Made by a program: the position numbers and the translations under genes
The notes under the pieces: generated by a model
Database searches by the model: none
Told to the model about the DNA's origin: nothing
The model's input: the letters and a program-made list of their open reading frames with translations, nothing else
Source: Leptospirillum ferrooxidans C2-3
GTDB taxonomy: Bacteria; Nitrospirota; Leptospirillia; Leptospirillales; Leptospirillaceae
Assembly: GCF_000284315.1 (NCBI RefSeq)
Contig: NC_017094.1
Location: 2,139,486-2,203,485 of the forward strand
Direction: 5' to 3'
Length of the DNA stretch: 64,000 nt
In this document: positions 1-64,000 of the stretch, piece by piece
Numbering within the stretch: the stretch's first letter is position 1
How the letters are laid out: each line of letters opens with the position of its first letter

Positions 1-907
1 TCGTTTTGGCGCGATGATGGTAAGTATGGGCGGTGAGGACCTTTGCACGCCCTCTTGCGGCCATCTTCAATGACTCCTGATATGTCTCAAGCAATAAGCG
101 TGCCTGATGAACAAGACTCTCATCGGTATAGACACAAACCTCTGCATCTTTTCCTGTGAGGGAAAAAAGATCCGCCAGACCCGGAACCTCCGGCGTCAGG
201 AGAGGTTTTCCCATTGCAAGGCTTTCAAAAACTCGCATATTCAGATCATCGGCCACCGCATCGTTGAACAAGATCCTGGCCCCACCCAGAAACTGCGACA
301 TTTCTTCCAGAAAGACCCTTTTGAACCGGACATCGAATCTAAGCGCCAAACGTTTGAGACGTCTGGACCGCATCTGGAGAGGATTGGTAATGCTTCCGCA
401 AAATCCGATATCGAAGGACTCTTCCGAAAAACATGGTTTATGGATCTCAGGATCGGCCGCAAGAGGAAGCCAGAAGACAGGACGTTCCAGCCTTTGGGAA
501 AACTCTTCCACATAGGCTTTTTGTGCCAAAAAAATCACATCGAAGCTTCTGGAAAGAGCAAGGTGTGCCTCTTTATGCAGATGGGTGTCAATTAAATAAC
601 AGGCTTTCGGACAGGAAAAAAGTTCCAGAAAAGCCAGGGGATAATGGATACCCGTTTCGACAAACAGGCAGAAATCCGGACGATAGCCGGAGGGAAGAGC
701 ACTGACAAGCTCCATGTAAGGGTGGGAAAAAAAGGGAATGTCATGGGGATGGACCTTCGGAAGGAGATCCAAAAGATTCCATCTTGAAAGGCAGAACTCA
801 TCCGCAGTCGGACCACAGGTCAGAACCTCGCAATGGGCCCGCATGGCTTTTTCGAGATAGATTGCGGTCGTGTGGGGAAGGCTTGTATAGGACATGAGAA
901 CTTTCAT
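1..907 (-). CDS. CgeB-like glycosyltransferase, 3' end beyond window
   Basis: The minus-strand frame stays open from an ATG at 907 to the left window edge, about 302 codons. The start (MKVLMSYTSLPH) follows GGAGG by 8 bases. The C-terminal half carries the segment RVFESLAMGKPLLTPEVPGL (about residues 233-252), the nucleotide-sugar-binding signature of CgeB/YkvP-type glycosyltransferases (Glyco_trans_1_2). The N-terminal half is weakly conserved, as usual in that family. No signal peptide is visible, so it is cytoplasmic. It lies downstream of the flagellin, cap and fliS genes and has its own sigma-54-type promoter, so I infer a role in glycosylating flagellin. Acceptor and sugar are unknown; another surface glycan is the alternative. 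Confidence 0.72.
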   Translation of the reverse strand, partial: MKVLMSYTSLPHTTAIYLEKAMRAHCEVLTCGPTADEFCLSRWNLLDLLPKVHPHDIPFFSHPYMELVSALPSGYRPDFCLFVETGIHYPLAFLELFSCPKACYLIDTHLHKEAHLALSRSFDVIFLAQKAYVEEFSQRLERPVFWLPLAADPEIHKPCFSEESFDIGFCGSITNPLQMRSRRLKRLALRFDVRFKRVFLEEMSQFLGGARILFNDAVADDLNMRVFESLAMGKPLLTPEVPGLADLFSLTGKDAEVCVYTDESLVHQARLLLETYQESLKMAARGRAKVLTAHTYHHRAKT

Positions 908-979
908 CTCGATTCCTCCGGGAAGATCCAATGGACCTGAATGCTTCAAACAGGGAAGCAGGCCCTTGTCGGAGGATCA

Positions 980-995
980 AGCAAGTCCCGTACCA
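980..995 (-). promoter_or_regulatory. Sigma-54 promoter of the glycosyltransferase gene
   Basis: Read on the minus strand, TGGTACGGGACTTGCT matches the RpoN consensus TGGCACG-N4-TTGCW with a single mismatch. The invariant GG (-24) and GC (-12) are 12 bases apart. The predicted start is near 969, leaving a leader of about 60 nt before the ATG at 907. Confidence 0.65.
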
Positions 996-1127
996 CTCGC
1001 CAAACAGCACGGTAGGCGGACAGACTCTCTATCGAAAAAAGAAGAAGCCGGCAAAATTTTCCCGGGTGGGGGCCAATCTCCCGGAAGGCTCAGGAAACAT
1101 CAAAGAAGAAAGAATATGGAATAAGGA

Positions 1128-1481
1128 TCAGATTCTTTTAGAAAATGCGGAAGGTTCGGGAGGCAGGATCTGTGTTTTTTGCGCATAGGGTGCCTTGATC
1201 AGGCGGGAAAGGGCGTTCAGGCGGCCCATAAGCTCGCCCCTGGGTGCAACAAGGCCTTCGACCAGATGGGATGTCCGATCAATAAGGGCCGAAAGAACCA
1301 GAAAATCCTCCAGCCTTGATCCGGAGAAAGACGACCGGGAAAGAGCCCCGGAAAGACGCTCGATCAGAAGATCGAACTCCGGATTCGCCCATGGCTCTCC
1401 GGAAACAGACCCCGTATCCTCCGGATCCAGAAACTGGAGAAGGGCCCACAGGGCGTCCTCCAGCTCGAACGACTCGGCCAC
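1128..1481 (-). CDS. Small helical protein next to fliS, unrecognised
   Basis: A 117-residue acidic protein whose start lies 4 bases after the fliS stop, so it is almost certainly co-translated with fliS. It has no signal peptide or membrane segment. Composition and spacing of hydrophobic residues (FELEDALWALLQFL near the start, GRLNALSRLIKA near residue 85) suggest an all-helical fold. I do not recognise the family. fliT often occupies this slot after fliS, so a FliT-like flagellar chaperone is a positional guess, not a homology call. About 220 bases without a gene follow, holding the sigma-54 promoter of the next gene. Confidence 0.6.
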   Translation of the reverse strand: MAESFELEDALWALLQFLDPEDTGSVSGEPWANPEFDLLIERLSGALSRSSFSGSRLEDFLVLSALIDRTSHLVEGLVAPRGELMGRLNALSRLIKAPYAQKTQILPPEPSAFSKRI

Positions 1482-1485
1482 CGAA

Positions 1486-1941
1486 TCAGCCCCTCACCGA
1501 AAGCCGGCCTTCAGGAGCTTTCGAGTGGTTGGCGGGAACAGGCCTGTTCACAGAGTGTCTGGCAGGGTTTTTTGAAACCGCGTCTCTCCAGGCCTCAAGC
1601 AGACCTTCCAGAATCTCCTTGACCGGTTTGAGACGCCGTTCTTCATTTCTGATGTTGGCCACCGAAATCTCCTCCATCAGGAAGAGGTAAAGAGCAATCA
1701 GACGATCTTCCCAGTCTCCCGACTCTCCGGTTTCCGCCTTGTTGGCCTCAAGAGCCATCGCAAGCTCCCCCAAAATGGCGGTCGACCGGTTGGTCGCATC
1801 GATCTTTCCGGGAATATCCCTTCGGACAATGGCTTCCTCAAGCATATCCACGGTTTTGATCAATCCCTGATACAGTTTCAGAAGAATCTCGCTTTTCGTC
1901 ATCGTATTGACACTTGCACTCTGGTATGCCTGGATTGACAT
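1486..1941 (-). CDS. fliS: Flagellin export chaperone FliS
   Basis: FliS binds the C-terminus of newly made flagellin in the cytoplasm, prevents premature polymerisation and delivers it to the export gate. The N-terminus (MSIQAYQSASVNTMTKSEIL then LLKLYQGLIKTV) is the family's most conserved stretch. The helical body through EEISVANIRNE fits the four-helix bundle. The start is placed at 1941 because MSIQAY is the canonical beginning and a GGGAGG precedes it; an upstream ATG at 1983 would add 14 atypical residues. At 151 residues it has a longer, Pro-rich tail than the usual 125-135. It lies 47 bases after fliD. Confidence 0.93.
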   Translation of the reverse strand: MSIQAYQSASVNTMTKSEILLKLYQGLIKTVDMLEEAIVRRDIPGKIDATNRSTAILGELAMALEANKAETGESGDWEDRLIALYLFLMEEISVANIRNEERRLKPVKEILEGLLEAWRDAVSKNPARHSVNRPVPANHSKAPEGRLSVRG

Positions 1942-1988
1942 TTTTTTGACTTCCTCCCGGCCGGAGTTCCTTCTTCCGGACACCCGCT

Positions 1989-3440
1989 TTACAGGGTTCC
2001 CTTCGCAATCTGTTGACTGACATAATTTTGCTTCGCGTTCAGCCCACCGAGCAGGCTCTGGAGATTGGAATACTTTTCCTCGAGACTGTCCCTTAAATCG
2101 GAAAGGCTTTCGCTTTTATGTTCTATTTCCTTTTCGGTCGATTCCCCCTCGTTGGTGAGGGCTGAAAGCTCTCCCGTGACCGGTCCGGTGACGGGATTGG
2201 TCAAATCATCAAGATCGGAATGAAGAGTACGGAGAACCCCTTCTGTACGATCTTTTCCGGCAGAACCGGCAAGAACTCCGACAACCCCCTTGTAATCGCC
2301 TCCAAGGGCACGATCCAGCGTGGACTGATTCAGGGTCAAACGGCCGTCCTGTCCAAAATCCAGTCCAATATCGGAAAGGGTATGGTACGGGCCATTCCCC
2401 GTGATCGGCTTGGTCAGGGTCGTCGCCAGACGATTCCGGATGTCCGTGACCGTAAAACTGCCCAAGAATGGGCCGCCTCGGCCGGTCGCCTTGTCATATC
2501 GGGAATTTTCCGAAATGAAGTTGATCAGGTCATTGTAGTTCTTGACAAAGGACTGGATATTCGAAGTGATCTTCTTCCGGTCGTGGACAATCGAGACACC
2601 CACAGGAGCATTCCCCGAGGTGGGAGAGACAAGATGAAGCACCGTTCCCGGAACGGCATCCTTGACATCGTTCGAAGAGGACACCACGGGGACACCATCC
2701 ACCGTCAGATGCGCCATGCTGGCTTTCTGGACAACGTGGAAGGTCATCCCGATCCCTTCGGTACCGGCAACCCGGAAATTCAGACCATTTTTGGAAGATG
2801 ACAGGGAAAGCGAGTAGGGACGTCCCGGCTGGCCGGTCCTCATGACCATCGCATGAACCCCGATCTTGGCCTTGTTGATCGCACTGGCAAGGTCGTTCAG
2901 GGTAAATCCCGAAGACTGGTCGATGCGGATGGTCTTATAGCTCCCGCCGATCAAATGGTCCCCGATCAGAAAGGTTATGATCCCATGGGAAAGCGCCCCA
3001 TCGGGAGGGATGTTCAGGACGGAGGCCTTGTCGGGATCGGCAAGCCCCGAAGAGACCACGACTCCCGGCCGGGCAAGGGAGGCCACCGAAATGTCGTGAT
3101 GGCCGATGTGGGCGTTGTCCGACGGAGTCAGGGTAAATCCCGAGTTGGGAGGAGTTTGTGCCTTGAATGCGTTGAAATTGCCTTCGAGATGGAGTGATTC
3201 CGCTGTGTTCTTAAACCCCTCAAGCTTTTTCTGAAGGGATCTCCATACCGCTTGCAATTGAGCCTGCTGGGCCTGGGTCTGCTGAAGCTCGACCAGAGGG
3301 ACCTCCGCAGCCTTCATGTTCGCTTCGACAAGTGCATCGGTGTCCAGATTCTGGGACAGGGCTGCCATGTTGGAAATACGCATCCGATGGGAGGGGTGAT
3401 CACCTGGGAGTGACCCCATGCTTCCTGAAATCCCGCTCAC
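1989..3440 (-). CDS. fliD: Flagellar filament cap protein FliD
   Basis: FliD (HAP2) caps the growing filament tip outside the cell and directs flagellin insertion. The 483-residue product has the conserved N-terminal part (NMAALSQNLDTDALVEANMK, then a coiled coil rich in Gln up to about residue 80). The variable middle is followed by a C-terminal helix with SLSDLRDSLEEKYSNLQSLL and NYVSQQIAKGTL, typical of FliD_C. Translation starts at GTG (3438-3440) with GGAGG 6 bases upstream. It lies between a flagellin gene and fliS, the usual neighbourhood. Confidence 0.93.
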   Translation of the reverse strand: MSGISGSMGSLPGDHPSHRMRISNMAALSQNLDTDALVEANMKAAEVPLVELQQTQAQQAQLQAVWRSLQKKLEGFKNTAESLHLEGNFNAFKAQTPPNSGFTLTPSDNAHIGHHDISVASLARPGVVVSSGLADPDKASVLNIPPDGALSHGIITFLIGDHLIGGSYKTIRIDQSSGFTLNDLASAINKAKIGVHAMVMRTGQPGRPYSLSLSSSKNGLNFRVAGTEGIGMTFHVVQKASMAHLTVDGVPVVSSSNDVKDAVPGTVLHLVSPTSGNAPVGVSIVHDRKKITSNIQSFVKNYNDLINFISENSRYDKATGRGGPFLGSFTVTDIRNRLATTLTKPITGNGPYHTLSDIGLDFGQDGRLTLNQSTLDRALGGDYKGVVGVLAGSAGKDRTEGVLRTLHSDLDDLTNPVTGPVTGELSALTNEGESTEKEIEHKSESLSDLRDSLEEKYSNLQSLLGGLNAKQNYVSQQIAKGTL

Positions 3441-3474
3441 AGATAACCTCCCCCCAACGGTGTTCTTTTGTTGA

Positions 3475-3540
3475 AGCGCCGAACGAATGGTCCGTCGCCC
3501 CCTATGACTTATATCCCGGCCCTATCTGTGCTTCGGCGCT
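3475..3540. repeat. Inverted repeat between flagellin and fliD
   Basis: AGCGCCGAA (3475-3483) pairs perfectly with TTCGGCGCT (3532-3540), enclosing about 48 bases in the 104-bp gap between the flagellin stop and the fliD start. No T-tract follows the right arm on the minus strand, so a simple intrinsic terminator is unlikely. It could stabilise the flagellin mRNA 3' end or attenuate reading into fliD. Confidence 0.4.
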
Positions 3541-3544
3541 CTGG

Positions 3545-4372
3545 CTAAGGGAGCAGCTTGATCGCAGCCTGAGGAATCAGATTTGCTTGGGCCAGGACCG
3601 CTGCGCCGGATTGGGAAAGAATTTGCCGCTTGGTAAAAGCTGCTGTTTCCGATGCGAAATTCACGTCCCTGATTCCCGCCCGCGATGCTTGCACATTTGT
3701 TGTCGCGTTGTTCAGGTTCTTGATTGTCCATTCCATCCGATTCTGGATGGCGCCGATCGAACCCTGCACCTGAGTGATTTTTTCAAGGGCCGAATCCAGA
3801 CGGTCAATCGCATTCTTTGCATCGCTCCTATCCAGGATCTTTGTGGAACCGATGCCGAGGGAACTGGCATCGAGCTTGCCCATCTTGACCGAAAGTCGAT
3901 CATCGATCGATGTGTAGATACCGACGTGGAACTTGAATTCCGAATGGCTGCCATCGAGAATCTTCATTCCATTGAAGTCGGTGACCCGTGCGATACGGGA
4001 AATTTCAGAATTCAAATGTTGATATTCCTGATTCAACACCTTCAGATCCTTGTCCGAATAGGTGCCGTTCGCTGCCTGGATGGCCAGCTGACGCATCTTC
4101 AGAAGCAGCGTATTGTCGGTCATCAGGGCACCGGACGCCGTCTGGAGAAGATGGGTACCGTCATTGGCATTCCTGATCGCGGCGTTGTAGGAAAGAACCT
4201 GTCCGCCCATTCTCTGGCTGATGGCATATCCGGCAGGATCATCCGCCGGGGAGTTGACCCGGTATCCGGAAGAGAGCCGGTTGATATGCTTGGCCAGGGC
4301 TTCCTGGGTCCGGTTCAGGTTGTACTGCGCATTCATCGATGCAATGTTGTCATTGATGATCATTCCACTCAT
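3545..4372 (-). CDS. fliC: Flagellin, csrA-linked copy
   Basis: The filament subunit, 275 residues. The N-terminal D0/D1 helices are classic (NRLSSGYRVNSPADDPAGYA near residues 31-50). The C-terminus (ILSQSGAAVLAQANLIPQAA then IKLLP) forms the D0/D1 return helix. The centre is short, so this is a compact flagellin without D2/D3 outer domains. The ATG follows AAGGAGGG. The leader contains a hairpin and repeated CAAGGA motifs and is preceded by a sigma-28 box, with fliW and csrA upstream. A second flagellin lies at 8956-9816. The two share the D0 ends but differ in the middle, so both may enter one filament. Confidence 0.95.
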   Translation of the reverse strand: MSGMIINDNIASMNAQYNLNRTQEALAKHINRLSSGYRVNSPADDPAGYAISQRMGGQVLSYNAAIRNANDGTHLLQTASGALMTDNTLLLKMRQLAIQAANGTYSDKDLKVLNQEYQHLNSEISRIARVTDFNGMKILDGSHSEFKFHVGIYTSIDDRLSVKMGKLDASSLGIGSTKILDRSDAKNAIDRLDSALEKITQVQGSIGAIQNRMEWTIKNLNNATTNVQASRAGIRDVNFASETAAFTKRQILSQSGAAVLAQANLIPQAAIKLLP

Positions 4373-4380
4373 GACTGCCC

Positions 4381-4421
4381 TCCTTGGTTGTATTCACGGT
4401 CCAATCCTTGGACCGTCCTTG
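4381..4421 (-). promoter_or_regulatory. Predicted CsrA-binding region in the flagellin leader
   Basis: The minus-strand leader holds three CAAGGA motifs, at 4416-4421, 4405-4410 and 4381-4386. The middle one is presented by a perfect hairpin: a 9-bp stem ACGGUCCAA/UUGGACCGU (4396-4416) with loop GGA. The last is the Shine-Dalgarno itself (AAGGAGGG). The loop GGA and the Shine-Dalgarno GGA are about 22 nt apart. CsrA is known to bind GGA in hairpin loops and, in Bacillus hag, to bridge an upstream hairpin and the ribosome-binding site. The match here is by structure and context; binding is inferred. Confidence 0.65.
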
Positions 4422-4532
4422 TTTTTTCAATCTGTCAGGCGCCTCATCTCCTTTCCCGGTCCTTGACGATGATGTCTATCCCGGAGTGCTTCCGCCCCGA
4501 CGATTACTTGGGCGACTACCCCCTCCAGACTC

Positions 4533-4559
4533 TCTTCGGAGGATAGGAAAAATACTTTA
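4533..4559 (-). promoter_or_regulatory. Sigma-28 promoter of the csrA-linked flagellin gene
   Basis: On the minus strand TAAAGTAT, 11 bases, then TCCGAAGA resembles the FliA consensus TAAAGTTT-N11-GCCGATAA. The -35 is strong and the -10 matches 5 of 8. The -35 overlaps the last codons of fliW. The predicted leader of about 150 nt contains the CsrA-type hairpin. Confidence 0.6.
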
Positions 4560-5015
4560 GGAATCTCCGGATGCACCGGCGCTTTTCTCCTGTTCCCCCT
4601 TGAACAGGGGGAAACGGAGCCATCCGTCATCGTCAAAAAGAACAAACTGCTTCCCAGTGCGGTCCCCGGTCAGAACCACCAGAGGGCCCTGCAGATTGGC
4701 GGTCATTTCTTCCATATGCTCTCCCGGTATTGTCACAACCACCATAAGGCTCAGATCGCTTCCCAAAAACGCCTTGTCGGGCATAACGGCCAATACGCGG
4801 GAAGCGTAATCCGGAACCAGCTCGGAGGGGTCCATCACAACAAAGGCCAGGGAAGGTTCTTCCACGCTCTGGAGCCAGTAAAAGAGGCTGTTCTCGCCTG
4901 TTTCCAGAAGAAGATATCTCGTCAGTCCGGGAAATCCGAGAACGCCCTCGGGAAACGTAAGGACCCTTTCCGGATCGAGCGGGATGGTCCCGAATCGGGT
5001 TGTTTCGATTGTCAT
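4557..5015 (-). CDS. fliW: Flagellar assembly factor FliW
   Basis: FliW binds flagellin and, when freed by flagellin secretion, binds CsrA allosterically and lifts its repression of flagellin translation. The 152-residue sequence shows the family core: [19 protein letters not shown] (about residues 20-38), [16 protein letters not shown] (48-63) and a C-terminal segment with [10 protein letters not shown]. It overlaps the csrA stop by 4 bases (ATGA), so the two are translationally coupled. The last about 15 residues are a low-complexity tail. csrA, fliW and flagellin in direct succession strongly suggest the three-node homeostasis circuit described in Bacillus. Confidence 0.95.
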
Positions 5016-5293
5016 TTTCCTCCCTCCCCCGGGCTTTTTGGGGGATTATCTCCCGACCCTTTCTGTTTTTTTGCGTAGCGGCTGTTCAGAAGCTTCATCT
5101 GATCGGGCGTTGTTGTCGCCGCCTTTCGGTTCTCCTCCATGATCCGGTCAAAGACCTCATCCCTGTGGACGGACATCTCCGTCGGGGCTTCCACCCCAAG
5201 TCTCACGCTTCCACCCTTGACCTCGATCACAACGATGCGGATGCCATCGCCAATCGTGATCCCCTCACCGACCTTGCGCGTCAGGATTAAAAT
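5012..5293 (-). CDS. csrA: Carbon storage/translation regulator CsrA, ATT start
   Basis: CsrA is a dimeric RNA-binding repressor of translation. The frame reads I(M)[16 protein letters not shown], the canonical N-terminus, followed by [20 protein letters not shown], which contains the RNA-contacting VHR. An in-frame TGA lies two codons before, and the only codon giving the canonical MLILTR start is ATT (5293-5291), with GGAGG 6 bases upstream. A GTG at 5230 would delete the first beta-strand and cannot encode a functional fold. At 93 residues it has about a 30-residue Lys/Pro/Gly-rich C-terminal extension beyond the usual 60-75. It overlaps fliW by 4 bases and follows flgL by 24. Confidence 0.93.
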
Positions 5294-5317
5294 CTTTCAC
5301 CTCCAGCCTGTAATCTG

Positions 5318-6256
5318 TCAGGAAAACAGGGCGTTTTGGGTATTTTGAATGATGTTTCTGGAGGCCTTTGTGGAGACCGCCAGAAGGTTCTGGTTCAGGG
5401 AGAGTTCCGAGACTGCCTTTGCGATATCCACATCCTCATTTTCGCTTTTCAGCGTCTTCAGGCTGATCTGATATCGCTCGAGACGATGAAGTGTCCGCCT
5501 GAGGGATCGCTCCCGTGTTCCAAGAACGGCGGCTTTTTCCGTAATCTGGTGGCTGGCATTTTCAAGGGAATCGATGGAGGAACGGATCCCCTGCGTGTCG
5601 TTTGATTGAAGCGCGTTGATAAATCTCCTCATGACCGGCAAAAGGCTTGTTCCTCCGGGATCGGAAACACTGTCCCCAAGCATCCGGGAGCCGACCTCGG
5701 AAACCCTCATAAGACCTGCCTCCCGAACACTCGATGTAAATCCCTGCTGGACGTAGGAACGGGAATCGTTTCCCTGATAGGCCACAGAAGCCGGGTGATT
5801 TTTGGGATCCGGAAACACAAACGGTTCGACCGTCACGTTTGTCCCCGAGAAAAGATACTGCTCCCCGGACTTCGTATTGGCAAGGGAGACGATCTGCTCG
5901 AGCACCCGGAGCATCTCCTGGGCTTCAACCCTGCGATTTTCTGGAACCATCGTATCGTTCGACATCCTGACGGCCATCGCCTTGGCATGGATCACAAGAC
6001 TTCCCACCTGATCGAGGATGCTTTCCATCAACTGAAGCTTGACGACCCCCTCCCGAGCATTTTCCACAACCTGACGCGCCACCGCAAGAGTCCGGTTCAC
6101 ACGAAGCGATTCCCCCATACGCTCCGGAGCATCTCCCGGCTTTTCAAAACGCTTTCCGGACGAGATCTGGCGATCGACATCGTAGAGGTTCTCGATCGAG
6201 CGGTCGTGGGCGTCGACCACTTCCCGTCCGGTCATAAGCCCGGTCACCCGAATCAT
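5318..6256 (-). CDS. flgL: Flagellar hook-filament junction protein FlgL
   Basis: FlgL (HAP3) joins the hook-associated FlgK ring to the filament. The 312-residue product is flagellin-like at both ends: DVDRQISSGKRFEKPGDAPE (about 27-46) and, near the C-terminus, ENEDVDIAKAVSELSLNQNL. The middle carries GEQYLFSGTNV, a FlgL hallmark. It follows flgK by 35 bases and precedes csrA by 24, inside one co-directional run. Confidence 0.93.
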   Translation of the reverse strand: MIRVTGLMTGREVVDAHDRSIENLYDVDRQISSGKRFEKPGDAPERMGESLRVNRTLAVARQVVENAREGVVKLQLMESILDQVGSLVIHAKAMAVRMSNDTMVPENRRVEAQEMLRVLEQIVSLANTKSGEQYLFSGTNVTVEPFVFPDPKNHPASVAYQGNDSRSYVQQGFTSSVREAGLMRVSEVGSRMLGDSVSDPGGTSLLPVMRRFINALQSNDTQGIRSSIDSLENASHQITEKAAVLGTRERSLRRTLHRLERYQISLKTLKSENEDVDIAKAVSELSLNQNLLAVSTKASRNIIQNTQNALFS

Positions 6257-6291
6257 CTTCTCTCTCCCCCTGAGTTTTTCATCATGGACTC

Positions 6292-7977
6292 CTAAGCCTG
6301 ATTCGGCAGGTGGACGAGAGTATCGAGAAGACGGTTCGTCATCTGCACAAGACTTGCAGAGGCCTGATAGGCCTTCTCGTACTGGATGATCCGGGCCGAT
6401 TCGTCGGCGATGGAGACACCGGATACGGACATCCGCTGATTTTTCAACCCTTTTTCAATCACCATCTGGGCCTTGTAATTGTCTCTGGCCTCGCGAGACC
6501 ATGAGCCGACCTGTGCCACTGTCTGGGAGTAGAAATCATGAAGCGTGGCCGTCCTGTCGGTTCCGGCAAAATGGACCCGATCGGACAACAGTCCAAAGAG
6601 ATCATGGGCGTTCCGGTTGTCTCCCGCATTTTTCCCTTGGGAAACAGGATGTCTGGCCGCTGCAAGATCGGCCGGATCCTTGACCTCGACCTCCATCCCC
6701 AACGCCGCACCGGCAACGTCATTTCCTCCGGAAACATGAAATGTTCCTCCCGGGGATTTTCCGGAGGTCGTAATCCGGAGGGAATAGCCATCGACCTTGA
6801 GCGTTCCCGCCCCGCCGGAAATCTGGCTCGTTGCAACAACCGCGCCGGTCCGTCCGTCGGTCACAGTCACTTTTCCGGCAGAGACCGAAACGGTCAGCGG
6901 ATGATCCGCGCGATTGGGTTCGACGGCATTGGCAACGACGGTGACGCCGCTCCCCTGACCGTCCTGGGTGACCGTGACTGTCGGGTGAAAGAAGTTGACC
7001 CCGGTGGCCCCTGAAAGTCCGTACCCCGACGCATGGACGGCATTCACATGGTTGATGACGGAGTGGGCAAGAATATCGAGATGTTGTTCAAGGTCCTTGA
7101 TTTTCACATCCCTGACATTCAGGTATCCACCGATGGTCCCACCCTTGATCCGGTCGGTGATATCGATCGGTCCAGAGCCGGAATGGCCCGGAGGATCGAT
7201 CAGGATCCGGACGGAGTCAGTCACAGGATCAATACGGGAGGAAAGAGTCCCGTTCTCCACATCCGATACCGAAATCTGGCCACCAAGGTGAAGCGTCATG
7301 GCCCCTTTCCGATCCTGGAAAAAATGGGCATTCAAGGCTTTTGAAACTTTGGCCGCCAGAACGGCCCTCTGGTCGATCAGGGTGTTGGGACTTTCTCCAC
7401 CGGACTTCGCCTTGATGATCTGGCGATTCAGGGCAGCTATTTTCCCCAGGTCGACATTGACCCTGGCGACATCTTCCTGAACCATCTGACCAAGCCGGTC
7501 CCTCGACTGGGAATAGAGTCCCGCCATTTCATGAAAGTCCGTGGCCATGGTCTTTCCGCCGGAAATCAGGGAGGCACGGGCGGCACGGTCAAGAGGATGG
7601 TTCGCCACCGTTTCCCACGAACTCATGTAAGAAGACAGATGCTTGGCAAGACCCTGGGACTGGGCATTGGCAAAAAAGGAATCAATTTCTCCCAGGGAAA
7701 TACGACTGGACTCATAAAATCCCAGCTTGGTCTTTTGCCGAATCATCTGATTGTCCAGGAACTGGTTCACCACACGCCGGACAGACTCACCCCGCACGCC
7801 GTTTCCGACCATGCCGGGAGATCCGTCACCCGGAACATTCTGGTCGAAGACCACCTCTTCCTGGGTATATCCGGGAGTATGGACATTCGCGATATTATTT
7901 CCGGCCGTTGAAAGTCCGGCCTGATTGGCCTCAATTCCTGAGGTGCCGATATTCAGGGTTCCCAGTATCCCGGACAT
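6292..7977 (-). CDS. flgK: Flagellar hook-associated protein FlgK
   Basis: FlgK (HAP1) forms the first junction ring on the hook. The N-terminus has the axial-protein motif ANQAGLSTAGNNIANVHTPG and the C-terminus ends with EKAYQASASLVQMTNRLLDT. Coiled D1 helices lie around residues 90-200 and a beta-rich domain fills the centre. I place the start at 7977 (MSGILGTLNIGTSG), 7 bases after a GAGG; the open frame extends upstream to 8034, but that would overlap flgN and add 19 Pro-rich residues. The length of 561 is normal. It begins 1 base past the flgN stop. Confidence 0.94.
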   Translation of the reverse strand: MSGILGTLNIGTSGIEANQAGLSTAGNNIANVHTPGYTQEEVVFDQNVPGDGSPGMVGNGVRGESVRRVVNQFLDNQMIRQKTKLGFYESSRISLGEIDSFFANAQSQGLAKHLSSYMSSWETVANHPLDRAARASLISGGKTMATDFHEMAGLYSQSRDRLGQMVQEDVARVNVDLGKIAALNRQIIKAKSGGESPNTLIDQRAVLAAKVSKALNAHFFQDRKGAMTLHLGGQISVSDVENGTLSSRIDPVTDSVRILIDPPGHSGSGPIDITDRIKGGTIGGYLNVRDVKIKDLEQHLDILAHSVINHVNAVHASGYGLSGATGVNFFHPTVTVTQDGQGSGVTVVANAVEPNRADHPLTVSVSAGKVTVTDGRTGAVVATSQISGGAGTLKVDGYSLRITTSGKSPGGTFHVSGGNDVAGAALGMEVEVKDPADLAAARHPVSQGKNAGDNRNAHDLFGLLSDRVHFAGTDRTATLHDFYSQTVAQVGSWSREARDNYKAQMVIEKGLKNQRMSVSGVSIADESARIIQYEKAYQASASLVQMTNRLLDTLVHLPNQA

Positions 7978-7978
7978 G

Positions 7979-8422
7979 TCAGGTCCTCGTCGATACAAGG
8001 GTGGGGGCGGGAGATGAGACACCTCCCAGTCCACCCGAGGGGTTATAGGTATGGAACTGTCCCTGATCGGATGTCAGCGTCCGGACAAGGGAGGAAACAA
8101 GCTGACCGGATTCCTGGGCCAGAATCATGTTCACAGATGCCAGTTCGGACAGAAGGGAAAGTTCATGGCGCAAGGAGTGAAGATCGGAGAGATCGTCCCC
8201 TGTCAGGAGATCCGGGCGAAGGAGATGACGGACGTTTTCCCACTCCGAAAGCATCTCTGACAGGCGGTCCGATTGAAAGACCTTGTTTTCAACAACAGCC
8301 TCAAGCTCCGAAAGATCCGGAGAGACAAGACACTCCTGCTCGCGGACAAGACAGTCGACAACCACCCGGACCTGCCGGATGAGAAAGGAAAGACGTTCGG
8401 ATAGGGGAATCTGACTGTCCAT
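7979..8422 (-). CDS. flgN: FlgN-type chaperone for FlgK/FlgL
   Basis: A 147-residue helical protein between flgM and flgK, the standard flgM-flgN-flgK-flgL order. FlgN is the cytoplasmic export chaperone for the two junction proteins. Visible features are N-terminal amphipathic helices (LSFLIRQVRVVVDCLVREQE, about 11-30), a long acidic helix (LSELEAVVENKVFQSDRLSE) and a Ser/Gly-rich tail. Such sequences diverge quickly; the call rests on length, helicity and position. The stop sits directly before the flgK start codon. Confidence 0.8.
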   Translation of the reverse strand: MDSQIPLSERLSFLIRQVRVVVDCLVREQECLVSPDLSELEAVVENKVFQSDRLSEMLSEWENVRHLLRPDLLTGDDLSDLHSLRHELSLLSELASVNMILAQESGQLVSSLVRTLTSDQGQFHTYNPSGGLGGVSSPAPTLVSTRT

Positions 8423-8485
8423 GTTTTCTCACCTTCCTGATCTGTCGGGGAACTCCGGAGAAAGATCCGGAAAGGACCCGACGGA

Positions 8486-8842
8486 TCATCGCTTTCCGCG
8501 ATTTTTGGCTTCACTGATGGCCTGTTCCACCATTTTCCGCAAAATGTCCCTGGCGGGAACATTGTATTCGCCCCGATGGATACGAGCTCTGAGTTCAATG
8601 ACTTTTTCCATCCGGACAGAAGGCTCGCGATCGATCTGCTCGCGAATCTTTGCAACCTGACGGGCCGGACCGGAAATTACGACCATGTCCGTCTCGCCGG
8701 ATGAGGACATTCCGGACTTTGAACCATCCACTTCTCTGGGAGAAGATACCCCCTCTGTGGCCGACTTTTTCTTCAGGGGCGCCGCATCCTGCCCCCCTGG
8801 AGCAGGTCCCTTGTTGCCGACCGAACCCCAATCCTCGCTCAT
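8486..8842 (-). CDS. flgM: Anti-sigma-28 factor FlgM
   Basis: FlgM holds sigma-28 (FliA) inactive until it is exported through the finished hook. The C-terminal half is the conserved sigma-binding region: REQIDREPSVRMEKVIELRA, RIHRGEYNVPARDILRKMVE and a basic end. The N-terminal half is Gly/Ser/Lys-rich and probably disordered, as expected for an export substrate. The 118 residues are slightly longer than the enterobacterial 97. The start ATG follows GGAGGG, and a good sigma-28 promoter sits 40-65 bases upstream, giving the usual feedback loop. Confidence 0.92.
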   Translation of the reverse strand: MSEDWGSVGNKGPAPGGQDAAPLKKKSATEGVSSPREVDGSKSGMSSSGETDMVVISGPARQVAKIREQIDREPSVRMEKVIELRARIHRGEYNVPARDILRKMVEQAISEAKNRGKR

Positions 8843-8879
8843 CTCACAACCCTCCTATTCATAAACCACCTCATACGAC

Positions 8880-8907
8880 TAATCGGTCAGGTTTAAGAAA
8901 AACTTTA
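8880..8907 (-). promoter_or_regulatory. Sigma-28 promoter of flgM
   Basis: On the minus strand TAAAGTTT (8907-8900) matches the FliA -35 exactly. After 12 bases comes ACCGATTA, matching the -10 GCCGATAA at 6 of 8. It lies in the 113-bp gap between the flagellin stop and flgM. flgM-flgN-flgK-flgL can therefore be transcribed as a late class unit. Confidence 0.72.
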
Positions 8908-8955
8908 GAGGAGGTGGACAAGGAGATCAATAGCTTTGCCAGCGTTTCGAAATCC

Positions 8956-9816
8956 CTAGGGAAGAAGCTTCAGTGCCGCCTGGGGAATCTGGTTCGCCTG
9001 GGACAGGACCGCCGTTCCGGACTGCTGAAGAATGCGGTCCCGCACGAATCGGGCTGTTTCCTTGGCAAAGTTCACATCCTTGATCTGGCTCTTCGAAGCA
9101 GCGACATTCACCAGTTCCGTATTCAGATTCCTGATGGTCCAGGTCATCCGGTCCTGAAAAGCGCCCAGCGTTCCCTGAATGGTGTTCAGCTCGGAAAGGG
9201 CACCGTCAATGGCGGAAATGGCGGACATCGCCATGGAGTAGCTCATGAGGGATGTGGCTCCGAGAGACATGATCAGGGTACTGTTCTGGTAAATACCCAT
9301 GGCATCGGTACTGATGGAGGGAATCTTGACCAGAAGCCTGTTCGTGTCATCCGTTCCGGCGTCGATCTGGAAGATCAGACCGTTACTCATCGAGCCGTCA
9401 AGAACCTTCCTGCCATTGAAGTTGGTCACCATGGCCACCCGGTTGATTTCACTCATCAGATGCTGGTACTCGTTCTGGATCACCGAAAGGTTGTCCGGAC
9501 TGTAGGTTCCGTTTGCCGCCTGAATTGCCAGGGACCTCATCTTGATCAGGATCTCGTTGTCGGTCAGAAGCGCACCGCCAACGGTCTGGATCAGCCCGGT
9601 CCCGTCGTTGGCATTCCTCACCGCCTGCTGGATCGACTTGATATAGCTTGTCATGACCTGTCCGATCGCATATCCGGCGGGATCGTCCGCAGGGGTGTTG
9701 ACCCTGTATCCGCTGGACAGCCGATTGATGGAGCTGTTGAGGCGATCCTGTGTCTGGTTCAGATTGAACTGCGCTCCTAGACTTGCTGTATTGGTATTGA
9801 TAACCATGCCGCTCAT
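8956..9816 (-). CDS. Flagellin, flgM-linked copy
   Basis: A second compact flagellin of 286 residues. It shares with the 3545-4372 copy the ends NRLSSGYRVNTPADDPAGYA and LQQSGTAVLSQANQIPQAAL, and the helix MTWTIRNLNTELVNVAASKS. The middle segment (about residues 150-200) is clearly different. The ATG follows GGGAGG. The gene starts 25 bases after flgJ, so it can be reached by read-through from the rod/ring genes. Its leader lacks the GGA-loop hairpin seen before the other copy, suggesting that only one flagellin is under hairpin-type CsrA control. Confidence 0.94.
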   Translation of the reverse strand: MSGMVINTNTASLGAQFNLNQTQDRLNSSINRLSSGYRVNTPADDPAGYAIGQVMTSYIKSIQQAVRNANDGTGLIQTVGGALLTDNEILIKMRSLAIQAANGTYSPDNLSVIQNEYQHLMSEINRVAMVTNFNGRKVLDGSMSNGLIFQIDAGTDDTNRLLVKIPSISTDAMGIYQNSTLIMSLGATSLMSYSMAMSAISAIDGALSELNTIQGTLGAFQDRMTWTIRNLNTELVNVAASKSQIKDVNFAKETARFVRDRILQQSGTAVLSQANQIPQAALKLLP

Positions 9817-9841
9817 GCGTCAACCTCCCTGTTCGTGAGTT

Positions 9842-10240
9842 CTAAGCCACCACGTTGAATGAATCCCCGACTTTTCCCGCATCCACCGGTACAGGGGATT
9901 CATCCTGTCCCGACATTTCGTCGATCGCCTTTCCCGTTCCGGCCAATCCGGACATATTGGAAATGATCTCTTTTGCAACTCCGAGCCCCCCCGATCGGGC
10001 AAGATCCCTGGAAAGCTCACGCTGGTACATTTCCTCAGCGATCCCCATCCCCGGAGCCCTGTCCGGAAACCCGCTCCTGGGAACCGTTTTCCACATCTCC
10101 TTCACCATCATTCCAATCACGATGGATTCAAAGCGCGTCGCAGCCTGCCGAAGGGCCTTTTCTCGAGCGGGATCCACTTTCTCCCGGATCTGGACCATCC
10201 CTCCGTTTTTTTTTCCGCCAATATTCCCAAGGGAATTCAT
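9842..10240 (-). CDS. flgJ: FlgJ-type rod-binding protein without muramidase domain
   Basis: The product matches the N-terminal rod-capping half of FlgJ: AATRFESIVIGMMVKEMWKT, then PGMGIAEEMYQRELSRDLAR and GGLGVAKEIISNM. At 132 residues there is no room for the C-terminal peptidoglycan hydrolase domain found in gamma-proteobacterial FlgJ. This short form is common elsewhere and implies a separate enzyme opens the wall for the rod. It overlaps the flgI stop by 4 bases. Confidence 0.88.
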   Translation of the reverse strand: MNSLGNIGGKKNGGMVQIREKVDPAREKALRQAATRFESIVIGMMVKEMWKTVPRSGFPDRAPGMGIAEEMYQRELSRDLARSGGLGVAKEIISNMSGLAGTGKAIDEMSGQDESPVPVDAGKVGDSFNVVA

Positions 10241-11331
10241 CCAATAACCCGAATCGTTGCATCCATGGCTCCGGCCTCCTTCAGTGCAAGCAAAATGGCA
10301 ATCATATCCCTGGTCCCTGTCCCCAGCTGGTTTAACGCCCGAACAATGCTTCGCAATGTCACGGACCTCTCAACCCGGGAAAACCCGTTTCGTCCTGACG
10401 ACTTGCCGCCAACCTTGACCGACAGGTTCTTCTGGGAGACCGCACAGGGGTAGACCCTTACACCACGCCCGATCACGATCGTTCCCGTTTCCTGATTGAT
10501 GACAATGAGTGGACGTGAATCGGGAGTCACTTCGATCGAGAGGATTCTGGCCATGAATGCCACGACATTCCCCTCCTCCCCATCCGGAACCCGTACATCG
10601 ACCGTTCCGGCATCCTCCGCTGTGGCCACCGACCCTGCAAAATCCGCGTTGATTCCCCGGACCACCCTGCTCGCCGTCAGGAAGCTTGGCTTGTCGAGAT
10701 TGATCCAGAGGTGTTTGCGGCCGTTATAAACAACCGGAACATTGCGGACCACAAGGCCTCCATCGGAAAGGCGTCCTGATGTCGCCTGCGGCTTGTTTCC
10801 CTTCTTTGCTCCCCCGGCAGTGGCTCCTGCGGCCGCCGGCGTTTTCCGGATCTTGTCCGGCGCAGTCTCGATCACCCCCTGGGCGGTTGCGTAGATCTTT
10901 CCATCCGGTCCCTTCAGTGCCGACATCAATAACGTCCCTCCCGAAAGATCCGTGGCATCCCCTATGGAAGAGACACGGACGGTAAAACGACCGCCCAGAC
11001 GGGTAAAGGGGGGCAGTTTTGCCGTCAGAAGAACCGCCGCAACATTGTGGCCGTGAATGCCGGACTGGAGCTCGGTCATGTTGACCCCAAGCCTTGAGAG
11101 GGTCGAGACCAGAGACTGCCGGGTAAAGGGAGAGAGCTTCGTGTCTCCCGTTCCCCGAAGCCCAACAATCAGTCCGTATCCGACAAGCGGGTTATCGGTG
11201 ACACCTTCAACGTGGGCAATATCCTCAATTCGCAAAGCCAGGACCTGATCCGGAGAGGCCAGTGAAATGACAACCGTCATGATCAGACAAATGCCCAAAA
11301 ACCAGGAAAGGACATTCCGGAGATTCTTCAT
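10237..11331 (-). CDS. flgI: Flagellar P-ring protein FlgI
   Basis: FlgI assembles the periplasmic P-ring bushing around the rod. It has an N-terminal signal peptide (hydrophobic LSWFLGICLIMTVVISL, cleavage after about residue 32). The family core then follows: RIEDIAHVEGVTDNPLVGYG, LIVGLRGTGDT and, later, RPLIVINQETGTIVIGRGVR. The 364 residues are typical. An internal Gly/Ala/Lys-rich insertion near residues 165-185 is unusual but keeps frame. It overlaps flgH upstream and flgJ downstream by 4 bases each, so flgA-flgH-flgI-flgJ are translationally coupled. Confidence 0.95.
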   Translation of the reverse strand: MKNLRNVLSWFLGICLIMTVVISLASPDQVLALRIEDIAHVEGVTDNPLVGYGLIVGLRGTGDTKLSPFTRQSLVSTLSRLGVNMTELQSGIHGHNVAAVLLTAKLPPFTRLGGRFTVRVSSIGDATDLSGGTLLMSALKGPDGKIYATAQGVIETAPDKIRKTPAAAGATAGGAKKGNKPQATSGRLSDGGLVVRNVPVVYNGRKHLWINLDKPSFLTASRVVRGINADFAGSVATAEDAGTVDVRVPDGEEGNVVAFMARILSIEVTPDSRPLIVINQETGTIVIGRGVRVYPCAVSQKNLSVKVGGKSSGRNGFSRVERSVTLRSIVRALNQLGTGTRDMIAILLALKEAGAMDATIRVIG

Positions 11332-12005
11332 TTCGCCCCTCCTCCCGCTCCTGCTTCAGGGGCAGTCGTCTTTTTGACCAGCTTGGTCGGTGGTGGAGAT
11401 GACACCTTTGGAAGCGGTCTTGAGGCCGATTTCGGTTTTTCAAATGAGCTTTCCTTGATCGGCGAAGGGGTATCCAGACGATATTTCAGGTCCGAGATCT
11501 GACCCATCGAGACCGTATTTTTGGGACCGAGATCGGTTTCGTTCACCCAACCGGTAATGACATACCTGAGAACCTGTCTTTTCTCCCTGATCGTCTGTCT
11601 CACCATGATGAAAAGTCTTCCTCCCGGCAGTGTCCTGACCACAAACCCCGATAAAGTTGTCACCTTGTCCTGATCCATTCCCGGAAGCTTATTCTTCGGA
11701 GGAATGCTTACCAGTAGCAAATCCCCTGCCAAAAGAGCGTGATGATCACTGGCAAGGTCCATAAATCCATCTTCATCAGGTATCTGGCCGTCAAAAAACT
11801 CTCTCGTCACAACAGGAGACATGGGATGCGGAGCCGCATCGACCAGAACCGGCCTTGTTGTCTTTGTCACCGGGGTACACCCCTGTCCCAGAAGAAAAGA
11901 GCTCCAGAGGAGGAAAAAAATTCCCCCTCTTAAAAACCCGGAAAAGGTCCGTGATTCCCGATGAAGACCAGATCGAGACTGATTTGGGGAAAAGAGTGCC
12001 TTCAT
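11328..12005 (-). CDS. flgH: Divergent FlgH-type L-ring lipoprotein
   Basis: FlgH forms the outer-membrane L-ring. The sequence has a lipoprotein signal (hydrophobic FFLLWSSFLLGQG then Cys at about residue 43). The C-terminal FlgH pattern reads RTLPGGRLFIMVRQTIREKR, then YVITGWVNETDLGPKNTVSM and ISDLKYRL. The first half of the FlgH domain is hard to recognise: the usual GSLF...DR segment is replaced by a short LASDHHALLAGDLLLVSI. The tail is Pro/Lys-rich. Position between flgA and flgI supports the call. It overlaps flgA and flgI by 4 bases. Confidence 0.85.
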   Translation of the reverse strand: MKALFSPNQSRSGLHRESRTFSGFLRGGIFFLLWSSFLLGQGCTPVTKTTRPVLVDAAPHPMSPVVTREFFDGQIPDEDGFMDLASDHHALLAGDLLLVSIPPKNKLPGMDQDKVTTLSGFVVRTLPGGRLFIMVRQTIREKRQVLRYVITGWVNETDLGPKNTVSMGQISDLKYRLDTPSPIKESSFEKPKSASRPLPKVSSPPPTKLVKKTTAPEAGAGGGAK

Positions 12006-12661
12006 GGCAACTTTTCCCCTTCATTCCCGGAATCCATTTCCATACCTCCGGTCTTTTCCGATAAATCCGCCATTTCCACAACAATGCGGTCGGCACCGGA
12101 AACCTTTCCCCGAAGACGGGCTCCTGACCGGGAGTTGACCACCGTAACCATCTCCCCCATTCCGCCATCGTTTTGGGCGATTCCCGGCAGGGAGATTTCA
12201 AATCCTGAGCCCTTGGCCAAAATTCTCACCTCATCCCCGGAACGGACAAGATTCTCTTCAATCTCACCGCCTCCTGTGGACAGGATTTCCCTGGAGGAGA
12301 CGTTCTTGGGGATCGAGGCGTCAAAATAAAGGACCTCGGAAATAATGGCCCCGTTCTGGACCTCCATCGCCATATGAATGACACCTGTAGACGAATCCAT
12401 CGACTCCACCGTGACCCTACCTCCTGTGGGAGGGTCTCCATAGTCCTGAAAACTTCTGGGGGGATTTTTGAGAACCATCCGTCGACCGGAGGGAAGATGC
12501 AGGGCCTGTCGTGACATCTGGAGCAGAACATCCTGATTCACCGAGAATATCCCGGGCGATGACGGAGCGATCAGCGGATCCTGTCCCCAGGCCATCCCGG
12601 AAAAGAAAAGCACCGGCAGGATTCCTGCAACGATTCCGCAAAAAGCGTCTTGGCTCTTCAT
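12002..12661 (-). CDS. flgA: P-ring assembly chaperone FlgA
   Basis: FlgA is a periplasmic chaperone required to polymerise FlgI. A signal peptide covers about residues 1-26 (FCGIVAGILPVLFFSGMAWG). The C-terminal SAF-like domain shows VRSGDEVRILAKGSGFEISL and RLRGKVSGADRIVVE. I place the start at the ATG at 12661, preceded by GGAGGAG; an upstream GTG at 12682 in the same frame overlaps the flgG stop and adds seven residues. The resulting 219 residues are normal. Confidence 0.87.
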   Translation of the reverse strand: MKSQDAFCGIVAGILPVLFFSGMAWGQDPLIAPSSPGIFSVNQDVLLQMSRQALHLPSGRRMVLKNPPRSFQDYGDPPTGGRVTVESMDSSTGVIHMAMEVQNGAIISEVLYFDASIPKNVSSREILSTGGGEIEENLVRSGDEVRILAKGSGFEISLPGIAQNDGGMGEMVTVVNSRSGARLRGKVSGADRIVVEMADLSEKTGGMEMDSGNEGEKLP

Positions 12662-12678
12662 CCCACTCCTCCGTCCAC

Positions 12679-13464
12679 TCACAGAGACGCCGTATATCCC
12701 AGCATCTGGTTGACCGTACGGATACCGGTGGCATCCATCTGGTATGCCCTCTGGCCAATCACCATATTGACAAGCTCTTCGGCGACATTGACGTTCGACG
12801 CCTCCAGAAATCCCGGCAAAAGATGGCCTGCCCCATTCACTCCGGGGTTTGACAACTGTGGAGCGCCGGAGGCCTGCGTTTCCATGTAAAGGTTGTTTCC
12901 CCTTGACTCAAGACCAGCGGGGTTTATGAACTGGGCCAAAACCAGCTGGCCGATTCTTGTTGGACGAATCTGGCCTGGAAGGTTGACGGTGATTTCCCCG
13001 TCACCGGAAATCGTGACCGTTTTGGCATTTGGCGGAATGCTGACGGGCGGGTCCACAAGCTGCCCGTCAGAGTTCACGAGCCGGCCTTTCCCGTCGATAT
13101 TCAGGGTTCCATCCCTTGTGTAGGCGATTCTTCCGTCAGGGAGGCGGACCTGTAGAAATCCGTTCCCCTGGATCGCCACATCCAGAGGGGAGCCTGTTTG
13201 CCGGAAGGAGCCCTGGAGAAAAATCTTTTGCACAGACCCTGCGCGAACTCCGAGACCCACCTGGAGACCCGTTGGACTTTGATTTCCGAGAAGGCTCTGG
13301 GACTCGCCAGGAGGGACCATCGTCTGATACATCAGATCCTGAAAATTCGCCCGCTGGCGCTTGTATGCTGTGGTATTGACGTTTGCCATGTTATTGGTGA
13401 TGACATCAAGATTGGTCTGCTGGGCTTCCATTCCGGAGGCTGCGTTCCAAAGTGCGCTGAACAT
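12679..13464 (-). CDS. flgG: Distal rod protein FlgG
   Basis: FlgG builds the distal rod that passes through the P and L rings. The 261-residue product begins MFSALWNAASGMEAQQTNLD with the axial motif NNMANVNTTAYKRQRANFQD, and ends with NMVIGQRAYQMDATGIRTVN. PLDVAIQGNGFLQVRLPDGR near residue 90 is typical. The start is at 13464 with AAGGAG 8 bases upstream; a TTG at 13482 is the less likely alternative. Confidence 0.95.
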   Translation of the reverse strand: MFSALWNAASGMEAQQTNLDVITNNMANVNTTAYKRQRANFQDLMYQTMVPPGESQSLLGNQSPTGLQVGLGVRAGSVQKIFLQGSFRQTGSPLDVAIQGNGFLQVRLPDGRIAYTRDGTLNIDGKGRLVNSDGQLVDPPVSIPPNAKTVTISGDGEITVNLPGQIRPTRIGQLVLAQFINPAGLESRGNNLYMETQASGAPQLSNPGVNGAGHLLPGFLEASNVNVAEELVNMVIGQRAYQMDATGIRTVNQMLGYTASL

Positions 13465-13531
13465 CGAAAGGGCTCCTTCCAAGAAACCGGATCGTCAGGA
13501 TCCGGAATCGCGGTGGGTGATTGAAAATCTG

Positions 13532-14335
13532 TCAGGCAATGATCGAAATATCGTTAACCGTCCGGTTTGTCAGCTCGTTCATGGCTTTCATCACCTGAAC
13601 ATGTGTCTGGAAAGCCCTCATCGCCTGGATCATCCGGACCATTTCGGCGGTTCCGTTCACATTCGAGGTTTCATATCCACCATCCATGACCCTGGGCTTG
13701 GCAACAGGATCGATTTTTCCCGATTGAAAAAGACCCTCCCCTATTTTTGAGAGGCTTTGCACCCCGTCCCTCGGCGTATAGATTCCAAGTTTCGCGACAA
13801 ACTGATTTCCCTTGAAGAGAGATCCGTCAGCGCGAACACGGATGGTCAGATCCTTGCCACCAACGGGAAGTTTGACCGGCTCACCCTTTTGGTCAAGGAC
13901 CTGATATCCCTCATGGGTCACAAGCCCACCGGTCTCATCCATCGTGAAGCGGCCATTTCGGGTCAGGAAGTCTCCCTTTGGGGTCGAGACATGAAAAAAA
14001 CCGTCGCCGTTAATGGCCATGTCGAGAGGATTGCCGGTCTGGCGGATCATCCCCTGGCTATAGCGGACATGGATCCGGTCAACCCCCGAATGGGGGACAT
14101 CCTGACCGGCCATTCCCCATGGATCCGGAAACTCTCCCCAGGGAGTGAGATTCGTTCCCGGCTGGGTCTCCGGCTTTTTGACCAGAAGCTCCTTGTGGGG
14201 CATATAAGTCTGAAATGTCACCCGGTCTTTCTTGAACCCGGGTGTATCCACATTGGCCAGATTGTTGGTGAGAACTTCCATCAACTGTTCTTGTCCCTGT
14301 GCTCCGGATACAAGTGCAAACTCTCCCTGCCTCAT
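13532..14335 (-). CDS. flgF: Proximal rod protein FlgF
   Basis: A FlgG-like rod protein: NNLANVDTPGFKKDRVTFQT near the N-terminus, GNPLDMAINGDGFFHVSTPK in the middle and AEMVRMIQAMRAFQTHVQVM near the C-terminus. Its place before flgG and its lower similarity to FlgG identify it as FlgF. The start is set at 14335 (MRQGEFALVSG) because GGAGG lies 5 bases upstream and the sigma-54 start is predicted just before it. The longer frame to 14431 would run through that promoter. At 267 residues it is the first gene of the rod-ring-flagellin run. Confidence 0.91.
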   Translation of the reverse strand: MRQGEFALVSGAQGQEQLMEVLTNNLANVDTPGFKKDRVTFQTYMPHKELLVKKPETQPGTNLTPWGEFPDPWGMAGQDVPHSGVDRIHVRYSQGMIRQTGNPLDMAINGDGFFHVSTPKGDFLTRNGRFTMDETGGLVTHEGYQVLDQKGEPVKLPVGGKDLTIRVRADGSLFKGNQFVAKLGIYTPRDGVQSLSKIGEGLFQSGKIDPVAKPRVMDGGYETSNVNGTAEMVRMIQAMRAFQTHVQVMKAMNELTNRTVNDISIIA

Positions 14336-14379
14336 CCTGACCTCCTCTCCGATTCCAAAAACATTCCGGTGAGACAAAA

Positions 14380-14394
14380 GCAATATATATGCCA
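14380..14394 (-). promoter_or_regulatory. Sigma-54 promoter of the flgF operon
   Basis: Minus-strand TGGCATATATATTGC, followed by TTTTG, is an excellent RpoN promoter: TGGCA at -24, TTGC at -12, and 12 bases from GG to GC. The predicted start near 14369 gives a leader of about 34 nt. It sits in the 313-bp gap (14336-14648) after recD. I see no other gene in that gap, and no clear intrinsic terminator for recD. Confidence 0.75.
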
Positions 14395-14648
14395 AATCCG
14401 TTTTCCCGTAGAAAAAGATCAGGCCTGGCAAGAGAAAATACGCGCCCGGATTTGGACGGATTCAAGGATTGGAGGAAGCACGGGAAGGCTATCGGCAAAT
14501 TTTGCCTATTTCATCAGAGGGTCTTTTCGTCACCTTTTTGACGAGAGACTGGACTGTTTTGGATTTCAGAAACGGTGGCTTTGACTCTTGTCTTCAGGGA
14601 GGTTCAGTGTTTTGGGCTTCTCAGGATTTCAAAACGAAAGGGGGAATG

Positions 14649-16451
14649 TCAGACAATTGACGATGGGGACCATAAGAAGTCCCCCAGGGCAGAATGGCGG
14701 GTGGATTGATGGTGGACTCCTTCCAGGAAAACAGGGAAGTCACCCCAGACAACAAGGGACTCCCTGGCTCTGGTCACCGCCGTGTAAAGAAGCTCCCGTG
14801 TCAGAAAAGGGTGAAAGAGCCGGGGAAGAAGTAGATGGACCCTCGAGAACTCGGAGCCCTGACTTTTATGGACGGTCAGCGCCAGTGCACTCTCCCAGGG
14901 GGGAAGGATCTCGATGGGAACAGTCTTCTCCCCCCCTTCCCCCCTTGGAAAATAAACACGGCCGGGATCTCCCCACCAGGGAAAAGGAATGATGCCCACA
15001 TCTCCGTTAGAAAGGTCAAGCTCACTGGAGTTTTTCAGGACAACCACCGGATGGCCCCGCTGACTTCGCTCAGGGGAACGACTGTAATTTGAAAAAAGAA
15101 TCTGTCCGAGGTTCCTTGAGATTTCGACCACTCCCCTCTGTCCGTCTCGCAGTGGACTCAAAACGCCAAGACCGGAGAGGGCAAAAAAGGCTCCGGACAA
15201 GTCTTTTGCCTTCATATAAGGAGAAAAATCCCGGGTGACATCCTGATAAAAGTCTGCAAGCGACGCCCCTTGCCGAAAGACAACACCTGAAAGCGAATCG
15301 GGATCAAGGGGAGTCACGCCTCCGTCCCTGATCCAGCGGGACAATTGTCCCACACCGGAATCGCCACTGAACCTGTAGCTTTTTTTCAGAATTGCGATCG
15401 ATCCGGAGATTCCTTCAGGAGATCCGGACAAAGATTCTTCCGGTTTTTTCAGAATTTCCCCAAAGACCGCTCCCGGAGCAACGGAGGAAAGCTGGCCAGG
15501 ATCCCCCGAAAGGATCAGAATGGCTTCATCCGGCAATACCAAAAGGAGCTTGTCAAACAGGGACAGGTCCACCATCGACATTTCATCCACCACCAAAAGA
15601 TCGACAGGAAGAGGCAAGGGGTTTTGCTCATGATCCCTTTTCGCCTGGGCGATCAATCTGTGGATCGTCATCGGCGAGGGAATTTTGGACAGATACTCCC
15701 GATCGTCCTGATCGGGAAGGTCCGGTAACAGCTTGGCGATCGATTCACCAAGACGTGCGGCAGCCTTCCCCGTCGGGGCAACAAGGGCGATTCTCTCGGG
15801 AGGGATGGACAACAGTGATGGACAACGGGACAGGATCCGGGAGAGTGCAGTCGTCTTTCCCGTTCCCGGACCTCCCGAAAGGATCAGAAGTTTTCGGTGA
15901 AAAACGATGTTTGCACATCTTCTGATGGTATTTTCCGGAGAAGCCTCCCCAAAGGCACGATCCAACAAAATCGATTTTGGGGACTCTCCCTCAAGGGAGT
16001 CTCTGAGGTTCGACCGGGTTGTCAGGTTCCTGGCGATCCGTTCCTCGAGTTCCCTGTAGCGAAGGAGCCAGACACGCTTTCCCTCACGGTCGAAAACGAT
16101 CGGAAATGGAGCCTTTCGGGAACTCAGCCTAGAACAGGAGAGAAGGAAGACAGAAGAGTCGGGGTAGATCCCGGGACTGCCAGAACGTCCGGGAGGAACA
16201 GGCTTTCCCGCGAGCTTTTCAAGGTGACAAACCACATTGCCCTGTCTGCTTTCCAGAAGAAGGGTCGCGGCCAGGAGGCCAAAGAGATTCTCGTCTTCAC
16301 GGTGGCCATTTCCATAAAGACGGACAAGCAGATCGGCAAAGCTGTTTTCCAGAATGCCGAAACCAGGTGAATTTCGTTCGGCGGACAGGATTCCGCTATC
16401 GCTCGGCAAGAGAAGGAAGACCTTCCCATGCGGGGGAAGAATCCCTCTCGA
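14649..16451 (-). CDS. recD: RecD-like helicase (exonuclease V alpha subunit)
   Basis: A superfamily 1 DNA helicase of about 600 residues, the size of E. coli RecD (608). The Walker A motif is LLILSGGPGTGKTTALSRIL (about 189-208), Walker B is LLVVDEMSMVDLSL, and later motifs include LILSGDPGQLSSVAPGAVFG and, near the end, LALTVHKSQGSEFSRVHLLL. The N-terminal about 170 residues resemble the RecD cap. The start is uncertain: an ATG at 16451 and a TTG at 16472 both lie inside the upstream gene. No recB or recC is in the window, so whether it acts in RecBCD or alone is open. Confidence 0.88.
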   Translation of the reverse strand, partial: SRGILPPHGKVFLLLPSDSGILSAERNSPGFGILENSFADLLVRLYGNGHREDENLFGLLAATLLLESRQGNVVCHLEKLAGKPVPPGRSGSPGIYPDSSVFLLSCSRLSSRKAPFPIVFDREGKRVWLLRYRELEERIARNLTTRSNLRDSLEGESPKSILLDRAFGEASPENTIRRCANIVFHRKLLILSGGPGTGKTTALSRILSRCPSLLSIPPERIALVAPTGKAAARLGESIAKLLPDLPDQDDREYLSKIPSPMTIHRLIAQAKRDHEQNPLPLPVDLLVVDEMSMVDLSLFDKLLLVLPDEAILILSGDPGQLSSVAPGAVFGEILKKPEESLSGSPEGISGSIAILKKSYRFSGDSGVGQLSRWIRDGGVTPLDPDSLSGVVFRQGASLADFYQDVTRDFSPYMKAKDLSGAFFALSGLGVLSPLRDGQRGVVEISRNLGQILFSNYSRSPERSQRGHPVVVLKNSSELDLSNGDVGIIPFPWWGDPGRVYFPRGEGGEKTVPIEILPPWESALALTVHKSQGSEFSRVHLLLPRLFHPFLTRELLYTAVTRARESLVVWGDFPVFLEGVHHQSTRHSALGDFLWSPSSIV

Positions 16452-17211
16452 CATGATTCTCGAGCGTGCCAACCCCTTCGAGCGTAATGGAAACCACGTC
16501 TCCCACAGAAAGCGGACCGACTCCTGACGGAGTTCCTGTCAAAATGACATCCCCGGGGTACAGCGTCATCACATGGCTGATGAAGGACAAGATTTCTGCC
16601 GGGGAAAAAATCATGCCGGAAGCACGGCCATCCTGACGGACAGAACCGTTCACACGGGTGATGATCTGGCGGTTGTCGGGCCTCCCCCCGACGAGGACCC
16701 ATGGACCAAGGGGGCAGAAGGTATCAAAACTTTTGGCCCGCATATACTGGATATCCCTTCGCTGGAGATCTCTCGCCGTGACATCGTTGGCGATCGTGAT
16801 GCCCAAAAGGCAGTCCAGTGCGTGATCGACGGAAAGGCCGCGAGATTTTTTTCCGACGACAAGGGCAATTTCTCCCTCAAAATCCACCCGGGACGACATG
16901 GATGGATGAAGGATTGCCCCCCCGTTCGCCAAAAGCGCGGAGGTGGCCTTCATGAAAATCAGCGGTTCAGATGGAATAGGCTTTCCCATCTCAAGGGCAT
17001 GATTCTTGTCGTTTAGTCCAACGGCCACGATCTTCGTTGGAACAACGGGTGGCAGAAGGGTCACAGAATCCTTTGTCCGGATCTCTCCGGAGGGGAGGCG
17101 AAAGAGCTCCCCCCAAGAGAGAGCCTCCGCGGTAAGGGCCTTTCCGTCCACCAGGATTCTAGCCAGGAGAGATCCTTCAGCGAAGTTTTTGCCTTCCCAC
17201 TCTATTGTCAT
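16396..17211 (-). CDS. Fumarylacetoacetate hydrolase-family enzyme
   Basis: A 271-residue FAH-fold enzyme. The metal-binding region is clear: SRVDFEGEIALVVGKKSRGL (Glu-x-Glu pair) and LLGITIANDVTARDLQRRDI (Asp). GMIFSPAEILSFISHVMTLY and GDVILTGTPSGVGPLSVGD complete the fold. Members cleave or decarboxylate 2-oxo acids (acylpyruvases, oxaloacetate decarboxylases, catabolic hydratases), so the substrate cannot be read from sequence. The start ATG overlaps the dapB stop by 4 bases, and its end overlaps recD. Its place in a lysine/arginine operon may hint at keto-acid repair near the aspartate or pyruvate nodes, which is inference. Confidence 0.88.
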   Translation of the reverse strand: MTIEWEGKNFAEGSLLARILVDGKALTAEALSWGELFRLPSGEIRTKDSVTLLPPVVPTKIVAVGLNDKNHALEMGKPIPSEPLIFMKATSALLANGGAILHPSMSSRVDFEGEIALVVGKKSRGLSVDHALDCLLGITIANDVTARDLQRRDIQYMRAKSFDTFCPLGPWVLVGGRPDNRQIITRVNGSVRQDGRASGMIFSPAEILSFISHVMTLYPGDVILTGTPSGVGPLSVGDVVSITLEGVGTLENHVERDSSPAWEGLPSLAER

Positions 17212-18029
17212 TTTGCGATCCCCAGAACATCTTCCATCTGATAGAAGCCGGGCTTTTTCAAGGCGAGCCATCTGGCGGCTTCCACCGCTCCCCTGGCAAA
17301 GGTCTCACGGGAACTTGCCCGGTGTGTCAGCTCGAGACGTTCCCCCATTCCCAAAAAGTGAACCGTGTGATCTCCCACGACATCCCCGCCCCTGACAGCC
17401 ATGATTCCGATTGTATCGGGAATACGCTCACCAACCATCCCCTCACGAGAATAGACACCCCGATCGGCCAGGTTTTCTCCTCTTCCCGAAGCCACCGCTT
17501 CCCCCAAAAACAGGGCTGTTCCGCTTGGTGCGTCTTTTTTCTTCTGGTGGTGAACCTCCACAATCTCGGCATCAAATCCGGGAAGTGCCCGAGAGACCTG
17601 ACGGACGAGATGGGCCAGAAGATGAATGCCAAGACTCATGTTCGGAGCGAGCAAAAGGGGGATTTTCGCACTATGGGAGAAAAGCTCCTCCTTTTCCGGG
17701 GCGGAAAATCCGGTCGTTCCGATCACGAGCGGAACACCAGCCTCCGCAAAGAGTCTGGCGGTCGAAAGGGTTGAAGAGACATTTGTAAAATCGATTCCCA
17801 CAATCGGCATCCCTTCGCCTGCTCCCCGACGGAGTTCCGAAACCGTCAGTTCACCACGACAATTGATCCCGGGATGAAAGGGTGCCGGTTTCCCCGAAAG
17901 AGGATCGGAAGACTCCACGATCGCTCCATGAAGAGAGACTCCGGACTCTCTGGAAAGAACCTGAAGGATCTCGCGCCCCATCCTGCCGGATGCTCCCACC
18001 ATCACCACTCCGAGATCCGGTCGGGTCAT
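17208..18029 (-). CDS. dapB: 4-hydroxy-tetrahydrodipicolinate reductase
   Basis: DapB makes tetrahydrodipicolinate with NAD(P)H for lysine and meso-diaminopimelate. The N-terminal Rossmann motif is VGASGRMGREIL. The signature EIVEVHHQKKKDAPSGTALF holds the catalytic His-His-x-x-K and the K-x-D-A-P-S-G-T loop. The C-terminal RASSRETFARGAVEAARWLA is conserved. The 273 residues are normal. It overlaps dapA upstream and the FAH gene downstream by 4 bases each. Confidence 0.96.
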   Translation of the reverse strand: MTRPDLGVVMVGASGRMGREILQVLSRESGVSLHGAIVESSDPLSGKPAPFHPGINCRGELTVSELRRGAGEGMPIVGIDFTNVSSTLSTARLFAEAGVPLVIGTTGFSAPEKEELFSHSAKIPLLLAPNMSLGIHLLAHLVRQVSRALPGFDAEIVEVHHQKKKDAPSGTALFLGEAVASGRGENLADRGVYSREGMVGERIPDTIGIMAVRGGDVVGDHTVHFLGMGERLELTHRASSRETFARGAVEAARWLALKKPGFYQMEDVLGIAK

Positions 18030-18916
18030 TTGGATTCCTTTTTGAGAAGCCCCATGGCATCGAGCACCTTTGACAAAGACTGGGTGTTCCCGTCAGACAT
18101 CGGCACAAGGGGAAGACGCATCTCATTGGACAGGATCCCCGAAAGCCCCATGGCGGTCTTGATCGGAATCGGGTTGGTTTCAAGACCCAGAGCCATATGA
18201 AGGGGGACAAGGGATTCGTGGACAAGTCTGGCCTTCTCCCATTCCCCCGCAAGACAAAGCTCGACAAGGTCCGCCATTTTCCGCGGCACAAGGTTCGCCG
18301 AGACCGAAATCACACCAGCTCCCCCGAGAGCCATCACAGGATAGGTCAGGAGATCATCGCCCGAATAAATCCCCATTTTTGAGCCGACTCGGGAAAAGAG
18401 TTCAATAATCTGGGACATTTGGCCACAGGCTTCTTTCACTCCGACAAAGGCCGCAATAGAGGACAGACGCTCGATCGTCTGGGGGGTGATGTTCACACCT
18501 GTTCGCACCGGCACATTGTATATGACCATAGGAATATCCACCGCCATGGCAAGAGCCTCATAATGGCGAAACAGACCTTCCTGTGTCGGACGGTTGTAGT
18601 AGGGGGTGATGACCAGCGCACCGTCGACACCGATTGCCATTGCCGATTTCGTGAGCCGGATGGCTTCATGGGTGCTGTTTGAGCCCGTTCCCGCCAGAAC
18701 CTTGATCCGTCTGGCCGACTGCTCGACACAGATCGCGATCACCCGCTCATGTTCGGAGTGGTCAAGTGTCGCGGACTCCCCCGTCGTACCGGTCGGAACA
18801 AGCGCCGCCGTTCCCTCTTGAATGTGGAAATCCACAAGTCTCCTGAGGGCCGACTCATCAATTTTTCCCGCTTTGAACGGAGTCACCAATGCTACCATCG
18901 ATCCGCTAAACAACAC
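18026..18916 (-). CDS. dapA: 4-hydroxy-tetrahydrodipicolinate synthase
   Basis: DapA condenses pyruvate with aspartate semialdehyde. Seen are GTTGESATLDHSEHERVI (active-site Thr pair), GALVITPYYNRPTQEGLFRH (catalytic Tyr), YNVPVRTGVNI, and the Schiff-base lysine in FVGVKEACGQM. The 296-residue TIM barrel is full length. It lies 9 bases after the poly-Asp membrane protein gene and overlaps dapB. Confidence 0.96.
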   Translation of the reverse strand: MLFSGSMVALVTPFKAGKIDESALRRLVDFHIQEGTAALVPTGTTGESATLDHSEHERVIAICVEQSARRIKVLAGTGSNSTHEAIRLTKSAMAIGVDGALVITPYYNRPTQEGLFRHYEALAMAVDIPMVIYNVPVRTGVNITPQTIERLSSIAAFVGVKEACGQMSQIIELFSRVGSKMGIYSGDDLLTYPVMALGGAGVISVSANLVPRKMADLVELCLAGEWEKARLVHESLVPLHMALGLETNPIPIKTAMGLSGILSNEMRLPLVPMSDGNTQSLSKVLDAMGLLKKESK

Positions 18917-18925
18917 CTGACCCCC

Positions 18926-19480
18926 TTATTTTCCCGATGGACCAACCGGCAAACCCGGATCGGCCACATGATATTGCTCCATTACCGCCCGGGCATGGCT
19001 GACAAGATCCGACAATGATTCCGGTCGGATGCTCCCCGGATAGGACAGCAGCTCCTTGAACTCCGAACTGACCGAAATCACTTCGGTTGCCGGGATCTTC
19101 CCCTTACGCCCGGCATCGTAAAATGCATCCAGCGTTTTCACCACCGACCTTGCCTGGGCAGGCTTGTAAAGGATCGGCATACGGGAAACCAGCGCATGGT
19201 CCGTCACCCAGTTTCTCATATAAATGTATGTGAGAAAGTCCCCCCCCGTAAAGGTGATCAGAAAAAAGATCACAGGAATCGCCGAAACGATGAGAAGCGT
19301 CAGGAAACATCCCCGCCCCTCCTTCCTGTGGGGTGCCATCGGCGGATCGTCATCATCGTCGTCGTCATCGTCGTGCCAGATGATCTCGGGCTCTTTTGAA
19401 GCTGGTCCGACAGCCTGATCCCCCGCTCCGGGATGGTGGCCATCCGGAGTAGGGGGAGGAATTTCCTCTTTTTCACTCAA
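18926..19480 (-). CDS. Membrane protein with a poly-aspartate tract, unrecognised
   Basis: A 184-residue protein. The first about 45 residues are Pro/Gly-rich and end in a run of nine Asp before PPMAPHRKEGRG. One strong transmembrane helix follows (about 58-78, FLTLLIVSAIPVIFFLITFT), then a soluble C-terminal domain of about 100 residues with short helices. The poly-Asp run is coded by mixed GAC/GAT. The topology, cytoplasmic acidic tail and extracytoplasmic domain, is inferred from the basic residues before the helix. It overlaps the lysA stop by 4 bases and precedes dapA by 9. I do not recognise the family. Confidence 0.75.
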   Translation of the reverse strand: MSEKEEIPPPTPDGHHPGAGDQAVGPASKEPEIIWHDDDDDDDDDPPMAPHRKEGRGCFLTLLIVSAIPVIFFLITFTGGDFLTYIYMRNWVTDHALVSRMPILYKPAQARSVVKTLDAFYDAGRKGKIPATEVISVSSEFKELLSYPGSIRPESLSDLVSHARAVMEQYHVADPGLPVGPSGK

Positions 19481-20721
19481 CGCGCCGACTCCGAACGGAT
19501 CAGGTCCTCATAGGTTTCCCGGGGACGAATGACCTCAAAGCGGTCACCGCTGACAAGAATCTCCGGAGGTCTTGGCCGGGCATTATAGTTTGAGGCCATC
19601 GCAAAACCATAGGCCCCGGCACTCATGACCGAAACCAGATCTCCCGCCTTGATCGGAGGAAGATCCCTGTCCTGGACCAGAAAGTCTCCGGTTTCGCAGA
19701 CAGGCCCCACGAGATCGGCCTTGACGGAGGCTCCTTCACGAACACGAATCGGCCAAAGATCGTGGAAGGCTCCATAGAGGGAGGGGCGGATCAGGTCGTT
19801 CATTCCCGCGTCCCCGATGTAGAAGGTCTTTACTTCGGTCTTTTTGACGTAGAGAACCTGCGTCACCAGAATTCCGGAGTTTCCGACAATGGATCTTCCT
19901 GGCTCCAGGATGATCCCCTGGGAGGGATCCTTGACCCTTGAGAGGATTTCCCGGCTGATATCCCCTGGCGTCGGAACCTTTTCATCATCGTATCGGATCC
20001 CGAGTCCACCACCAACGTCCAGCCATGAGATCCCGATCCCTTTTTCCTTGAGCGCTTCCGAAAAAGCGATCATCCGCGTAAAAGAATCCCGAAAGGGAGC
20101 AATCTGCGTCAACTGGGAGCCGATATGCTGGTGGATACCGGTCAGACGGATTCCCGGAAGCTTCGATGCGCGCAGATACTCGGCAAGTGCCTCTTTTACC
20201 GGAACCCCGAATTTGCTTTTCTTGAGTCCGGTGGAGATATAGGGATGAGTTTGTGGATCGACATCCGGATTGACCCTCAGGGCGACGTTGGCGGTAACGC
20301 CCATCCGGGAGGCCACCTTCGATAAAGTGTCGAGCTCCATGGAGGATTCGACGTTGAACATCAGGATTCCCGCCTCAAGGGCTTCTTTCATTTCCTGCTC
20401 GGTTTTTCCGACACCGGCAAAAACGATCCTATCGGGGGGTATACCGGCCTTCATGGCCCGGAACAGTTCTCCACCGGAGACAACATCAGCACCTGAACCC
20501 TTTTTCCCAAGAAGCGAAAGGATCGACAGATTGCCGTTAGCTTTCATCGCATAGGCAATGACCGTTTTATGGGATGAAAAAGCCTCCTGATAGGACGCAT
20601 AGCTGTCGCTGATGGCGCGCTCGCTATAAATATACGCGGGAGATCCCACCTCCCGGATGATTTTCTCGACAGGGACCGACTCTACATAGAGCTCACCATT
20701 TTCATAATGAAACTGCTTCAC
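19477..20721 (-). CDS. lysA: Diaminopimelate decarboxylase
   Basis: LysA converts meso-diaminopimelate to lysine using PLP. Motifs are VIAYAMKANGNLSILSLLGK (PLP lysine), GIHQHIGSQL, WLDVGGGLGI, ILEPGRSIVGNSGILVTQVL and, near the end, GPVCETGDFL and GAYGFAMASNYN. The start is GTG at 20721 with GGAGG 5 bases upstream, giving 414 residues and the usual MKQFHYENGELYVESV beginning. It follows the LptM-like lipoprotein gene by 90 bases. Confidence 0.96.
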   Translation of the reverse strand: MKQFHYENGELYVESVPVEKIIREVGSPAYIYSERAISDSYASYQEAFSSHKTVIAYAMKANGNLSILSLLGKKGSGADVVSGGELFRAMKAGIPPDRIVFAGVGKTEQEMKEALEAGILMFNVESSMELDTLSKVASRMGVTANVALRVNPDVDPQTHPYISTGLKKSKFGVPVKEALAEYLRASKLPGIRLTGIHQHIGSQLTQIAPFRDSFTRMIAFSEALKEKGIGISWLDVGGGLGIRYDDEKVPTPGDISREILSRVKDPSQGIILEPGRSIVGNSGILVTQVLYVKKTEVKTFYIGDAGMNDLIRPSLYGAFHDLWPIRVREGASVKADLVGPVCETGDFLVQDRDLPPIKAGDLVSVMSAGAYGFAMASNYNARPRPPEILVSGDRFEVIRPRETYEDLIRSESAR

Positions 20722-20811
20722 GAAAAACCTCCACGAACATCCGGTTGATATTGTTGTTGGAATCATTCCAAAAATCTTCTTGAGCAAAAAACTGAACAGG
20801 TGCCGCCCTGA

Positions 20812-21003
20812 TTACTCGGAGTCAGGATGGTCCGGCTGATTGGGTCCGGCCGCCGGAGCCGGTTCCTTGTCGATCGCCCTGGGTTTTTCGGGCGGAGTCG
20901 AGCCGGGTGGGATCGGCACCCCCGCCACCCCGCATCCGGATAACAACAAAGTCGCGAGAAAGACCCCCAAAACCCGGAAAAAAAGCCCACCCCCCGGAAT
21001 CAC
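20812..21003 (-). CDS. LptM-like small lipoprotein upstream of lysA
   Basis: A 63-residue lipoprotein: hydrophobic VLGVFLATLLLSG followed by Cys at about residue 24, then GVAGVPIPPGSTPPEKPRAI and a Pro-rich tail. The pattern CG-x-x-G-x-x-x-x-P-P resembles LptM (YifL), which assists LptD maturation. In proteobacteria its gene also lies just before lysA. Context and motif agree, but the sequence is too short to be certain. It overlaps the argH stop by 4 bases. Confidence 0.72.
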   Translation of the reverse strand: MIPGGGLFFRVLGVFLATLLLSGCGVAGVPIPPGSTPPEKPRAIDKEPAPAAGPNQPDHPDSE

Positions 21004-22406
21004 CGGAATTCAGCCAAAATCGAGCGGATGGCTGAGATGCGTTCCAGAACCCTCTCTCTGGCCGGTCCACCCGGATGATTCCTTCTCGAAACAGCCATTT
21101 CCGGTGTCAGGCATTTGGCATAGCCTTTCGGAAAACCCTCATAAAATCGGGAGAGATCTTCATCGGACATCTCCGAAAGGGACAAGCCAAGCTTGTCCGA
21201 ATGAGCTACGATCCTGCCCACGATCGCGTGGGCCTCCCTGAAGGGAACACCCATTCTGACAAGATCCTCAGCCATATCTGTTGCCAGGAGCCCACCGGAG
21301 GAAAGCCTGGAACGAAGCTTTTCCTCTTTAAGACGGGCCTGCCCGCAAAGCGATGTCATCATCGAGACAGCTCGTTTCCCCACTGAAACAGCGTCAAAAA
21401 GCTGCTCCTTGTCCTCCTGAAGATCCCGATTATATCCACCGGGAAGAGCCTTCAAAAGGGTCATGAGAGAAACATAATCCCCCAGAACGCGGCCTGCGCG
21501 TCCTCTGGTCAACTCAAGGATATCGGGATTTTTTTTCTGGGGCATCATACTCGATCCCGTCATGTAGCGGTCCGGAATCTCGAGGACGGAAAATTCGCTT
21601 GTCGACCAAAGGATCCACTCTTCAGCCCACTGGGACAGGTGGACCATCAAAAGGGAAAGCGCATGCAGGAAATCCGCGGCGAAGTCCCTGTCCGAAACAG
21701 CATCGAGTCCATTTCCGGTAATCCCCTGAAGCCCCAGAAGATCGGCCACATAATGGCGGTCGATGGGGAAGGTCGTTCCCGCCAGAGCTCCCGACCCCAG
21801 AGGAGAAATCCCCGCGCGTCGTCGGACATCCTTCACCCGGTCCAGATCCCGCAAGAGACGTTCGGCATGGCAAAGATAATAATAGCCTCCCGTGATGGGC
21901 TGGGCCGGCTGGAGATGGGTATAGCCCGGCATCAGAAGGTCCACCCCCCCCTCGGCCTTTTCAAGAATCACATCAAGGAGATCCCTCAAAAGTCCCACAA
22001 GGGCACTGGCCTCGTCCACTACATAAAGCCTCAGGTCGAGAGCCACCTGATCATTCCGGCTTCTTGCCGTATGGAGCTTGTGTGCCGGGGTTCCGATCTT
22101 TTCAAAAAGCCGTCGCTCGATATTCATGTGGATATCTTCAAGTTCCGGACGAACGGGAAAGGTCCCCTTTTCAAATTCTTCGGCGATCTCCGAAAGTCCA
22201 AGGAGAATCGCATCCCCTTCTTCTCCGGTCAGAATGCCGACTTTGACAAGCATTTTCGCATGGGCGCCGGAACCCCTGATATCCTGGCGCCAGAGGGTCT
22301 GATCGAAGGAGATGGACTCGGTGTAAGCCAGAACTTCCTCATCTGTCGCCTCCTGGAATCGGCCACCCCAAGGCTTGTCGGGAAGAGGAGCCCCCTTTTC
22401 CATCAA
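21000..22406 (-). CDS. argH: Argininosuccinate lyase
   Basis: ArgH releases arginine and fumarate from argininosuccinate. The superfamily signature [20 protein letters not shown] is intact, as are [19 protein letters not shown] and [20 protein letters not shown] (catalytic His). The 468 residues are full length. It overlaps argG by 4 bases. Confidence 0.97.
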
Positions 22407-23629
22407 AACTCACCTCCTCCGACCTGATCCGAATACAGCTTCAGCCTCAAGGCGAGAATATTGATGAATCCTCCCGCATCCGCCTGGCGATAGACACCAT
22501 CCTTTTCAAAGGTTGCAAGATCTTTTCGATAAAGGCTATAGGGCGAGCGGCGACCAAGGACCCTGACAGAACCCTTGGACAGGAGAAGACGGACATCTCC
22601 GGTAACCCGCTCCTGGGTTTTCTTGACCAGGGACCACAAGGCTTCTTTTTCGGGGCTGAACCAGTATCCGTTGTAAATGAGGTTCGCAATTCGGGGAACA
22701 AGGGACGCCTTGAGGTTCAGAACTTCTCGATCGAGGGTCAATGTCTCGAGTGCCCTGTGCGCCGCATGGAGAATGGTTCCTCCCGGTGTTTCGTAGACAC
22801 CTCTCGATTTCATACCCACATACCGGCTTTCCACCAGGTCGACCCTTCCGATCCCGTGCTCACCTCCCAGCCGGTTCACCTCGGTCAGGAGTGTCACTGG
22901 ATCAAGGATATTTCCGTTGATCGCAAAAGGAATGCCTTTCTCGAATGAAACAATCACTTCCGCTGGCTGGTCGGGGGCATTCACCGGATTGACCGTCAGG
23001 GAGAAAATTTCCTCGGGGGGAGCCATCCACGGATCCTCCAGGATTCCTCCCTCATAGCTTGTATGAAGAAGATTCCTGTCGATGGAATAAGGTTTCTCAA
23101 GCGTTGCCTGAATGGGAATCCGATGTTTTTTCGCATAATGGATCAGATCGGAACGGGACTCCATCGTCCATTCCCGCCAGGGAGCGATGACTTTCACTTT
23201 AGGATCAAAATAGGCATAGGCCATTTCAAATCGGACCTGGTCGTTCCCTTTTCCGGTGGCTCCATGGGCAACGGCATCGGCTCCCGTCAAGCGGCAAATT
23301 TCCATCTGGGCCTTGGCGATAAGCGGACGGGCAATCGATGTTCCCAAAAGATAGCCGTCCTCATAGATCGCACCTGCCTGAATCATCGGAAAGACAAAAT
23401 CCGAAACAAATTCCGCCCTCAAATCGCGAACATAGACCTCGGATGCCCCTGTCGCCTCGGCTTTCCCGCGAATCTCCTCAAGATCCTCTCCCTGACCGAG
23501 ATCGGCGCAAAAAGCGACGACCGAACATCCGTATGTCTCCTTGAGCCATGTAATGATCACCGAGGTATCAAGCCCACCGGAATAGGCCAGAACAACTTTC
23601 AGTGGACGGTTTGCACCATGTTTTTCCAT
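22403..23629 (-). CDS. argG: Argininosuccinate synthase
   Basis: ArgG joins citrulline and aspartate with ATP. The P-loop is [18 protein letters not shown]. Also seen are [20 protein letters not shown] and [19 protein letters not shown]. The 408 residues are normal. The start ATG shares one base with the argF stop (TAATG), and the stop overlaps argH. Confidence 0.97.
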
Positions 23630-24558
23630 TAAGAATCCTTTCCCAAACAGAACAGCATGACAGCTTTCTGCAGATAGAGTCTGTACTGGGCCTGAAGGAA
23701 CACCCTTGACTGTGGTCCATCGATGGCTGAAGCCGTAATTTCAAGCCCGCGATAGGCAGGAAGGCAATGAAAGATGACCGCTTTCGGATCCGCGACCTGG
23801 AGGATTCCCTCATTGATCTGATATCCCGCAAACTCAAGTTCACGGATGGATTTTTCCCCCTCCTGCCCCATGCTGGTCCAGACATCCGTGTAGAGAAGCA
23901 TTGCCTGTTCGGAGGCCAGGAGAGGATCTTCGAGCCAGCGGACGAATCCCCCGTTTTTCCGGGCACGTTCATCGCTCATTCTGAGGATCTCGGTATCCGG
24001 GCGGTATTCCCTTGGGGTCGACACCGTCATCTTTGCCCCAAAAAGCGCCGCCGCCTCCATCAGGGAATGGGCCATATTATTACCGTCCCCGATATAGGTC
24101 ACAGGGAGCCCCCGAAGTTCAGAGAAAAGCTCCCGGGCATAAGCAAAGTCCGAAAGAGCCTGGCAGGGGTGATGGAGATCGGTAAGCCCATTGATGACAG
24201 GAACCGGACAGTACTCGGCAAACCGTTCGATCCGGTCATGGCCAAAGGTTCTCATGATCACAAGATCGAGATACCCCCCGACGACTCGGGCAGTATCTTC
24301 CACCGATTCTCCCCTTGAGAGCTGGGAATCTGTTCCGAGAAAGAGAGTGTCACCGCCCATCTGGTGGACGCCGGCTTCAAAGGAAAGCCGGGTTCTTGTC
24401 GAGGCCTTCTCAAAGATCAGACCCACTGTCTGCCGGCGAAGCATATTCTCGAAAAGTTCGGGATTTTTTTTGATCCGGACGGAAAAATCCAGAAGGTATG
24501 CGGCGGACTCCTCCGAGAGATCCGCAAGCTGGAGAAAAGATCTGGTTCCTTTTTTCAA
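23629..24558 (-). CDS. argF: Ornithine carbamoyltransferase
   Basis: ArgF makes citrulline from ornithine and carbamoyl phosphate. The carbamoyl-phosphate site [20 protein letters not shown] is clear, with [14 protein letters not shown] and, near the end, [14 protein letters not shown]. The 309 residues are normal. It starts 4 bases after the argD stop. Confidence 0.96.
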
Positions 24559-24562
24559 TAGA

Positions 24563-25804
24563 TTACCCTTTCAGAGCCGGAGATCGTTCCAGAATCCGGT
24601 CAAACACGTTCAAAAACTGGTCCATCTCGTCATATCCGACCGAAACAGGCGGCAAGAGACGGACAACATCATCAGACAGTCCTGTGGCATTGACAAGGAC
24701 ATGGCTTTCCAGAAACTGGTTCTTCATCTCTTTTGCCGAACTGGAAACTCTTACTCCCACCATAAAACCAAAACCCCGGATCTCCAGAATCTTTCCTTTG
24801 TGGCGGCTGGACAGCTCGGAAAGCCCCTTCCAGAGATAGTCCGACATCACACCGATCCTCGTAGGCAAAAAATCCTCATCGTAGAGAGATTTCAACAAGG
24901 CCAATCCGGCGGCACAGGAGACCGGATTTCCCCCGAAGGTGGAGCCGTGGGATCCCGGAGGAAGGAATGTGGACAGATGTTCCGTCGTCAAGAGCGCCCC
25001 CAATGGAAGTCCCCCACCAAGAGCCTTTGAGGCCACCAGAATATCCGGCACGATCCCGTACAGCTCATGGGCGAAAAGGGCGCCGGTTCTCCCCATTCCG
25101 GTCTGGATCTCGTCAAGGATCAACAGGATCCCTTCCTGATGGGTCCAATGCCTCAGATCCCTCATGAACTCTTTCGTTGCCGGGATGACGCCAATCTCTC
25201 CCTGCACAGGCTCAACAACAACAGCCACTGTCCGATCGGTTTTCTGGGAAATCACATGATCCATGTCATTGTAACGGGCATAGGAAAAGCCTTCAGGCAA
25301 AGGACCAAAGCCTTCCCGGACCTTTTGTTGTCCGGTCATGGTCATCGCGCCGAGCGTCCTTCCATGGAAACTGTTTTCCATGGAAATGATCTCAAAGCGA
25401 CCGCGCGGATTCCCGAAACGCCGGGCTAGCTTGAGGGCTGCCTCAATGGCCTCTGTCCCGGAATTGGAAAAGAAAACCCGGTCCGCAAAGGTTTTCTCGA
25501 CAAGCATCTCGGCAAGCTCAATGGCGGGAATATTATAGTAGAGATTGGAGGTATGGGTGACTCTCTGCGCCTGTTTCTGAATAGCATGAACAATGGACGG
25601 GTAGGAATGGCCCAAGACATGGATCGCGATCCCCCCCAGGAAATCGAGGTAACCATCACCCCTTGTGTCGAAAAGGAAGCTTCCTTTTCCCTTTTCGAAA
25701 ACCAGACTCTCCCTGGAATAGTTTCCCAGTAGCACTCGCGCCCCCCGTTCAACCCAGGATCCCTGCCCGATTGGCGATGACGTTTTCATTTTGGAAGTAT
25801 TCAT
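24563..25804 (-). CDS. argD: Acetylornithine aminotransferase
   Basis: A class III PLP transaminase. Seen are FSNSGTEAIEAALKLARRFG, LILDEIQTGMGRTGALFAHE and the PLP lysine in VASKALGGGLPLGALLTTE. The 413-residue protein starts at ATG 25804 with AAGGA 9 bases upstream; the frame is open to 25870 but those residues would overlap the channel gene. ArgD can also serve as N-succinyl-diaminopimelate aminotransferase, which would fit the adjoining lysine genes. Confidence 0.95.
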   Translation of the reverse strand: MNTSKMKTSSPIGQGSWVERGARVLLGNYSRESLVFEKGKGSFLFDTRGDGYLDFLGGIAIHVLGHSYPSIVHAIQKQAQRVTHTSNLYYNIPAIELAEMLVEKTFADRVFFSNSGTEAIEAALKLARRFGNPRGRFEIISMENSFHGRTLGAMTMTGQQKVREGFGPLPEGFSYARYNDMDHVISQKTDRTVAVVVEPVQGEIGVIPATKEFMRDLRHWTHQEGILLILDEIQTGMGRTGALFAHELYGIVPDILVASKALGGGLPLGALLTTEHLSTFLPPGSHGSTFGGNPVSCAAGLALLKSLYDEDFLPTRIGVMSDYLWKGLSELSSRHKGKILEIRGFGFMVGVRVSSSAKEMKNQFLESHVLVNATGLSDDVVRLLPPVSVGYDEMDQFLNVFDRILERSPALKG

Positions 25805-25826
25805 CAATTTTTTCCTTGGAAGATCA

Positions 25827-26894
25827 TCAGATGGCTGCCATTCCAGAAAGCTCCATCGCGATCCGGTCAAGCTCCAGTCGTTCCCCGATCATCACCATCT
25901 GGTCCCCCGCTGACAGGATTGTTTCAGCACTGGGAAGCATCAGGGCCGATTCCCCCGATTTCAGGATCGCAACCACATGGCTTTTGATCATGAGACTCCG
26001 GGAGAACCGCTCGACGGTCATTCCGATAAAAGGAGAGTTCTGGGGAACCGGAATTTCTTCAAGTGCCAAACCTGTGTCCCCCTTCCCCGCAATGATGTCG
26101 ATGACATCCAGAAGCGTTGGCCTCGTCAGGGCAAGAATCATCCGGTGGCTTCCAAGCGCAAAAGGAGACACTACTTTCGTCGCTCCAGCCCTCAGGAGCT
26201 TCGATTCTGCCTTGGGATCTGTCGCCATCGCAATGATCGTCATATCCGGATTTTCAAGACGGGAGCTCATCGTCACATAAACCGATTCGGCTGGCCGCGA
26301 TGTGAGCGTCACCAGAAGGGATCTGGCCCTGATCACACCAGCTTGCCGGAGAACCTCTTCATCCGCCGCATTTCCACTCAGGACCAGATAGCCCTTGGCA
26401 ATGGCCTCCTGAACATTGACAGGATTTTCCTCGATGACCAGAAAGGGAATGTTCCGGACATGAAGTCCTTCGGATACGAGTGATCCAATTTTTCCATACC
26501 CGCAAACAATAATGTGGTCCTTGAGCGCGGCTATTTTCCGGTCCATCCGCCGGCCTCCCAGCAATTTGTAGACATGACCCTCAAGAACCAGTTCACTCAG
26601 CGTGGCAATCGCATAACCAACTGTGCCGACACCGGTGACAATCAGAATGATTGTAAAGTATTCGCCCCTGACATCCAGATGATGGACAGTCTGGTATCCG
26701 ACGGTAGACAACGTGATGACAGACATGAAGAGGGCATCGCTAAACGACCACCCTTCAAGCTCCATATAGCCACCGGTTCCCAGTCCCAACAAAAGGAGAA
26801 GAACTCCGATAGCGATATAGAGCCGCTGGAGGGGCTCCAGGGAGCCTTGATCAGACGTTTGCACCAGTCGAGGAATGTCGGGCTGATTCAACAT
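25827..26894 (-). CDS. Two-TM potassium-channel-like protein with TrkA domains
   Basis: The N-terminus has two membrane helices (about 27-47 and 75-103) around a pore loop, SVITLSTVGYQTVHHLDVRG. An RCK/TrkA-N domain follows (HIIVCGYGKIGSLVSEGLHV, about 127) and a TrkA-C domain after about 270. This is the MthK/Kch architecture. The filter reads TVGYQT rather than TVGYGD, so selectivity may be altered. ATG 26894 follows GGAGG by 9 bases and lies inside the upstream transporter gene's last 44 bases. Regulation of K+ or another cation is inferred. Confidence 0.86.
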   Translation of the reverse strand: MLNQPDIPRLVQTSDQGSLEPLQRLYIAIGVLLLLLGLGTGGYMELEGWSFSDALFMSVITLSTVGYQTVHHLDVRGEYFTIILIVTGVGTVGYAIATLSELVLEGHVYKLLGGRRMDRKIAALKDHIIVCGYGKIGSLVSEGLHVRNIPFLVIEENPVNVQEAIAKGYLVLSGNAADEEVLRQAGVIRARSLLVTLTSRPAESVYVTMSSRLENPDMTIIAMATDPKAESKLLRAGATKVVSPFALGSHRMILALTRPTLLDVIDIIAGKGDTGLALEEIPVPQNSPFIGMTVERFSRSLMIKSHVVAILKSGESALMLPSAETILSAGDQMVMIGERLELDRIAMELSGMAAI

Positions 26895-28233
26895 GCCCGG
26901 CAACCTCCTCCCGGGTCATGGCCGAACTGAGATACTTCACCCAGAGAACGCCGGTCCCTTCAAAATACCGGCAATCCACAACACCCTTCATTCCATCAAG
27001 CGTCAATACCAAAGGAGTGATCCTGGACGGATCGACAACAACATTTTCTTCAAAAACTTCCAGATGGTTTGGATCCGTCAGTCCTCGAGCATAAAAGAAC
27101 CAGAAAAGAGAGAGAAGCAAAAGGCCACCGAAGAGCGTCTTTTCGGAAAGAGAGACCAGGATTCCTCCTGAGAGGCCCCCTGCAAACGCCCCCATGAACT
27201 GGCTCATGCTGAACACTCCAGAAGAGGTTCCTCGGGTCTTGTGTTTGGCAAACCTCGTCATGATCGATGGCATGATGGGTTCGAGAAGGTTAAATCCGAT
27301 GAAAAAGATCGTCAGGCCTGTAATGAGTCCGGCCTTTGAATGATAGCCGAACAGAAAGACCACAAAGCTCACCACGATCAGAGCGATGGAGAACAAAAAC
27401 ATTTTCTTCAGTTTTTTCTTCTTTTCCGCATAGATCATCCCCGGGACCATCAGAAAGAGTCCCGAGAGAATCACAGGCAAATAGACATGCCAGAGATTTT
27501 TTTCGGGAATGAAGCGGGAGAGCAAAATAGGGAAGGCCACAAAAACGGACGTGAGTGATGCATGGAGAATAAAAACAGAGAAATCCAGCCGTATGAGGGA
27601 AGGATTGGAAAGGACCTTTCCCAGATCCTTGACCGAAAGCCCCATTGTGTTTTTAACGTGTGCGGGAGGATTGGGAACAATCACGTACAAAATCAGAATG
27701 GCCAGAAGAGAAAGGACTCCGGTCATCCAGAAAAGTGCCCCGACATCGTAATGTGCTGCCACAATCGGTCCGACGATCATCCCGACAGCAAAGGCAAGAC
27801 CGATCGACATACCGATACCCGCCATCGCCCTGGTCCGAACCTCTTCCCGTGTCAGGTCGGCCATCAGGGCGGTGATCACCGAAGCAACGGCGCCGGAGCC
27901 CTGCAAAAGACGTCCTACCAAAAGGACTCCGATCGAATGGGCCATGGCTGCAATGATCGATCCGGCCGCAAAGATCAAAAGACCGATGACAATAACCGGC
28001 TTTCGTCCTATCCGGTCGGAAAGGGTCCCGAACGGAACCTGCAGAAGCGCTTGAGTCAACCCATAGCCGCCAAGGGCAAGACCAAGCCATACCGGATCCG
28101 CACCCGGAAGTTTTTTGGCATACAGGCTCAGGACAGGGAGCACAATGAACAGGCCAAACATGCGTGTGGCGTAAATCAGCGAAAGCCCCATAAGGGCCTT
28201 CTTCTCAACAGGGTTCATCTCTTCAGACTTCAT
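26851..28233 (-). CDS. YajR-type major facilitator transporter
   Basis: A 460-residue MFS protein. The loop motif A is GTLSDRIGRKPVIVIGLL, with LLVGRLLQGSGAVASVITAL in helix 4. After the twelfth helix comes a soluble domain of about 65 residues (VLTLDGMKGVVDCRYFEGTG), resembling the ferredoxin-like YAM domain of E. coli YajR. It is an inner-membrane exporter of unknown substrate. The start at 28233 follows GAGGA. Its end overlaps the channel gene. 28234-28414 upstream holds no gene that I can see. Confidence 0.87.
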   Translation of the reverse strand: MKSEEMNPVEKKALMGLSLIYATRMFGLFIVLPVLSLYAKKLPGADPVWLGLALGGYGLTQALLQVPFGTLSDRIGRKPVIVIGLLIFAAGSIIAAMAHSIGVLLVGRLLQGSGAVASVITALMADLTREEVRTRAMAGIGMSIGLAFAVGMIVGPIVAAHYDVGALFWMTGVLSLLAILILYVIVPNPPAHVKNTMGLSVKDLGKVLSNPSLIRLDFSVFILHASLTSVFVAFPILLSRFIPEKNLWHVYLPVILSGLFLMVPGMIYAEKKKKLKKMFLFSIALIVVSFVVFLFGYHSKAGLITGLTIFFIGFNLLEPIMPSIMTRFAKHKTRGTSSGVFSMSQFMGAFAGGLSGGILVSLSEKTLFGGLLLLSLFWFFYARGLTDPNHLEVFEENVVVDPSRITPLVLTLDGMKGVVDCRYFEGTGVLWVKYLSSAMTREEVAGHVESARHSSTGANV

Positions 28234-28414
28234 GAAATTCCTCTATATTGATTGATCGGGAGGTTCAAGGCACGGCATTTATATGGCTCAGGCTTGTATT
28301 TTCACCCAACAGGAAGGTCTCCGGCAAGACCCCGGGGAAAGGGAAATCACTTTCCGAGCGATCATACCAAAAACTCGAGCCCAAAAAGGAAATCAAGGAA
28401 GGAGAATGGTTGAT

Positions 28415-28627
28415 TCAGCAGATCCCGGCAAGAAAGATTTTCGAAGGAGCTTCCCCATTGAGGCTTGAAACAGGAGCAGTAGTGTGGGATTTAAAGGAGT
28501 CATGCCCCAGGATACCCCACAACATCGAAAAAAGAAGGAGGGCAAAGAACAAGACGACACCTGCAAGCATGAAGAAAACAGGCTTTGAGTCCACATACAT
28601 CTTTCGTATGTTATTGAAGATACTCAT
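28415..28627 (-). CDS. Small single-span membrane protein, 70 residues
   Basis: A basic N-terminus (MSIFNNIRKMYVDSKP), then a single transmembrane helix (about 18-39, FFMLAGVVLFFALLLFSMLW) and a polar tail. No family recognised. It lies 32 bases after the 41-residue ORF in the same direction, with a weak AAGG as ribosome site. The two may be subunits of one membrane complex. Short accessory subunits of respiratory oxidases have this look, but no oxidase gene is in the window. Confidence 0.55.
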   Translation of the reverse strand: MSIFNNIRKMYVDSKPVFFMLAGVVLFFALLLFSMLWGILGHDSFKSHTTAPVSSLNGEAPSKIFLAGIC

Positions 28628-28659
28628 CTCATACCTTTGCCCAACCCGGATCGGTCACC

Positions 28660-28785
28660 TTAACTGTTGAAGTAGATAGACTTGATGACGGCGTACCAAC
28701 CAAGAACGATCACACTGGCCACTCCGATCAGAAGTGCCCACTCAAATCCACCCCAGTTTCCAACGGTCAGAACATGGCTTGTCAT
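28660..28785 (-). CDS. Tiny membrane protein, 41 residues
   Basis: ATG at 28785 with AAGGAG 8 bases upstream opens a 41-codon frame ending TAA. The protein begins MTSHVLTVGNWGGFEWALLI and has one hydrophobic helix (about 16-34), ending KSIYFNS. Strong Shine-Dalgarno, clean hydrophobic profile and neighbours support expression. It resembles the size class of respiratory-complex mini-subunits; I cannot name it. A hairpin (28824-28850) precedes its ribosome site. Confidence 0.6.
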   Translation of the reverse strand: MTSHVLTVGNWGGFEWALLIGVASVIVLGWYAVIKSIYFNS

Positions 28786-28857
28786 TGTTGAAACTCCTTA
28801 TATGTATGAAAACATTTGAAAATGGCTCCCATCAACTGTCCGATGGAGCCCCGGCTG

Positions 28858-28884
28858 AAAAACTCGGGGGTGGATCAATCCCCG
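28858..28884 (-). terminator. Intrinsic terminator after the coiled-coil secreted protein gene
   Basis: On the minus strand CGGGG, a 10-nt loop, CCCCG, then AGTTTTTC. It lies about 90 bases past the stop at 28975 and before the small membrane protein pair, so it separates the two units. Confidence 0.55.
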
Positions 28885-28974
28885 AAAAGTCCAGACACAT
28901 TTTAGAGACTATCACACTACAGAACAACTTGGAAACATCCAGCTACTTGATGTTCAGTTCAGTCCCGGATACAC

Positions 28975-29529
28975 CTATTTTGAAGAGTCTCCGGAAGAGA
29001 GCTTCCCATTCGCCTTGCTGACGTCCTTCTGAAAGGTCTGTGTTGCGTCGCCCAATGCTTTCACGTAAGCATCAACAGCTTTTTTGACCTCTTTTTGCCG
29101 CTCACGAAAGTCGCTCGATATCGTCTTGGCGTAGTTGGCGACAGCAGCCTTGATGGAAGTCGTTACCTGCTCACCCATCGACCCGCCAGTTTCAGCAAGC
29201 TTGTTCTTGATATCATTGATGGTCCCGGTCACATGGCGGCTTGCCACGGCTGTCTTCCTCGCGTACAGTGCATCCGCTTTCCTCTTGTTTTCGAGGTAAG
29301 CTTTTCTGGCATTGGCAACCGCCTGATGGTACCTTGCCTCAGCCCGGGCAATGGCGCTGTCGTATCGATCATTCAAGGGCCGGCTTTCATCATTGTCGCT
29401 TTGTGCCAAAGCGACTTCAGGAGAAAGTCCTAAACCGGACGGGTATCCGGAAACCTGAGACAGAAAAATGGCCAATCCGAATCCGAATGCTGCTCCAAGC
29501 CGTCTTTTTGAATCCAAGAAAGACCTCAT
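28975..29529 (-). CDS. Secreted coiled-coil protein, unrecognised
   Basis: A 184-residue product with a signal peptide (LGAAFGFGLAIFLSQVSGYP; cleavage probably after ALA, about residue 43). The rest is almost entirely charged helix, rich in Ala, Lys, Asp and Glu (YDSAIARAEARYHQAVANAR, DFRERQKEVKKAVDAYVKAL), predicted as a long coiled coil. Acid-tolerant bacteria often carry such small periplasmic helical proteins, but no function can be read. ATG 29529 follows GGGGGAA. The start further upstream at 29604 would lie in the inverted-repeat region and is rejected. Confidence 0.75.
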   Translation of the reverse strand: MRSFLDSKRRLGAAFGFGLAIFLSQVSGYPSGLGLSPEVALAQSDNDESRPLNDRYDSAIARAEARYHQAVANARKAYLENKRKADALYARKTAVASRHVTGTINDIKNKLAETGGSMGEQVTTSIKAAVANYAKTISSDFRERQKEVKKAVDAYVKALGDATQTFQKDVSKANGKLSSGDSSK

Positions 29530-29571
29530 TGATTCCCCCTTTTTGAAGAGTAAAAAATCAAAGAACGCAAT

Positions 29572-29629
29572 AATCCCGGGAACCATCATAGCATGGTTGC
29601 CCAATCGAATGAATTTGCCTCCCGGGATT
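29572..29629. repeat. Nested inverted repeat between ubiA and the coiled-coil gene
   Basis: Outer arms AATCCCGGG (29572-29580) and CCCGGGATT (29621-29629) are perfect. Inside, AACCAT (29581-29586) and ATGGTT (29593-29598) form a second hairpin abutting the first arm. It begins 3 bases after the ubiA stop. On the minus strand it is followed by ATTGCGTTCTTTGATTTTTTA, a loose T-rich run, so it may terminate the quinone operon. A -10-like TATGAT for the next gene lies in the inner loop. Confidence 0.5.
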
Positions 29630-29631
29630 CG

Positions 29632-30525
29632 TTACAGGAGAATGGGTGCCTCCAACAAAAACCCCATCGCCACAATCACTCCAAGAAAAACATGTGACTT
29701 GAACAGCTTCTGGGCATAAACCGGAGTCACTCCTCCCCTCACCTTAAAGGACTGGAAGAAAATCAGCAAGACAAACAGCAAGATGGATAAAGGAAGAGCC
29801 TTGAAGATCCCGAGCGAATAAGACGCCAGAAAAAGGAAAAGACCGGAGAGAAGGCCGAAGAATAAAATGGCGAGCCATAATCGATCACCGAAGGTCACCG
29901 CGCCAGACCGGACTCCCGCCTTGACATCGTCCTCCCTGTCGCTGATGGCATAGATCAGGTCATAGGCGGTCGACCAGAAGAGTCCCGCCAACCCGATAAA
30001 AACTGCTCCCATTGAAAGTTCGTTCTTCGAAGCAGTCCATGCCATGATGGGAGCCACCATTCCAAAAGGAAGTCCCATGAACAGCTGGGGGAGTGGAAAA
30101 AATCTCTTGAAAAGGGGATAGAGGATCGTGGCCAAAAGTCCCACAAACGCCACTTTCAGCGTCAAAAGATTTAAAAACAACAGCAAAAAGGCCGACAGGG
30201 TACAGAAAAAGAAAAATACGGCAAGAGCCCATCCAACCGATATCCTGCCAGAAACAATCGGACGATTTTTTGTCCGTTCAACCGCTCCATCCACATGTCT
30301 GTCCAGGATATCGTTAATAGCACAACCTGCAGATCTCATGAAAAAGGAGCCCAGAAAAAAAATCAGCAGAAGTTTGGGGGGAGGCGCTCCTCGCCATGCG
30401 GCAAGAAGCGCCCAGAACCCGGGAAGAAAGAGCAGGAGTGTTCCGGCAGGGCGATCAAATCGGATCAATTCCAAAATGACGGAAAACCATTTGATCGAAA
30501 ATACGGCCGGAGGATTGGGTGTCAT
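29632..30525 (-). CDS. ubiA: UbiA-family prenyltransferase
   Basis: An integral membrane aromatic prenyltransferase of 297 residues with eight or nine hydrophobic helices. Both Asp-rich Mg-diphosphate motifs are present: AGCAINDILDRHVDGAVERT followed by KNRPIVSGRI, and YAISDREDDVKAGVRSGAVT. Their spacing fits 4-hydroxybenzoate polyprenyltransferase (UbiA). ubiC directly upstream, overlapping by 4 bases, makes 4-hydroxybenzoate the likely acceptor. It is the last gene of the ubiE-radical SAM-ubiC-ubiA unit. The prenyl tail length cannot be read. Confidence 0.9.
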   Translation of the reverse strand: MTPNPPAVFSIKWFSVILELIRFDRPAGTLLLFLPGFWALLAAWRGAPPPKLLLIFFLGSFFMRSAGCAINDILDRHVDGAVERTKNRPIVSGRISVGWALAVFFFFCTLSAFLLLFLNLLTLKVAFVGLLATILYPLFKRFFPLPQLFMGLPFGMVAPIMAWTASKNELSMGAVFIGLAGLFWSTAYDLIYAISDREDDVKAGVRSGAVTFGDRLWLAILFFGLLSGLFLFLASYSLGIFKALPLSILLFVLLIFFQSFKVRGGVTPVYAQKLFKSHVFLGVIVAMGFLLEAPILL

Positions 30526-31025
30526 ACCAGAAATTCCATGAGAGAGGGAAGGAAAATCTCCTGAATGGAGATTCGGGCGCCAGCCATATTTGAGAGGATA
30601 TAAGAACGCATCCAGAGAGGCTGTCCATGCCAGGGATCTGGAGTAATGGGCGTCCCGCTTCGCCTCATGAAAGAGAGATTTTCCCGGATCATGGGCTCAC
30701 CCCTCTCAACAAATGCAGTACCGATCGGACGTGGATCGGAGAGAATTTCCCATGTCCTGGAAAAGTCTCCTCCCGGAGCCATACGGGAAGAAGCCATCAC
30801 GAGCTCCGGATAACGGTTCGTTCCCAGGAATACCCTGCGCTCCCCCTCCTCCCCCGGGATGATCCTCGCAACAACAGGAGCACCAATCGTCAAAGCCAGA
30901 AGTCGCGTCAGGGAACCATCCATCGCCAGAAAAATCTTCAGAAGGATCGGCAGACCATCCAAAAGTGCCGGGATATCAGCACCATCTGGCAAAGGCTGTT
31001 TTCCATCCGCCAGTGGCCGGATCAT
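30522..31025 (-). CDS. ubiC: UbiC-like chorismate lyase
   Basis: A 167-residue protein (E. coli UbiC has 165) with the family's landmarks in order: AMDGSLTRLLALTIGAPVVA (about 34-53), GERRVFLGTNRYPELVMASS with the substrate Arg, LSDPRPIGTAFVERG, and the C-terminal ARISIQEIFLPSL, whose Glu aligns with the catalytic Glu of TELFLP in UbiC. It would convert chorismate to 4-hydroxybenzoate and pyruvate. Overlap with ubiA and one-base overlap with the radical SAM gene imply coupled translation. Confidence 0.84.
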   Translation of the reverse strand: MIRPLADGKQPLPDGADIPALLDGLPILLKIFLAMDGSLTRLLALTIGAPVVARIIPGEEGERRVFLGTNRYPELVMASSRMAPGGDFSRTWEILSDPRPIGTAFVERGEPMIRENLSFMRRSGTPITPDPWHGQPLWMRSYILSNMAGARISIQEIFLPSLMEFLV

Positions 31026-32659
31026 CAGGACAGACTCGGAACCCCCACCGAATGCACTGGAGGGGAAGACGGGGATTGTGGTCGGGAAGATGGGCCCAAT
31101 CTGGCATCGAGCTCTCTCATGACCGCCCTTCCGATCTTCATCGGCTCCTCATCCCAGGCCGCAAGACAGGCTCGGGCAATCAGGGCGCCCAATTTTCCCG
31201 GATTATAAAGAAGCTTTCGAATCGTCATCGGGTTCAGATCGATCGGATCGTAATCCGATGAGAGATAGCCTTCTCGAATCAGCTTTTTCTCGAAGGCAGT
31301 ATGGGGTTGGACCGCCAGAAAAAACACCATCGGGTAGACTCTGTCTTCACCAAAGATCTGGCAGGTTGTCCGGTAAGATTCGATCGCCTCCCGAAGTGTC
31401 TCTTCCGTTTCACCGGGAGCGTTCAGGGAATAATTCAGGATGATATTTCCCTTGTATCCGGCATCCTGCAGATTTCGGCATCCTTCAATAAGGGTTGAAA
31501 GTTTAAAGCCCATGCGAAGACTGTCCAGAATCTCCTGAGATCCTGAGGTGATCGAAACTTCAAGGTCTCCCATTCCGGACTCGACCATCAAGGTGGCAAG
31601 ATCCGGAGAGATGAGACTTGTCCGGATATATCCGCTCCAGGTGATCTTCATCCCGGAGTCCCTGATCGCCTCAAGGAGGGCCCTTGCCTCTGGAATGGCT
31701 TTCACACCGGGAATAAACTGTGCATCGGCAAACCAGAAATTCCGGATTCCCCATTTTTCATAATATTGGCGCATTTCAGAAACAACATCTTCGGGATCCC
31801 GATAAAAAACCCGCTTCCCCTCAATATAGGTATAGAGGCAAAAAGAGCATCCGTAAGGACAGCCCCTTTTTGTCTGGATGCCAATCATTCTCCGATGATA
31901 GAAGGCATGTCCGGGAAAAACCTTTTCGACATAGGCAAGGTCGTAGGGAGCCCGACGGATCTGGACAGATCCTTCCTTTTTTCCCCTTATCGTTTTTCCA
32001 GCCTTTCTGTAAATGACCCGATCATCATCACAGGAACGTCCTTCCACAACCTTGATCAGGGCATCTTCACCCTCCCCAACGACACCGATCACACCCTCAG
32101 GAAGGAGTGGAATGATCTGTTCGGCAAACACGGAAAAAGCGCCCCCACCAACCATGACCGTGGCATTTGGGGCCCGCTTTGCACCCGATCGGATCAGTCG
32201 AAGCTTCCGGTGGAACTCCGTACGATACTTCCAGACCATCCGGATACCATCAATGGCGGCACGAACCCGGGTCGATATCTTTGGGGCATAATAAAACTCG
32301 AACGCCCGACGGAGAGAGTTATCTCCTTCATGGGGAGCGAAAATCTGGACATCTCTCCAGGAATAGGCCAGAAGGTCCGGCTTAAAACGGTCGATGGCGG
32401 CAAAAAGAGCTTCTTGATAGCTGTTCTCAGCAATTTGGGTCATGTCGAGAACTTCCATCTCAACCTCCGGATGCATCCGGTGAAGCCAATTCACCAGATA
32501 GCCTATCCCTACAGGAAAGATCGGACTGACAGGAAGCCAGATGAAAAGCACTCGTTTGAGAACTGCCGGGGGAAGTGGGGCATGATGATCATCCTGGACA
32601 TTCAGATCCAGGACGGGAAGGGCTCCGGACAGAGTTCCGGTCGTATCAGACGGCACCAT
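31025..32659 (-). CDS. B12-binding-domain radical SAM protein in the quinone operon
   Basis: A 544-residue protein. The N-terminal about 240 residues look like a cobalamin-binding Rossmann region (NATVMVGGGAFSVFAEQIIP, IGVVGEGEDALIKVVEG). The radical SAM cluster motif is CPYGCSFC within QTKRGCPYGCSFCLYTYIEG. The TIM-barrel continues with FADAQFIPGVKAIPEARALL and DLEVSITSGSQEILDSLRMG. The start ATG 32659 overlaps ubiE by 14 bases. Members of this class do methylations, cyclisations and oxygen-independent ring chemistry. Its place between ubiE and ubiC suggests a ring modification in quinone synthesis, which is inferred. Confidence 0.85.
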   Translation of the reverse strand: MVPSDTTGTLSGALPVLDLNVQDDHHAPLPPAVLKRVLFIWLPVSPIFPVGIGYLVNWLHRMHPEVEMEVLDMTQIAENSYQEALFAAIDRFKPDLLAYSWRDVQIFAPHEGDNSLRRAFEFYYAPKISTRVRAAIDGIRMVWKYRTEFHRKLRLIRSGAKRAPNATVMVGGGAFSVFAEQIIPLLPEGVIGVVGEGEDALIKVVEGRSCDDDRVIYRKAGKTIRGKKEGSVQIRRAPYDLAYVEKVFPGHAFYHRRMIGIQTKRGCPYGCSFCLYTYIEGKRVFYRDPEDVVSEMRQYYEKWGIRNFWFADAQFIPGVKAIPEARALLEAIRDSGMKITWSGYIRTSLISPDLATLMVESGMGDLEVSITSGSQEILDSLRMGFKLSTLIEGCRNLQDAGYKGNIILNYSLNAPGETEETLREAIESYRTTCQIFGEDRVYPMVFFLAVQPHTAFEKKLIREGYLSSDYDPIDLNPMTIRKLLYNPGKLGALIARACLAAWDEEPMKIGRAVMRELDARLGPSSRPQSPSSPPVHSVGVPSLS

Positions 32660-33392
32660 GGGGTTTTTCTCCGGAATGGATCGCAACGATCCCACCAGAA
32701 AGGTTTCGGTAGGCCACATTGCGAAAACCTGCCGCCTCGATTAACCCTTTGAACCGTTCTTGCGCGGGAAACTTGGCGATCGAGGCAGGCAAATATTCGT
32801 ATATGCCCGTTTTATCCCCGGAGACCACGCGGCCAATCAGGGGCAAAATGGCAAATGAGTAAAATCGATAGAGTTTGTCCCAAATCGGGTTGACGGGTGT
32901 GGAAAATTCAAGACACACAAAACGACCACCCGGCTTTAATATCCGGTAAATATCCTTCAGTGCCACGTCGAGATTCGTCACATTTCTGAGACCAAAGCCA
33001 ACAACAAGCCGATCGACAGATGATGTCCTGATGGCCATGACTTCTGCATTGGACTGAACAGCGCCCATCCCTGACCGTCCCTGTTCGGAACGGATTTTAT
33101 CAAGTCCGATCCTGAGCATCGCAAAGTTCAGGTCAACGGTGGCCACAATCCCTTTCGGTCCAACACGTTCCTTGGCCAGAAGACCAAGGTCAGCGGTACC
33201 ACCACAGAGATCAACCACCGTTTGCCCGGGCTTTGGATCCAGAATCGAGATGGCGATTCTTTTCCATAAGTGGTGCATGCCAAAAGACAGCACGGAGTTG
33301 TTCAGATCATAGGCTTTCGCCGCTGATGTAAACATATTCTGGACGACTATTTGCTTTTCCTGGGGATTAGGCAGGGAGAATGTTTTTGGCAT
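32646..33392 (-). CDS. ubiE: UbiE/MenG-type quinone C-methyltransferase
   Basis: A class I SAM methyltransferase of 248 residues with the UbiE signatures: VQNMFTSAAKAYDLNNSVLS near the N-terminus, the SAM loop VVDLCGGTADLGLLAKE, GFGLRNVTNLDVALKDIYRI and LKPGGRFVCLEFSTPVNPIW. It methylates the quinone ring in menaquinone or ubiquinone-type pathways. The ATG at 33392 has no Shine-Dalgarno; instead a TATAAT ends 6 bases upstream, implying a leaderless transcript. An upstream in-frame TTG (33428) coincides with the -35 and is unlikely. Confidence 0.92.
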   Translation of the reverse strand: MPKTFSLPNPQEKQIVVQNMFTSAAKAYDLNNSVLSFGMHHLWKRIAISILDPKPGQTVVDLCGGTADLGLLAKERVGPKGIVATVDLNFAMLRIGLDKIRSEQGRSGMGAVQSNAEVMAIRTSSVDRLVVGFGLRNVTNLDVALKDIYRILKPGGRFVCLEFSTPVNPIWDKLYRFYSFAILPLIGRVVSGDKTGIYEYLPASIAKFPAQERFKGLIEAAGFRNVAYRNLSGGIVAIHSGEKPHGAV

Positions 33393-33398
33393 GGGCGA

Positions 33399-33428
33399 AT
33401 TATAGCTGAAAAAGGTTGCCCTTCGCAA
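33399..33428 (-). promoter_or_regulatory. Sigma-70 promoter of the ubiE operon, leaderless start
   Basis: On the minus strand TTGCGA (33428-33423), 18 bases, TATAAT (33404-33399), then TCGCCC and the ATG. A start 7 bases past the -10 falls on the A of the initiation codon at 33392. Confidence 0.6.
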
Positions 33429-33547
33429 AGGGTAAACGGAAAGGAGAGTGATTTTCCAACAGGGCGAGAGAAACAGGGGAAAATGTTCTCTCCATCCCTG
33501 CCGGTGAAAAGGATCTTTAGATCACTCCCATCTCAAAGCGGATCTTT

Positions 33548-34234
33548 CTAGAAGGCATATCGTATGCCAATCATGACAGGAACCGACCATGTGTCACTCA
33601 CTTGGGAAACCGTTCCGGGAGGGTTGCCCAGTGAGGTTGTTATGCCGGTGGGTGCCGTCTCAAAGGACAGGTTTGCCTCGATGAAGGCTCCCCATGATGG
33701 AGAGATGGGGTAAAGGACTCCCGCCCCCAGCATCCAGGCATATCCAGCCTGGGCATCGACACCTGTATAGGTGTTGTATGAGGCTCCAAAGGTGGCATTC
33801 AAATAGGGGATGATCGTTTTTCCAAAAAGGGACGGAAGATAGTAATTCCCCCCCAAACCAATCACGGTATGGGTATTTTGGGAGAAATCCGTTTGCTGGA
33901 CGGTCAGATAGGCCAACAAGTCCGGAAAAAGCATTTTCCCGATCCGAACCCCCCAGACAGGGGCCGTACCAAAATCATAAGGAACGGTTTTCCCGAGGGT
34001 TGTGGTGTAAGAGCCCGACAGGGAACTCTCTCCTCCCGCAAAACCCTCTAAAACAAATCCCTTCCCTGGAAAAGGGCTGGATTGGTCCGATCGGGGAGTC
34101 GGAGCGGACGGAGCTCCGGACGACATCGAGTCACTCATCGGACTGGCCGATACCCGTTGGCCTGAAAAAGCAAAAAAAGACATGAAAAACAAAACCCCAA
34201 AAATCATCCTGAACGATCCATACAGATATTTCAT
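33548..34234 (-). CDS. Small outer-membrane beta-barrel protein
   Basis: A 228-residue protein with a signal peptide (FRMIFGVLFFMSFFAFSG, cleavage after about residue 31) and a Ser/Pro-rich linker. About eight amphipathic beta-strands follow (GKGFVLEGFAGGESSLSGSY, AYLTVQQTDFSQNTHTVIGL, YPISPSWGAFIEANLSFETA). It ends in the outer-membrane signal aromatic residue, IGIRYAF. The size fits an eight-strand OmpW/OmpX-like barrel. No operon partner is certain; the envelope genes upstream run in the same direction 63 bases away. The ATG follows AGGAGAGGG. Confidence 0.8.
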   Translation of the reverse strand: MKYLYGSFRMIFGVLFFMSFFAFSGQRVSASPMSDSMSSGAPSAPTPRSDQSSPFPGKGFVLEGFAGGESSLSGSYTTTLGKTVPYDFGTAPVWGVRIGKMLFPDLLAYLTVQQTDFSQNTHTVIGLGGNYYLPSLFGKTIIPYLNATFGASYNTYTGVDAQAGYAWMLGAGVLYPISPSWGAFIEANLSFETAPTGITTSLGNPPGTVSQVSDTWSVPVMIGIRYAF

Positions 34235-34297
34235 TGAAAGACCCTCTCCTTATTTATGCATTGTCCAAGCGTCACTCAATCGGTTTTCCATGGAGAC

Positions 34298-35356
34298 TCA
34301 GAACATCCACATGAATCCTGTCAAAACCTTGAAGTCCGGATTCAGCGCCGGTGAAGACGGTGTCGTACCCGGCTGATTCCAATAGACAAACTTGTCTGCA
34401 TTGGCAAAGATCATCAAGTTCGGAACGGATTTGGGCATGATCTGGAATCCCATCCCGATGGAATCCTGGAAATTCTCGGTTCCCAGAATCGGACCGGCTG
34501 CCTGAAGCACTCCATTTTGAACATATGGATTGACCTGAATGTTGGTAGCGTTGTACTGGATGTAATCTCCGGCACTGATCCAGATTTCCGGAAATTTGCT
34601 GTGAAGCCCCGTCAGTCGGTACTCAACCTGATAGTCGGTATTGAGGGTATTTCCGAGCTGAGTTCCCAGATTATTCGGGAGCTCGAATGAGTAAATGGCA
34701 TCCCCGATCGTCATCCAGCGCCCATTGGAAAACAGATGCATGGCCTCTAGCCCGAATGTGAGCTCATAGGCGCCAGCACCTGTTAGGGTACTGGTGATAT
34801 TCTGGTTATTGAATGCCTGACTTGTCGGAGAGGTTGGGAAGTGCACTCCCTGAACCAATACCACGCGGGTTGTTCCTGAAAAAGTGGTGCGGTCGTAGAC
34901 ATCAAGAAGGTTGGCAATCCAGAGATCTCCCGGAACGGCCAGGAATCCCGAATTGTTGTTTCCGAGACCCGGAGTGTAGGTATTGCTGGAAGATGCTTGG
35001 GGATTGGAGTTCCACCGATAGTAAAAAGGTTCTGTCACCTGAACCATCCACTTCTTGGTAACGAGCACCTGAAGGGTATTCTCTTGGGTCAAAAGGGCCT
35101 GAGAACCGCCTATATGGGAATATCCCGCTTGAACCTGGCTTCCGGCAATCCAGATATCAGAATAGTTCATCCGGAAAGAGAGCATGATGTCACTTGTCCA
35201 GAACATGGAGGCATCCATCCCCATATGCTCCAGACAAAACACGCAGGCCATCGCCTTTTTGGGGGAGCAGAGCGCAATGAACAACCCCAAAAAAGCAACC
35301 AGAATGGATTTTTGGGTGATCCATGTATCGAAAGCGAACGGATCCTGTTTTTCCAC
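34298..35356 (-). CDS. Outer-membrane-type beta protein with mature N-terminal CVFC
   Basis: A 352-residue exported protein. A hydrophobic segment (ILVAFLGLFIALCSPKKAMA) is followed directly by CVFCLEHMGMDASMFW, a CxxC near the predicted mature N-terminus with nearby His and Met. The rest is Asn/Thr/Gln-rich with alternating strands (VLVTKKWMVQVTEPFYYRWN, DYQVEYRLTGLHSKFPEIWI) and ends LTGFMWMF, as expected for a barrel. GTG start at 35356 with AAAAGGAG. The CxxC/H/M cluster suggests metal or thiol chemistry at the periplasmic face; that is inference. It lies in series with two ECHH proteins. Confidence 0.72.
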   Translation of the reverse strand: MEKQDPFAFDTWITQKSILVAFLGLFIALCSPKKAMACVFCLEHMGMDASMFWTSDIMLSFRMNYSDIWIAGSQVQAGYSHIGGSQALLTQENTLQVLVTKKWMVQVTEPFYYRWNSNPQASSSNTYTPGLGNNNSGFLAVPGDLWIANLLDVYDRTTFSGTTRVVLVQGVHFPTSPTSQAFNNQNITSTLTGAGAYELTFGLEAMHLFSNGRWMTIGDAIYSFELPNNLGTQLGNTLNTDYQVEYRLTGLHSKFPEIWISAGDYIQYNATNIQVNPYVQNGVLQAAGPILGTENFQDSIGMGFQIMPKSVPNLMIFANADKFVYWNQPGTTPSSPALNPDFKVLTGFMWMF

Positions 35357-35409
35357 GAAAGACTCCTTTTCAAATATGAACGAATAATCGAAGACAGTTC
35401 GAGAGCGTT

Positions 35410-35865
35410 TCAGACTGAAAGGATCGACAATCCATCCCGGGGAGGAGGATTACGGGGAAAACGGCAAGCAGAAGGAATCCATATTTTGGACAAGGGGGGG
35501 AAGTCCGATCGGAAAAAATTCTGAACGGGAAACTCCCCCTCTCCTAACATGTCGGGAGCGCTCATGGGGGGAAAAGGCAGAAGAGGATTCTCATGATGGC
35601 ATTCAAGGCTTGCGGCACGAGAATCCGCTCTGGCCTCATGAAAACAGGGAATCGCTTCCTCAGGATGAATGGAGCTCAGGAAAAGCGAAGCCGATCTCGT
35701 CGTCATGCTCCCATTACCGAGCATAGGAAAAGGACGGAGAGTCGGGGTCATCCTCTCTCCATGGCACAGGAAAAGAATGCCTTGAAGCAGAAAAAGGGCA
35801 CAGATCCATACAATCGGATTCGGTGGCAAAAAAGAAACCCCACTATCCCTATAATGATTTTTCAA
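35410..35865 (-). CDS. Short exported protein with CxH...ECHH pattern, copy 1
   Basis: A 151-residue protein with an N-terminal hydrophobic helix (IVWICALFLLQGILFLCHG). A polar domain carries PCFHEARADSR and SLECHHENPLLPF (CxH, 11 residues, ECHH), and the tail is Pro-rich, ending PPPRDGLSILSV. TTG start at 35865 with GGGAG 8 bases upstream. The gene at 36005-36412 shares the same arrangement. I do not know the family. Cys/His pairs suggest metal binding in the periplasm. Confidence 0.55.
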   Translation of the reverse strand: MKNHYRDSGVSFLPPNPIVWICALFLLQGILFLCHGERMTPTLRPFPMLGNGSMTTRSASLFLSSIHPEEAIPCFHEARADSRAASLECHHENPLLPFPPMSAPDMLGEGEFPVQNFFRSDFPPLSKIWIPSACRFPRNPPPRDGLSILSV

Positions 35866-36004
35866 ACCCGATACTCCCGTTTAAAAGAAAAAGAATCGAT
35901 CCCGGAACAGTCTGAATTTTGCCAGGAAAGGCTGAACCAATCTGCCGCCAACAAAAGCTTCGGGAAACAAACGCTTTTTTGGCGATCAGAGAAGATTGGA
36001 TAAG

Positions 36005-36412
36005 TCAAACTCTTGGGGGATGATCCGGAGGGAGAACGGGGGAGGAAGCATACGAAAAAACTTTTGGAATAATGGGATTATCGCGATGGCATATGCGATA
36101 GGGAACCGTTGTCGCTGGCAGAACAGCCTGCGCAAAAAGGGATGAGGTCAACAAATACGACGGCATGGGATGGTGACATTCCCATGAAGATTGCCCGCTG
36201 ACAAAAGGATGAGTGCAATCGTCTCCGGCCGAAGAAGCGTCCACAACTTTTTCTGGATTGGATAGCCAATTCGGTACAAGCAAAGCAAGCGAAGCATTGC
36301 TCTTCAAGGAGATCTGGGAGGAGAAAACAGGTGCCACATGGCCCATCTGGTAAAAGAAGACAGGAATCAGGACAAGCAGGAGGCGAAAGATGGAGGGCAA
36401 ACGTTTGCGCAA
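36005..36412 (-). CDS. Short exported protein with CxH...ECHH pattern, copy 2
   Basis: TTG at 36412, preceded by GAGGAG, opens a 135-residue protein beginning MRKRLPSIFRLLLVLIPVFF, a classic signal peptide. The longer frame to 36520 has no ribosome site and is rejected. The mature part has DDCTHPFVSG and SSWECHHPMPSY (CxH, 9 residues, ECHH) and ends PPDHPPRV, paralleling copy 1. A sigma-70 promoter with a perfect TTGACA lies about 60 bases upstream, so it is probably the first gene of the unit with copy 1, the CVFC protein and the small barrel. Confidence 0.58.
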   Translation of the reverse strand: MRKRLPSIFRLLLVLIPVFFYQMGHVAPVFSSQISLKSNASLALLVPNWLSNPEKVVDASSAGDDCTHPFVSGQSSWECHHPMPSYLLTSSLFAQAVLPATTVPYRICHRDNPIIPKVFSYASSPVLPPDHPPRV

Positions 36413-36467
36413 TGGAGCTCCTCGAAAATCCTGAACAGAAACAATCGGGTAAAGCACCCTGAATACA

Positions 36468-36496
36468 ACCCTATCCGGACAGACAATCCTTGTCAA
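36468..36496 (-). promoter_or_regulatory. Sigma-70 promoter of the ECHH gene unit
   Basis: On the minus strand TTGACA (36496-36491), 17 bases, TAGGGT (36473-36468). The -35 is perfect, the -10 poor, so activation is possible. The leader is about 50 nt. Confidence 0.5.
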
Positions 36497-36546
36497 CCCG
36501 ATTTTCTGGATGAATTCCACGGGAAGCCATCTGAAGCAGTTTCAAA

Positions 36547-36609
36547 ATCCGGATGATTGTCCTAAGATGAAAAGGCTTTTCTGGCAATTCAAAACAACCA
36601 TCCGGATGA
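36547..36609. repeat. Direct repeat of ATCCGGATGA in the divergent region before ppx
   Basis: ATCCGGATGA occurs at 36547-36556 and 36600-36609, start to start 53 bp, about five helical turns. The ATCCGGAT core is itself a palindrome. The pair sits between the divergent ECHH gene and ppx, a position suited to an operator; chance is not excluded. Confidence 0.35.
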
Positions 36610-36640
36610 CTTCAGGTGAAAGAGAGGACCTCCCTACTCC

Positions 36641-38251
36641 ATGTCCAGGTCCATTCGCAAAGCTGCCATCATCGATATCGGCTCGAACTCCATGCGCCTT
36701 GAAATCTTCGCGATCAGGGGCAACGACTGGTGGCTGATCGAGCGTCACAAGTCCCCGGCCCGAATTTCCCAAGGCATGTATGACGACCAGATCATCAAGG
36801 GAGAAGCCATCTCCAGGGCAAGGGAAGCCCTTTGCCTGTTTGCCGGACAAATCGCCTTTCACCACATCAAAAAAGTCCGCTGCACCGCAACGAGCGCCAT
36901 CCGTGACGCGGCAAACCAGAGAGAGGTTCTGGAAATCCTCTCGAAGGGAATCCCTTTTCCGATCGAAGTTCTCTCCGGTGAAGATGAAGCGTTCTACAGC
37001 TATTTTGGAGTCCGGACAAGTATCAATATCCGTGACGGCCTTGTTTTCGATGTGGGAGGCGGAAGCACAGAACTGATCAGGATCCAGGATGGTGAGCACA
37101 TCGCCACCACCACCCTTCCACTGGGAGCGGTCAGACTATCGGAGTCTTTTTTCAGAAAGCCGGGTATGCCCTCAGAGTCGGAGTGGAAAAGACTTGAGCG
37201 CCATATCGACAAAATGTTGAAGGAAGGGGATATCCTCTCGAAGGGCACCCCCAAACTCCTGATCGGAGTGGGTGGCACCGTCCGCCAGCTTGCACGGATC
37301 GCCCAGAAGAAGGAACACTATCCTCTCATTCCTCAGGTTCATGAATATACACTGGCCAAAAACCAGATCAACAAGATTCTTCTGGAAATCCGGAAGTCTT
37401 CCATTGAAAACAGGATTTCCTCTCTCGGAGTCTCAAAGGACAGGGCAGACATCCTTCCTGCAGGAATCCTGATCATTTCCCGAATTCTGGAAGGGGCTAA
37501 GTCCCCTCTTTTGACCGTCTCCCAGCATGGTCTAAGACACGGGCTCTTCATGGAAGCCTATCTGGAATCCACAAAGCCCCCCGCACAGGATATCGCGAAA
37601 GATACGATCTCAAGACTGGTGAACCGTTTTGGATCCTACGAAGACTCAAGATCCTTCAGACGCATTCTCCTGAGACTGTACGAAACCATCCATCCCGAAA
37701 CAATGATCGACAAGGAAACCAAAAAACTTCTGCGCTCCCTTGGATCTCTCGCACAAACATCCCTTTCCTATAGGCCGACAGGAGACTCGGAGTCCGCCAA
37801 TTTCCTGCTGAAAGAAGAGTGTCCGGGATTTTCCCCACAGGAGAGAATTTTACTTTTTCTCGCCCTGACACAATATCGGACCCACTCAGACATCACGATC
37901 CGGAAAAACAACCGCTCCCTCTTTCTCTCTCTTTCCCAAAAGGACCAGGGAAAGGTCATATTCTTTTCACGCCTTGCGAAGCTCGCGAGAGAGATCCTTT
38001 TGTTCACCTCGGGAGAGATGCCTTTTCTCTCTTACGCAGAACCTCATCTGACCATACGGGACAATAGAAGCGATGAGGAGGGAGGGGTTGAAAGACTCGT
38101 CTCCACAAAGGAAATGGAGTTTGAAAAAGGGAGACCCGTGATTGTCATCTGGATGAGGGTTGAAAACTACGATGGACAAAGCGGATCAAGACTCAAAAAC
38201 ATTGAACCGATCCGGAAGCTTGAAGAAGAGCTCGACAATGGAGAGGACTGA
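36641..38251 (+). CDS. ppx: Ppx/GppA-family exopolyphosphatase
   Basis: An ASKHA-fold phosphatase that shortens polyphosphate and/or hydrolyses pppGpp. Seen are the phosphate-1 motif AAIIDIGSNSMRLEIFAIRG, RCTATSAIRDAANQREVLEI, VLSGEDEAFYSYFGV, the phosphate-2 motif GLVFDVGGGSTELIRI, and LLIGVGGTVRQLARIAQK. The C-terminal about 200 residues resemble an HD-like helical domain. The 536 residues fit the E. coli proteins (about 500). The ATG follows GAGAGGA. First gene of a short plus-strand unit; it overlaps the hydrolase gene by 14 bases. Confidence 0.93.
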   Translation: MSRSIRKAAIIDIGSNSMRLEIFAIRGNDWWLIERHKSPARISQGMYDDQIIKGEAISRAREALCLFAGQIAFHHIKKVRCTATSAIRDAANQREVLEILSKGIPFPIEVLSGEDEAFYSYFGVRTSINIRDGLVFDVGGGSTELIRIQDGEHIATTTLPLGAVRLSESFFRKPGMPSESEWKRLERHIDKMLKEGDILSKGTPKLLIGVGGTVRQLARIAQKKEHYPLIPQVHEYTLAKNQINKILLEIRKSSIENRISSLGVSKDRADILPAGILIISRILEGAKSPLLTVSQHGLRHGLFMEAYLESTKPPAQDIAKDTISRLVNRFGSYEDSRSFRRILLRLYETIHPETMIDKETKKLLRSLGSLAQTSLSYRPTGDSESANFLLKEECPGFSPQERILLFLALTQYRTHSDITIRKNNRSLFLSLSQKDQGKVIFFSRLAKLAREILLFTSGEMPFLSYAEPHLTIRDNRSDEEGGVERLVSTKEMEFEKGRPVIVIWMRVENYDGQSGSRLKNIEPIRKLEEELDNGED

Positions 38252-39218
38252 CATCCCGACCGTCCGGGACTCCAGCGCCTCCCCATCCTCTTTGAATATT
38301 CACCCGACCATATCCCAAGCCACACACGAAATAACCGACCGGATCATCACCCTTTCTGACGGGCGTCAGATTGGATTTTGCGAATATGGCGACCCTGACG
38401 GCTACCCGCTTTTCATGTTCCATGGTGTCCCTGGATCACGCTACCAACGTCCATCGGAAGGGGTAACCCGCTCAAGGGGAATAAGGCTTTTTGTCCTCGA
38501 ACGACCGGGGTTTGGACTTTCCGGGAGAAAAAAGGAAAGAACCCTTCTCAGCTGGGCGGATGACGTCTCAGCCTTTGCGGATTGCTTGAAAATTGAACGG
38601 TTTGGAGTTCTCGGCCTGTCTGCCGGAGGACCCTATGCCCTCTCATGTGCATTTTCTCTTCCGGAAAGAGTCTCCAGTGTCTTTGTCATCAGCGGACTTG
38701 GCCAGATGGATATTGCCGGAGCAACCAGACAGATGCCATTTCATGAAAAATGGCTCTTCGAACTCGGAAAACGTTCTGCAAAAATCACCATGAGAATCCT
38801 GATCGAAATTCTTAGGGGACTGACTGCGATTCTTTTGCATAACCCCCAAAGGTATCTCCCTGTGCTGGCCCGATTTTTCCCTGAGGGGGAACGTCCATTC
38901 TTCAAAAAGGCAGAAGACAGCCGGATGTTCCTGAAAGACATCGGCGCAAACCATCAGTCCGGTGGAGCAGGGATTGTCGACGACCTGATCATTTTATCCA
39001 AGCCTTGGGGATTCGACCCGGAGTGCATTTCCAGAACAGTCCATTTCTGGCATGGAGATCTGGATCTGATTGCCCCACTGTTTCTGATTGAAAACCTGGA
39101 AAAAGAAATCCCGTCCTCAGAAATAAGGCTTATCCGCGGAGAAGGCCATCTTCTGATTTTTCGTTACTGGGCCGAAATACTGGACGAGTTCAACCGATCC
39201 CGGACAGAACAGGGTTAA
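38238..39218 (+). CDS. Alpha/beta hydrolase
   Basis: The alpha/beta-hydrolase fold with a full triad: nucleophile Ser in VLGLSAGGPYALSCAF, Asp in VHFWHGDLDLIAPLFLIE, and His in IRGEGHLLIFRYWAEI. The oxyanion region is MFHGVPGSRYQRPSEG. Starting at ATG 38238 it has 326 residues, the first about 35 being polar and probably disordered. Substrate unknown. Its last 29 bases overlap the end of the opposite-strand tmk gene. Confidence 0.9.
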   Translation: MERTDIPTVRDSSASPSSLNIHPTISQATHEITDRIITLSDGRQIGFCEYGDPDGYPLFMFHGVPGSRYQRPSEGVTRSRGIRLFVLERPGFGLSGRKKERTLLSWADDVSAFADCLKIERFGVLGLSAGGPYALSCAFSLPERVSSVFVISGLGQMDIAGATRQMPFHEKWLFELGKRSAKITMRILIEILRGLTAILLHNPQRYLPVLARFFPEGERPFFKKAEDSRMFLKDIGANHQSGGAGIVDDLIILSKPWGFDPECISRTVHFWHGDLDLIAPLFLIENLEKEIPSSEIRLIRGEGHLLIFRYWAEILDEFNRSRTEQG

Positions 39219-39846
39219 CAGCCTTTCTCATGCTCTTCTGCGTTTCGTCCATCGAATGGGCTCCGTCGATCAGATGAAATCCATTTTCCTTTGCAAGCAC
39301 TTCATACTCCGCTAAAACCTTCGACTGAAAAAGAATATAGGACTCCCTGGGGTTCGTGGAAAACTCCATGTCCATACCCGCTTCATAGTATTTGATCTCC
39401 CGTGTCTGGGTAATGCGGTCATACGACACGGCAGGATCGACCCTGAAGAAGAATGTGAGATCAGGCCGAATGGCGAAACGGAAGTTGGAGACCAGCCAAT
39501 CCTTGGGAATTCCCCGAGCGCAGTCCCGCGCAACGGCCGTATAGATATAACGATCAGAAAGGACCACCTTTCCGGCCTTCAAAGCTGGCAAGATCTCATG
39601 TGTGTACCGATAACTGAAATCGGCAGCGTGGAGGAGACTGAAAGCGTAGGGAGTCAATGTCTGTTTTTTCTTTGCCTTCCGTATGATCGGGGATATTTCA
39701 GGGCTGGAGTTCCACACATTCAAAAGAACCCCATACCCCTTCAGTCTCAGATAGTTCTGAAGCAGTTCGATCTGGGTCGATTTCCCTGACCCGTCAATCC
39801 CCTCGACAACGATAAGACGTCCTGGATAAGAATGCTCGGGATTCAT
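39190..39846 (-). CDS. tmk: Thymidylate kinase-like protein with intact DR motif
   Basis: A 218-residue P-loop kinase: VVEGIDGSGKSTQIELLQNY, and the nucleoside-binding Asp-Arg in KVVLSDRYIYTAVARD. TMK phosphorylates dTMP to dTDP. The remainder is less typical (RPDLTFFFRVDPAVSYDRIT, then YYEAGMDMEFSTNPRESYIL), so it may be a divergent TMK or a related nucleotide/polyphosphate kinase. It overlaps by 4 bases the end of a paralogue immediately upstream. Confidence 0.78.
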   Translation of the reverse strand: MNPEHSYPGRLIVVEGIDGSGKSTQIELLQNYLRLKGYGVLLNVWNSSPEISPIIRKAKKKQTLTPYAFSLLHAADFSYRYTHEILPALKAGKVVLSDRYIYTAVARDCARGIPKDWLVSNFRFAIRPDLTFFFRVDPAVSYDRITQTREIKYYEAGMDMEFSTNPRESYILFQSKVLAEYEVLAKENGFHLIDGAHSMDETQKSMRKAVNPVLSGIG

Positions 39847-40529
39847 CGGGATCCCTTTCTTCGTAAACGATTTTTCAAAATGGAGGCTGTCTCCAGCCGA
39901 AGCTCCATTTGCTGTTTCTGGATCGGCTTCATCGCATCGATGACCGTAAACTGATATTCAGAAGAGATCTGCTTGTAGATTTCCAGAAGCCTCTGCTGAT
40001 AGAGGACAAACGAATCCTTTTTTCGGCCGGCAAGGTTCAGGTCCATACCTGCTTCATAATAGTCAAAATATCTCTCATCTCTTGATTTCCACTGAATTCG
40101 TGCCAGAAGGTCCTCGAAACGGACATCGAGGTAAAAGGTTCTGGCAGGCGTCAGGGCAAAATCAAACATGCCTGTGATCCAATCCCTGTCGATGCCCCTG
40201 ATGATTGCCCGGGCAAAGACGGTATATACATATTGTTCTGCAATGACGACTTTTCCGGCTGAAAGGGCAGGGATGATCACATGCTCGAACCGGTCCACAA
40301 AATCTGCCGCATAAAGGAAGCAGAATGTGACGGGATCAAGCGTGTTTCTCTCCTTTAGCTTCTTGATCGCTCCGCGGATCAGTTCCGCTGTGTTGCATGA
40401 AGAGATGACAACCCCCTGCCCCTTGGATTCAAAATAAAGTTTCAGCAATTCGGCCTGGGTTGATTTTCCCGATCCGTCGGTTCCTTCAATGGCAATCAAT
40501 GTTCCCGGATATTGAGACGTTTTTTCCAA
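39843..40529 (-). CDS. Thymidylate kinase-like paralogue lacking the DR motif
   Basis: A 228-residue paralogue of the downstream gene: AIEGTDGSGKSTQAELLKLY with intact P-loop, but KVVIAEQYVYTVFARAI where DRY is expected. Both share YYEAGMDxxxx and the stretch around RxDWxxxxFxFAxxP, so they arose by tandem duplication. Loss of Asp-Arg should impair dTMP binding or change the substrate. The two may form a heterodimer, or this copy may be regulatory. Confidence 0.75.
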   Translation of the reverse strand: MEKTSQYPGTLIAIEGTDGSGKSTQAELLKLYFESKGQGVVISSCNTAELIRGAIKKLKERNTLDPVTFCFLYAADFVDRFEHVIIPALSAGKVVIAEQYVYTVFARAIIRGIDRDWITGMFDFALTPARTFYLDVRFEDLLARIQWKSRDERYFDYYEAGMDLNLAGRKKDSFVLYQQRLLEIYKQISSEYQFTVIDAMKPIQKQQMELRLETASILKNRLRRKGSR

Positions 40530-40635
40530 AGCCTACCCTCTCCAAAACTGTTTTTGACCAACGACATGTCCCATTCTAGCAGGACTCACAGGGGTTCACC
40601 ACCAAGATTTGGGTCTTCATGTAACCAATCTGCTC

Positions 40636-41163
40636 TTATTCCCGAGTCGGAGGAGATCCGCACCCCCTTGTGTGAACGACAAATGACAGGGACTTTTTCG
40701 AAAGTCTGACACTGTCGGAGCTCCAAAGTGCCAAGTGATAGTGGTGACAGGGCAAAAGACCATAAAGACGGTAAATCGTTGAAGGAGTGTCCACAACAAG
40801 TTTTCCGTTTTTATAGAGAAAATAATCCGTCGCCCCGGGAACCATGCTCCACTGGACATAAGCACCGTCCCCTTCTTCAAAGGGGACAACATGAACAAAC
40901 TCTGGAGGGGAAAGAGTCCTTCCCAGATCCGTTCCGTCACTTGGTGAAGAGGGCAGAGATCCTGATTGGGGAACCTGTTTTGGCGTTCCTCCGACAACGG
41001 AGGACTTGCCTGAGGTCGAAGACGGCGATGAAGAAAAGAGACCTCCAAGCAAGCCATGGGGATTATTCCAGACCGAGGAGCTGCACCCTCCCAGAACCAG
41101 AAGGAGCAAAAGGACAAAAAACCTATTTTTATTACTGAATACAAAATGATTTAAGTAAACCAT
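40636..41163 (-). CDS. Lipoprotein with a fibronectin type III-like domain
   Basis: About 175 residues. A lipoprotein signal (RFFVLLLLLVLGGCSSS) is followed by a Ser/Gly/Pro-rich linker. One beta-sandwich resembles FnIII: PEFVHVVPFEEGDGAYVQWS, GATDYFLYKNGKLVVDTPST and YRLYGLLPCHHYHLALW. ATG 41163 lies 12 bases after GGAGG. Probably outer-membrane anchored. Function unknown; divergent from rpiB. Confidence 0.72.
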   Translation of the reverse strand: MVYLNHFVFSNKNRFFVLLLLLVLGGCSSSVWNNPHGLLGGLFSSSPSSTSGKSSVVGGTPKQVPQSGSLPSSPSDGTDLGRTLSPPEFVHVVPFEEGDGAYVQWSMVPGATDYFLYKNGKLVVDTPSTIYRLYGLLPCHHYHLALWSSDSVRLSKKSLSFVVHTRGCGSPPTRE

Positions 41164-41334
41164 ACCGATTGACAACCTCCTCCAGAAAATGGCATCATTT
41201 CTCATTTGAGAATAGCATTACAGAAGAGGGCTTTCCAGAAACAGAAACGCCCCCGTTCCCCAAACACACTCCGGAGGAAATGGTCTGGCTTCCCGCCAAG
41301 GCATCATTCCGGCAAAGAATAGCGAGGCCACGCA

Positions 41335-41793
41335 TTGACGGATAATCAAAAAATGCCTCCGATCGCGATCGGTTCAGACCACGCTGGCTTTGAGCTCAAA
41401 AACAGCGTGATCATGGCTCTTTCCCAAGCAGGAATCCCAGTTACAAACTGCGGAACAGATGGACCGGCTTCCGTCGACTACCCTGACTACGCCGAAAAAG
41501 TCGCGACAATTGTGACAGCCAACCCGGGAACAATTGGAATTTTGATCTGCGGCACGGGAATCGGAATGTCCATTGCCGCCAACAAGCACCACGGAGTCAG
41601 GGCAGCCCTTCTCTATAACAAGGAAACGGCCGCCCTTGCCCACCGCCATAACAATGCAAATATCATTTGCCTTGGCGCCAGGGAGCTCTCTCCGGAAGAA
41701 GCCATCGACTTTGTCAATATTTTTCTGGCGTCGAAATTTGAAAATGGACGCCACCAGCAAAGGATTGATAAAATCTCTGCTCTGGATCACTGA
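41335..41793 (+). CDS. rpiB: Ribose-5-phosphate isomerase B
   Basis: RpiB/LacAB family, 152 residues: PIAIGSDHAGFELKNSVIMA, VDYPDYAEKVA, the catalytic Cys region ILICGTGIGMSIAANKHHGV and AHRHNNANIICLGARELSPE. It interconverts ribose 5-phosphate and ribulose 5-phosphate, relevant to the pentose phosphate and Calvin cycles. I take the TTG at 41335, 7 bases after GAGG; an ATG at 41353 lacks a ribosome site. Confidence 0.94.
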   Translation: MTDNQKMPPIAIGSDHAGFELKNSVIMALSQAGIPVTNCGTDGPASVDYPDYAEKVATIVTANPGTIGILICGTGIGMSIAANKHHGVRAALLYNKETAALAHRHNNANIICLGARELSPEEAIDFVNIFLASKFENGRHQQRIDKISALDH

Positions 41794-41844
41794 TAAACCT
41801 AATCACTCACTATCTTAACAGTCTCTCTGAAAGGATCCTATCCC

Positions 41845-43086
41845 ATGTTCTGGCTTAACCAGACAGACCCGGAAGTTCATGAAGCCATCGCCCAGGAACT
41901 GAAACGCGAACAGGAAAAACTGGTTTTGATCGCATCCGAAAACTATGTCAGCCGGTCGATTCTTGAAGCGGTGGGTTCCGTCATGACCAACAAATATGCG
42001 GAGGGCTACCCGGGCCGACGTTACTATGCCGGCTGCGAAGCGGTCGATCAAGTGGAAACTCTTGCCATAGAAAGGGCACGCCTTCTTTTCGGTGCCGAAC
42101 ACGTCAATGTCCAGCCCCACTCCGGAAGTCAGGCCAACATGGCAGTCTACCTGTCATCCATTCGCCCCGGAGACACAATCCTTGGGATGGACCTCTCCCA
42201 TGGTGGTCACCTGACTCACGGAAGCCCCGTTTCTTTCTCTGGCCATTACTACAATGCCGTTTTTTACGGTGTTCACCGTGATACCGGCCTTATTGACGAA
42301 CAACAGGTTGAGGCCCTTGCGAAACAGCACCGCCCAGCAATCATCATTGCAGGAGCAAGCGCCTATCCAAGAATTATCGACTTTGCCTTCTTCCGCAGGG
42401 TCGCAAACGAGGTTGGCGCGATTTTGTTGGTCGACATGGCCCACTTTTCCGGACTTGTCGCCACAGGACATCATCCTTCCCCCTTCCCTCATGCGGACTT
42501 CGTCACCACATCAACACATAAGACGCTCAGGGGACCAAGAGGAGGGATGGCTTTTTCAAAATCGAACTGGGCCAAGGCCCTCGACAAGGCGGTTTTTCCA
42601 ATGATGCAGGGCGGTCCACTGATGCATGTCATTGCCGGAAAAGCGGTCATGCTCAAGGAAGCTCTCTCCCCGGACTTCAAGCAGTATTCGGAAAACACTC
42701 TCAAAAACGCCAAGCTCCTCGCCTCCGAGCTCTCCGAAGCGGGATACAGGATCTCAACAGGAGGAACGGATAATCATCTGATGCTCCTCGACCTCAGAAA
42801 TAAAAACCTGACAGGAAAAGAAGCAGAATCCTACCTTGCTCAAGCCGGTATCATCTGCAACAAAAATGGAGTCCCCTATGATGACAAGCCACCAACCGTC
42901 ACCAGCGGAATCCGTCTTGGAACTCCGGCGATCACAACCCGCGGACTTGGAGAGAAGGAAGTTGTCAAAATTGCCTCCATGATTCATAGGATTCTTGACA
43001 GCAAGGGCCAGGGCAGCGTCATCGATTCCGTGAAATCCGAGCTTGTCTCTCTTCTAAAGGACTTTCCAATCTATGCGGGTCTTTAG
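41845..43086 (+). CDS. glyA: Serine hydroxymethyltransferase
   Basis: GlyA interconverts serine and glycine with tetrahydrofolate. PLP lysine in [20 protein letters not shown]; also [20 protein letters not shown] and [20 protein letters not shown]. Full length at 413 residues. It begins 51 bases after rpiB; that gap is too short for a glycine riboswitch. nrdR follows after 30 bases. Confidence 0.97.
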
Positions 43087-43116
43087 AACCCGAATCATCA
43101 AGAACAGGCGTCTTTC

Positions 43117-43587
43117 ATGAAATGTCCTTTCTGCCAGACGCCTGATTCCAAGGTCACCGACTCCAGAACGACAGGAGACGGATTCGGGATCAGAAGAAGA
43201 AGATTCTGTTCCGGCTGTCAACGTCGCTTTACAACATACGAATGGGTTCAGGACTCTCTTCCCCTCGTTCTCAAGAAAGATGGCAGGCGGGAAACATTTG
43301 ACCGGCAAAAGATCCTGAAGGGTTTGCATTTGGCCTGTCAGAAAAGACCCATTCCCAATGTATCCATCGAAGAGGTCTCAAACAGTATTGAACGCGCATT
43401 GATCGAACGGGGAGATCCTGAGGTAGACTCACGGATCATAGGAGAGTTGATCATGGAGAAACTGGAGGTCCTCGATCGGGTCGCCTATGTTCGATTCGCC
43501 TCTGTCTACCGAAACTTCCAGGACCCACATCAATTCATGGAAGAGCTTCTTCGACTTCTGGGCCAGGAGCCACAGCATCCAACCTGA
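43117..43587 (+). CDS. nrdR: Transcriptional repressor NrdR
   Basis: NrdR represses ribonucleotide reductase genes when dATP is high. The N-terminal zinc ribbon is MKCPFCQTPDSKVTDSRTTG with RRRFCSGCQRRFTTYE. The ATP-cone follows (VLKKDGRRETFDRQKILKGL, about 50-140). 156 residues. glyA-nrdR is a common pairing. No ribonucleotide reductase gene is in the window. Confidence 0.96.
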   Translation: MKCPFCQTPDSKVTDSRTTGDGFGIRRRRFCSGCQRRFTTYEWVQDSLPLVLKKDGRRETFDRQKILKGLHLACQKRPIPNVSIEEVSNSIERALIERGDPEVDSRIIGELIMEKLEVLDRVAYVRFASVYRNFQDPHQFMEELLRLLGQEPQHPT

Positions 43588-43662
43588 AAAGGCGAATGTT
43601 CCTGCTTTCCTCATGGTTGACCGGGAACTTCCTATACTGAACATTTTCCTCAGGTCCAGACA

Positions 43663-45642
43663 TTGAAAAAAATTCAGGTCATCCCTTTCGCACCGGTTCC
43701 CCAGGAAAGACTGACCTATCTTCTTCCTGATGAACATTCCGGAATTCTTCCCGGAACCAGACTTTTGGTGCCGCTTGGATACCGCCGGGTCCCCGGAATC
43801 TATGTCTCCGATTTTTCCGATGCGGATTTACCCGGAATCAAGCTCAAACCGATACTGGATGTTCTTGACCCATTTCCCGTCTTTCCTCCGATCCTCTTTT
43901 CCATAGCAGAGTTTGCATCGTGGTATTATCGGCTTCCCTTGGGTCTTTTGATCAAGAGCGGTCTTCCACCGTCACTGACAAAACCCCTTCCGATTCCGCC
44001 AAGGACACTTCAGAAAATCCAGAAAGATCTTTCGGGGAAAACCAGCCAATCTCCGATCCAACCGCTTCTGCCGTTCACCACTGACCAGGAATCCGCCTTT
44101 CAGCTCTTCAAAAACCTCTCGGAGCAAAACCCCTTTTCGGTTCAGCTTCTGGAGGGAGTCACCGGATCAGGAAAAACCAGGGTTTACCAGGAAATGATTC
44201 TTTGGGCGCTGCAACAAAAAAAACGGGTTCTTGTCCTGACCCCGGAAATTGGCCTGACTCCTCCGCTTCTGGATTCCATCAGGAACGTCTCTCCAAACAC
44301 CCTGAGTATCCACAGCAAACAGCCCAATGGAGAACGTCTTCGTGACTGGATCAGAATTCTGAACCATAAAATTGATGTCGTGGTCGGGCCAAGATCCGCT
44401 TTTTTTGCTCCCTTGTCGGATCTCGGGCTCATTATTGTCGACGAGGAACATGACCCTTCCTACCAATCCAGGGAGGGACTCTCTTACAGCGTGAGAAGTC
44501 TTGCCATCAAGCGTGCTCAGATATTGGGTTGCCCGGTCATTCTGGGGTCGGCAACACCCCTCCTTGAAACATGGTATCAGGTCAAAAAGAAACGCTACCA
44601 CAAACTTTCTCTTCCCAACCGCATTGGACAGCTTCCGCTTCCATCCATATCCGTCATGGCTCCCGGACCCAGAGGAGCCCTCCTGCCTACGGAAGTGATA
44701 ACGGCCATCAAAAACACGGTCGACCGGGGAGAAAAAGTGATTCTTTTATTGAACCGGAGAGGCTTTGTCCCTGCCCTTGTCTGCCTTGAATGCAGGGAAA
44801 TGGCAACTTGCAGCCATTGCTCAGTCCATCTGGTTCTCCATAAAAAACCCAAAAGAGTTCTGATTTGCCATTGTTGTCAGAGTCAATATGCTGTCCATTC
44901 CCGATGTCCATCCTGCGGAGGCAACGTGTTGGCCGAAGAGGGATTGGCCACACAAAAACTCGAAGAGATCATCCAGAGTTTTTTCCCCGGGGTTTCCATT
45001 TCTCGAATTGATGGCGATTCCCCCGTTTCTTCAGGCGAAGGAACCAGTTCCATCACCGGAGATATCCTGATCGGAACACAGATGATTGCCAAGGGACATG
45101 ATTTCAGGGAGGTGACTCTGGGCATCATTCTCGAAACGGACAGGATGCTCGCCCTTCCGGACTACCGTTCAGAAGAAAGAGCCTTTGAACTGATTATCCA
45201 ACTGGCCGGGAGAGTGGGACGTCATCTTCCCGGGGGCAGAGTCATATTGATGACCCAAAACCCGAATGATCAAATTTTTAAAGAAATTCTCTCTTATGAT
45301 ACAGAACACTTCTTTGAACGGACGAACAATGAAAGACTTGAGCTTTCCTATCCACCCCACAGGAAAATTGCCCTTGTTTCCTTATGGAGCCGGTCAGAAA
45401 CACTGATTCTCGAGGCCACCGGAAAGGCTCGATTTGAAAAGACTTCGTCAAACGGGGTCGTTATCCAGGGGCCCGCGGCCGCTCCTGTTTCCAAGGCAAA
45501 AGGAGAGTTCCATTACCAGTTTCTTATCCGCGCGACCAGCATTGAAGGAATTCATCAGGCCATCGACCGGGCCGTTGTTCTTTTTGGAGGGATCAAGGGG
45601 TTGACGATCCACTGGTCGATCGATCCTCCTGACCTGTTTTAG
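43663..45642 (+). CDS. priA: Primosomal helicase PriA
   Basis: PriA restarts collapsed replication forks. Walker A is LLEGVTGSGKTRVYQEMILW, and the DEEH box is LGLIIVDEEHDPSYQSREGL. The zinc-binding block has CLECREMATCSHC, CHCC and CPSCGG. DILIGTQMIAKGHDF is motif V. The 659 residues are shorter than E. coli (732), mainly in the N-terminal DNA-binding part. TTG start at 43663 with a weak ribosome site. Its last 50 bases overlap the convergent M50 protease gene. Confidence 0.95.
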   Translation: MKKIQVIPFAPVPQERLTYLLPDEHSGILPGTRLLVPLGYRRVPGIYVSDFSDADLPGIKLKPILDVLDPFPVFPPILFSIAEFASWYYRLPLGLLIKSGLPPSLTKPLPIPPRTLQKIQKDLSGKTSQSPIQPLLPFTTDQESAFQLFKNLSEQNPFSVQLLEGVTGSGKTRVYQEMILWALQQKKRVLVLTPEIGLTPPLLDSIRNVSPNTLSIHSKQPNGERLRDWIRILNHKIDVVVGPRSAFFAPLSDLGLIIVDEEHDPSYQSREGLSYSVRSLAIKRAQILGCPVILGSATPLLETWYQVKKKRYHKLSLPNRIGQLPLPSISVMAPGPRGALLPTEVITAIKNTVDRGEKVILLLNRRGFVPALVCLECREMATCSHCSVHLVLHKKPKRVLICHCCQSQYAVHSRCPSCGGNVLAEEGLATQKLEEIIQSFFPGVSISRIDGDSPVSSGEGTSSITGDILIGTQMIAKGHDFREVTLGIILETDRMLALPDYRSEERAFELIIQLAGRVGRHLPGGRVILMTQNPNDQIFKEILSYDTEHFFERTNNERLELSYPPHRKIALVSLWSRSETLILEATGKARFEKTSSNGVVIQGPAAAPVSKAKGEFHYQFLIRATSIEGIHQAIDRAVVLFGGIKGLTIHWSIDPPDLF

Positions 45643-46789
45643 CAACCCTGTCATGAAAGCTCGATAAATCTTCTGAAAAAGATCTCTCCATCCGGTATCG
45701 ATCAACCAGTTTTTCAGGAACGAGTTCGCCAAGCAGCTTACCCGACGAAACGACCCATACAAAATCCCTATGACAGTAAAGAAGATCGAATATGCGTTGT
45801 GAGACATCGGGGGGATCGATGGAGAGAGACTCTGACCAGGAAAGGGGTATCATCATTTCTGCCACCGGGTAAAGATGCCAGGACTCAACGGGCTTTTTTC
45901 TGAGATTTTTCCACTCCATTTTCCCAATCAGAACTCCCATGTCATCCACGACCGGCAAGGTTGTCTTCCCCTGAGAGCGAAAAGCTTCCAATGCCTGATC
46001 TAGCGTCTCTTCTGCCTTCAGGGGCTTTGAAGCTATAGTGACAGCCCAGTCGATACCGTAACGTTCGAGGCAGGAGGCCAGTCCAAGCCTTTCCCTCCAG
46101 GAAAGACAGCTTCTGATCAGCAAGATTCCAAGGACGACCAAAGCAAATCCAGCGATAAAACGCCCACGACCGGTCATGAGAATCCCCGAAACGGTCAGAA
46201 GCCATCCAAAGATCACCCCACGAGGAAAATCCTTCTCTTCTCCGGAATACTCTGCCTTTTTTTTCATTCCGAACCGTGACAAGACCAGCGCGCCCATATC
46301 AAATGGCAAAACTGGAATCATATTGATAAAAGCAATGAAGAGGTTGGATTTTGCAAAAAAAAGAATCAGCTCCCATTTCACAGGATCTCCGTCACCTCCA
46401 GACATCCAGAAATACAGTGCTGCTCCTACAATAAGGTTCGCCAAAGGCCCAGACATCCGAACCACCATGATCCTCGGATCACTTGCCAGAAGGACTTCAA
46501 CGGTTCTTGGGCGCCCCCCCCACACAGAAAACAGCTCACCTTCATAGGGAAACCCTGTCAGCCGTGATGCGATTCGATGACCCGATTCATGGATCAATGC
46601 TGATAGAAGGAACAGGAAGCAGACAAATACACCAATAAACAAATAGAAAGAGGGAGTGTGATCCGGAGCCATCTTTGGGAAAAGTTCAAATGCGGACGCA
46701 TAAAATAAAAACGACAGCAAAAAAGGCCAGGATTCATCGAACCGGTGTCCGGAATTTTTCCTGTCCTTCCCGATTTTTGACGGAACCAT
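45593..46789 (-). CDS. M50-family membrane metalloprotease with CBS domains
   Basis: A site-2-protease-type enzyme: the zinc motif LLSALIHESGHRIASRLTGF (HExxH) and the third ligand region INMIPVLPFDMGALVLSRFG. About six membrane helices span residues 20-230. Two CBS-like repeats follow (TLDQALEAFRSQGKTTLPVV; PPDVSQRIFDLLYCHRDFVW), the layout of SpoIVFB-like proteases with CBS pairs, which sense adenine nucleotides. Substrate unknown. It starts 1 base after the flavoprotein stop and ends inside priA on the opposite strand. Confidence 0.87.
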   Translation of the reverse strand: MVPSKIGKDRKNSGHRFDESWPFLLSFLFYASAFELFPKMAPDHTPSFYLFIGVFVCFLFLLSALIHESGHRIASRLTGFPYEGELFSVWGGRPRTVEVLLASDPRIMVVRMSGPLANLIVGAALYFWMSGGDGDPVKWELILFFAKSNLFIAFINMIPVLPFDMGALVLSRFGMKKKAEYSGEEKDFPRGVIFGWLLTVSGILMTGRGRFIAGFALVVLGILLIRSCLSWRERLGLASCLERYGIDWAVTIASKPLKAEETLDQALEAFRSQGKTTLPVVDDMGVLIGKMEWKNLRKKPVESWHLYPVAEMMIPLSWSESLSIDPPDVSQRIFDLLYCHRDFVWVVSSGKLLGELVPEKLVDRYRMERSFSEDLSSFHDRVAKTGQEDRSTSGSSTP

Positions 46790-46790
46790 A

Positions 46791-48017
46791 TTAAAAGAAA
46801 CGTCTTCCCGTGCGGAGTGTAGGAATGAATTTTTTGAATGGAAGTCTCAGAAGCTTTACTCCCGCAGCCCGAGAGAATGATCGGTAATCATGAAGTCCGG
46901 TCATGATTTGGGAAAACAGGGTCAATAGCTGGGGATACCTGGAAACAAGCCGGTAATAGATTGCAGGAAATCGGTAAATGACTGCAGAGAGCCTTGATGC
47001 CTGTGCAAAGTCCCTGAATATCTCCTGTTTGACCCATTCGGAATAGGCTGCGCTTGCCTTTTCCGGATGACCATTGACAAAAATGGATTCACAGGCTTTT
47101 GTAGCAGATAGGATTGCGTAGTAGATCCCTTCTCCAAGGAAAGGATCCACTAGTCCGCCTGCGTCTCCAACAAGGAAAAGTCCAGCGATCTCCCCATGTT
47201 CCTTTGCCGATTGCCAGGCAGGAATAATCCAGGTCGAAACCTCCCCATCGGATGGGTCTTCTTTCTCACCGCGAAAGGATTTCAAAAATTCTCTCAATGT
47301 TCTGACCGGTGATCCCAATGGGGTAATCAATCCAGCCACACCGAGAGCTTTTCGGGCGCCGTCCTTGGGAAAAGACCAGGCATACCCCCCCGGGACAGAC
47401 CCGATATCGATCATCACGAACCTGTCATTCACTGGTTCCTCAGCTTTTCCAAGAAGTTCGGATGAGGGCCACCCTGCATTGACTCCCCTCTTTTTACTCC
47501 TTCCACCCGGTATTTTTTGCGATTCTCTCGGGGAACCAAAAAGAAGACGTTTCACCTGACTCGTCACACCATCAGCAGCGAACAGACGTTTTGTCTTTAC
47601 ATTCTGACCATTGATCAATAGCGTAAATCCGATGCCTTCTTCATAAACCAGATCTTCCAGTAAAATTCCGGTCTCCAGGACAACCGATTCCACTTTGGCC
47701 TTTTCATACAGGAAGTGATCGAGCTGATCCCTATGGAATTGATAAGCGATAGGGACACCTGTCTCGACACTTTGAGAGTCTTTGTCCCCCATGGTGACCT
47801 GGACCCCAGTCGTCACAACATGAGGGACCTTTTCCCAACCCGACGGAAGCAAAGCGGTGGCTCTTGCCGATAGCCCCCCGCCGCAAGGTTTCCAGCGGGG
47901 AAAGTGGGAGCGGTCAATCCCCAGCACACTGAATCCCTTTTCTCCGAGGAGACGCGCCGCTGTCGAGCCTGCAGGCCCGAGACCGACTACGACCGCATCA
48001 AATTCCCGACAACTCAC
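46791..48017 (-). CDS. Geranylgeranyl reductase-family flavoprotein
   Basis: A 408-residue FAD enzyme: dinucleotide motif DAVVVGLGPAGSTAARLLGE, then RSHFPRWKPCGGGLSARATA (the PxxKxCGGG of the family), and FLVGDAGGLVDPFLGEGIYY for the FAD ribityl site. Such enzymes reduce isoprenoid double bonds in lipids, quinones or chlorophyll side chains. GTG 48017 is chosen with GGAGG 5 bases upstream. Substrate unknown; polyprenyl lipids or the quinone tail are possible. Confidence 0.87.
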   Translation of the reverse strand: MSCREFDAVVVGLGPAGSTAARLLGEKGFSVLGIDRSHFPRWKPCGGGLSARATALLPSGWEKVPHVVTTGVQVTMGDKDSQSVETGVPIAYQFHRDQLDHFLYEKAKVESVVLETGILLEDLVYEEGIGFTLLINGQNVKTKRLFAADGVTSQVKRLLFGSPRESQKIPGGRSKKRGVNAGWPSSELLGKAEEPVNDRFVMIDIGSVPGGYAWSFPKDGARKALGVAGLITPLGSPVRTLREFLKSFRGEKEDPSDGEVSTWIIPAWQSAKEHGEIAGLFLVGDAGGLVDPFLGEGIYYAILSATKACESIFVNGHPEKASAAYSEWVKQEIFRDFAQASRLSAVIYRFPAIYYRLVSRYPQLLTLFSQIMTGLHDYRSFSRAAGVKLLRLPFKKFIPTLRTGRRFF

Positions 48018-48079
48018 GAGAGCCTCCAATAACCTTCAATGAAGAATGGCCCTCTTCCTGAAACCAGAGCCGCTACTGA

Positions 48080-48829
48080 TTATAAATTTGAAGTCCAGCC
48101 AATATGATGTTGCGTCAAAAAGGAAGACAGGATTGAAAATGCATTGGCAAAAACCAGGACTCCCATGACAACCAGCACGCCCCCCGACACTTTGGTAATG
48201 GTGGGGATCCATCGGGATATTTGAGAGAAGCGTCCCAGAAATGAATTGAACATTACCGCCGATAAGAAGAACGGCACAGCCAGTCCTAGTGAATAAAAAG
48301 CCAGCAATTCAATCCCTTTCAACACATTTCCTTCGCTCCCCGCAAAAAAGAGAATGGATCCGAGAATAGGGCCCACACAAGGAGTCCAACCGGCCGCAAA
48401 TCCAACCCCGATCAGGAATGTACCGGCTAAAGTAGATGTCCTCTTTCGGGCTGGGAGACGAAATTCCTTGTTCAAAAAGGGAACCTTCAAGATACCTGCT
48501 ATAAAAAGTCCAAAAATGACAATGATCAAGCCACCGACCCTACGGATAGCTTCCTGGTAAGTCAGGAGAAATTCGCCTATAAATGAAGCGGATGCCCCAA
48601 AGCCAATGAACAAGGCCGAGAAACCAAAAATAAACGCAAGCGAATTCACGACAGTTGTTTTCGTGACCTCTGCCTTTTCGACTGTCCCATTTTTTCCGGT
48701 CAATTGATCAAATGACAATCCGGTTATAAAAGAAATATAGGATGGAACAATCGGAAGAACACAGGGAGATACAAAAGACACCATTCCGGCCAAGAATGCC
48801 AGTGTTACAGAGAGTGGTTCATGATTCAT
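48080..48829 (-). CDS. ccdA: CcdA-type thiol electron transporter
   Basis: An inner-membrane protein of 249 residues with six helices and the two half-site cysteines: VSPCVLPIVPSYISFITGL and AAGWTPCVGPILGSILFFAG. CcdA carries electrons from cytoplasmic thioredoxin to periplasmic thioredoxin-like proteins that keep apocytochrome haem-binding cysteines reduced. It directly follows, with a 4-base overlap, two such thioredoxins and the Ccs system. Confidence 0.94.
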   Translation of the reverse strand: MNHEPLSVTLAFLAGMVSFVSPCVLPIVPSYISFITGLSFDQLTGKNGTVEKAEVTKTTVVNSLAFIFGFSALFIGFGASASFIGEFLLTYQEAIRRVGGLIIVIFGLFIAGILKVPFLNKEFRLPARKRTSTLAGTFLIGVGFAAGWTPCVGPILGSILFFAGSEGNVLKGIELLAFYSLGLAVPFFLSAVMFNSFLGRFSQISRWIPTITKVSGGVLVVMGVLVFANAFSILSSFLTQHHIGWTSNL

Positions 48830-49398
48830 CGGGATGCTCCGGAAAAGAATGCTTTAGGCAAATATGTTTTCTGGAAATCAGGGGAAGAAAAGGGGATTGC
48901 CCCTTCCAGAAACCATACAAGGTGTCCATCGGGAGAAATCAGGGCGGAGGACGGTAATCCTCTTACATGATAGGAATCGGCAACTTCACCAAAAGAATCA
49001 TTTAAGACCGTGTAGGTAATGTGGTACTTGCCCAGAAAATCCACGATTTTTTTATGGGACGCTAGGCTTTCCGAGACGGCAAGTATAACCATCCGTTTTG
49101 CGGTTGGCGTTTGGCTGAAATGTTCAAGATCTGGCATTTCTTTAATGCATGGGCCACACCAGGTTGCCCAGAAATTCAGCAACACCCATTTTCCCCTCAG
49201 CGAAGAGAGGGTCCATATCTTGCCATTCATATCATGAAGACTGATATCAGGAGCAAGTTTCCCTTCTGTAGAAGCTTTAACAGGGACCACACACATCAAG
49301 CAAATGATCCCTGATAGAAGCGAGAGAAGAAATCCCCGGAGGATCTTAGTAGCCACCGCTTTTGGCCATTGGTGGATTTTGGGCCGCCTTTCGGGCAA
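48826..49398 (-). CDS. TlpA/ResA-like exported thioredoxin, distal copy
   Basis: A periplasmic thioredoxin-fold protein with active site NFWATWCGPCIKEMPDLEHF and the cis-Pro loop YHVRGLPSSALISPDGHLVW. A hydrophobic segment (FLLSLLSGIICLMCVV) serves as signal or anchor. The start is uncertain: TTG at 49398 (with GGAAGAG) or GTG at 49356 both overlap the previous gene. Redox partner of CcdA by context. Confidence 0.88.
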   Translation of the reverse strand: MPERRPKIHQWPKAVATKILRGFLLSLLSGIICLMCVVPVKASTEGKLAPDISLHDMNGKIWTLSSLRGKWVLLNFWATWCGPCIKEMPDLEHFSQTPTAKRMVILAVSESLASHKKIVDFLGKYHITYTVLNDSFGEVADSYHVRGLPSSALISPDGHLVWFLEGAIPFSSPDFQKTYLPKAFFSGASR

Positions 49399-49960
49399 TG
49401 TACTCTTCCGGTTTTTGAGGTCCTTTATCCAATAAAGTCAACATGGAATCCAGGTTTTTCTTTACGACCCAATTCCTGGGCCCCACTACGTGCTCTGCAA
49501 CCACACCATTCTGGTCAATGACAAACGTCTCCGGAACACCAGTGATCTTGTAACGATGGTCCAGAGTATTCAACGGGTCCAGGGGAACAGGAAAGTGGAT
49601 GTTATGTTTTTCCAGGAAAGGAGCAACCTGGTTTTTATAAAATACATTGTTCTCATTAACGGCCAACAGCTCAAAATGAGACCCTGCCTGTTCCTTCATA
49701 CCTTCATACATAATTTCCATGGAAGGCATTTCCTGTTTACAAGGCTTGCACCATGTCGCCCAAAAATTCAGCATGACTACCTTGCCTCGATAGTCGGACA
49801 ATTTGATTCTCTTGCCATCAGCCGATTCCAGATTGAAGTCAGGCGCAACCATCCCCACTTTTAGAGGAGCAAAGCGATAAGTGGTGCCGTAGTACCCCAG
49901 AACAATGACAATAAGTAAAACAGCTGTTGCTTGGGGCCAATATTTTTTCAATGAATCCAA
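49346..49960 (-). CDS. ResA-like membrane-anchored thioredoxin, proximal copy
   Basis: A 204-residue protein with one N-terminal membrane anchor (AVLLIVIVLGYYGTTY) and a ResA/TlpA domain: NFWATWCKPCKQEMPSMEIM with CKPC, and YKITGVPETFVIDQNGVVAE. ResA reduces the CxxCH disulfide of apocytochrome c. It lies 12 bases after ccsB. The pair with CGPC and CKPC active sites probably divides reduction tasks. Confidence 0.9.
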   Translation of the reverse strand: MDSLKKYWPQATAVLLIVIVLGYYGTTYRFAPLKVGMVAPDFNLESADGKRIKLSDYRGKVVMLNFWATWCKPCKQEMPSMEIMYEGMKEQAGSHFELLAVNENNVFYKNQVAPFLEKHNIHFPVPLDPLNTLDHRYKITGVPETFVIDQNGVVAEHVVGPRNWVVKKNLDSMLTLLDKGPQKPEEYIARKAAQNPPMAKSGGY

Positions 49961-49972
49961 CTTGAGACCTCG

Positions 49973-50824
49973 CTAGGCAGCATATGCATGAAGACCGGGA
50001 ATGATGAAGCTGACACCCCAGTAAAGGAATACGACAGAAGCAAATCCCAGGATCGAGAACCAGGCACTTCCCTTGCCCCTGAGACCTCTGGTCATTCTCG
50101 CGTGAAGATAGGCTGCATAGACAAACCAGGTAATCAGGGACCATGTCTCCTTTGGATCCCAGGACCAATATCCGCCCCATGCTTCATAGGCCCACATTCC
50201 GCCAAAAATGACACCAAGGGTCAACAGGGGAAATCCGACCATCACGGCTTTATATGTCAGATCATCAAGAACATCTGTTGCAGGGAACTCCCTGAGAATC
50301 CAACCGGTTGTTCCTTTTTGTTCAGAGCGGAGCTTCAGAAGATAAATCATCGCCAAGGATGCGGAAATACCAAAAGCTGCATAAGACATGAACATTGTAA
50401 ACACATGAATTTTCAACCAATAGGAATTCAGGGCCGGATTCAATGGTTCAACCATCTGGTAGCGGTACGGAAGCATCTTGGCAGCTCCGACAGCGAACAT
50501 TACAAGTGTCAGAACAAAAGCACCCGCAACACGAACCTTGTATTTGAATTCCATTACCATATAACCAAGAATCGATGCCCAGGAAAAGAGGAAAAGAGTC
50601 TCATACAAATTGGACCAGGGAGCGTGATGGTCAGCAACACCTCGTCCCACCAGGGCAGCAGTATTGACGACCCATCCCGAAAAGGTCACTGTCGAGGCGA
50701 TTTGCCCCATTTCCTTTTTATGGGAAATCAGGAAGAGAAAATAGAGAACGGTTGCAAGAAGATAAAGTCCGATCACCGTGTTATAGAGGAGAAATGATGA
50801 TCCGACAGAGTTGATCAACGTCAT
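49973..50824 (-). CDS. ccsB: Cytochrome c assembly protein CcsB (ResC)
   Basis: The haem-handling half of System II. The WWD signature is WAYEAWGGYWSWDPKETWSL, followed by VYAAYLHARMTRGLRGKG and flanking His residues in membrane helices (HAPWSN, HVFTMF). 283 residues, about eight helices. It follows resB after 109 bases that hold no other gene. Needed for c-type cytochromes. Confidence 0.94.
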   Translation of the reverse strand: MTLINSVGSSFLLYNTVIGLYLLATVLYFLFLISHKKEMGQIASTVTFSGWVVNTAALVGRGVADHHAPWSNLYETLFLFSWASILGYMVMEFKYKVRVAGAFVLTLVMFAVGAAKMLPYRYQMVEPLNPALNSYWLKIHVFTMFMSYAAFGISASLAMIYLLKLRSEQKGTTGWILREFPATDVLDDLTYKAVMVGFPLLTLGVIFGGMWAYEAWGGYWSWDPKETWSLITWFVYAAYLHARMTRGLRGKGSAWFSILGFASVVFLYWGVSFIIPGLHAYAA

Positions 50825-50933
50825 GAAATATGCCCTCCTGTTCAGGGAGGAGGCTTAACGCCTCCTCCAATATCGATCCGGGAAAAGGTAGCCAACTCCC
50901 GTTTGTTCATTTTTCCAGGCTAGAAACACACCA

Positions 50934-52508
50934 TCAAGTCTCTCCCGCAAGTTTTCGCGGACCTGCTCCCGACACCATCGTTTCCAACGGGGTCCCGGAA
51001 CCTTGCCCAGCCTGAATCTCCTGGACAATTTCATTAAATTCCTTCTCAAAGCCCAGCTTGTCCTTATGACCGAAGCCGCCAACGGACAACTGCCACACCC
51101 CCGAGTTTTCCTTCGCTCTTACCCATAGTTTCCTGTGGTAAACAAAAGACGACAGGAAGAGTCCTCCCACAAGGAGAAAGGAACCGGCCAGAATGACATG
51201 GACACCCGGATCCTTGGCCACTTCGAGCCCGGTGTACATGGGAGCTTCATATCCCCCCAAAATAAAAAAGTACGGAAGGGACTTCATGACCTGAATCTGC
51301 GGAAAATTGTAAAATAGCCATGGGGAACCAATTTGCTTGCCGTTCTGGTAAATCCCCAACTGGATAGCCGGGTTGTCGGATTTTTCCGATTTACTGTACA
51401 CGGAGTTTGTCTTCGGATCAAAAGCAAAATCCGCAACGTACCGCAAAATCTTGATGCTCAGATCTGTCCCCGGTGCTGGCGAAAGAGCCCCGCCCTTGAG
51501 CATGACCTGACCCAAAAACTGCTTTTTTTCCTTGTTGACGATCAGGATCCTTGCTTTATCGACCCTGTCCCAGGCCTCTCCATAGCTTGCCTGATAGAAC
51601 CTCAAACCATTGGTTTCCAGTGGATGATTGACGCTGATCACTTTGTGATCGATGATTTTTCCGGACTTCAGCACATCAACATCACTGAAAAATCCCTTCA
51701 CCATCCCGTTTGGGTAGTGATCGATCCAGAACTTGTTGACTCTAAGGCTAAAATCTCCCTGAGGAACAAATGTTGTGGAATGCACATAGAAAGTGCCGAA
51801 CAGCCGAAATCCGAGAAGGCTTCCGATCAAACCGCCTGCCAGGATAAGAATCACAGACATATGGGCAACGTGGGAGCCAATCCGACCCATAACACCCTTG
51901 TGCCCAAAAACAACAACATCTCCACCGTCCCTGATTTCGGTAACTTTGTACCTTTTTGAGGAAAGAACTGTTTTCAGGTAGTCTCCCGGACCTGCCGGAA
52001 AACGGGAAGACGGAATGGAGAGATCGGCAAACTCCCGCTGTTTTTTTAGAAACTCCCGACTCACATTCACCTTCTCGTGGAACATTGAACGCAATGTGAT
52101 CGGGAAACGGTTATAAACACAGGAAACAGCATTAATACAAAGGATTGTCAGAAGGCTGACGTAGTACCAGCTGTGATAGATGTCATCGACCTTCAGCCGG
52201 ACAATCCATCCTCCCCATTTTTCACCATATCCCGCTATATAAAACGGAGCATCCCTGCCCTGTTCGATAAACGTCCCGAATATGGTCAAAAAGGCAAGAA
52301 TCAGAAAGAGTGAGATCGCAAGCCGAAGGGAAGAAAGCACTGCAAGAATTTTGCTGCCGCGGAAAGTCCAACCCTCTTTTTTGACAGGGGAAGGTGCAGA
52401 TTTTCCTGCATTTTCCTTTTTTTCGGCTTCCTGGCGGTTTTCGTAATAACCAACCGCTCCGGTCATTTCAATTGTCTGTTGCTCATCAGGGGTCAAACCA
52501 CCCGACAT
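50934..52508 (-). CDS. resB: Cytochrome c assembly protein ResB (Ccs1)
   Basis: The apocytochrome-handling half of System II, 524 residues. Features are SLRLAISLFLILAFLTIFGT (first helix), GSHVAHMSVILILAGGLIGS with the conserved His, a large periplasmic domain with NHPLETNGLRFYQASYGEAW, and the last helix HVILAGSFLLVGGLFLSSFV. The C-terminal part is cytoplasmic. ATG 52508 has AAGGAGG upstream; the frame extends five codons to a TTG. A promoter lies about 100 bases upstream. Confidence 0.94.
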   Translation of the reverse strand: MSGGLTPDEQQTIEMTGAVGYYENRQEAEKKENAGKSAPSPVKKEGWTFRGSKILAVLSSLRLAISLFLILAFLTIFGTFIEQGRDAPFYIAGYGEKWGGWIVRLKVDDIYHSWYYVSLLTILCINAVSCVYNRFPITLRSMFHEKVNVSREFLKKQREFADLSIPSSRFPAGPGDYLKTVLSSKRYKVTEIRDGGDVVVFGHKGVMGRIGSHVAHMSVILILAGGLIGSLLGFRLFGTFYVHSTTFVPQGDFSLRVNKFWIDHYPNGMVKGFFSDVDVLKSGKIIDHKVISVNHPLETNGLRFYQASYGEAWDRVDKARILIVNKEKKQFLGQVMLKGGALSPAPGTDLSIKILRYVADFAFDPKTNSVYSKSEKSDNPAIQLGIYQNGKQIGSPWLFYNFPQIQVMKSLPYFFILGGYEAPMYTGLEVAKDPGVHVILAGSFLLVGGLFLSSFVYHRKLWVRAKENSGVWQLSVGGFGHKDKLGFEKEFNEIVQEIQAGQGSGTPLETMVSGAGPRKLAGET

Positions 52509-52607
52509 CCATGCCTCCTTCAAAGCCCGAAGCCTGGAGTAAGCGCAGCTTATCTTGGTATTTTGAGTTTAATATCCGATGGTTTCTTAAGGTCACTCCG
52601 TTCGAAA

Positions 52608-52637
52608 ACTATAGATCAATCCACCCCTGATGGTCAA
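52608..52637 (-). promoter_or_regulatory. Sigma-70 promoter of the cytochrome c maturation operon
   Basis: On the minus strand TTGACC (52637-52632), 18 bases, TATAGT (52613-52608). It sits in the 176-bp gap between the MCE gene and resB and gives a leader of about 90 nt. Confidence 0.55.
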
Positions 52638-52684
52638 TGATCCACGAGCAAAGCAGGCCATCTCAAATGCACTTTTTGCTCTTA

Positions 52685-54241
52685 TCAGGGGGCATGGCCT
52701 GCAATCAGATATTTTAACGTATTATCAGAGAAGATTAATCCTCCACCGATCATCGGTGATGACTCGTTGGCATTCAAAGGATTGTACCAACCGGCATTGA
52801 GCCAGATATGATTTAGTACAGTGTAAGTCAAAAATGCCCTTACAAAAGGATTGGGCGCTACAGGATTGAATGCTCCGATATTGTACATGGTCATGGTAAA
52901 GGTCAGGTTCGGCAAGAGGTAAACATCCGTCCCCAGACCAAAACTGTTTTCAACCAGTCCTGCCCTGATATCAAAACCATCGAATCGTTGACCGAACTCA
53001 AGGCTGAAACGAAGGCCGGAATTGTTTGCGCTAATGGACGGAGGGCCGGTCGTATAGGTTCCATTGGGATTCTGAGTCACTGAGGAACCCTGCTGATAGG
53101 TGGGGTTGGTCGAGTCAACGATCTGGAATCGATAAAATTTGTCTGACCGTGGGTAAAGATCGAGATCCAGCACGCCTTCCGACGTTCCCCCACGGGTAGC
53201 TGTCAGATCACGCATCCAGACATTCAGTCGCATCCTCTCGGCCTTGTTGGCTTCCTTGCTCAATGTCTTCAGTGTTTTATTGAGGTTATTATAAAGTTCC
53301 GGATCATTCACCAACTTTCCGATTGTTCCTTGCCCATCATCGATTTTTTCAAGGATACTGTCGAGGTGGGCAGCGGCCTTGTTGGCCTTGTCATAGAGTG
53401 CCCGGTCATTGACCAGTTTTCCAACCGTCCCGACGCCAGAATCGATTTTCTTGGAAATGGAGTTGATCCGGTTCAGGATCTTGGGTGACTTGTCTTTCAG
53501 ATTTTTCGTGAAATCGTCCAGATTTTTCGTCAGACGAGCAAGATGTTTCAGTGTATCCTGCAATTCTATTTTTCCTTTGTCCGAAGCGATAGCCAATCGG
53601 AGGGATGCGGTTATAGCCTTGATATCGGCTGATATTTTCTGAAGGCGCTGAACCAGCTTGTTCACACTCACCGTCTCCCCAGGACTCTGGATCGTCGACT
53701 TCGGTGCCAGATAACCCGAGTTCTCAATCCCTGACAACGTTGCATCTTCAGAGCTCTCTGATTGGGAGGGGGATGATTGGGCTGGTGGTGTCCCTGCGGG
53801 AGGTGGATCTGCCCAAGCCCGTTTCAGCTGAAAGAGTCCTGAAAGGTCAACACCGAATCCATTCCTGCTCGAATCTCCCTTGATAAAGGGTCTCCCGGAT
53901 GGGCCTGGTGTCAACTCAATATAAACTTTTCCAAGAAACCCGTTGGAATAGATCAAGGGATGAACATCCGAAGGGATCCTGATCCCGGGAAAGATTGTCA
54001 TCTCAACATGAGCTTTTCCCTTCCCGCTCAGCGTGATATTGGTCACTTCCCCAACCTTCACCCCTGCAACCCTGACAGCAGCACCCTTCTCCAATCCATC
54101 CACAGTCTTGAAATCGGCATAGAGCAGATAGCTCCCTTTCTCATTCAGATGCCAATGGCCAAATCGTATCGATAGAAGAATCGCCGCAATAATCGCCAGC
54201 ACAACAAAAATTCCAAGTTTCGCTTCAGAGGTCCAATTCAT
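52685..54241 (-). CDS. MCE-domain protein with barrel-like C-terminus
   Basis: A 518-residue MlaD relative. One N-terminal helix (FVVLAIIAAILLSIRFG) is followed by an MCE domain (FKTVDGLEKGAAVRVAGVKV, FLGKVYIELTPGP; about 40-125) and a Pro/Ser linker. A helical stretch (about 190-340) has a repeated GTVGKLVND / GTIGKLVND unit. The last about 175 residues are beta-rich (NSGLRFSLEFGQRFDGFDIR, LPNLTFTMTMYNIGAF, MIGGGLIFSDNTLKYLIAG). Canonical MlaD has about 180 residues, so this form may span the periplasm to the outer membrane. It follows mlaF by 78 bases. Confidence 0.86.
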   Translation of the reverse strand: MNWTSEAKLGIFVVLAIIAAILLSIRFGHWHLNEKGSYLLYADFKTVDGLEKGAAVRVAGVKVGEVTNITLSGKGKAHVEMTIFPGIRIPSDVHPLIYSNGFLGKVYIELTPGPSGRPFIKGDSSRNGFGVDLSGLFQLKRAWADPPPAGTPPAQSSPSQSESSEDATLSGIENSGYLAPKSTIQSPGETVSVNKLVQRLQKISADIKAITASLRLAIASDKGKIELQDTLKHLARLTKNLDDFTKNLKDKSPKILNRINSISKKIDSGVGTVGKLVNDRALYDKANKAAAHLDSILEKIDDGQGTIGKLVNDPELYNNLNKTLKTLSKEANKAERMRLNVWMRDLTATRGGTSEGVLDLDLYPRSDKFYRFQIVDSTNPTYQQGSSVTQNPNGTYTTGPPSISANNSGLRFSLEFGQRFDGFDIRAGLVENSFGLGTDVYLLPNLTFTMTMYNIGAFNPVAPNPFVRAFLTYTVLNHIWLNAGWYNPLNANESSPMIGGGLIFSDNTLKYLIAGHAP

Positions 54242-54319
54242 CGTCGTTCCATTTTCTTTCTCTTTGGGCTCATTTTGGTCCCCTGGGTCATAGACGTAAA
54301 AAAATATTGGGAAGAAGAC

Positions 54320-55081
54320 TCATATCACACTAATTGGACCCACAGTATCACCAGAAATGAACTGGCGAACAACAGGATCTTTCGATGCCTGGATTTCTGC
54401 TGGAGTTCCGGATGCCTGGATCACTCCCTGGTACAGAAAAATGATTTTGTCTGCAATTCTGAATGCGCTTTTCATGTCATGGCTGATGACGAGACTTGTG
54501 ACACCCAACTCGGAGCGCATTTTTAAAATCAGCTCATCAATCGCTGACGAAAGGACCGGATCAAGCCCTGTTGTTGGCTCATCATAGAGAAGAATTCCTG
54601 GTCTCATCGAGATCGCCCGGGCAATTCCCACCCTTTTTTTCATCCCTCCGGAAACCTCAGATGGCATTTTTCCTCCAACGCCCCTGAGGCCGACTCTTTC
54701 CAGATTTTCTTCCGCTATCTTTATAATTTCGCGATCTCTGAGTCCTGAATGCATCCGAAGGGGAAATGCCACGTTTTCAAGGAGCGACATCGAATCGAAT
54801 AATGCCGCTTCCTGAAAGACCATGCCCATTCCCTTACGAACTTCGTCCATCTCCCGGGAGGTGAGCTTCATGATCGGTTGACCGCCAACCAGAACATCCC
54901 CTTCATCCGCAACAAGAAGCCTCATGACGTGTTTCAGGAGAACGGATTTTCCTTGTCCGGAGCCTCCGATCACAACAACCGTCTCACCTTCCGGAACGGT
55001 GAAGGAGATCCCTTTCAGCACCTTCTGGCGGCCAAAGGATTTGGTCAGATTCTCGATTGTAAGATTATTGCCGGGACTCAT
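54320..55081 (-). CDS. mlaF: MlaF-type lipid-transport ABC ATPase
   Basis: Walker A VVIGGSGQGKSVLLKHVMRL, signature SGGMKKRVGIARAISMRPGI, Walker B LLYDEPTTGLDPVLSSAIDE, and H-loop SLVISHDMKSAFRIADKIIF. 253 residues. Together with the MlaE permease and MCE protein it moves phospholipids between the inner and outer membranes. ATG 55081 is chosen with AAGG 8 bases upstream. Confidence 0.93.
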   Translation of the reverse strand: MSPGNNLTIENLTKSFGRQKVLKGISFTVPEGETVVVIGGSGQGKSVLLKHVMRLLVADEGDVLVGGQPIMKLTSREMDEVRKGMGMVFQEAALFDSMSLLENVAFPLRMHSGLRDREIIKIAEENLERVGLRGVGGKMPSEVSGGMKKRVGIARAISMRPGILLYDEPTTGLDPVLSSAIDELILKMRSELGVTSLVISHDMKSAFRIADKIIFLYQGVIQASGTPAEIQASKDPVVRQFISGDTVGPISVI

Positions 55082-55093
55082 ATTCAAGACCTT

Positions 55094-55861
55094 CTAGTAC
55101 AGCCAGGACGTCAGGAAGTAGTCACTCACCAAAATAGCCATCGATGATGCCACAACAGCAACAGTCACCGATCTCCCCACTCCGGCAGCACCCCCTGAGG
55201 CATAAAACCCCATATGGCAGGAGAGAAGGGAAAGCAAGGCACCGAATACAGCACTTTTGACAAGGCCTGAGTAAAAATCATGGAGATTGACATACTCTGC
55301 GATTCCTCGCACATAAGAATTATGGGGAAGGCCCAAAAGGATCACCGCCACAAAATACCCTCCCGCGATGCCAACGAGGTCTGCTAATACGGTCAATAGT
55401 GGCAGGGCTGTTAGACCGGCATAAACCCGCGGCGTCATCAGGTAGGTTTGGGGGTTCACAGCTAAACTCGTAAAAGCATCAATCTGTTCCGTCACCCGCA
55501 TCGTACCCAGCTCAGCGGCCATTGCAGAGCCGGACCTGCCGGCGACCATCAGACCTGTAATTACCGGACCCAATTCTCTGGTCATGGACAGGGAAACAAC
55601 CGCCCCGACCAAACTTTCAGCATTAAATCTCCGAAAACCGATCCATGCCTGCAGGGCAAGCACCATTCCGGTAAAAAATGCTGTTACAATAACTACTAAA
55701 GTGGAATCAGCACCGACCCGGACAAGTTCGATCAGATAGTTTTTCACTTTGAAGGCAGGACGGAAAATCCCGCCAAAGGCAAGCGTTGCCGAAGACGCCA
55801 ATAATCCAAAAAATGTGAAGAACCTTATAAACCGTTTTCCTATCCAGTCAAGGATCCTCAT
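55094..55861 (-). CDS. mlaE: MlaE-type lipid ABC permease
   Basis: A 255-residue inner-membrane permease (DUF140): ALQAWIGFRRFNAESLVGAV, TRELGPVITGLMVAGRSGSA then MAAELGTMRVTEQIDAFTSL are diagnostic. Five or six helices. ATG 55861 overlaps the alr end by 14 bases and has GGAG upstream; the frame continues to 55966 inside alr. It precedes mlaF by 12 bases. Confidence 0.94.
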   Translation of the reverse strand: MRILDWIGKRFIRFFTFFGLLASSATLAFGGIFRPAFKVKNYLIELVRVGADSTLVVIVTAFFTGMVLALQAWIGFRRFNAESLVGAVVSLSMTRELGPVITGLMVAGRSGSAMAAELGTMRVTEQIDAFTSLAVNPQTYLMTPRVYAGLTALPLLTVLADLVGIAGGYFVAVILLGLPHNSYVRGIAEYVNLHDFYSGLVKSAVFGALLSLLSCHMGFYASGGAAGVGRSVTVAVVASSMAILVSDYFLTSWLY

Positions 55862-57101
55862 CAATTGACGTCTCCGTTGTGGAATTTTCCCGATATAAAC
55901 GGGGAGATCGCCTCCCCAGAAGGCACAATATTTCATATGGAATCGTTCCCGAAATTCCCGCAACATCCCCTGCAGTCATTGCCCCTGTTTTTCCATTTCC
56001 AAGGACAGTGACCCAGTCTCCGATCCGGTGAGTTCCTGTTTTTCCCAGATCGAGCATGACCATATCCATGCAGACCCTTCCCAAAAATGGCAAAACTCTT
56101 CCTTGGCTATAGGCCCATCCCCGGTTGGAGAGAAGTCTTGGGAGCCCATCGGAATACCCCATCCCGGCAACACCGACTGTTGTCGATTCTTTCAGATGAA
56201 TGGTTGATCCGTAAGAAATCCCCGTTCCTGACGGAAGAGAGCGAACAGAGAGTAGCCTAGACTCAACCTCCATACAACCGGTGACTCCCAGCTGATTGCT
56301 CACGTTCTCTCCTTCAAATCCATATAGCAGAAGACCTGGCCTGACCCATATGCTCGCTCTCTCAATCAGGTCAGGAGGCATCCCTGCAAGATGGTTTTTC
56401 CATCCTCCTGAAAGGATTGCCGAGCTGTTACCGGCATGAATGACAAAACGCTCCGGAAGGAGTTTTTCCCGCTCAAGTTCAAGGATGGGATAGGAAAGCT
56501 TTCTCCAGGCTTCCACAGTGGCATCAAGGTCCTCTCCTGAGGCAAAATGGGTCATGATCCCTTCTACCATGATATCCGGCCGATCTTTCAAGAGGTTGAC
56601 CAGCTCATGGACCTGTTCAGGAAGAAACCCAAGTCGCCCCATCCCGGTATCAAACTTCAGATGGACAGGGACTCTTCTGGAGCCTTCTTGCTTTGGGATT
56701 GAGGCAACTTGGTCTGGGTGATGGAGGACCGGAGTCAGACGGGATGAAATAACGGATTCCCATTCTCCGGGTAAAAATCCGGACATGAGAATGATCCTAC
56801 CCTTTATTCCTGCCTGGCGAAGAGTCATACCCTCCCCAGGAGACATCACAGCAACACCTTCAGGAACTTCTCTTGAAAGCGCCTGGGAAACACGGATCAT
56901 GCCATGACCGTAGGCATCAGACTTTACAACTGGCAGAACACCAACACCTGCCCCCAGATAATGTCGAATCTTTTTTAGATTCGACTTCACCATCCCCAAA
57001 TCAATGAGGACTCGACTTCTTTCAAGGATGTCTGAGGGAGGGTTCGATTCGAAGGGCGATTGGCCGGTTTCGGGAAGACACATGATAGGAGGGGAGACCA
57101 A
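55848..57101 (-). CDS. alr: Alanine racemase
   Basis: Makes D-alanine for peptidoglycan. PLP lysine in VLPVVKSDAYGHGMIRVSQ, FDTGMGRLGF, the catalytic Tyr region VGVAGMGYSDGLPRLLSNRG and LGRVCMDMVMLDLG. The first about 28 residues are a non-conserved extension; the start is uncertain (TTG 57101 or ATG 57083, neither with a good ribosome site). It begins 2 bases after frr, possibly by reinitiation. Confidence 0.94.
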   Translation of the reverse strand: MVSPPIMCLPETGQSPFESNPPSDILERSRVLIDLGMVKSNLKKIRHYLGAGVGVLPVVKSDAYGHGMIRVSQALSREVPEGVAVMSPGEGMTLRQAGIKGRIILMSGFLPGEWESVISSRLTPVLHHPDQVASIPKQEGSRRVPVHLKFDTGMGRLGFLPEQVHELVNLLKDRPDIMVEGIMTHFASGEDLDATVEAWRKLSYPILELEREKLLPERFVIHAGNSSAILSGGWKNHLAGMPPDLIERASIWVRPGLLLYGFEGENVSNQLGVTGCMEVESRLLSVRSLPSGTGISYGSTIHLKESTTVGVAGMGYSDGLPRLLSNRGWAYSQGRVLPFLGRVCMDMVMLDLGKTGTHRIGDWVTVLGNGKTGAMTAGDVAGISGTIPYEILCLLGRRSPRLYRENSTTETSIDEDP

Positions 57102-57103
57102 AA

Positions 57104-57658
57104 TTACGTGGTCAGGATCTCCTGCTCTTTCTTATGAGTAAAGTCATCCACTTTGGCGACAGACTGATCAATCATTTTCTGAAGCTCATCTTGAAGCTTC
57201 TTTAAGCGATCTTCCGGAATAAGACCCTCAGCCTTTTTTTTCTTCAGATCGTCATTGGCTTCCTTGCGAATATTTCTGAGGCCAATTTTAGCTTCCTCAG
57301 CCATTTTCTTTAAATGTTTTACCAACTCTTTCCGTCGATCCTCTGTCATCGCAGGCATTACGATCCGGATCATTTTCCCGTCGCTTTGAGGGGTAAAGCC
57401 CATATTAGCCGCCATAATCGCTTTTTCAATTTCAGGAACGAGCTTGATTTCCCATGGGGTAATGGTAACGATCCGGTTCTCGACAATATTCAATGTTGCA
57501 ATCTTGTCCAGTGGGGTCATGTTCCCGTAATAGGAAACCTTGACGTTTTCAAACAGGGAAAGGGACGGTCGCCCTGTCCTGAGGCTCTGGATGTCTTTTC
57601 TGAAAAACTCCACCGCATGATCTAGAGGTCCTTGATATCCCTTAAGCTCGCTGTCCAT
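57104..57658 (-). CDS. frr: Ribosome recycling factor
   Basis: Dissociates post-termination ribosomes with EF-G. 184 residues (normal 185): VEFFRKDIQSLRTGRPSLSL, MPAMTEDRRKELVKHLKKMA, VKHLKKMAEEAKIGLRNIRK and a C-terminal helix with MIDQSVAKVDDFTHKKEQEI. ATG 57658 with GAGG 9 bases upstream; the longer frame to 57691 is rejected. Order rpsB-tsf-pyrH-frr is the standard one. Confidence 0.97.
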   Translation of the reverse strand: MDSELKGYQGPLDHAVEFFRKDIQSLRTGRPSLSLFENVKVSYYGNMTPLDKIATLNIVENRIVTITPWEIKLVPEIEKAIMAANMGFTPQSDGKMIRIVMPAMTEDRRKELVKHLKKMAEEAKIGLRNIRKEANDDLKKKKAEGLIPEDRLKKLQDELQKMIDQSVAKVDDFTHKKEQEILTT

Positions 57659-57703
57659 TTGATCAACCCTCGAATTAGAAATGTGTCCCACGAAAAAATT
57701 GGT

Positions 57704-58414
57704 TCAGCGAACGAGCGTCCCTAACTCTTCTCCCTGAACAACCCTTACAATATTTCGATCCTCTGTCAAATCAAAAACAATGATTGGCAGATTGTTGTCC
57801 ATGCAGAGGCTAACGGCAGTCGCATCCATCACCTTCAATCGTTTCTCAAGAACTTCACCGTAGGTCAATTGGACATAACGGGTGGCGTTCTTATTTTTTT
57901 TGGGATCATCCGAATAGATGCCATCAACTTTTGTGGCTTTCAAGACAACTTCGGCTCCGATTTCCATCGCACGAAGAGCGGCCGCTGTATCTGTCGTAAA
58001 ATACGGATTGCCTGTTCCAGCAGCAAAAATAACGACTCTGCCTTTTTCGAGATGTCTCACAGCACGCCTTCTGATGTAAGGCTCGGCGAGTGCCCTCATT
58101 TCGATGGCGGAAAGAACCCTTGTGGAAACCCCCTTACGTTCAAGGCTTGACTGAAGGGCGAGGCTGTTCAGGACGGTTGATAACATTCCCATGTAATCAG
58201 CCGATGCCCTGTCAATGCCTTGCTGAATACCGGAAAGACCCCGAAAAAAGTTCCCTCCCCCAATCACGATTCCAATTTCCTTGCCCAATTGGGAAAGTTC
58301 CTGAACTTCACCGGCTATCCGGTCCATAACATCGGGATCTATCCCAAAAGACAGATCCCCCATAAGTGCTTCTCCGGATAGTTTTAAAAGGACCCTCCGG
58401 TATCCTTCTTTCAT
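57704..58414 (-). CDS. pyrH: UMP kinase
   Basis: Phosphorylates UMP, GTP-activated in many bacteria. [40 protein letters not shown] and [20 protein letters not shown] then [16 protein letters not shown] are typical. 236 residues. It overlaps tsf by 4 bases and is followed by frr after 45. Confidence 0.97.
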
Positions 58415-59007
58415 CCGTTCGCCTCCCCGATCTGATAACGGACAAACCGGTTCACAATGACATTCTCTCCCAACTTGGCGATGGCAGCATTAATCAGGTC
58501 CCTGACTGTGATACCGGGATCCTTGACGTATGCCTGTTCCAAGAGGCACGATTCCTGAAGAAACTTGTCGAGCTTTCCTTCAACAATTTTATGTCTCACA
58601 TTTTCGGGCTTGTCCTTGGCTTCTTCCAGAAATCGCTCCCGAGCCTCAGAAACGATTTTTTCGTCCATATCCTTGCGGTCAACCACTTTGGGAGAAGCCG
58701 CAGCAATATGCATGGCCAAATCCTTGGTCAATGTCTTGAAGTCTTCGGTCCGGGCCACAAAATCGGTTTCGCAATTCACCTCGATCAGAACACCGATTTT
58801 GCTTCCAGCATGAATATAGGAAGAAACCAGACCTTCGGAAGTTACCCTGTCCGATTTTTTCTGGGCATGAAGGGACCCTTTTTGCTTCAGGATTCCAAAT
58901 GCCTTTTCCATATCACCCGCGGCATCTGCCAAAGCCTTTCGGCACTCCATGAACCCGGCTTGGGTTCGGTCTCTCAACTCTTTTACTAACTGCGCAGATA
59001 TCTCCAA
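58411..59007 (-). CDS. tsf: Elongation factor Ts, TTG start
   Basis: The nucleotide exchange factor for EF-Tu. [20 protein letters not shown] and [19 protein letters not shown] form the N-terminal domain; [12 protein letters not shown]-type core is [19 protein letters not shown]. It starts at TTG 59007 ([11 protein letters not shown]), with AAGGAG 6 bases upstream; an ATG at 59052 would add 15 non-conserved residues and skip that ribosome site. 198 residues, a short EF-Ts. Confidence 0.95.
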
Positions 59008-59098
59008 GAACAACTCCTTGATTGTTGTGGAAGGAGAAATCTCCTTCCACAAGAATGATCTCTCAATTGAACAAAGAAGGCCTTTTCAGAAAGATGGC

Positions 59099-59854
59099 CT
59101 ATGCTTCTGACTCTTGGGAAACAGCCTGCTTTTCCGCTTCCGGTGCAGAGAAAGTCACAGGAGCTGCCTGACCGGACAGTGCTCCGGAAAGAACGGCATC
59201 AGCAATTCCTGCGGTCATCAATCTGATCGACCGGATTGCATCGTCATTCGCGGGGACAGGAAACTGAATCAAATCCGGATCACAGTTGCTATCAACCATT
59301 GCGATGACCGGAATTCCCAGACGGTTTGCTTCATGAATGGCAATATGTTCCTTTTTGGGGTCGACAACGAAGATGGCTCCAGGAAGACGGTTCATCCCGC
59401 GAATTCCGGAAAGGATCGCCAAAAGTTTCCGATGTTCCTTGTCAAGGATCGCCACTTCTTTTTTGGGAAGGCGGGCAATTTCCCCAGCTTCAATCATGGA
59501 CTCGATCTTGTTCAGACGATCCACCGATTTTCTCACCGTCTGCAGATTGGTCAACATACCACCAAGCCACCGTTCGGTTACATAATACATTCCGCAACGA
59601 TCGGCTTCCTGCTGGATGATGGGCTGGGCCTGACGCTTTGTCCCGACAAAAAGAACAGACTTTTTGTCCTTGACGAGGTTCCGGATAAAGTCTTTGGCAG
59701 CCTTGAACCTTTTCGCTGTCTGCTGAAGATCGAGAATATAGATTCCATTTCGTTCTCCATAAATGAAACGCTTCATTTTTGGATTCCATCGTTTTGTCTG
59801 ATGGCCGAAATGGACACCCGATTCGAGCATTTCCTTGATTGTTGTTTCTGTCAT
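59099..59854 (-). CDS. rpsB: 30S ribosomal protein S2
   Basis: [40 protein letters not shown] and [20 protein letters not shown] are diagnostic. 251 residues with a C-terminal Ala/Glu tail. ATG 59854 follows GAGGAG by 6; the frame is open to 59923 but without a ribosome site. Confidence 0.97.
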
Positions 59855-60240
59855 TTTGAACTCCTCTGATTGGTGGGGTTTTCGCCAGAACCGATACCCG
59901 TTGTCAAAGTGCCGAGATGCCACCGCACATAAATGATCAACAGGACCCCATTAAAGCCGCCTGGATACCTTTTCAGAACATCCGGAAAAGGAGGCGCCCA
60001 CTGGTTCTGGAAATACCGATTTTATTTTTGCATCCCAGTTTTGCTTTGCTCCCGGCTACCGGGAGATAACAAAGCATCCTTGTATTGTCATTCAAACAAG
60101 GCTCAAAAATCAAACAGACTCAGCCGTTTCATACCGGAAAGAACCAGCTTAACCAAGCGATCCCTGATTAGTCAATATACGGACTATTCAGAAGTAAACT
60201 TTCTTAAATGATTCTTCGAACAAATGAACGCAAGAGCATA
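59855..60240 (-). promoter_or_regulatory. rpsB upstream region with a strong palindrome
   Basis: No gene is visible in these 386 bases between argJ and rpsB. It contains CTCCCGG-CTA-CCGGGAG (60049-60065), a perfect 7-bp stem, extended by GCTTTG (60043-60048) and CAAAGC (60070-60075) after a 4-nt bulge. On the minus strand it could end argJ transcription, though no T-tract follows, or belong to a leader of rpsB. A candidate promoter on the minus strand is TTGAAT, 18 bases, TGTTAT, upstream of the palindrome. Conserved S2-binding leader structure could not be assessed by eye. Confidence 0.4.
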
Positions 60241-61455
60241 CTACGTTCTGCCCTTGTATCCAGCATTGATCCTTACATATTCATAAGACAGGTCCGTGGT
60301 CCAATACTCTGCTGTCATCTGTCCCATTCCGAGATGAACTGTCACGGTAATATCGGATTTTTTCAAAACTTCCAGGGCTTTTTCCTCCTGATCCACACCA
60401 AGGCCGACACCATGCTCCACCAATGCAACATCTCCCACTGCGATCAAAATCTTTTCCGTCCTAACGGGAACACCTGCATTTCCTATAGCCGCCATGATTC
60501 GGCCCCAATTCACATCTTCTCCATAAAAGGCGGTCTTTACCAACAAACTTTTGGCGATCGTGGAAGCAATTTTTTTTGCATCGCTTTTTGACCGGGCTCC
60601 CTGAATCACCAGATGCAGAAATTTTGTCGCACCCTCAGCATCCCTCAGCAGAAGATTTCGAAGTTCGGAAGCGACCTCCATCAATGCCTGGGTAAATTCC
60701 CGATGCCATTCAGTTCCTTTCCCTATAACAGGATTTCCGGCCATCTGATTTGCCATCAGATAAACACTGTCATTCGTGCTGGTGTCACCATCGACAGACA
60801 GCGTGTGAAACTGTTCTTCCACAATCTGGTGAAGGGAGGCTCTCAACGCATCCTTTTCGATTACCGCATCCGTTGTGATAAAAACCAGCATTGTAGCCAT
60901 ATTCGGATGGATCATCCCCACACCTTTTGCCGATCCTCCAATTCTCACGATCTTTCCGCCTATCAGAACCTCCTTCTGGCTCGATTTGGGATAAGTATCG
61001 GTTGTCATGATCGCTTTTGAAAAATCAACATATCCTTTTGGAGAAATCTTTTCTGACAACGCAGGAAGGGCATTCAGAATGGAAGTCATCGGCAAGTTTC
61101 TGCCAATGACTCCAGTGGATGCAGGCAGGACCTTTTGAGCAGAACAACCAATATAATGCCCCACTTTTTCCGTCAATAGCATGGCGTCCGCCATTCCTTG
61201 CTCGCCGGTACAGGCATTTGCATTTCCACTGTTGACAATAATGGCCATCCCGATTCCCCTTCGAACTCTTCTCTGGGAAATCTGGACAGGAGCTGCCTTC
61301 ATTTTATTGACAGTAAACATTCCCACAATCAAAGCTTCTTTTTCAGAAACCAGGAGCCCCAGATCCAATGCTCCCTTTTTCTTGATACCGGCATGAATCC
61401 CTGCAGCCTTAAAACCTTCAGGGAAGGTCACACCACCACGATCCTTTTTCACCAT
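60241..61455 (-). CDS. argJ: Bifunctional ornithine acetyltransferase ArgJ
   Basis: Transfers acetyl from N-acetylornithine to glutamate, and in bifunctional forms also uses acetyl-CoA. The autocleavage site lies in AKGVGMIHPNMATMLVFITT (between Ala and Thr). Also seen are NSGNANACTGEQGMADAMLL, STGVIGRNLPM and DGDTSTNDSVYLMAN. 404 residues. It follows argC by 17 bases. Mono- versus bifunctionality cannot be read reliably. Confidence 0.96.
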   Translation of the reverse strand: MVKKDRGGVTFPEGFKAAGIHAGIKKKGALDLGLLVSEKEALIVGMFTVNKMKAAPVQISQRRVRRGIGMAIIVNSGNANACTGEQGMADAMLLTEKVGHYIGCSAQKVLPASTGVIGRNLPMTSILNALPALSEKISPKGYVDFSKAIMTTDTYPKSSQKEVLIGGKIVRIGGSAKGVGMIHPNMATMLVFITTDAVIEKDALRASLHQIVEEQFHTLSVDGDTSTNDSVYLMANQMAGNPVIGKGTEWHREFTQALMEVASELRNLLLRDAEGATKFLHLVIQGARSKSDAKKIASTIAKSLLVKTAFYGEDVNWGRIMAAIGNAGVPVRTEKILIAVGDVALVEHGVGLGVDQEEKALEVLKKSDITVTVHLGMGQMTAEYWTTDLSYEYVRINAGYKGRT

Positions 61456-61472
61456 TCGTTTTCTCCATATTT

Positions 61473-62504
61473 TTAAGGAAAAGCTCCCCAGAGCGGCAAT
61501 CCCGTCATCTCATCCTCCCCCAGAACAAGATTCATCGATTGAATGGCCTGACCGGCCGCCCCCTTAATCAGATTGTCTATGGCCGTCATGACAACGACAG
61601 CCTTCTTGCTTCTAACTGCATGAATATCAATCCGATTGGTGCCGCGAACATGAGCTGAGCTGGGAGGACTATTCACAATCCTGACAAATGGATTGTCTTC
61701 CTGGTACTTCAAGAGAAGGGATTCAATCATCCCGGGTGTCACATCATCCGAAACCGGAAGGTAAATCGTTGATATCAGCCCCCTGTTGATGGGAATCAGA
61801 TGGGGAACAAAAATGACTTCTCCTGTTTCGCCAGAGAATAGATTCATTGCATTTTCCATTTCTGGGACATGGCGATGGACCATTGGCTTATAAGCCTTCA
61901 TCCCCTCGGCAATTTCCGGGTAATGCGTATCTTGAGTCAAAGCTCTCCCCGCACCGGATACACCCGATTTTCCATCGACAATCACAGGCCCCTTATCCAG
62001 AAACCCGGCATGAAGAAACGGAAGGAATCCGAGAAGGGCTCCCGTTGGAAAACATCCCGGACTGCCGATATAACGGGCCTTTGAAATCGTTTCCCTATTC
62101 CATTCCACAAGACCATAAGTCGAAGATGGAAGGGTTTCCGGGGCTCCATGCTCCATATGGTAGACATTGCTGAAATCGTCTGCTTTCGCAAAACGATAAT
62201 CCGGACCAAGATCAATCACGACAGGATGAGGCTTTGGGAGGGTGGCCACAATCCGGGACGACATTCCTGCCGGAAGCGCCGTAAAAAGGATATCCAGATC
62301 ATTCCATAAGGATACGGAGGAGGTTTTTTCCAAGATTCCGATATCCGGCAAATTGGGAAACAATGAAGACAAGCGTTCACCTGCATTTGACTCGGCACTT
62401 AGCCTTTCAATCTCAACTTTCGGATGATTCAGAAGAAGGTGGATCAACTCCCCTCCACCATAACCCGATGCTCCAGCGATACCCACTTTGACCTTATTGG
62501 ACAT
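61473..62504 (-). CDS. argC: N-acetyl-gamma-glutamyl-phosphate reductase
   Basis: VGIAGASGYGGGELIHLLLN (NADPH motif) and the catalytic Cys in YIGSPGCFPTGALLGFLPF. HRHVPEMENAMNLF and FVPHLIPINRGLISTIYLPV follow. The 343-residue form starts at ATG 62504 after GAGGGGGAG; the frame runs to 62666 but that would cross the rpsI terminator. argC-argJ form a second arginine unit separate from argDFGH. Confidence 0.96.
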   Translation of the reverse strand: MSNKVKVGIAGASGYGGGELIHLLLNHPKVEIERLSAESNAGERLSSLFPNLPDIGILEKTSSVSLWNDLDILFTALPAGMSSRIVATLPKPHPVVIDLGPDYRFAKADDFSNVYHMEHGAPETLPSSTYGLVEWNRETISKARYIGSPGCFPTGALLGFLPFLHAGFLDKGPVIVDGKSGVSGAGRALTQDTHYPEIAEGMKAYKPMVHRHVPEMENAMNLFSGETGEVIFVPHLIPINRGLISTIYLPVSDDVTPGMIESLLLKYQEDNPFVRIVNSPPSSAHVRGTNRIDIHAVRSKKAVVVMTAIDNLIKGAAGQAIQSMNLVLGEDEMTGLPLWGAFP

Positions 62505-62520
62505 CTCCCCCTCATTCAGC

Positions 62521-62548
62521 AAAAAAAAAGGGAGGCTTTCACCTCCCC
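62521..62548 (-). terminator. Intrinsic terminator of rplM-rpsI
   Basis: On the minus strand GGGAGG, six-nt loop, CCTCCC, then nine T. It lies 41 bases after the rpsI stop and only 17 bases before argC, so argC must either be transcribed from an overlapping promoter or depend on read-through. Confidence 0.88.
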
Positions 62549-62589
62549 TTTTGTACAACCACAAGAGAATACGTTCTTTGGAACAGTGA

Positions 62590-63021
62590 CTATCTCTTGG
62601 AAAACTGGAAGCGTTTCCTGGCACCCTTTTGTCCGTATTTCTTTCGCTCCTTGATACGGGCATCACGGGTCAGGAAGCCTTCCTTTTTAAGTGCTTCCCT
62701 GAGTTCCGGATTGATTTCAAGAAGGGCTCTGGAAATACCATGCCGAAGGGCTTCGGCCTGACCGGTCAAGCCACCACCGCTGACACGGGCAAAAATATCA
62801 AGCTTCCCACCCATCTGGGTAATCTCAAGGGGAGCCTTGACCTGGCTCGACCAAAGAAGACGCGGAAAATATTCTTCCAGCGGTCTGTCATTGATCAAGA
62901 TATTGCCTGAACCCGCCTGGATCCTAACCCTTGCAATAGCACACTTTCTTTTGCCAGTGGCATTTCCCCGACCTTCATCCATCTGGTCCTTGCTCTCTCG
63001 TTCCTTGTGTTCCCTCTCCAT
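62590..63021 (-). CDS. rpsI: 30S ribosomal protein S9
   Basis: [40 protein letters not shown] and the basic end [17 protein letters not shown] are standard. A 13-residue charged N-terminal extension precedes the usual start; ATG 63021 has AGGAG 6 bases upstream, so the extension is probably real. 143 residues. Confidence 0.96.
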
Positions 63022-63022
63022 A

Positions 63023-63469
63023 CTAAACTCCTGTCTGGACTGTTACAGGTGACTGGGCCGCATGTTGATGCTCAGGTCCTGGGAAAATCCGAAGTCTGGT
63101 CATATAGATCTTGGCCAGCTTGTTTTTGGGAAGCATGCCTTTTACAGCATGGCTGAGGATATACTCGGGCTTTCTTTCCCTCATCTCACCGGCAGTGGTC
63201 TCCCTGAAACCTCCAGGGTAACCGCTGTGACGGTAATACATTTTATCTGCCCATTTTTGTCCCGTCAGAGCAATCTTGGAGGCATTCACAACTACCACAT
63301 AATCACCAAGATCCTGATGGGGCGTATAGCAGACCTTCCCCTTGCCCCGAAGTATGCGAGCGGCTTCAACACTCAACTTTCCAACAGTCTTTCCTGTTGC
63401 ATCAAGAAGATACCATTTCTTCTGGCCGACCTCTTCAGGATCGGCGATCCGCGTTGTCTTCTGAATCAC
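63023..63469 (-). CDS. rplM: 50S ribosomal protein L13
   Basis: [40 protein letters not shown] and [15 protein letters not shown] are diagnostic. 148 residues, GTG start with GGAGG 11 bases upstream. It precedes rpsI by 1 base, the universal pair. Confidence 0.97.
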
Positions 63470-63497
63470 GGCTTTAAAAACCTCCTGTTCCGGCCCC

Positions 63498-64000
63498 CTA
63501 GGACCGGATAATTACCGGTTTGGCCTCCATTGTCTGAAGCGATATCGCTTCAGCAGACAACATTGGCAACATGCCACGCATGGCTTTATGGACCCGATCA
63601 AGATCCTTGCTGGCAAGAACCCCGATCTGGGCGATGGACGAGTAAAACGATCCGTCCTGACGATCCAGGAATAACTGGATCAGGGTTGGCAGATTCAAAC
63701 CCTGATCTGTCAAGGACTTCCTGAGTCCCTGAATGCGTTCAAAAAAAACCTCTTCCCCCTGACGGGCTTTTTCCATGACGGGCATGATCACACAGTCCAC
63801 CTTCCCTTTCAACCATTCGAAGCGGGAAGGGCCCGAGTCAGAGAGATCTCCGAACGGAATGATCTTCATTCCCAATTCGGAAAGAACGTTGTAGATCTGC
63901 CGGCCATAATCCGTCTCCAGAAGGAATCTTGGAACGGCGACAGAGTATTTAAGGCTCCCTCCAGAAGCTTTCTGAATCTCCCGGGACTTCTGATAGAGAT
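63498..64000 (-). CDS. Unrecognised protein, 5' end beyond window
   Basis: The frame is open from the right window edge to a stop at 63498, at least 166 residues. An internal ATG at 63875 is not the start, because the frame continues upstream with coding-like residues (LKYSVAVPRFLLETDYGRQI). Visible parts are IIPFGDLSDSGPSRFEWLKG, a helix with KARQGEEVFFERIQGLRKSL, and the C-terminal LSAEAISLQTMEAKPVIIRS. No family recognised. It lies 28 bases upstream of rplM, in the same direction. Confidence 0.6.
   Translation of the reverse strand, partial: LYQKSREIQKASGGSLKYSVAVPRFLLETDYGRQIYNVLSELGMKIIPFGDLSDSGPSRFEWLKGKVDCVIMPVMEKARQGEEVFFERIQGLRKSLTDQGLNLPTLIQLFLDRQDGSFYSSIAQIGVLASKDLDRVHKAMRGMLPMLSAEAISLQTMEAKPVIIRS

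Follow-up and report, generated by a model that had tools for sequence, protein, structure and literature searches.

The position of csrA and fliW immediately ahead of a flagellin gene in Leptospirillum ferrooxidans C2-3 raises the question of whether flagellin synthesis is held in balance there by the CsrA-FliW pair and, if so, what keeps these two proteins in proportion to each other. In the window, i.e. the whole 64-kb (64,000-nucleotide) stretch of DNA that was analysed, csrA (5293-5012; 93 aa; Pfam CsrA, 1.3e-21; NCBIfam csrA above cut-off) and fliW (5015-4557; 152 aa; Pfam FliW, 3.8e-31) lie on the minus strand directly upstream of flaA (4372-3545, minus strand), which specifies a flagellin of 275 aa with Flagellin_N and Flagellin_C Pfam matches and is the presumed target of control. 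The Pfam matches of all three genes clearly exceed the respective cut-offs. This arrangement had been described in an earlier, sequence-only reading and was confirmed here. The minus-strand order flgL-csrA-fliW-flaA-fliD is kept within the family, for which the name Leptospirillaceae was inferred, and the genome, a single contig of 2,559,538 bases, holds one csrA and one fliW. The ATG of fliW overlaps the csrA stop codon (ATGA), and fliW is preceded by its own Shine-Dalgarno (SD) sequence, GGGAGGGAGG, with a pairing energy of -11.7 kcal/mol. A sigma-28-like promoter, TAAAG...CCGAAGAG, was assigned to flaA by pattern match at 4559-4532 on the minus strand, where it overlaps the fliW stop; its TAAAG and CCGA elements occur in all full-length family leaders examined, and flaA is probably transcribed from this late promoter of its own and possibly also from further upstream. 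The window also contains a second sigma-28-like promoter at 8907 on the minus strand, ahead of flgM (8842-8486).

Transcription from the predicted start would give flaA a 5′ leader of about 153 nt (4525-4373, minus strand), the final 49 nt of which contain CAAGGA three times, at 4381-4386, 4405-4410 and 4416-4421, in agreement with the three copies in the last 50 nt listed by the sequence-only reading; a fourth copy, at 4460-4465, was missing from that list. The copy at 4405-4410 contributes the 3-nt GGA loop of a hairpin with a perfect 9-bp stem at 4416-4396 on the minus strand (ACGGTCCAA-GGA-TTGGACCGT), exactly as had been claimed, and this hairpin is the putative upstream CsrA site, comparable to BS1. 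The copy at 4381-4386 overlaps the flaA SD sequence, again as described previously, and represents the putative downstream, BS2-like site, with 24 nt separating the loop GGA from the SD GGA. As GGA is common in any SD sequence, the downstream site counts for little when taken alone. The hairpin is the only one in the window, on either strand, with a GGA loop and a stem of at least 9 bp, and such a structure arose in just 0.04% of 5000 dinucleotide shuffles of a 184-nt flaA leader, while none of these 5000 shuffles carried four CAAGGA motifs. Folding of the leader placed the GGA hairpin in both the minimum free energy and the centroid structures and left the SD GGA mostly unpaired, although the leader as a whole folded no better than its shuffled counterparts (z = -1.2).

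Conservation of these elements was followed in relatives from five genera, from which 20 flaA loci were counted, or 21 if a contig suspected of being a contaminant is included. This contig (G003:C95, locus L002, 2.2 kb) carries a flaA 99.6% identical to that of the window in a genome that also holds an 84% copy; we considered it likely contamination and excluded it from the evidence for genus g2. A GGA-loop hairpin was present in 20/20 analysed leaders, with predicted free energies of -6.0 to -13.9 kcal/mol, and in every locus its GGA fell between -31 and -35 and that of the SD at -10 or -11, the distance between the two being 21-25 nt in all 20 leaders across the five genera. CCAAGGAGGG, in the SD region, was unchanged in 13 of 13 aligned flaA leaders and the CCA-n-GGAT columns of the alignment were likewise invariant, with invariant columns in g1-type leaders making up 91% of the last 45 nt as against 56% further upstream. 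The stem is far less constant: it has 9 bp in g1 and 5-10 bp in the genera g2, g4 and g5, while in g3 it is shortened to 4 bp, namely GGCC/GGCC in a register shifted by one position. Only the outermost of the nine pairs has changed on both sides, and covariation was consequently not used in support of the stem; of the conservation anticipated by the sequence-only reading, the invariant loop GGA was borne out and stem covariation was almost nil. In one g3 subgroup the loop GGA is paired in the predicted fold, its probability of being unpaired amounting to 0.15-0.47. For some g3 leaders, folding of 110 nt paired the loop GGA with CATCCTGCC; as CATCCTGCC overlaps the predicted promoter -10 element, this result was set aside and the leaders were refolded from the predicted start site. 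The CAAGGA copy at the base of the hairpin (4416-4421) occurs in genome G000 and as the variant AAGGACAAGG in genus g3, is altered in G002 and is missing in G005, G006 and the own copy of G003; owing to its absence from three genera it was dropped as a core site and is accessory at most. In g3 leaders such as L039 and L018 another hairpin, towards the 5′ end, has AGGA close to its loop and is a possible extra CsrA site; its stem differs by subgroup (AACGGU/ACCGUU or GGCGA/UCGCC). In genome G005 the csrA-fliW-flaA locus is present twice, on separate contigs (L006 and L051), each time with an AUU csrA.

Taken with the functions established for these protein families, and with the presence of I51 and N55, the residues at the FliW-contact positions, in the CsrA of the window, the arrangement argues strongly that CsrA represses flaA and that FliW relieves this repression. 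A CsrA dimer would bind the hairpin-loop GGA and the SD GGA of the flaA mRNA, bridging the 24 nt between them, and would thereby block access of the ribosome; free FliW would bind the C-terminal helix of CsrA and lift the block, and cytoplasmic flagellin would take up FliW, such that flagellin is made only during export. The retention of the loop GGA and of the spacing while the details of the stem drift is the pattern of a site for a CsrA dimer, an argument from pattern and not proof. We consider it very likely that a homeostatic circuit of the Bacillus/Campylobacter type, with control of the CsrA:FliW ratio through the start codon or gene fusion described below as part of it, operates in this Nitrospirota bacterium. 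The proposal of the sequence-only reading that the same loop is at work here is accordingly well founded as regards leader anatomy and the conservation of two GGA sites in five genera, whereas for binding and repression we infer it.

The leader might be interpreted in two other ways. The hairpin could serve as a stability or SD-spacing element, for instance a 5′ shield or a standby site, that operates independently of CsrA and has acquired its GGA loop by chance, an interpretation with which the variable stem sequence and the minimal classical covariation would agree. Against this, the loop GGA is invariant even though the stem shrinks from 9 to 4 bp and changes register, which implies that selection follows the loop rather than the stem, and the distance to the SD GGA is held within the narrow range given above; we regard this explanation as highly improbable. 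Alternatively, CsrA may be chiefly a global regulator for which flaA is one target among many, with the hairpin acting mostly on mRNA stability or as a CsrA sponge. The flaA leader of Campylobacter jejuni does also titrate CsrA (PMC4894983), and CAAGGA is found 87 times on the two strands of the window as compared to 57 expected from shuffles, an excess that is unexplained. Membership of csrA in the flagellar operon throughout the family, where it lies between flgL and flaA, speaks against such a primarily global role, as does the position of the downstream GGA inside the SD sequence, which favours direct control of translation, and we judge this alternative to be quite unlikely.

The second flagellin gene, flaB (9816-8956, minus strand; 286 aa), is located about 25 nt after flgJ and lacks an upstream GGA site, as the SD GGA is the only one within 49 nt of its start and the next, at -50, falls inside flgJ. 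No conserved upstream GGA site was found in the flaB leaders of relatives, and no sigma-28-like promoter was detected near flaB, the scan of the window having returned 4559 and 8907 only. The suggestion that just one of the two flagellins is subject to control therefore fits the sequence, albeit that flaB may be controlled as well, as its single SD site could bind CsrA weakly in the manner of C. jejuni flaB.

Maintenance of the circuit would depend on the relative amounts of CsrA and FliW, and in this respect the csrA gene displays an unusual feature, as it starts at AUU (5293-5291, minus strand), a codon that is rare and weak in this role. The sequence-only reading gave 5293 as one limit of its region but made no mention of the AUU. 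The codon is preceded at normal distance by the SD sequence TGGAGGTGA (5305-5297, minus strand), which includes a GGA and whose anti-SD pairing (-15.2 kcal/mol) is the strongest among five starts checked, and the CsrA consensus M-L-I-L-T-R-K begins precisely at the ATT. The frame ahead of it reads TGA AAG ATT, so that the in-frame TGA makes an upstream start impossible, while initiation at the nearest canonical codon downstream, codon 22, would cost the protein its first beta strand, RNA-binding residues included, and could not yield a whole CsrA; a gene caller limited to ATG, GTG and TTG nonetheless shortens the protein to 72 aa. Among 20 family loci, a number that includes the suspected contaminant contig, csrA starts with ATT in 17, with ATA in one and with ATG in two (G010 and G017). 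Outside the family no AUU start was encountered in about 90 csrA genes (10 Nitrospirota loci, 60 from other lineages and 20 further Nitrospirota loci, one of them overlapping), all of which start with ATG or GTG.

It could be objected that the AUU codon is not the true start, or that it is a start devoid of regulatory meaning that arose by drift, since the start was assigned from sequence and family members with AUG and AUA exist. The reading frame, the cost of a start at codon 22 and the suitable SD spacing oppose the former view, and retention of AUU across five genera as against none in the outgroup genes speaks against the latter; the objection appears unlikely to hold. The AUG in G010 and G017 does indicate that a weak csrA start is dispensable in the background of these two members. 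If AUU is accepted as a meaningful start, a weak codon set against a strong SD sequence, in combination with a fliW that is coupled through ATGA and has an SD sequence of its own, would keep CsrA at or below the level of FliW. That AUU prevents CsrA from exceeding FliW is suggested with less confidence than the repression of flaA itself, and by analogy, as is control of this start by IF3; the strong SD may also partly cancel the AUU penalty. The gene for IF3 itself, infC, is the textbook case of a start controlled by this factor. The infC loci of the family (L140-L160) were located by tblastn and their start codons assigned from SD spacing; the codon is AUU in two genera, g3 and g4, and apparently AUC in the other three, g1, g2 and g5. 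A search of the open-access literature yielded nothing relevant on an AUU-start csrA or on CsrA in Leptospirillum, and the AUU start is apparently unreported, with an earlier description being possible.

A different arrangement was observed in the sister genus g3, where csrA and fliW form a single reading frame in 12 genomes (L060-L071, e.g. L060:3001-3699). The csrA stop codon is absent from these genes and the frame reads on into fliW across roughly 24-27 linker codons, specifying proteins of 229-233 aa where complete, in which both Pfam domains were recognized in 3/3 cases tested. The linker is variable in sequence and changes in length by whole codons, while I51 and N55 are invariant in the aligned proteins. 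No separate csrA was found in the fusion genomes, several of which are incomplete assemblies, and the lack of a csrA stop means that CsrA is made only joined to FliW, unless processed. Ahead of the FliW part, all g3 fusions do contain an internal start codon (ATG or GTG) preceded by a purine-rich SD-like sequence, so that free FliW may also be produced, although glycine codons of the linker could mimic an SD sequence. In other Nitrospirota where one match spanned both genes in frame a stop codon always intervened, the genes are unfused in the window itself, and no fusion was present among 60 loci from other lineages. A search of the PDB found no chain matching both the CsrA and FliW domains, and the open-access publications searched contained nothing on a natural CsrA-FliW fusion, which apparently has not been reported, an earlier description again being possible. 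An AlphaFold2 model of the g3 fusion built from 12 sequences had a mean pLDDT of 47 and was discarded as uninterpretable.

In g3 the problem of the ratio would be met by CsrA existing only as a CsrA-FliW fusion, to which the internal start could add free FliW. We propose tentatively, as a scenario that is possible and falls a little short of probable, that in the Leptospirillaceae the conserved AUU sets the CsrA:FliW ratio at translation initiation and that one genus then fused CsrA to FliW, thereby giving rise to a one-protein flagellin sensor and repressor. If true, each g3 CsrA carries its own inhibitor, and binding of flagellin to the FliW part would free the CsrA part of the same chain; such intramolecular control is among the weaker of our suggestions. 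In Bacillus subtilis the loop requires FliW and CsrA dimers to be nearly equal in number, a balance achieved through genetic architecture and coupling (PMC6529632), and the present family seems to have answered the same ratio problem naturally in two ways, by the AUU start and by the fusion in g3. As every CsrA dimer formed by the fusion would have two FliW domains, compared to the one FliW per dimer inferred for B. subtilis, the fusion offers a direct test of the amount of inhibitor that the circuit tolerates. On a practical level, csrA is at risk of misannotation, and a caller accepting only ATG, GTG and TTG may overlook the CsrA portion of the g3 fusion.

The circuit as such is already known, also outside Firmicutes; the novelty that the sequence-only reading saw in the latter does not hold, since C. 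jejuni flaA is under the same control (PMC4894983), and FliW had previously been listed for Nitrospira (PMC4682653). What appears to be new is the start of csrA at AUU and, in g3, its fusion to fliW. In B. subtilis CsrA binds two sites in the hag leader, one of which overlaps the SD sequence, and FliW binds the CsrA C-terminus (PMC6529632; PMC7652899). The two leader sites, one of them on the SD sequence, and overlapping, translationally coupled fliW and csrA genes are shared with the locus described here; however, the gene order is fliW-csrA in B. subtilis and csrA-fliW, within flgL-csrA-fliW-flaA, in L. ferrooxidans, where csrA starts with AUU and two flagellins are encoded. B. subtilis operates near one FliW per CsrA dimer (PMC6529632), implying that an excess of FliW is not required everywhere. 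The likeness to C. jejuni extends to a GGA stem-loop separated, by 21 nt in that species, from a second GGA at the ribosome-binding site (PMC4894983), and to the presence of two flagellins, the major one being the main target. The 21-25 nt of the family are also close to the cited spacing optimum of 18 nt (PMC4894983). C. jejuni CsrA requires V51 and N55 for FliW binding (PMC7829508), the corresponding residues of the window protein being I51 and N55. In C. jejuni, in contrast, the SD GGA resides in a second hairpin of a 45-nt leader, whereas here it is mostly unpaired in a predicted leader of about 150 nt, and the present locus is further set apart by its conserved sigma-28-like promoter, which overlaps the fliW stop. 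The closest parallel for the proposed ratio control is sigR-rsrA of Streptomyces, in which IF3 represses initiation at a GTC codon and the antagonist is thereby held in excess (PMC5472188). Both systems have a regulator with a non-canonical start, an ATGA overlap with the antagonist and an antagonist with its own ribosome-binding site; they differ in that sigR-rsrA is a sigma/anti-sigma pair with a GTC codon, and in that the IF3 effect and the ratio were shown there and we infer them here. The FliW-CsrA complex of Geobacillus thermodenitrificans (PDB 5DMB), finally, comprises the same two domains as separate chains, whereas in g3 they are joined in one.

Follow-up and report, generated by a model that had tools for sequence, protein, structure and literature searches.

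In Leptospirillum ferrooxidans C2-3, an operon of four overlapping genes (Table 1), located on the minus strand at 29632-33428 of the window, i.e. the whole 64,000-nucleotide stretch of DNA that was analysed, in good probability builds the methyl-plastoquinone ring, starting from chorismate, with a cobalamin-binding radical SAM protein (rSAM) acting as a ring C-methylase that can be replaced by an Sll0418-type enzyme. C-methylation of the ring of plastoquinone-type precursors is the most likely role of rSAM, and is favoured because, in relatives without rSAM, a B12-free quinone methyltransferase is found in its place. Oxygenic photosynthesis uses plastoquinone as its electron carrier; for ring methylation in its bacterial route, as in that of methyl-plastoquinone in nitrifiers and iron oxidisers, the portions of the literature surveyed name no agreed enzyme. 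If our proposal is true, a B12-dependent methylase fills this step, which would also explain the high-light phenotype of slr0320. The few core steps that depend on B12 would then include quinone synthesis, and quinone structure would be B12-dependent in strains lacking the B12-free enzyme.

Table 1 Genes of the predicted quinone operon and their positions in the window
Product	Position	Strand	Matches
mpqE (ubiE/menG type) methyltransferase	32646..33428	-	PF01209 E 5e-70; NF052510 MpqE E 1e-97
Cobalamin-binding radical SAM protein (rSAM), Slr0320-related clade	31025..32719	-	PF04055, PF02310, NF045585 8e-152
Putative chorismate pyruvate-lyase (ubiC/mpqC, Rv2949c type)	30522..31025	-	PF01947, 19.8 bits
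4-Hydroxybenzoate polyprenyltransferase (ubiA/mpqA)	29632..30525	-	PF01040 E 2e-54; TIGR01474

The preliminary description had recognised quinone enzymes (UbiC, UbiA and UbiE) in three of the four genes, and the Pfam and NCBIfam matches bear this out, weakly for UbiC. The UbiC candidate falls under the PF01947 gathering cut-off of 22, whereas its relative at locus L065 exceeds it (25.0 bits) and a homologue adjoining ubiA in another Nitrospirota (family f31) reaches 46.8 bits. UbiA scores 243 bits with TIGR01474 against a cut-off of 275, and the methyltransferase scores 326 bits with the MpqE model NF052510, below the cut-off of 335; scores are similar in other members of the genus, and 80 of 198 Nitrospirota pass. 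By analogy with UbiE/MenG, MpqE probably methylates the ring carbon adjoining the prenyl chain. Neighbouring genes overlap by 1-4 bp, except rSAM and mpqE, which overlap by 74 bp when measured on the longest ORFs. As the conserved core of rSAM begins near residue 55, its true start probably lies inside its longest ORF, and mpqE likely starts at the ATG at 33392, inside its own ORF, where the preliminary description had placed the end of the operon. No Rfam match to a riboswitch was found in the window. The gene order is kept within Leptospirillaceae, and mpqE stays paired with rSAM across the phylum, so the arrangement is not due to chance.

Methyl-plastoquinone has been reported for Nitrospira (PMC12324825), and its pathway comprises MpqA-E (Elling 2025, as cited in PMC13386864). 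The operon resembles this pathway in holding UbiA, UbiC (weak) and MpqE homologues, here grouped in one operon; the Mpq proteins listed in the portions of the literature surveyed do not include an rSAM. The pathway also includes MpqD, a UbiD homologue, whereas the complete L. ferrooxidans C2-3 genome has no PF01977 match. UbiD had been expected to be absent, which is correct for this genome, but flavin hydroxylases had been expected to be absent too, and a UbiH-like gene is present elsewhere in the genome.

In the proposed route, UbiC would release 4-hydroxybenzoate from chorismate, UbiA would attach the prenyl chain, an FAD hydroxylase encoded outside the operon would introduce the second hydroxyl, and MpqE would supply the methyl adjoining the prenyl chain. 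The rSAM would add one, possibly both, of the ring methyls common to methyl-plastoquinone and plastoquinone: SAM would methylate cob(I)alamin, which, as in TsrM, would hand the methyl on to a carbon of the aromatic ring. Slr0320 would have the same job in cyanobacterial plastoquinone synthesis. Under B12 scarcity, the place of the B12-dependent enzyme would be taken by an ordinary Sll0418-type methyltransferase, which B12 often represses via a riboswitch. The genes, their conserved pairing and co-occurrence, the losses of rSAM with its replacement, the riboswitch settings and the fold are observed; from them we infer the methylation activity of rSAM, the ring position, the timing and the presence of methyl-plastoquinone in L. 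ferrooxidans C2-3. It counts against this route that two ring methyls have to be added after MpqE and only one candidate enzyme was found.

The rSAM matches PF04055 above the cut-off (60.3 bits) and exhibits, at Cys287/291/294, the CxxxCxxC motif for the 4Fe-4S cluster, which is invariant in both alignments. With its N-terminal cobalamin-binding domain (PF02310, 32.4 bits against 32.1), it has two features of class B (cobalamin-dependent) radical SAM enzymes. Its best NCBIfam model is NF045585 (rSAM_slr0320) with 506.3 bits; as this is under the equivalog cut-off of 775, which no Nitrospirota rSAM passes, we filed it as a related clade and not as a member. Slr0320 of Synechocystis, annotated through NF045585 as photosystem II high light acclimation radical SAM protein, has the same domain order as rSAM, cyanobacterial members of its family are 43-45% identical to rSAM, and both proteins accompany plastoquinone-type pathways. 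Unlike Slr0320, the Nitrospirota rSAM adjoins mpqE. The menaquinone methylases MenK/MqnK are HemN-like class C radical SAM enzymes that methylate a quinone ring, as is proposed for rSAM, but have no B12 domain. The structure closest to the AF2 model of rSAM is TsrM (Z 28.7 over 425 residues, 20% identity in aligned residues), and TsrM, OxsB and AprD4 all match it across both domains. TsrM is a cobalamin-dependent tryptophan C2-methyltransferase that methylates an aromatic carbon (PMC8992657). Like rSAM, it combines a B12 domain with a radical SAM barrel, although its substrate is tryptophan whereas that proposed for rSAM is a prenylated benzenoid.

An rSAM ortholog was found in 92 of the 198 Nitrospirota genomes, and all 92 also have MpqE (Fisher p 5e-51, kinship not corrected for). 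A search among Nitrospirota for rSAM without quinone genes thus returned none, which supports the earlier suggestion of a high-potential, methyl-plastoquinone-type pathway with rSAM in a ring step. The two genes are directly adjacent, with mpqE upstream, in 83 genomes, while further neighbours differ. A role in menaquinone synthesis was rejected, as MqnC occurs among rSAM genomes only in G007 (6% contamination). Among Cyanobacteriota, the Slr0320 family passes the cut-off in 65 of 156 genomes, including 60 of the 64 with photosystem II genes, and the association with plastoquinone-type quinone synthesis is found in both phyla. Every photosystem-II genome sampled has either rSAM or the Sll0418-type methyltransferase (37 cyanobacteria with both, 28 with rSAM only, 4 with the methyltransferase only); within cyanobacteria alone, this either/or distribution does not reach significance (the chance of zero overlap, computed by hand, is ~0.12).

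The slr0320 mutant shows slow QA-to-QB electron transfer, for which its authors raised quinone methylation but also changes in small photosystem II subunits (PMC8065906). The latter interpretation would fit an rSAM that modifies another target needed with high-potential quinones (side chain, lipid or quinone-binding protein), its pairing with mpqE being regulatory. We consider this quite unlikely, given that the pair is kept while other neighbours change and that the replacing enzyme is of the quinol-methyltransferase type, at the same locus in the Nitrospira genome G050.

Three Nitrospira have lost rSAM, by replacement (G050), internal deletion (G148) and truncation with frameshifts (G188), and exactly these three hold a cassette of an FAD hydroxylase and a methyltransferase. 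In G050, the cassette is inserted at the rSAM site, and both G050 and G148 have also lost the resident FAD hydroxylase. An assembly artefact was rejected for these two, as the lesions lie inside contigs with remnants in place. The absence of rSAM in G029 and G186 is uninformative because mpqE lies at a contig edge, and G184 is an ambiguous case. The methyltransferase of the cassette shares 70-80% identity with cyanobacterial proteins, and we tentatively assign it to the Sll0418 MPBQ/MSBQ type from its sequence and this homology. Sll0418, the cyanobacterial plastoquinone/tocopherol ring methylase, would catalyse the reaction proposed for rSAM, but is an ordinary SAM enzyme without B12 and is unrelated to it in sequence. 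Ten Nitrospira with both the methyltransferase and an intact rSAM count against replacement.

Because a hydroxylase comes with the cassette in both phyla, the replaced function might exceed methylation. The hydroxylase could even be the real replacement, for an rSAM that carries out an oxygen-independent ring hydroxylation in the manner of BchE, a B12-dependent radical SAM enzyme using cobalamin for oxidative chemistry (PMC13142503); that such enzymes are capable of other chemistry also counts against a methylase. In families f8 and f9, which have rSAM, the search at E 1e-15 returned no FAD hydroxylase. Nevertheless, such a role is unlikely: most rSAM genomes, including that of L. ferrooxidans C2-3, already have an FAD hydroxylase, the closest structural match methylates an aromatic carbon, and the four photosystem-II cyanobacteria without rSAM have the methyltransferase. 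Moreover, the six cyanobacterial plasmid loci all carry the methyltransferase, whereas three carry the hydroxylase. The plasmid hydroxylase was rejected as the source of that in the Nitrospira cassette (23-25% identical).

Removal of the carboxyl group by rSAM where UbiD is missing would suit L. ferrooxidans C2-3 and all Nitrospira sampled, which have no UbiD, as well as the lack of any match to Coq4, another candidate decarboxylase, in the 198 genomes. It is very improbable, since neither rSAM nor UbiD is present in G050 and G148, about 16 Nitrospirota genomes have both, the S. elongatus control genome has UbiD beside the Slr0320 family, and a methyltransferase in place of a decarboxylase is chemically senseless. 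Of the three ring steps offered in the preliminary description, C-methylation is favoured, as a methyltransferase replaces rSAM, while hydroxylation and decarboxylation are disfavoured: G050 and G148 have an FAD hydroxylase and no UbiD, rSAM persists beside UbiD elsewhere, and the stand-in is a methyltransferase.

The Sll0418-type methyltransferase looks like a B12-free stand-in for the B12-dependent rSAM, given its riboswitch-led operons, its metE and nrdA neighbours and the match between losses and cassette. In support of this, no riboswitch was found at 16 rSAM control loci; against it, none was found in sense at the sampled chromosomal cyanobacterial methyltransferase loci. There was also none between the cassette genes of G148, and no rSAM was found on plasmids. 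It is reasonably likely that Nitrospirota and cyanobacteria both rely on a B12-dependent radical SAM methylase to build the plastoquinone-type ring, which ties B12 supply to photosynthetic and respiratory quinones, and that B12 shortage brings in a riboswitch-controlled B12-free methyltransferase and a second hydroxylase, as MetE for MetH. Cobalamin riboswitches lead the cyanobacterial plasmid operons with the methyltransferase, two of which run from metE, encoding the B12-independent enzyme, to the methyltransferase and the FAD hydroxylase. Likewise, the cassette adjoins a riboswitch-led MetE in G148 and a riboswitch-led NrdA in G188.

Scores against the model of the cyanobacterial protein Slr0320 separate the orthologs of the B12-binding radical SAM protein (rSAM) cleanly from other radical SAM proteins in 198 Nitrospirota genomes (complete orthologs, at least 427 bits; others, at most 92), and those for MpqE, the UbiE-type methyltransferase of methyl-plastoquinone (mPQ) synthesis, split at 315 versus 240. 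An rSAM ortholog is present in 92/198 genomes, a count that takes in two partial genes (G188 and G054), and MpqE in 97/198; genome counts are not independent events. The preliminary description had tied the radical SAM gene to quinone synthesis, which is supported by the presence of MpqE in all 92 rSAM genomes. The two genes adjoin in 83 genomes, on the same strand, with mpqE upstream and a gap of 10-474 bp. They are followed by ubiC and ubiA in Leptospirillaceae only (ubiA also in one genome of family f8); outside Leptospirillaceae, the neighbours vary and the mpqE-rSAM pair alone is kept. MqnC, of the futalosine route to menaquinone, occurs in 88 genomes, the sole rSAM genome among them being slightly contaminated (G007).

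In the window, the four overlapping genes described earlier were all found, each backed by Pfam and NCBIfam, weakly so for the ubiC-like gene. The ubiC assignment is strengthened by its relatives, since a member of its family scores 25.0 bits with PF01947, and a ubiC homologue adjoining ubiA in another Nitrospirota scores 46.8 bits. The genome is a single contig of 2.56 Mb, and the nearest named match of the rSAM gene (76% identity) is from a Leptospirillum metagenome genome. The NCBIfam models matching the rSAM protein carry no Mpq name, and a later review names MpqA-E only (PMC13386864).

Genes of the quinone operon and other features of the L. ferrooxidans C2-3 genome (window positions, except where C1 is named)
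Feature	Position	Strand	Evidence
mpqE/ubiE-type methyltransferase	33428-32646	-	best model MpqE, 326 bits vs cut-off 335
B12-binding radical SAM (rSAM)	32719-31025	-	best model Slr0320 equivalog, 506 bits vs cut-off 775
ubiC-like gene	31025-30522	-	PF01947, 19.8 bits vs cut-off 22
ubiA	30525-29632	-	Pfam/NCBIfam match
Coiled-coil-like secreted protein, downstream of ubiA	28975-29604	-	no convincing family match
FAD-binding oxidoreductase; could be a prenyl-chain reductase (candidate)	46791-48029	-	FAD_binding_3, partial match only
FAD hydroxylase	C1:828836-830131		

With contig-edge and otherwise ambiguous cases set aside, three mpqE-bearing genomes, all Nitrospira, are missing an intact rSAM gene. 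It is replaced in place in G050, leaving a C-terminal remnant of ~30 codons; codons ~26-502 are deleted in G148; the G188 gene has lost its N-terminus and shows two or more breaks in the reading frame. Exactly these three genomes exhibit a cassette in which an FAD hydroxylase and a methyltransferase form a divergent pair, and in G050 this cassette lies right at the rSAM site. No further orthologous FAD hydroxylase occurs in G050, and the one in G148 carries an internal deletion. In ten further Nitrospira, the methyltransferase occurs by itself and rSAM is retained. The methyltransferase shares 84-92% identity among Nitrospira and 70-80% with cyanobacterial proteins, and we take it to be of the Sll0418 (MPBQ/MSBQ) type. 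A review covers how this enzyme methylates the ring of plastoquinone and tocopherol (PMC5159609).

On Picosynechococcus plasmids, a cobalamin riboswitch precedes an operon of the order metE-..-methyltransferase-FAD hydroxylase; on Nostocales plasmids with the methyltransferase, a riboswitch lies upstream in 3/4, and the fourth is truncated where its record begins. A cobalamin riboswitch ahead of metE was already known from plasmids of this kind (PMC7205611). The Nitrospira cassette adjoins MetE in G148 and a class I ribonucleotide reductase subunit (NrdA-type) in G188, each with its own cobalamin riboswitch. MetE and class I reductases are B12-free stand-ins for B12-dependent enzymes; by analogy, the B12-dependent counterpart of the methyltransferase would be the rSAM protein. 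No cobalamin riboswitch was found in 16 rSAM loci (145 kb). The Nitrospira islands of G148 and G188 (L202 and L204) hold two to three such riboswitches each; near the cassette, L202 exhibits MetE, a BtuB-like receptor, CobB and PduO, and L204 the class I NrdA-type reductase. As the hydroxylases of the plasmid and Nitrospira cassettes belong to different groups (23-25% identity), the methyltransferase-hydroxylase pairing arose twice. The pairing may have come about because rSAM works on the ring before hydroxylation and the ordinary methyltransferase only on the hydroxylated ring, in which case the swap would need a hydroxylase accepting the unmethylated ring.

The Slr0320 cut-off is passed in 65/156 Cyanobacteriota and photosystem II reaction-centre genes are found in 64/156, with both in 60. 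Where photosystem II or rSAM is present, 37 genomes have both enzymes, 28 rSAM only, four the methyltransferase only and none neither, an either-or pattern that is not significant by itself. In the slr0320 deletion mutant, electrons pass more slowly from QA to QB, an effect that is stronger in high light, and the study's authors left quinone methylation as a possibility (PMC8065906). G261, G296, G315, G346 and G354 have an Slr0320 ortholog and no photosystem II reaction-centre matches; G346 also keeps the Sll0418-type methyltransferase.

The AlphaFold2 model of rSAM (mean pLDDT 81) best matches TsrM (Z 28.7, rmsd 3.0, 425 residues), a likeness of fold and no proof of function, followed by OxsB (Z 24.9), AprD4 (23.8), MgmA (23.4) and CysS (23.0). 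TsrM methylates an aromatic carbon (PMC8992657), and CysS methylates repeatedly (PMC12846815). Because of the latter, it is conceivable that rSAM adds two methyls. Since enzymes of the UbiE/MenG type place their methyl beside the prenyl chain, the additional methyl of mPQ should come from MpqE. The two methyls common to mPQ and plastoquinone would then be left for rSAM, together with another enzyme if rSAM adds only one of them.

Of the enzymes expected to be absent, UbiD is indeed missing from the L. ferrooxidans genome, as from all sampled Leptospirillaceae and Nitrospira (f10), but a flavin hydroxylase is present. UbiD occurs in ~16 rSAM genomes of other Nitrospirota families, and Coq4 in no sampled genome; L. 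ferrooxidans and Nitrospira thus exhibit 4-hydroxybenzoate-route genes with neither enzyme. The proposal that rSAM is the decarboxylase was not borne out, since G050 and G148 lack rSAM and UbiD alike. Our leading guess for the missing step is decarboxylative hydroxylation by the FAD hydroxylase. Family f9 holds ubiC, ubiA and ubiD together (loci L198 and L199) and also has rSAM, with no FAD hydroxylase at E 1e-15. At the ubiD loci L190, L191, L196 and L200, from several mPQ genomes, a protein of one cluster adjoins ubiD or separates it from the FAD hydroxylase, and the one tested, at L200, exhibits an FGE-sulfatase/SUMF1-type domain.
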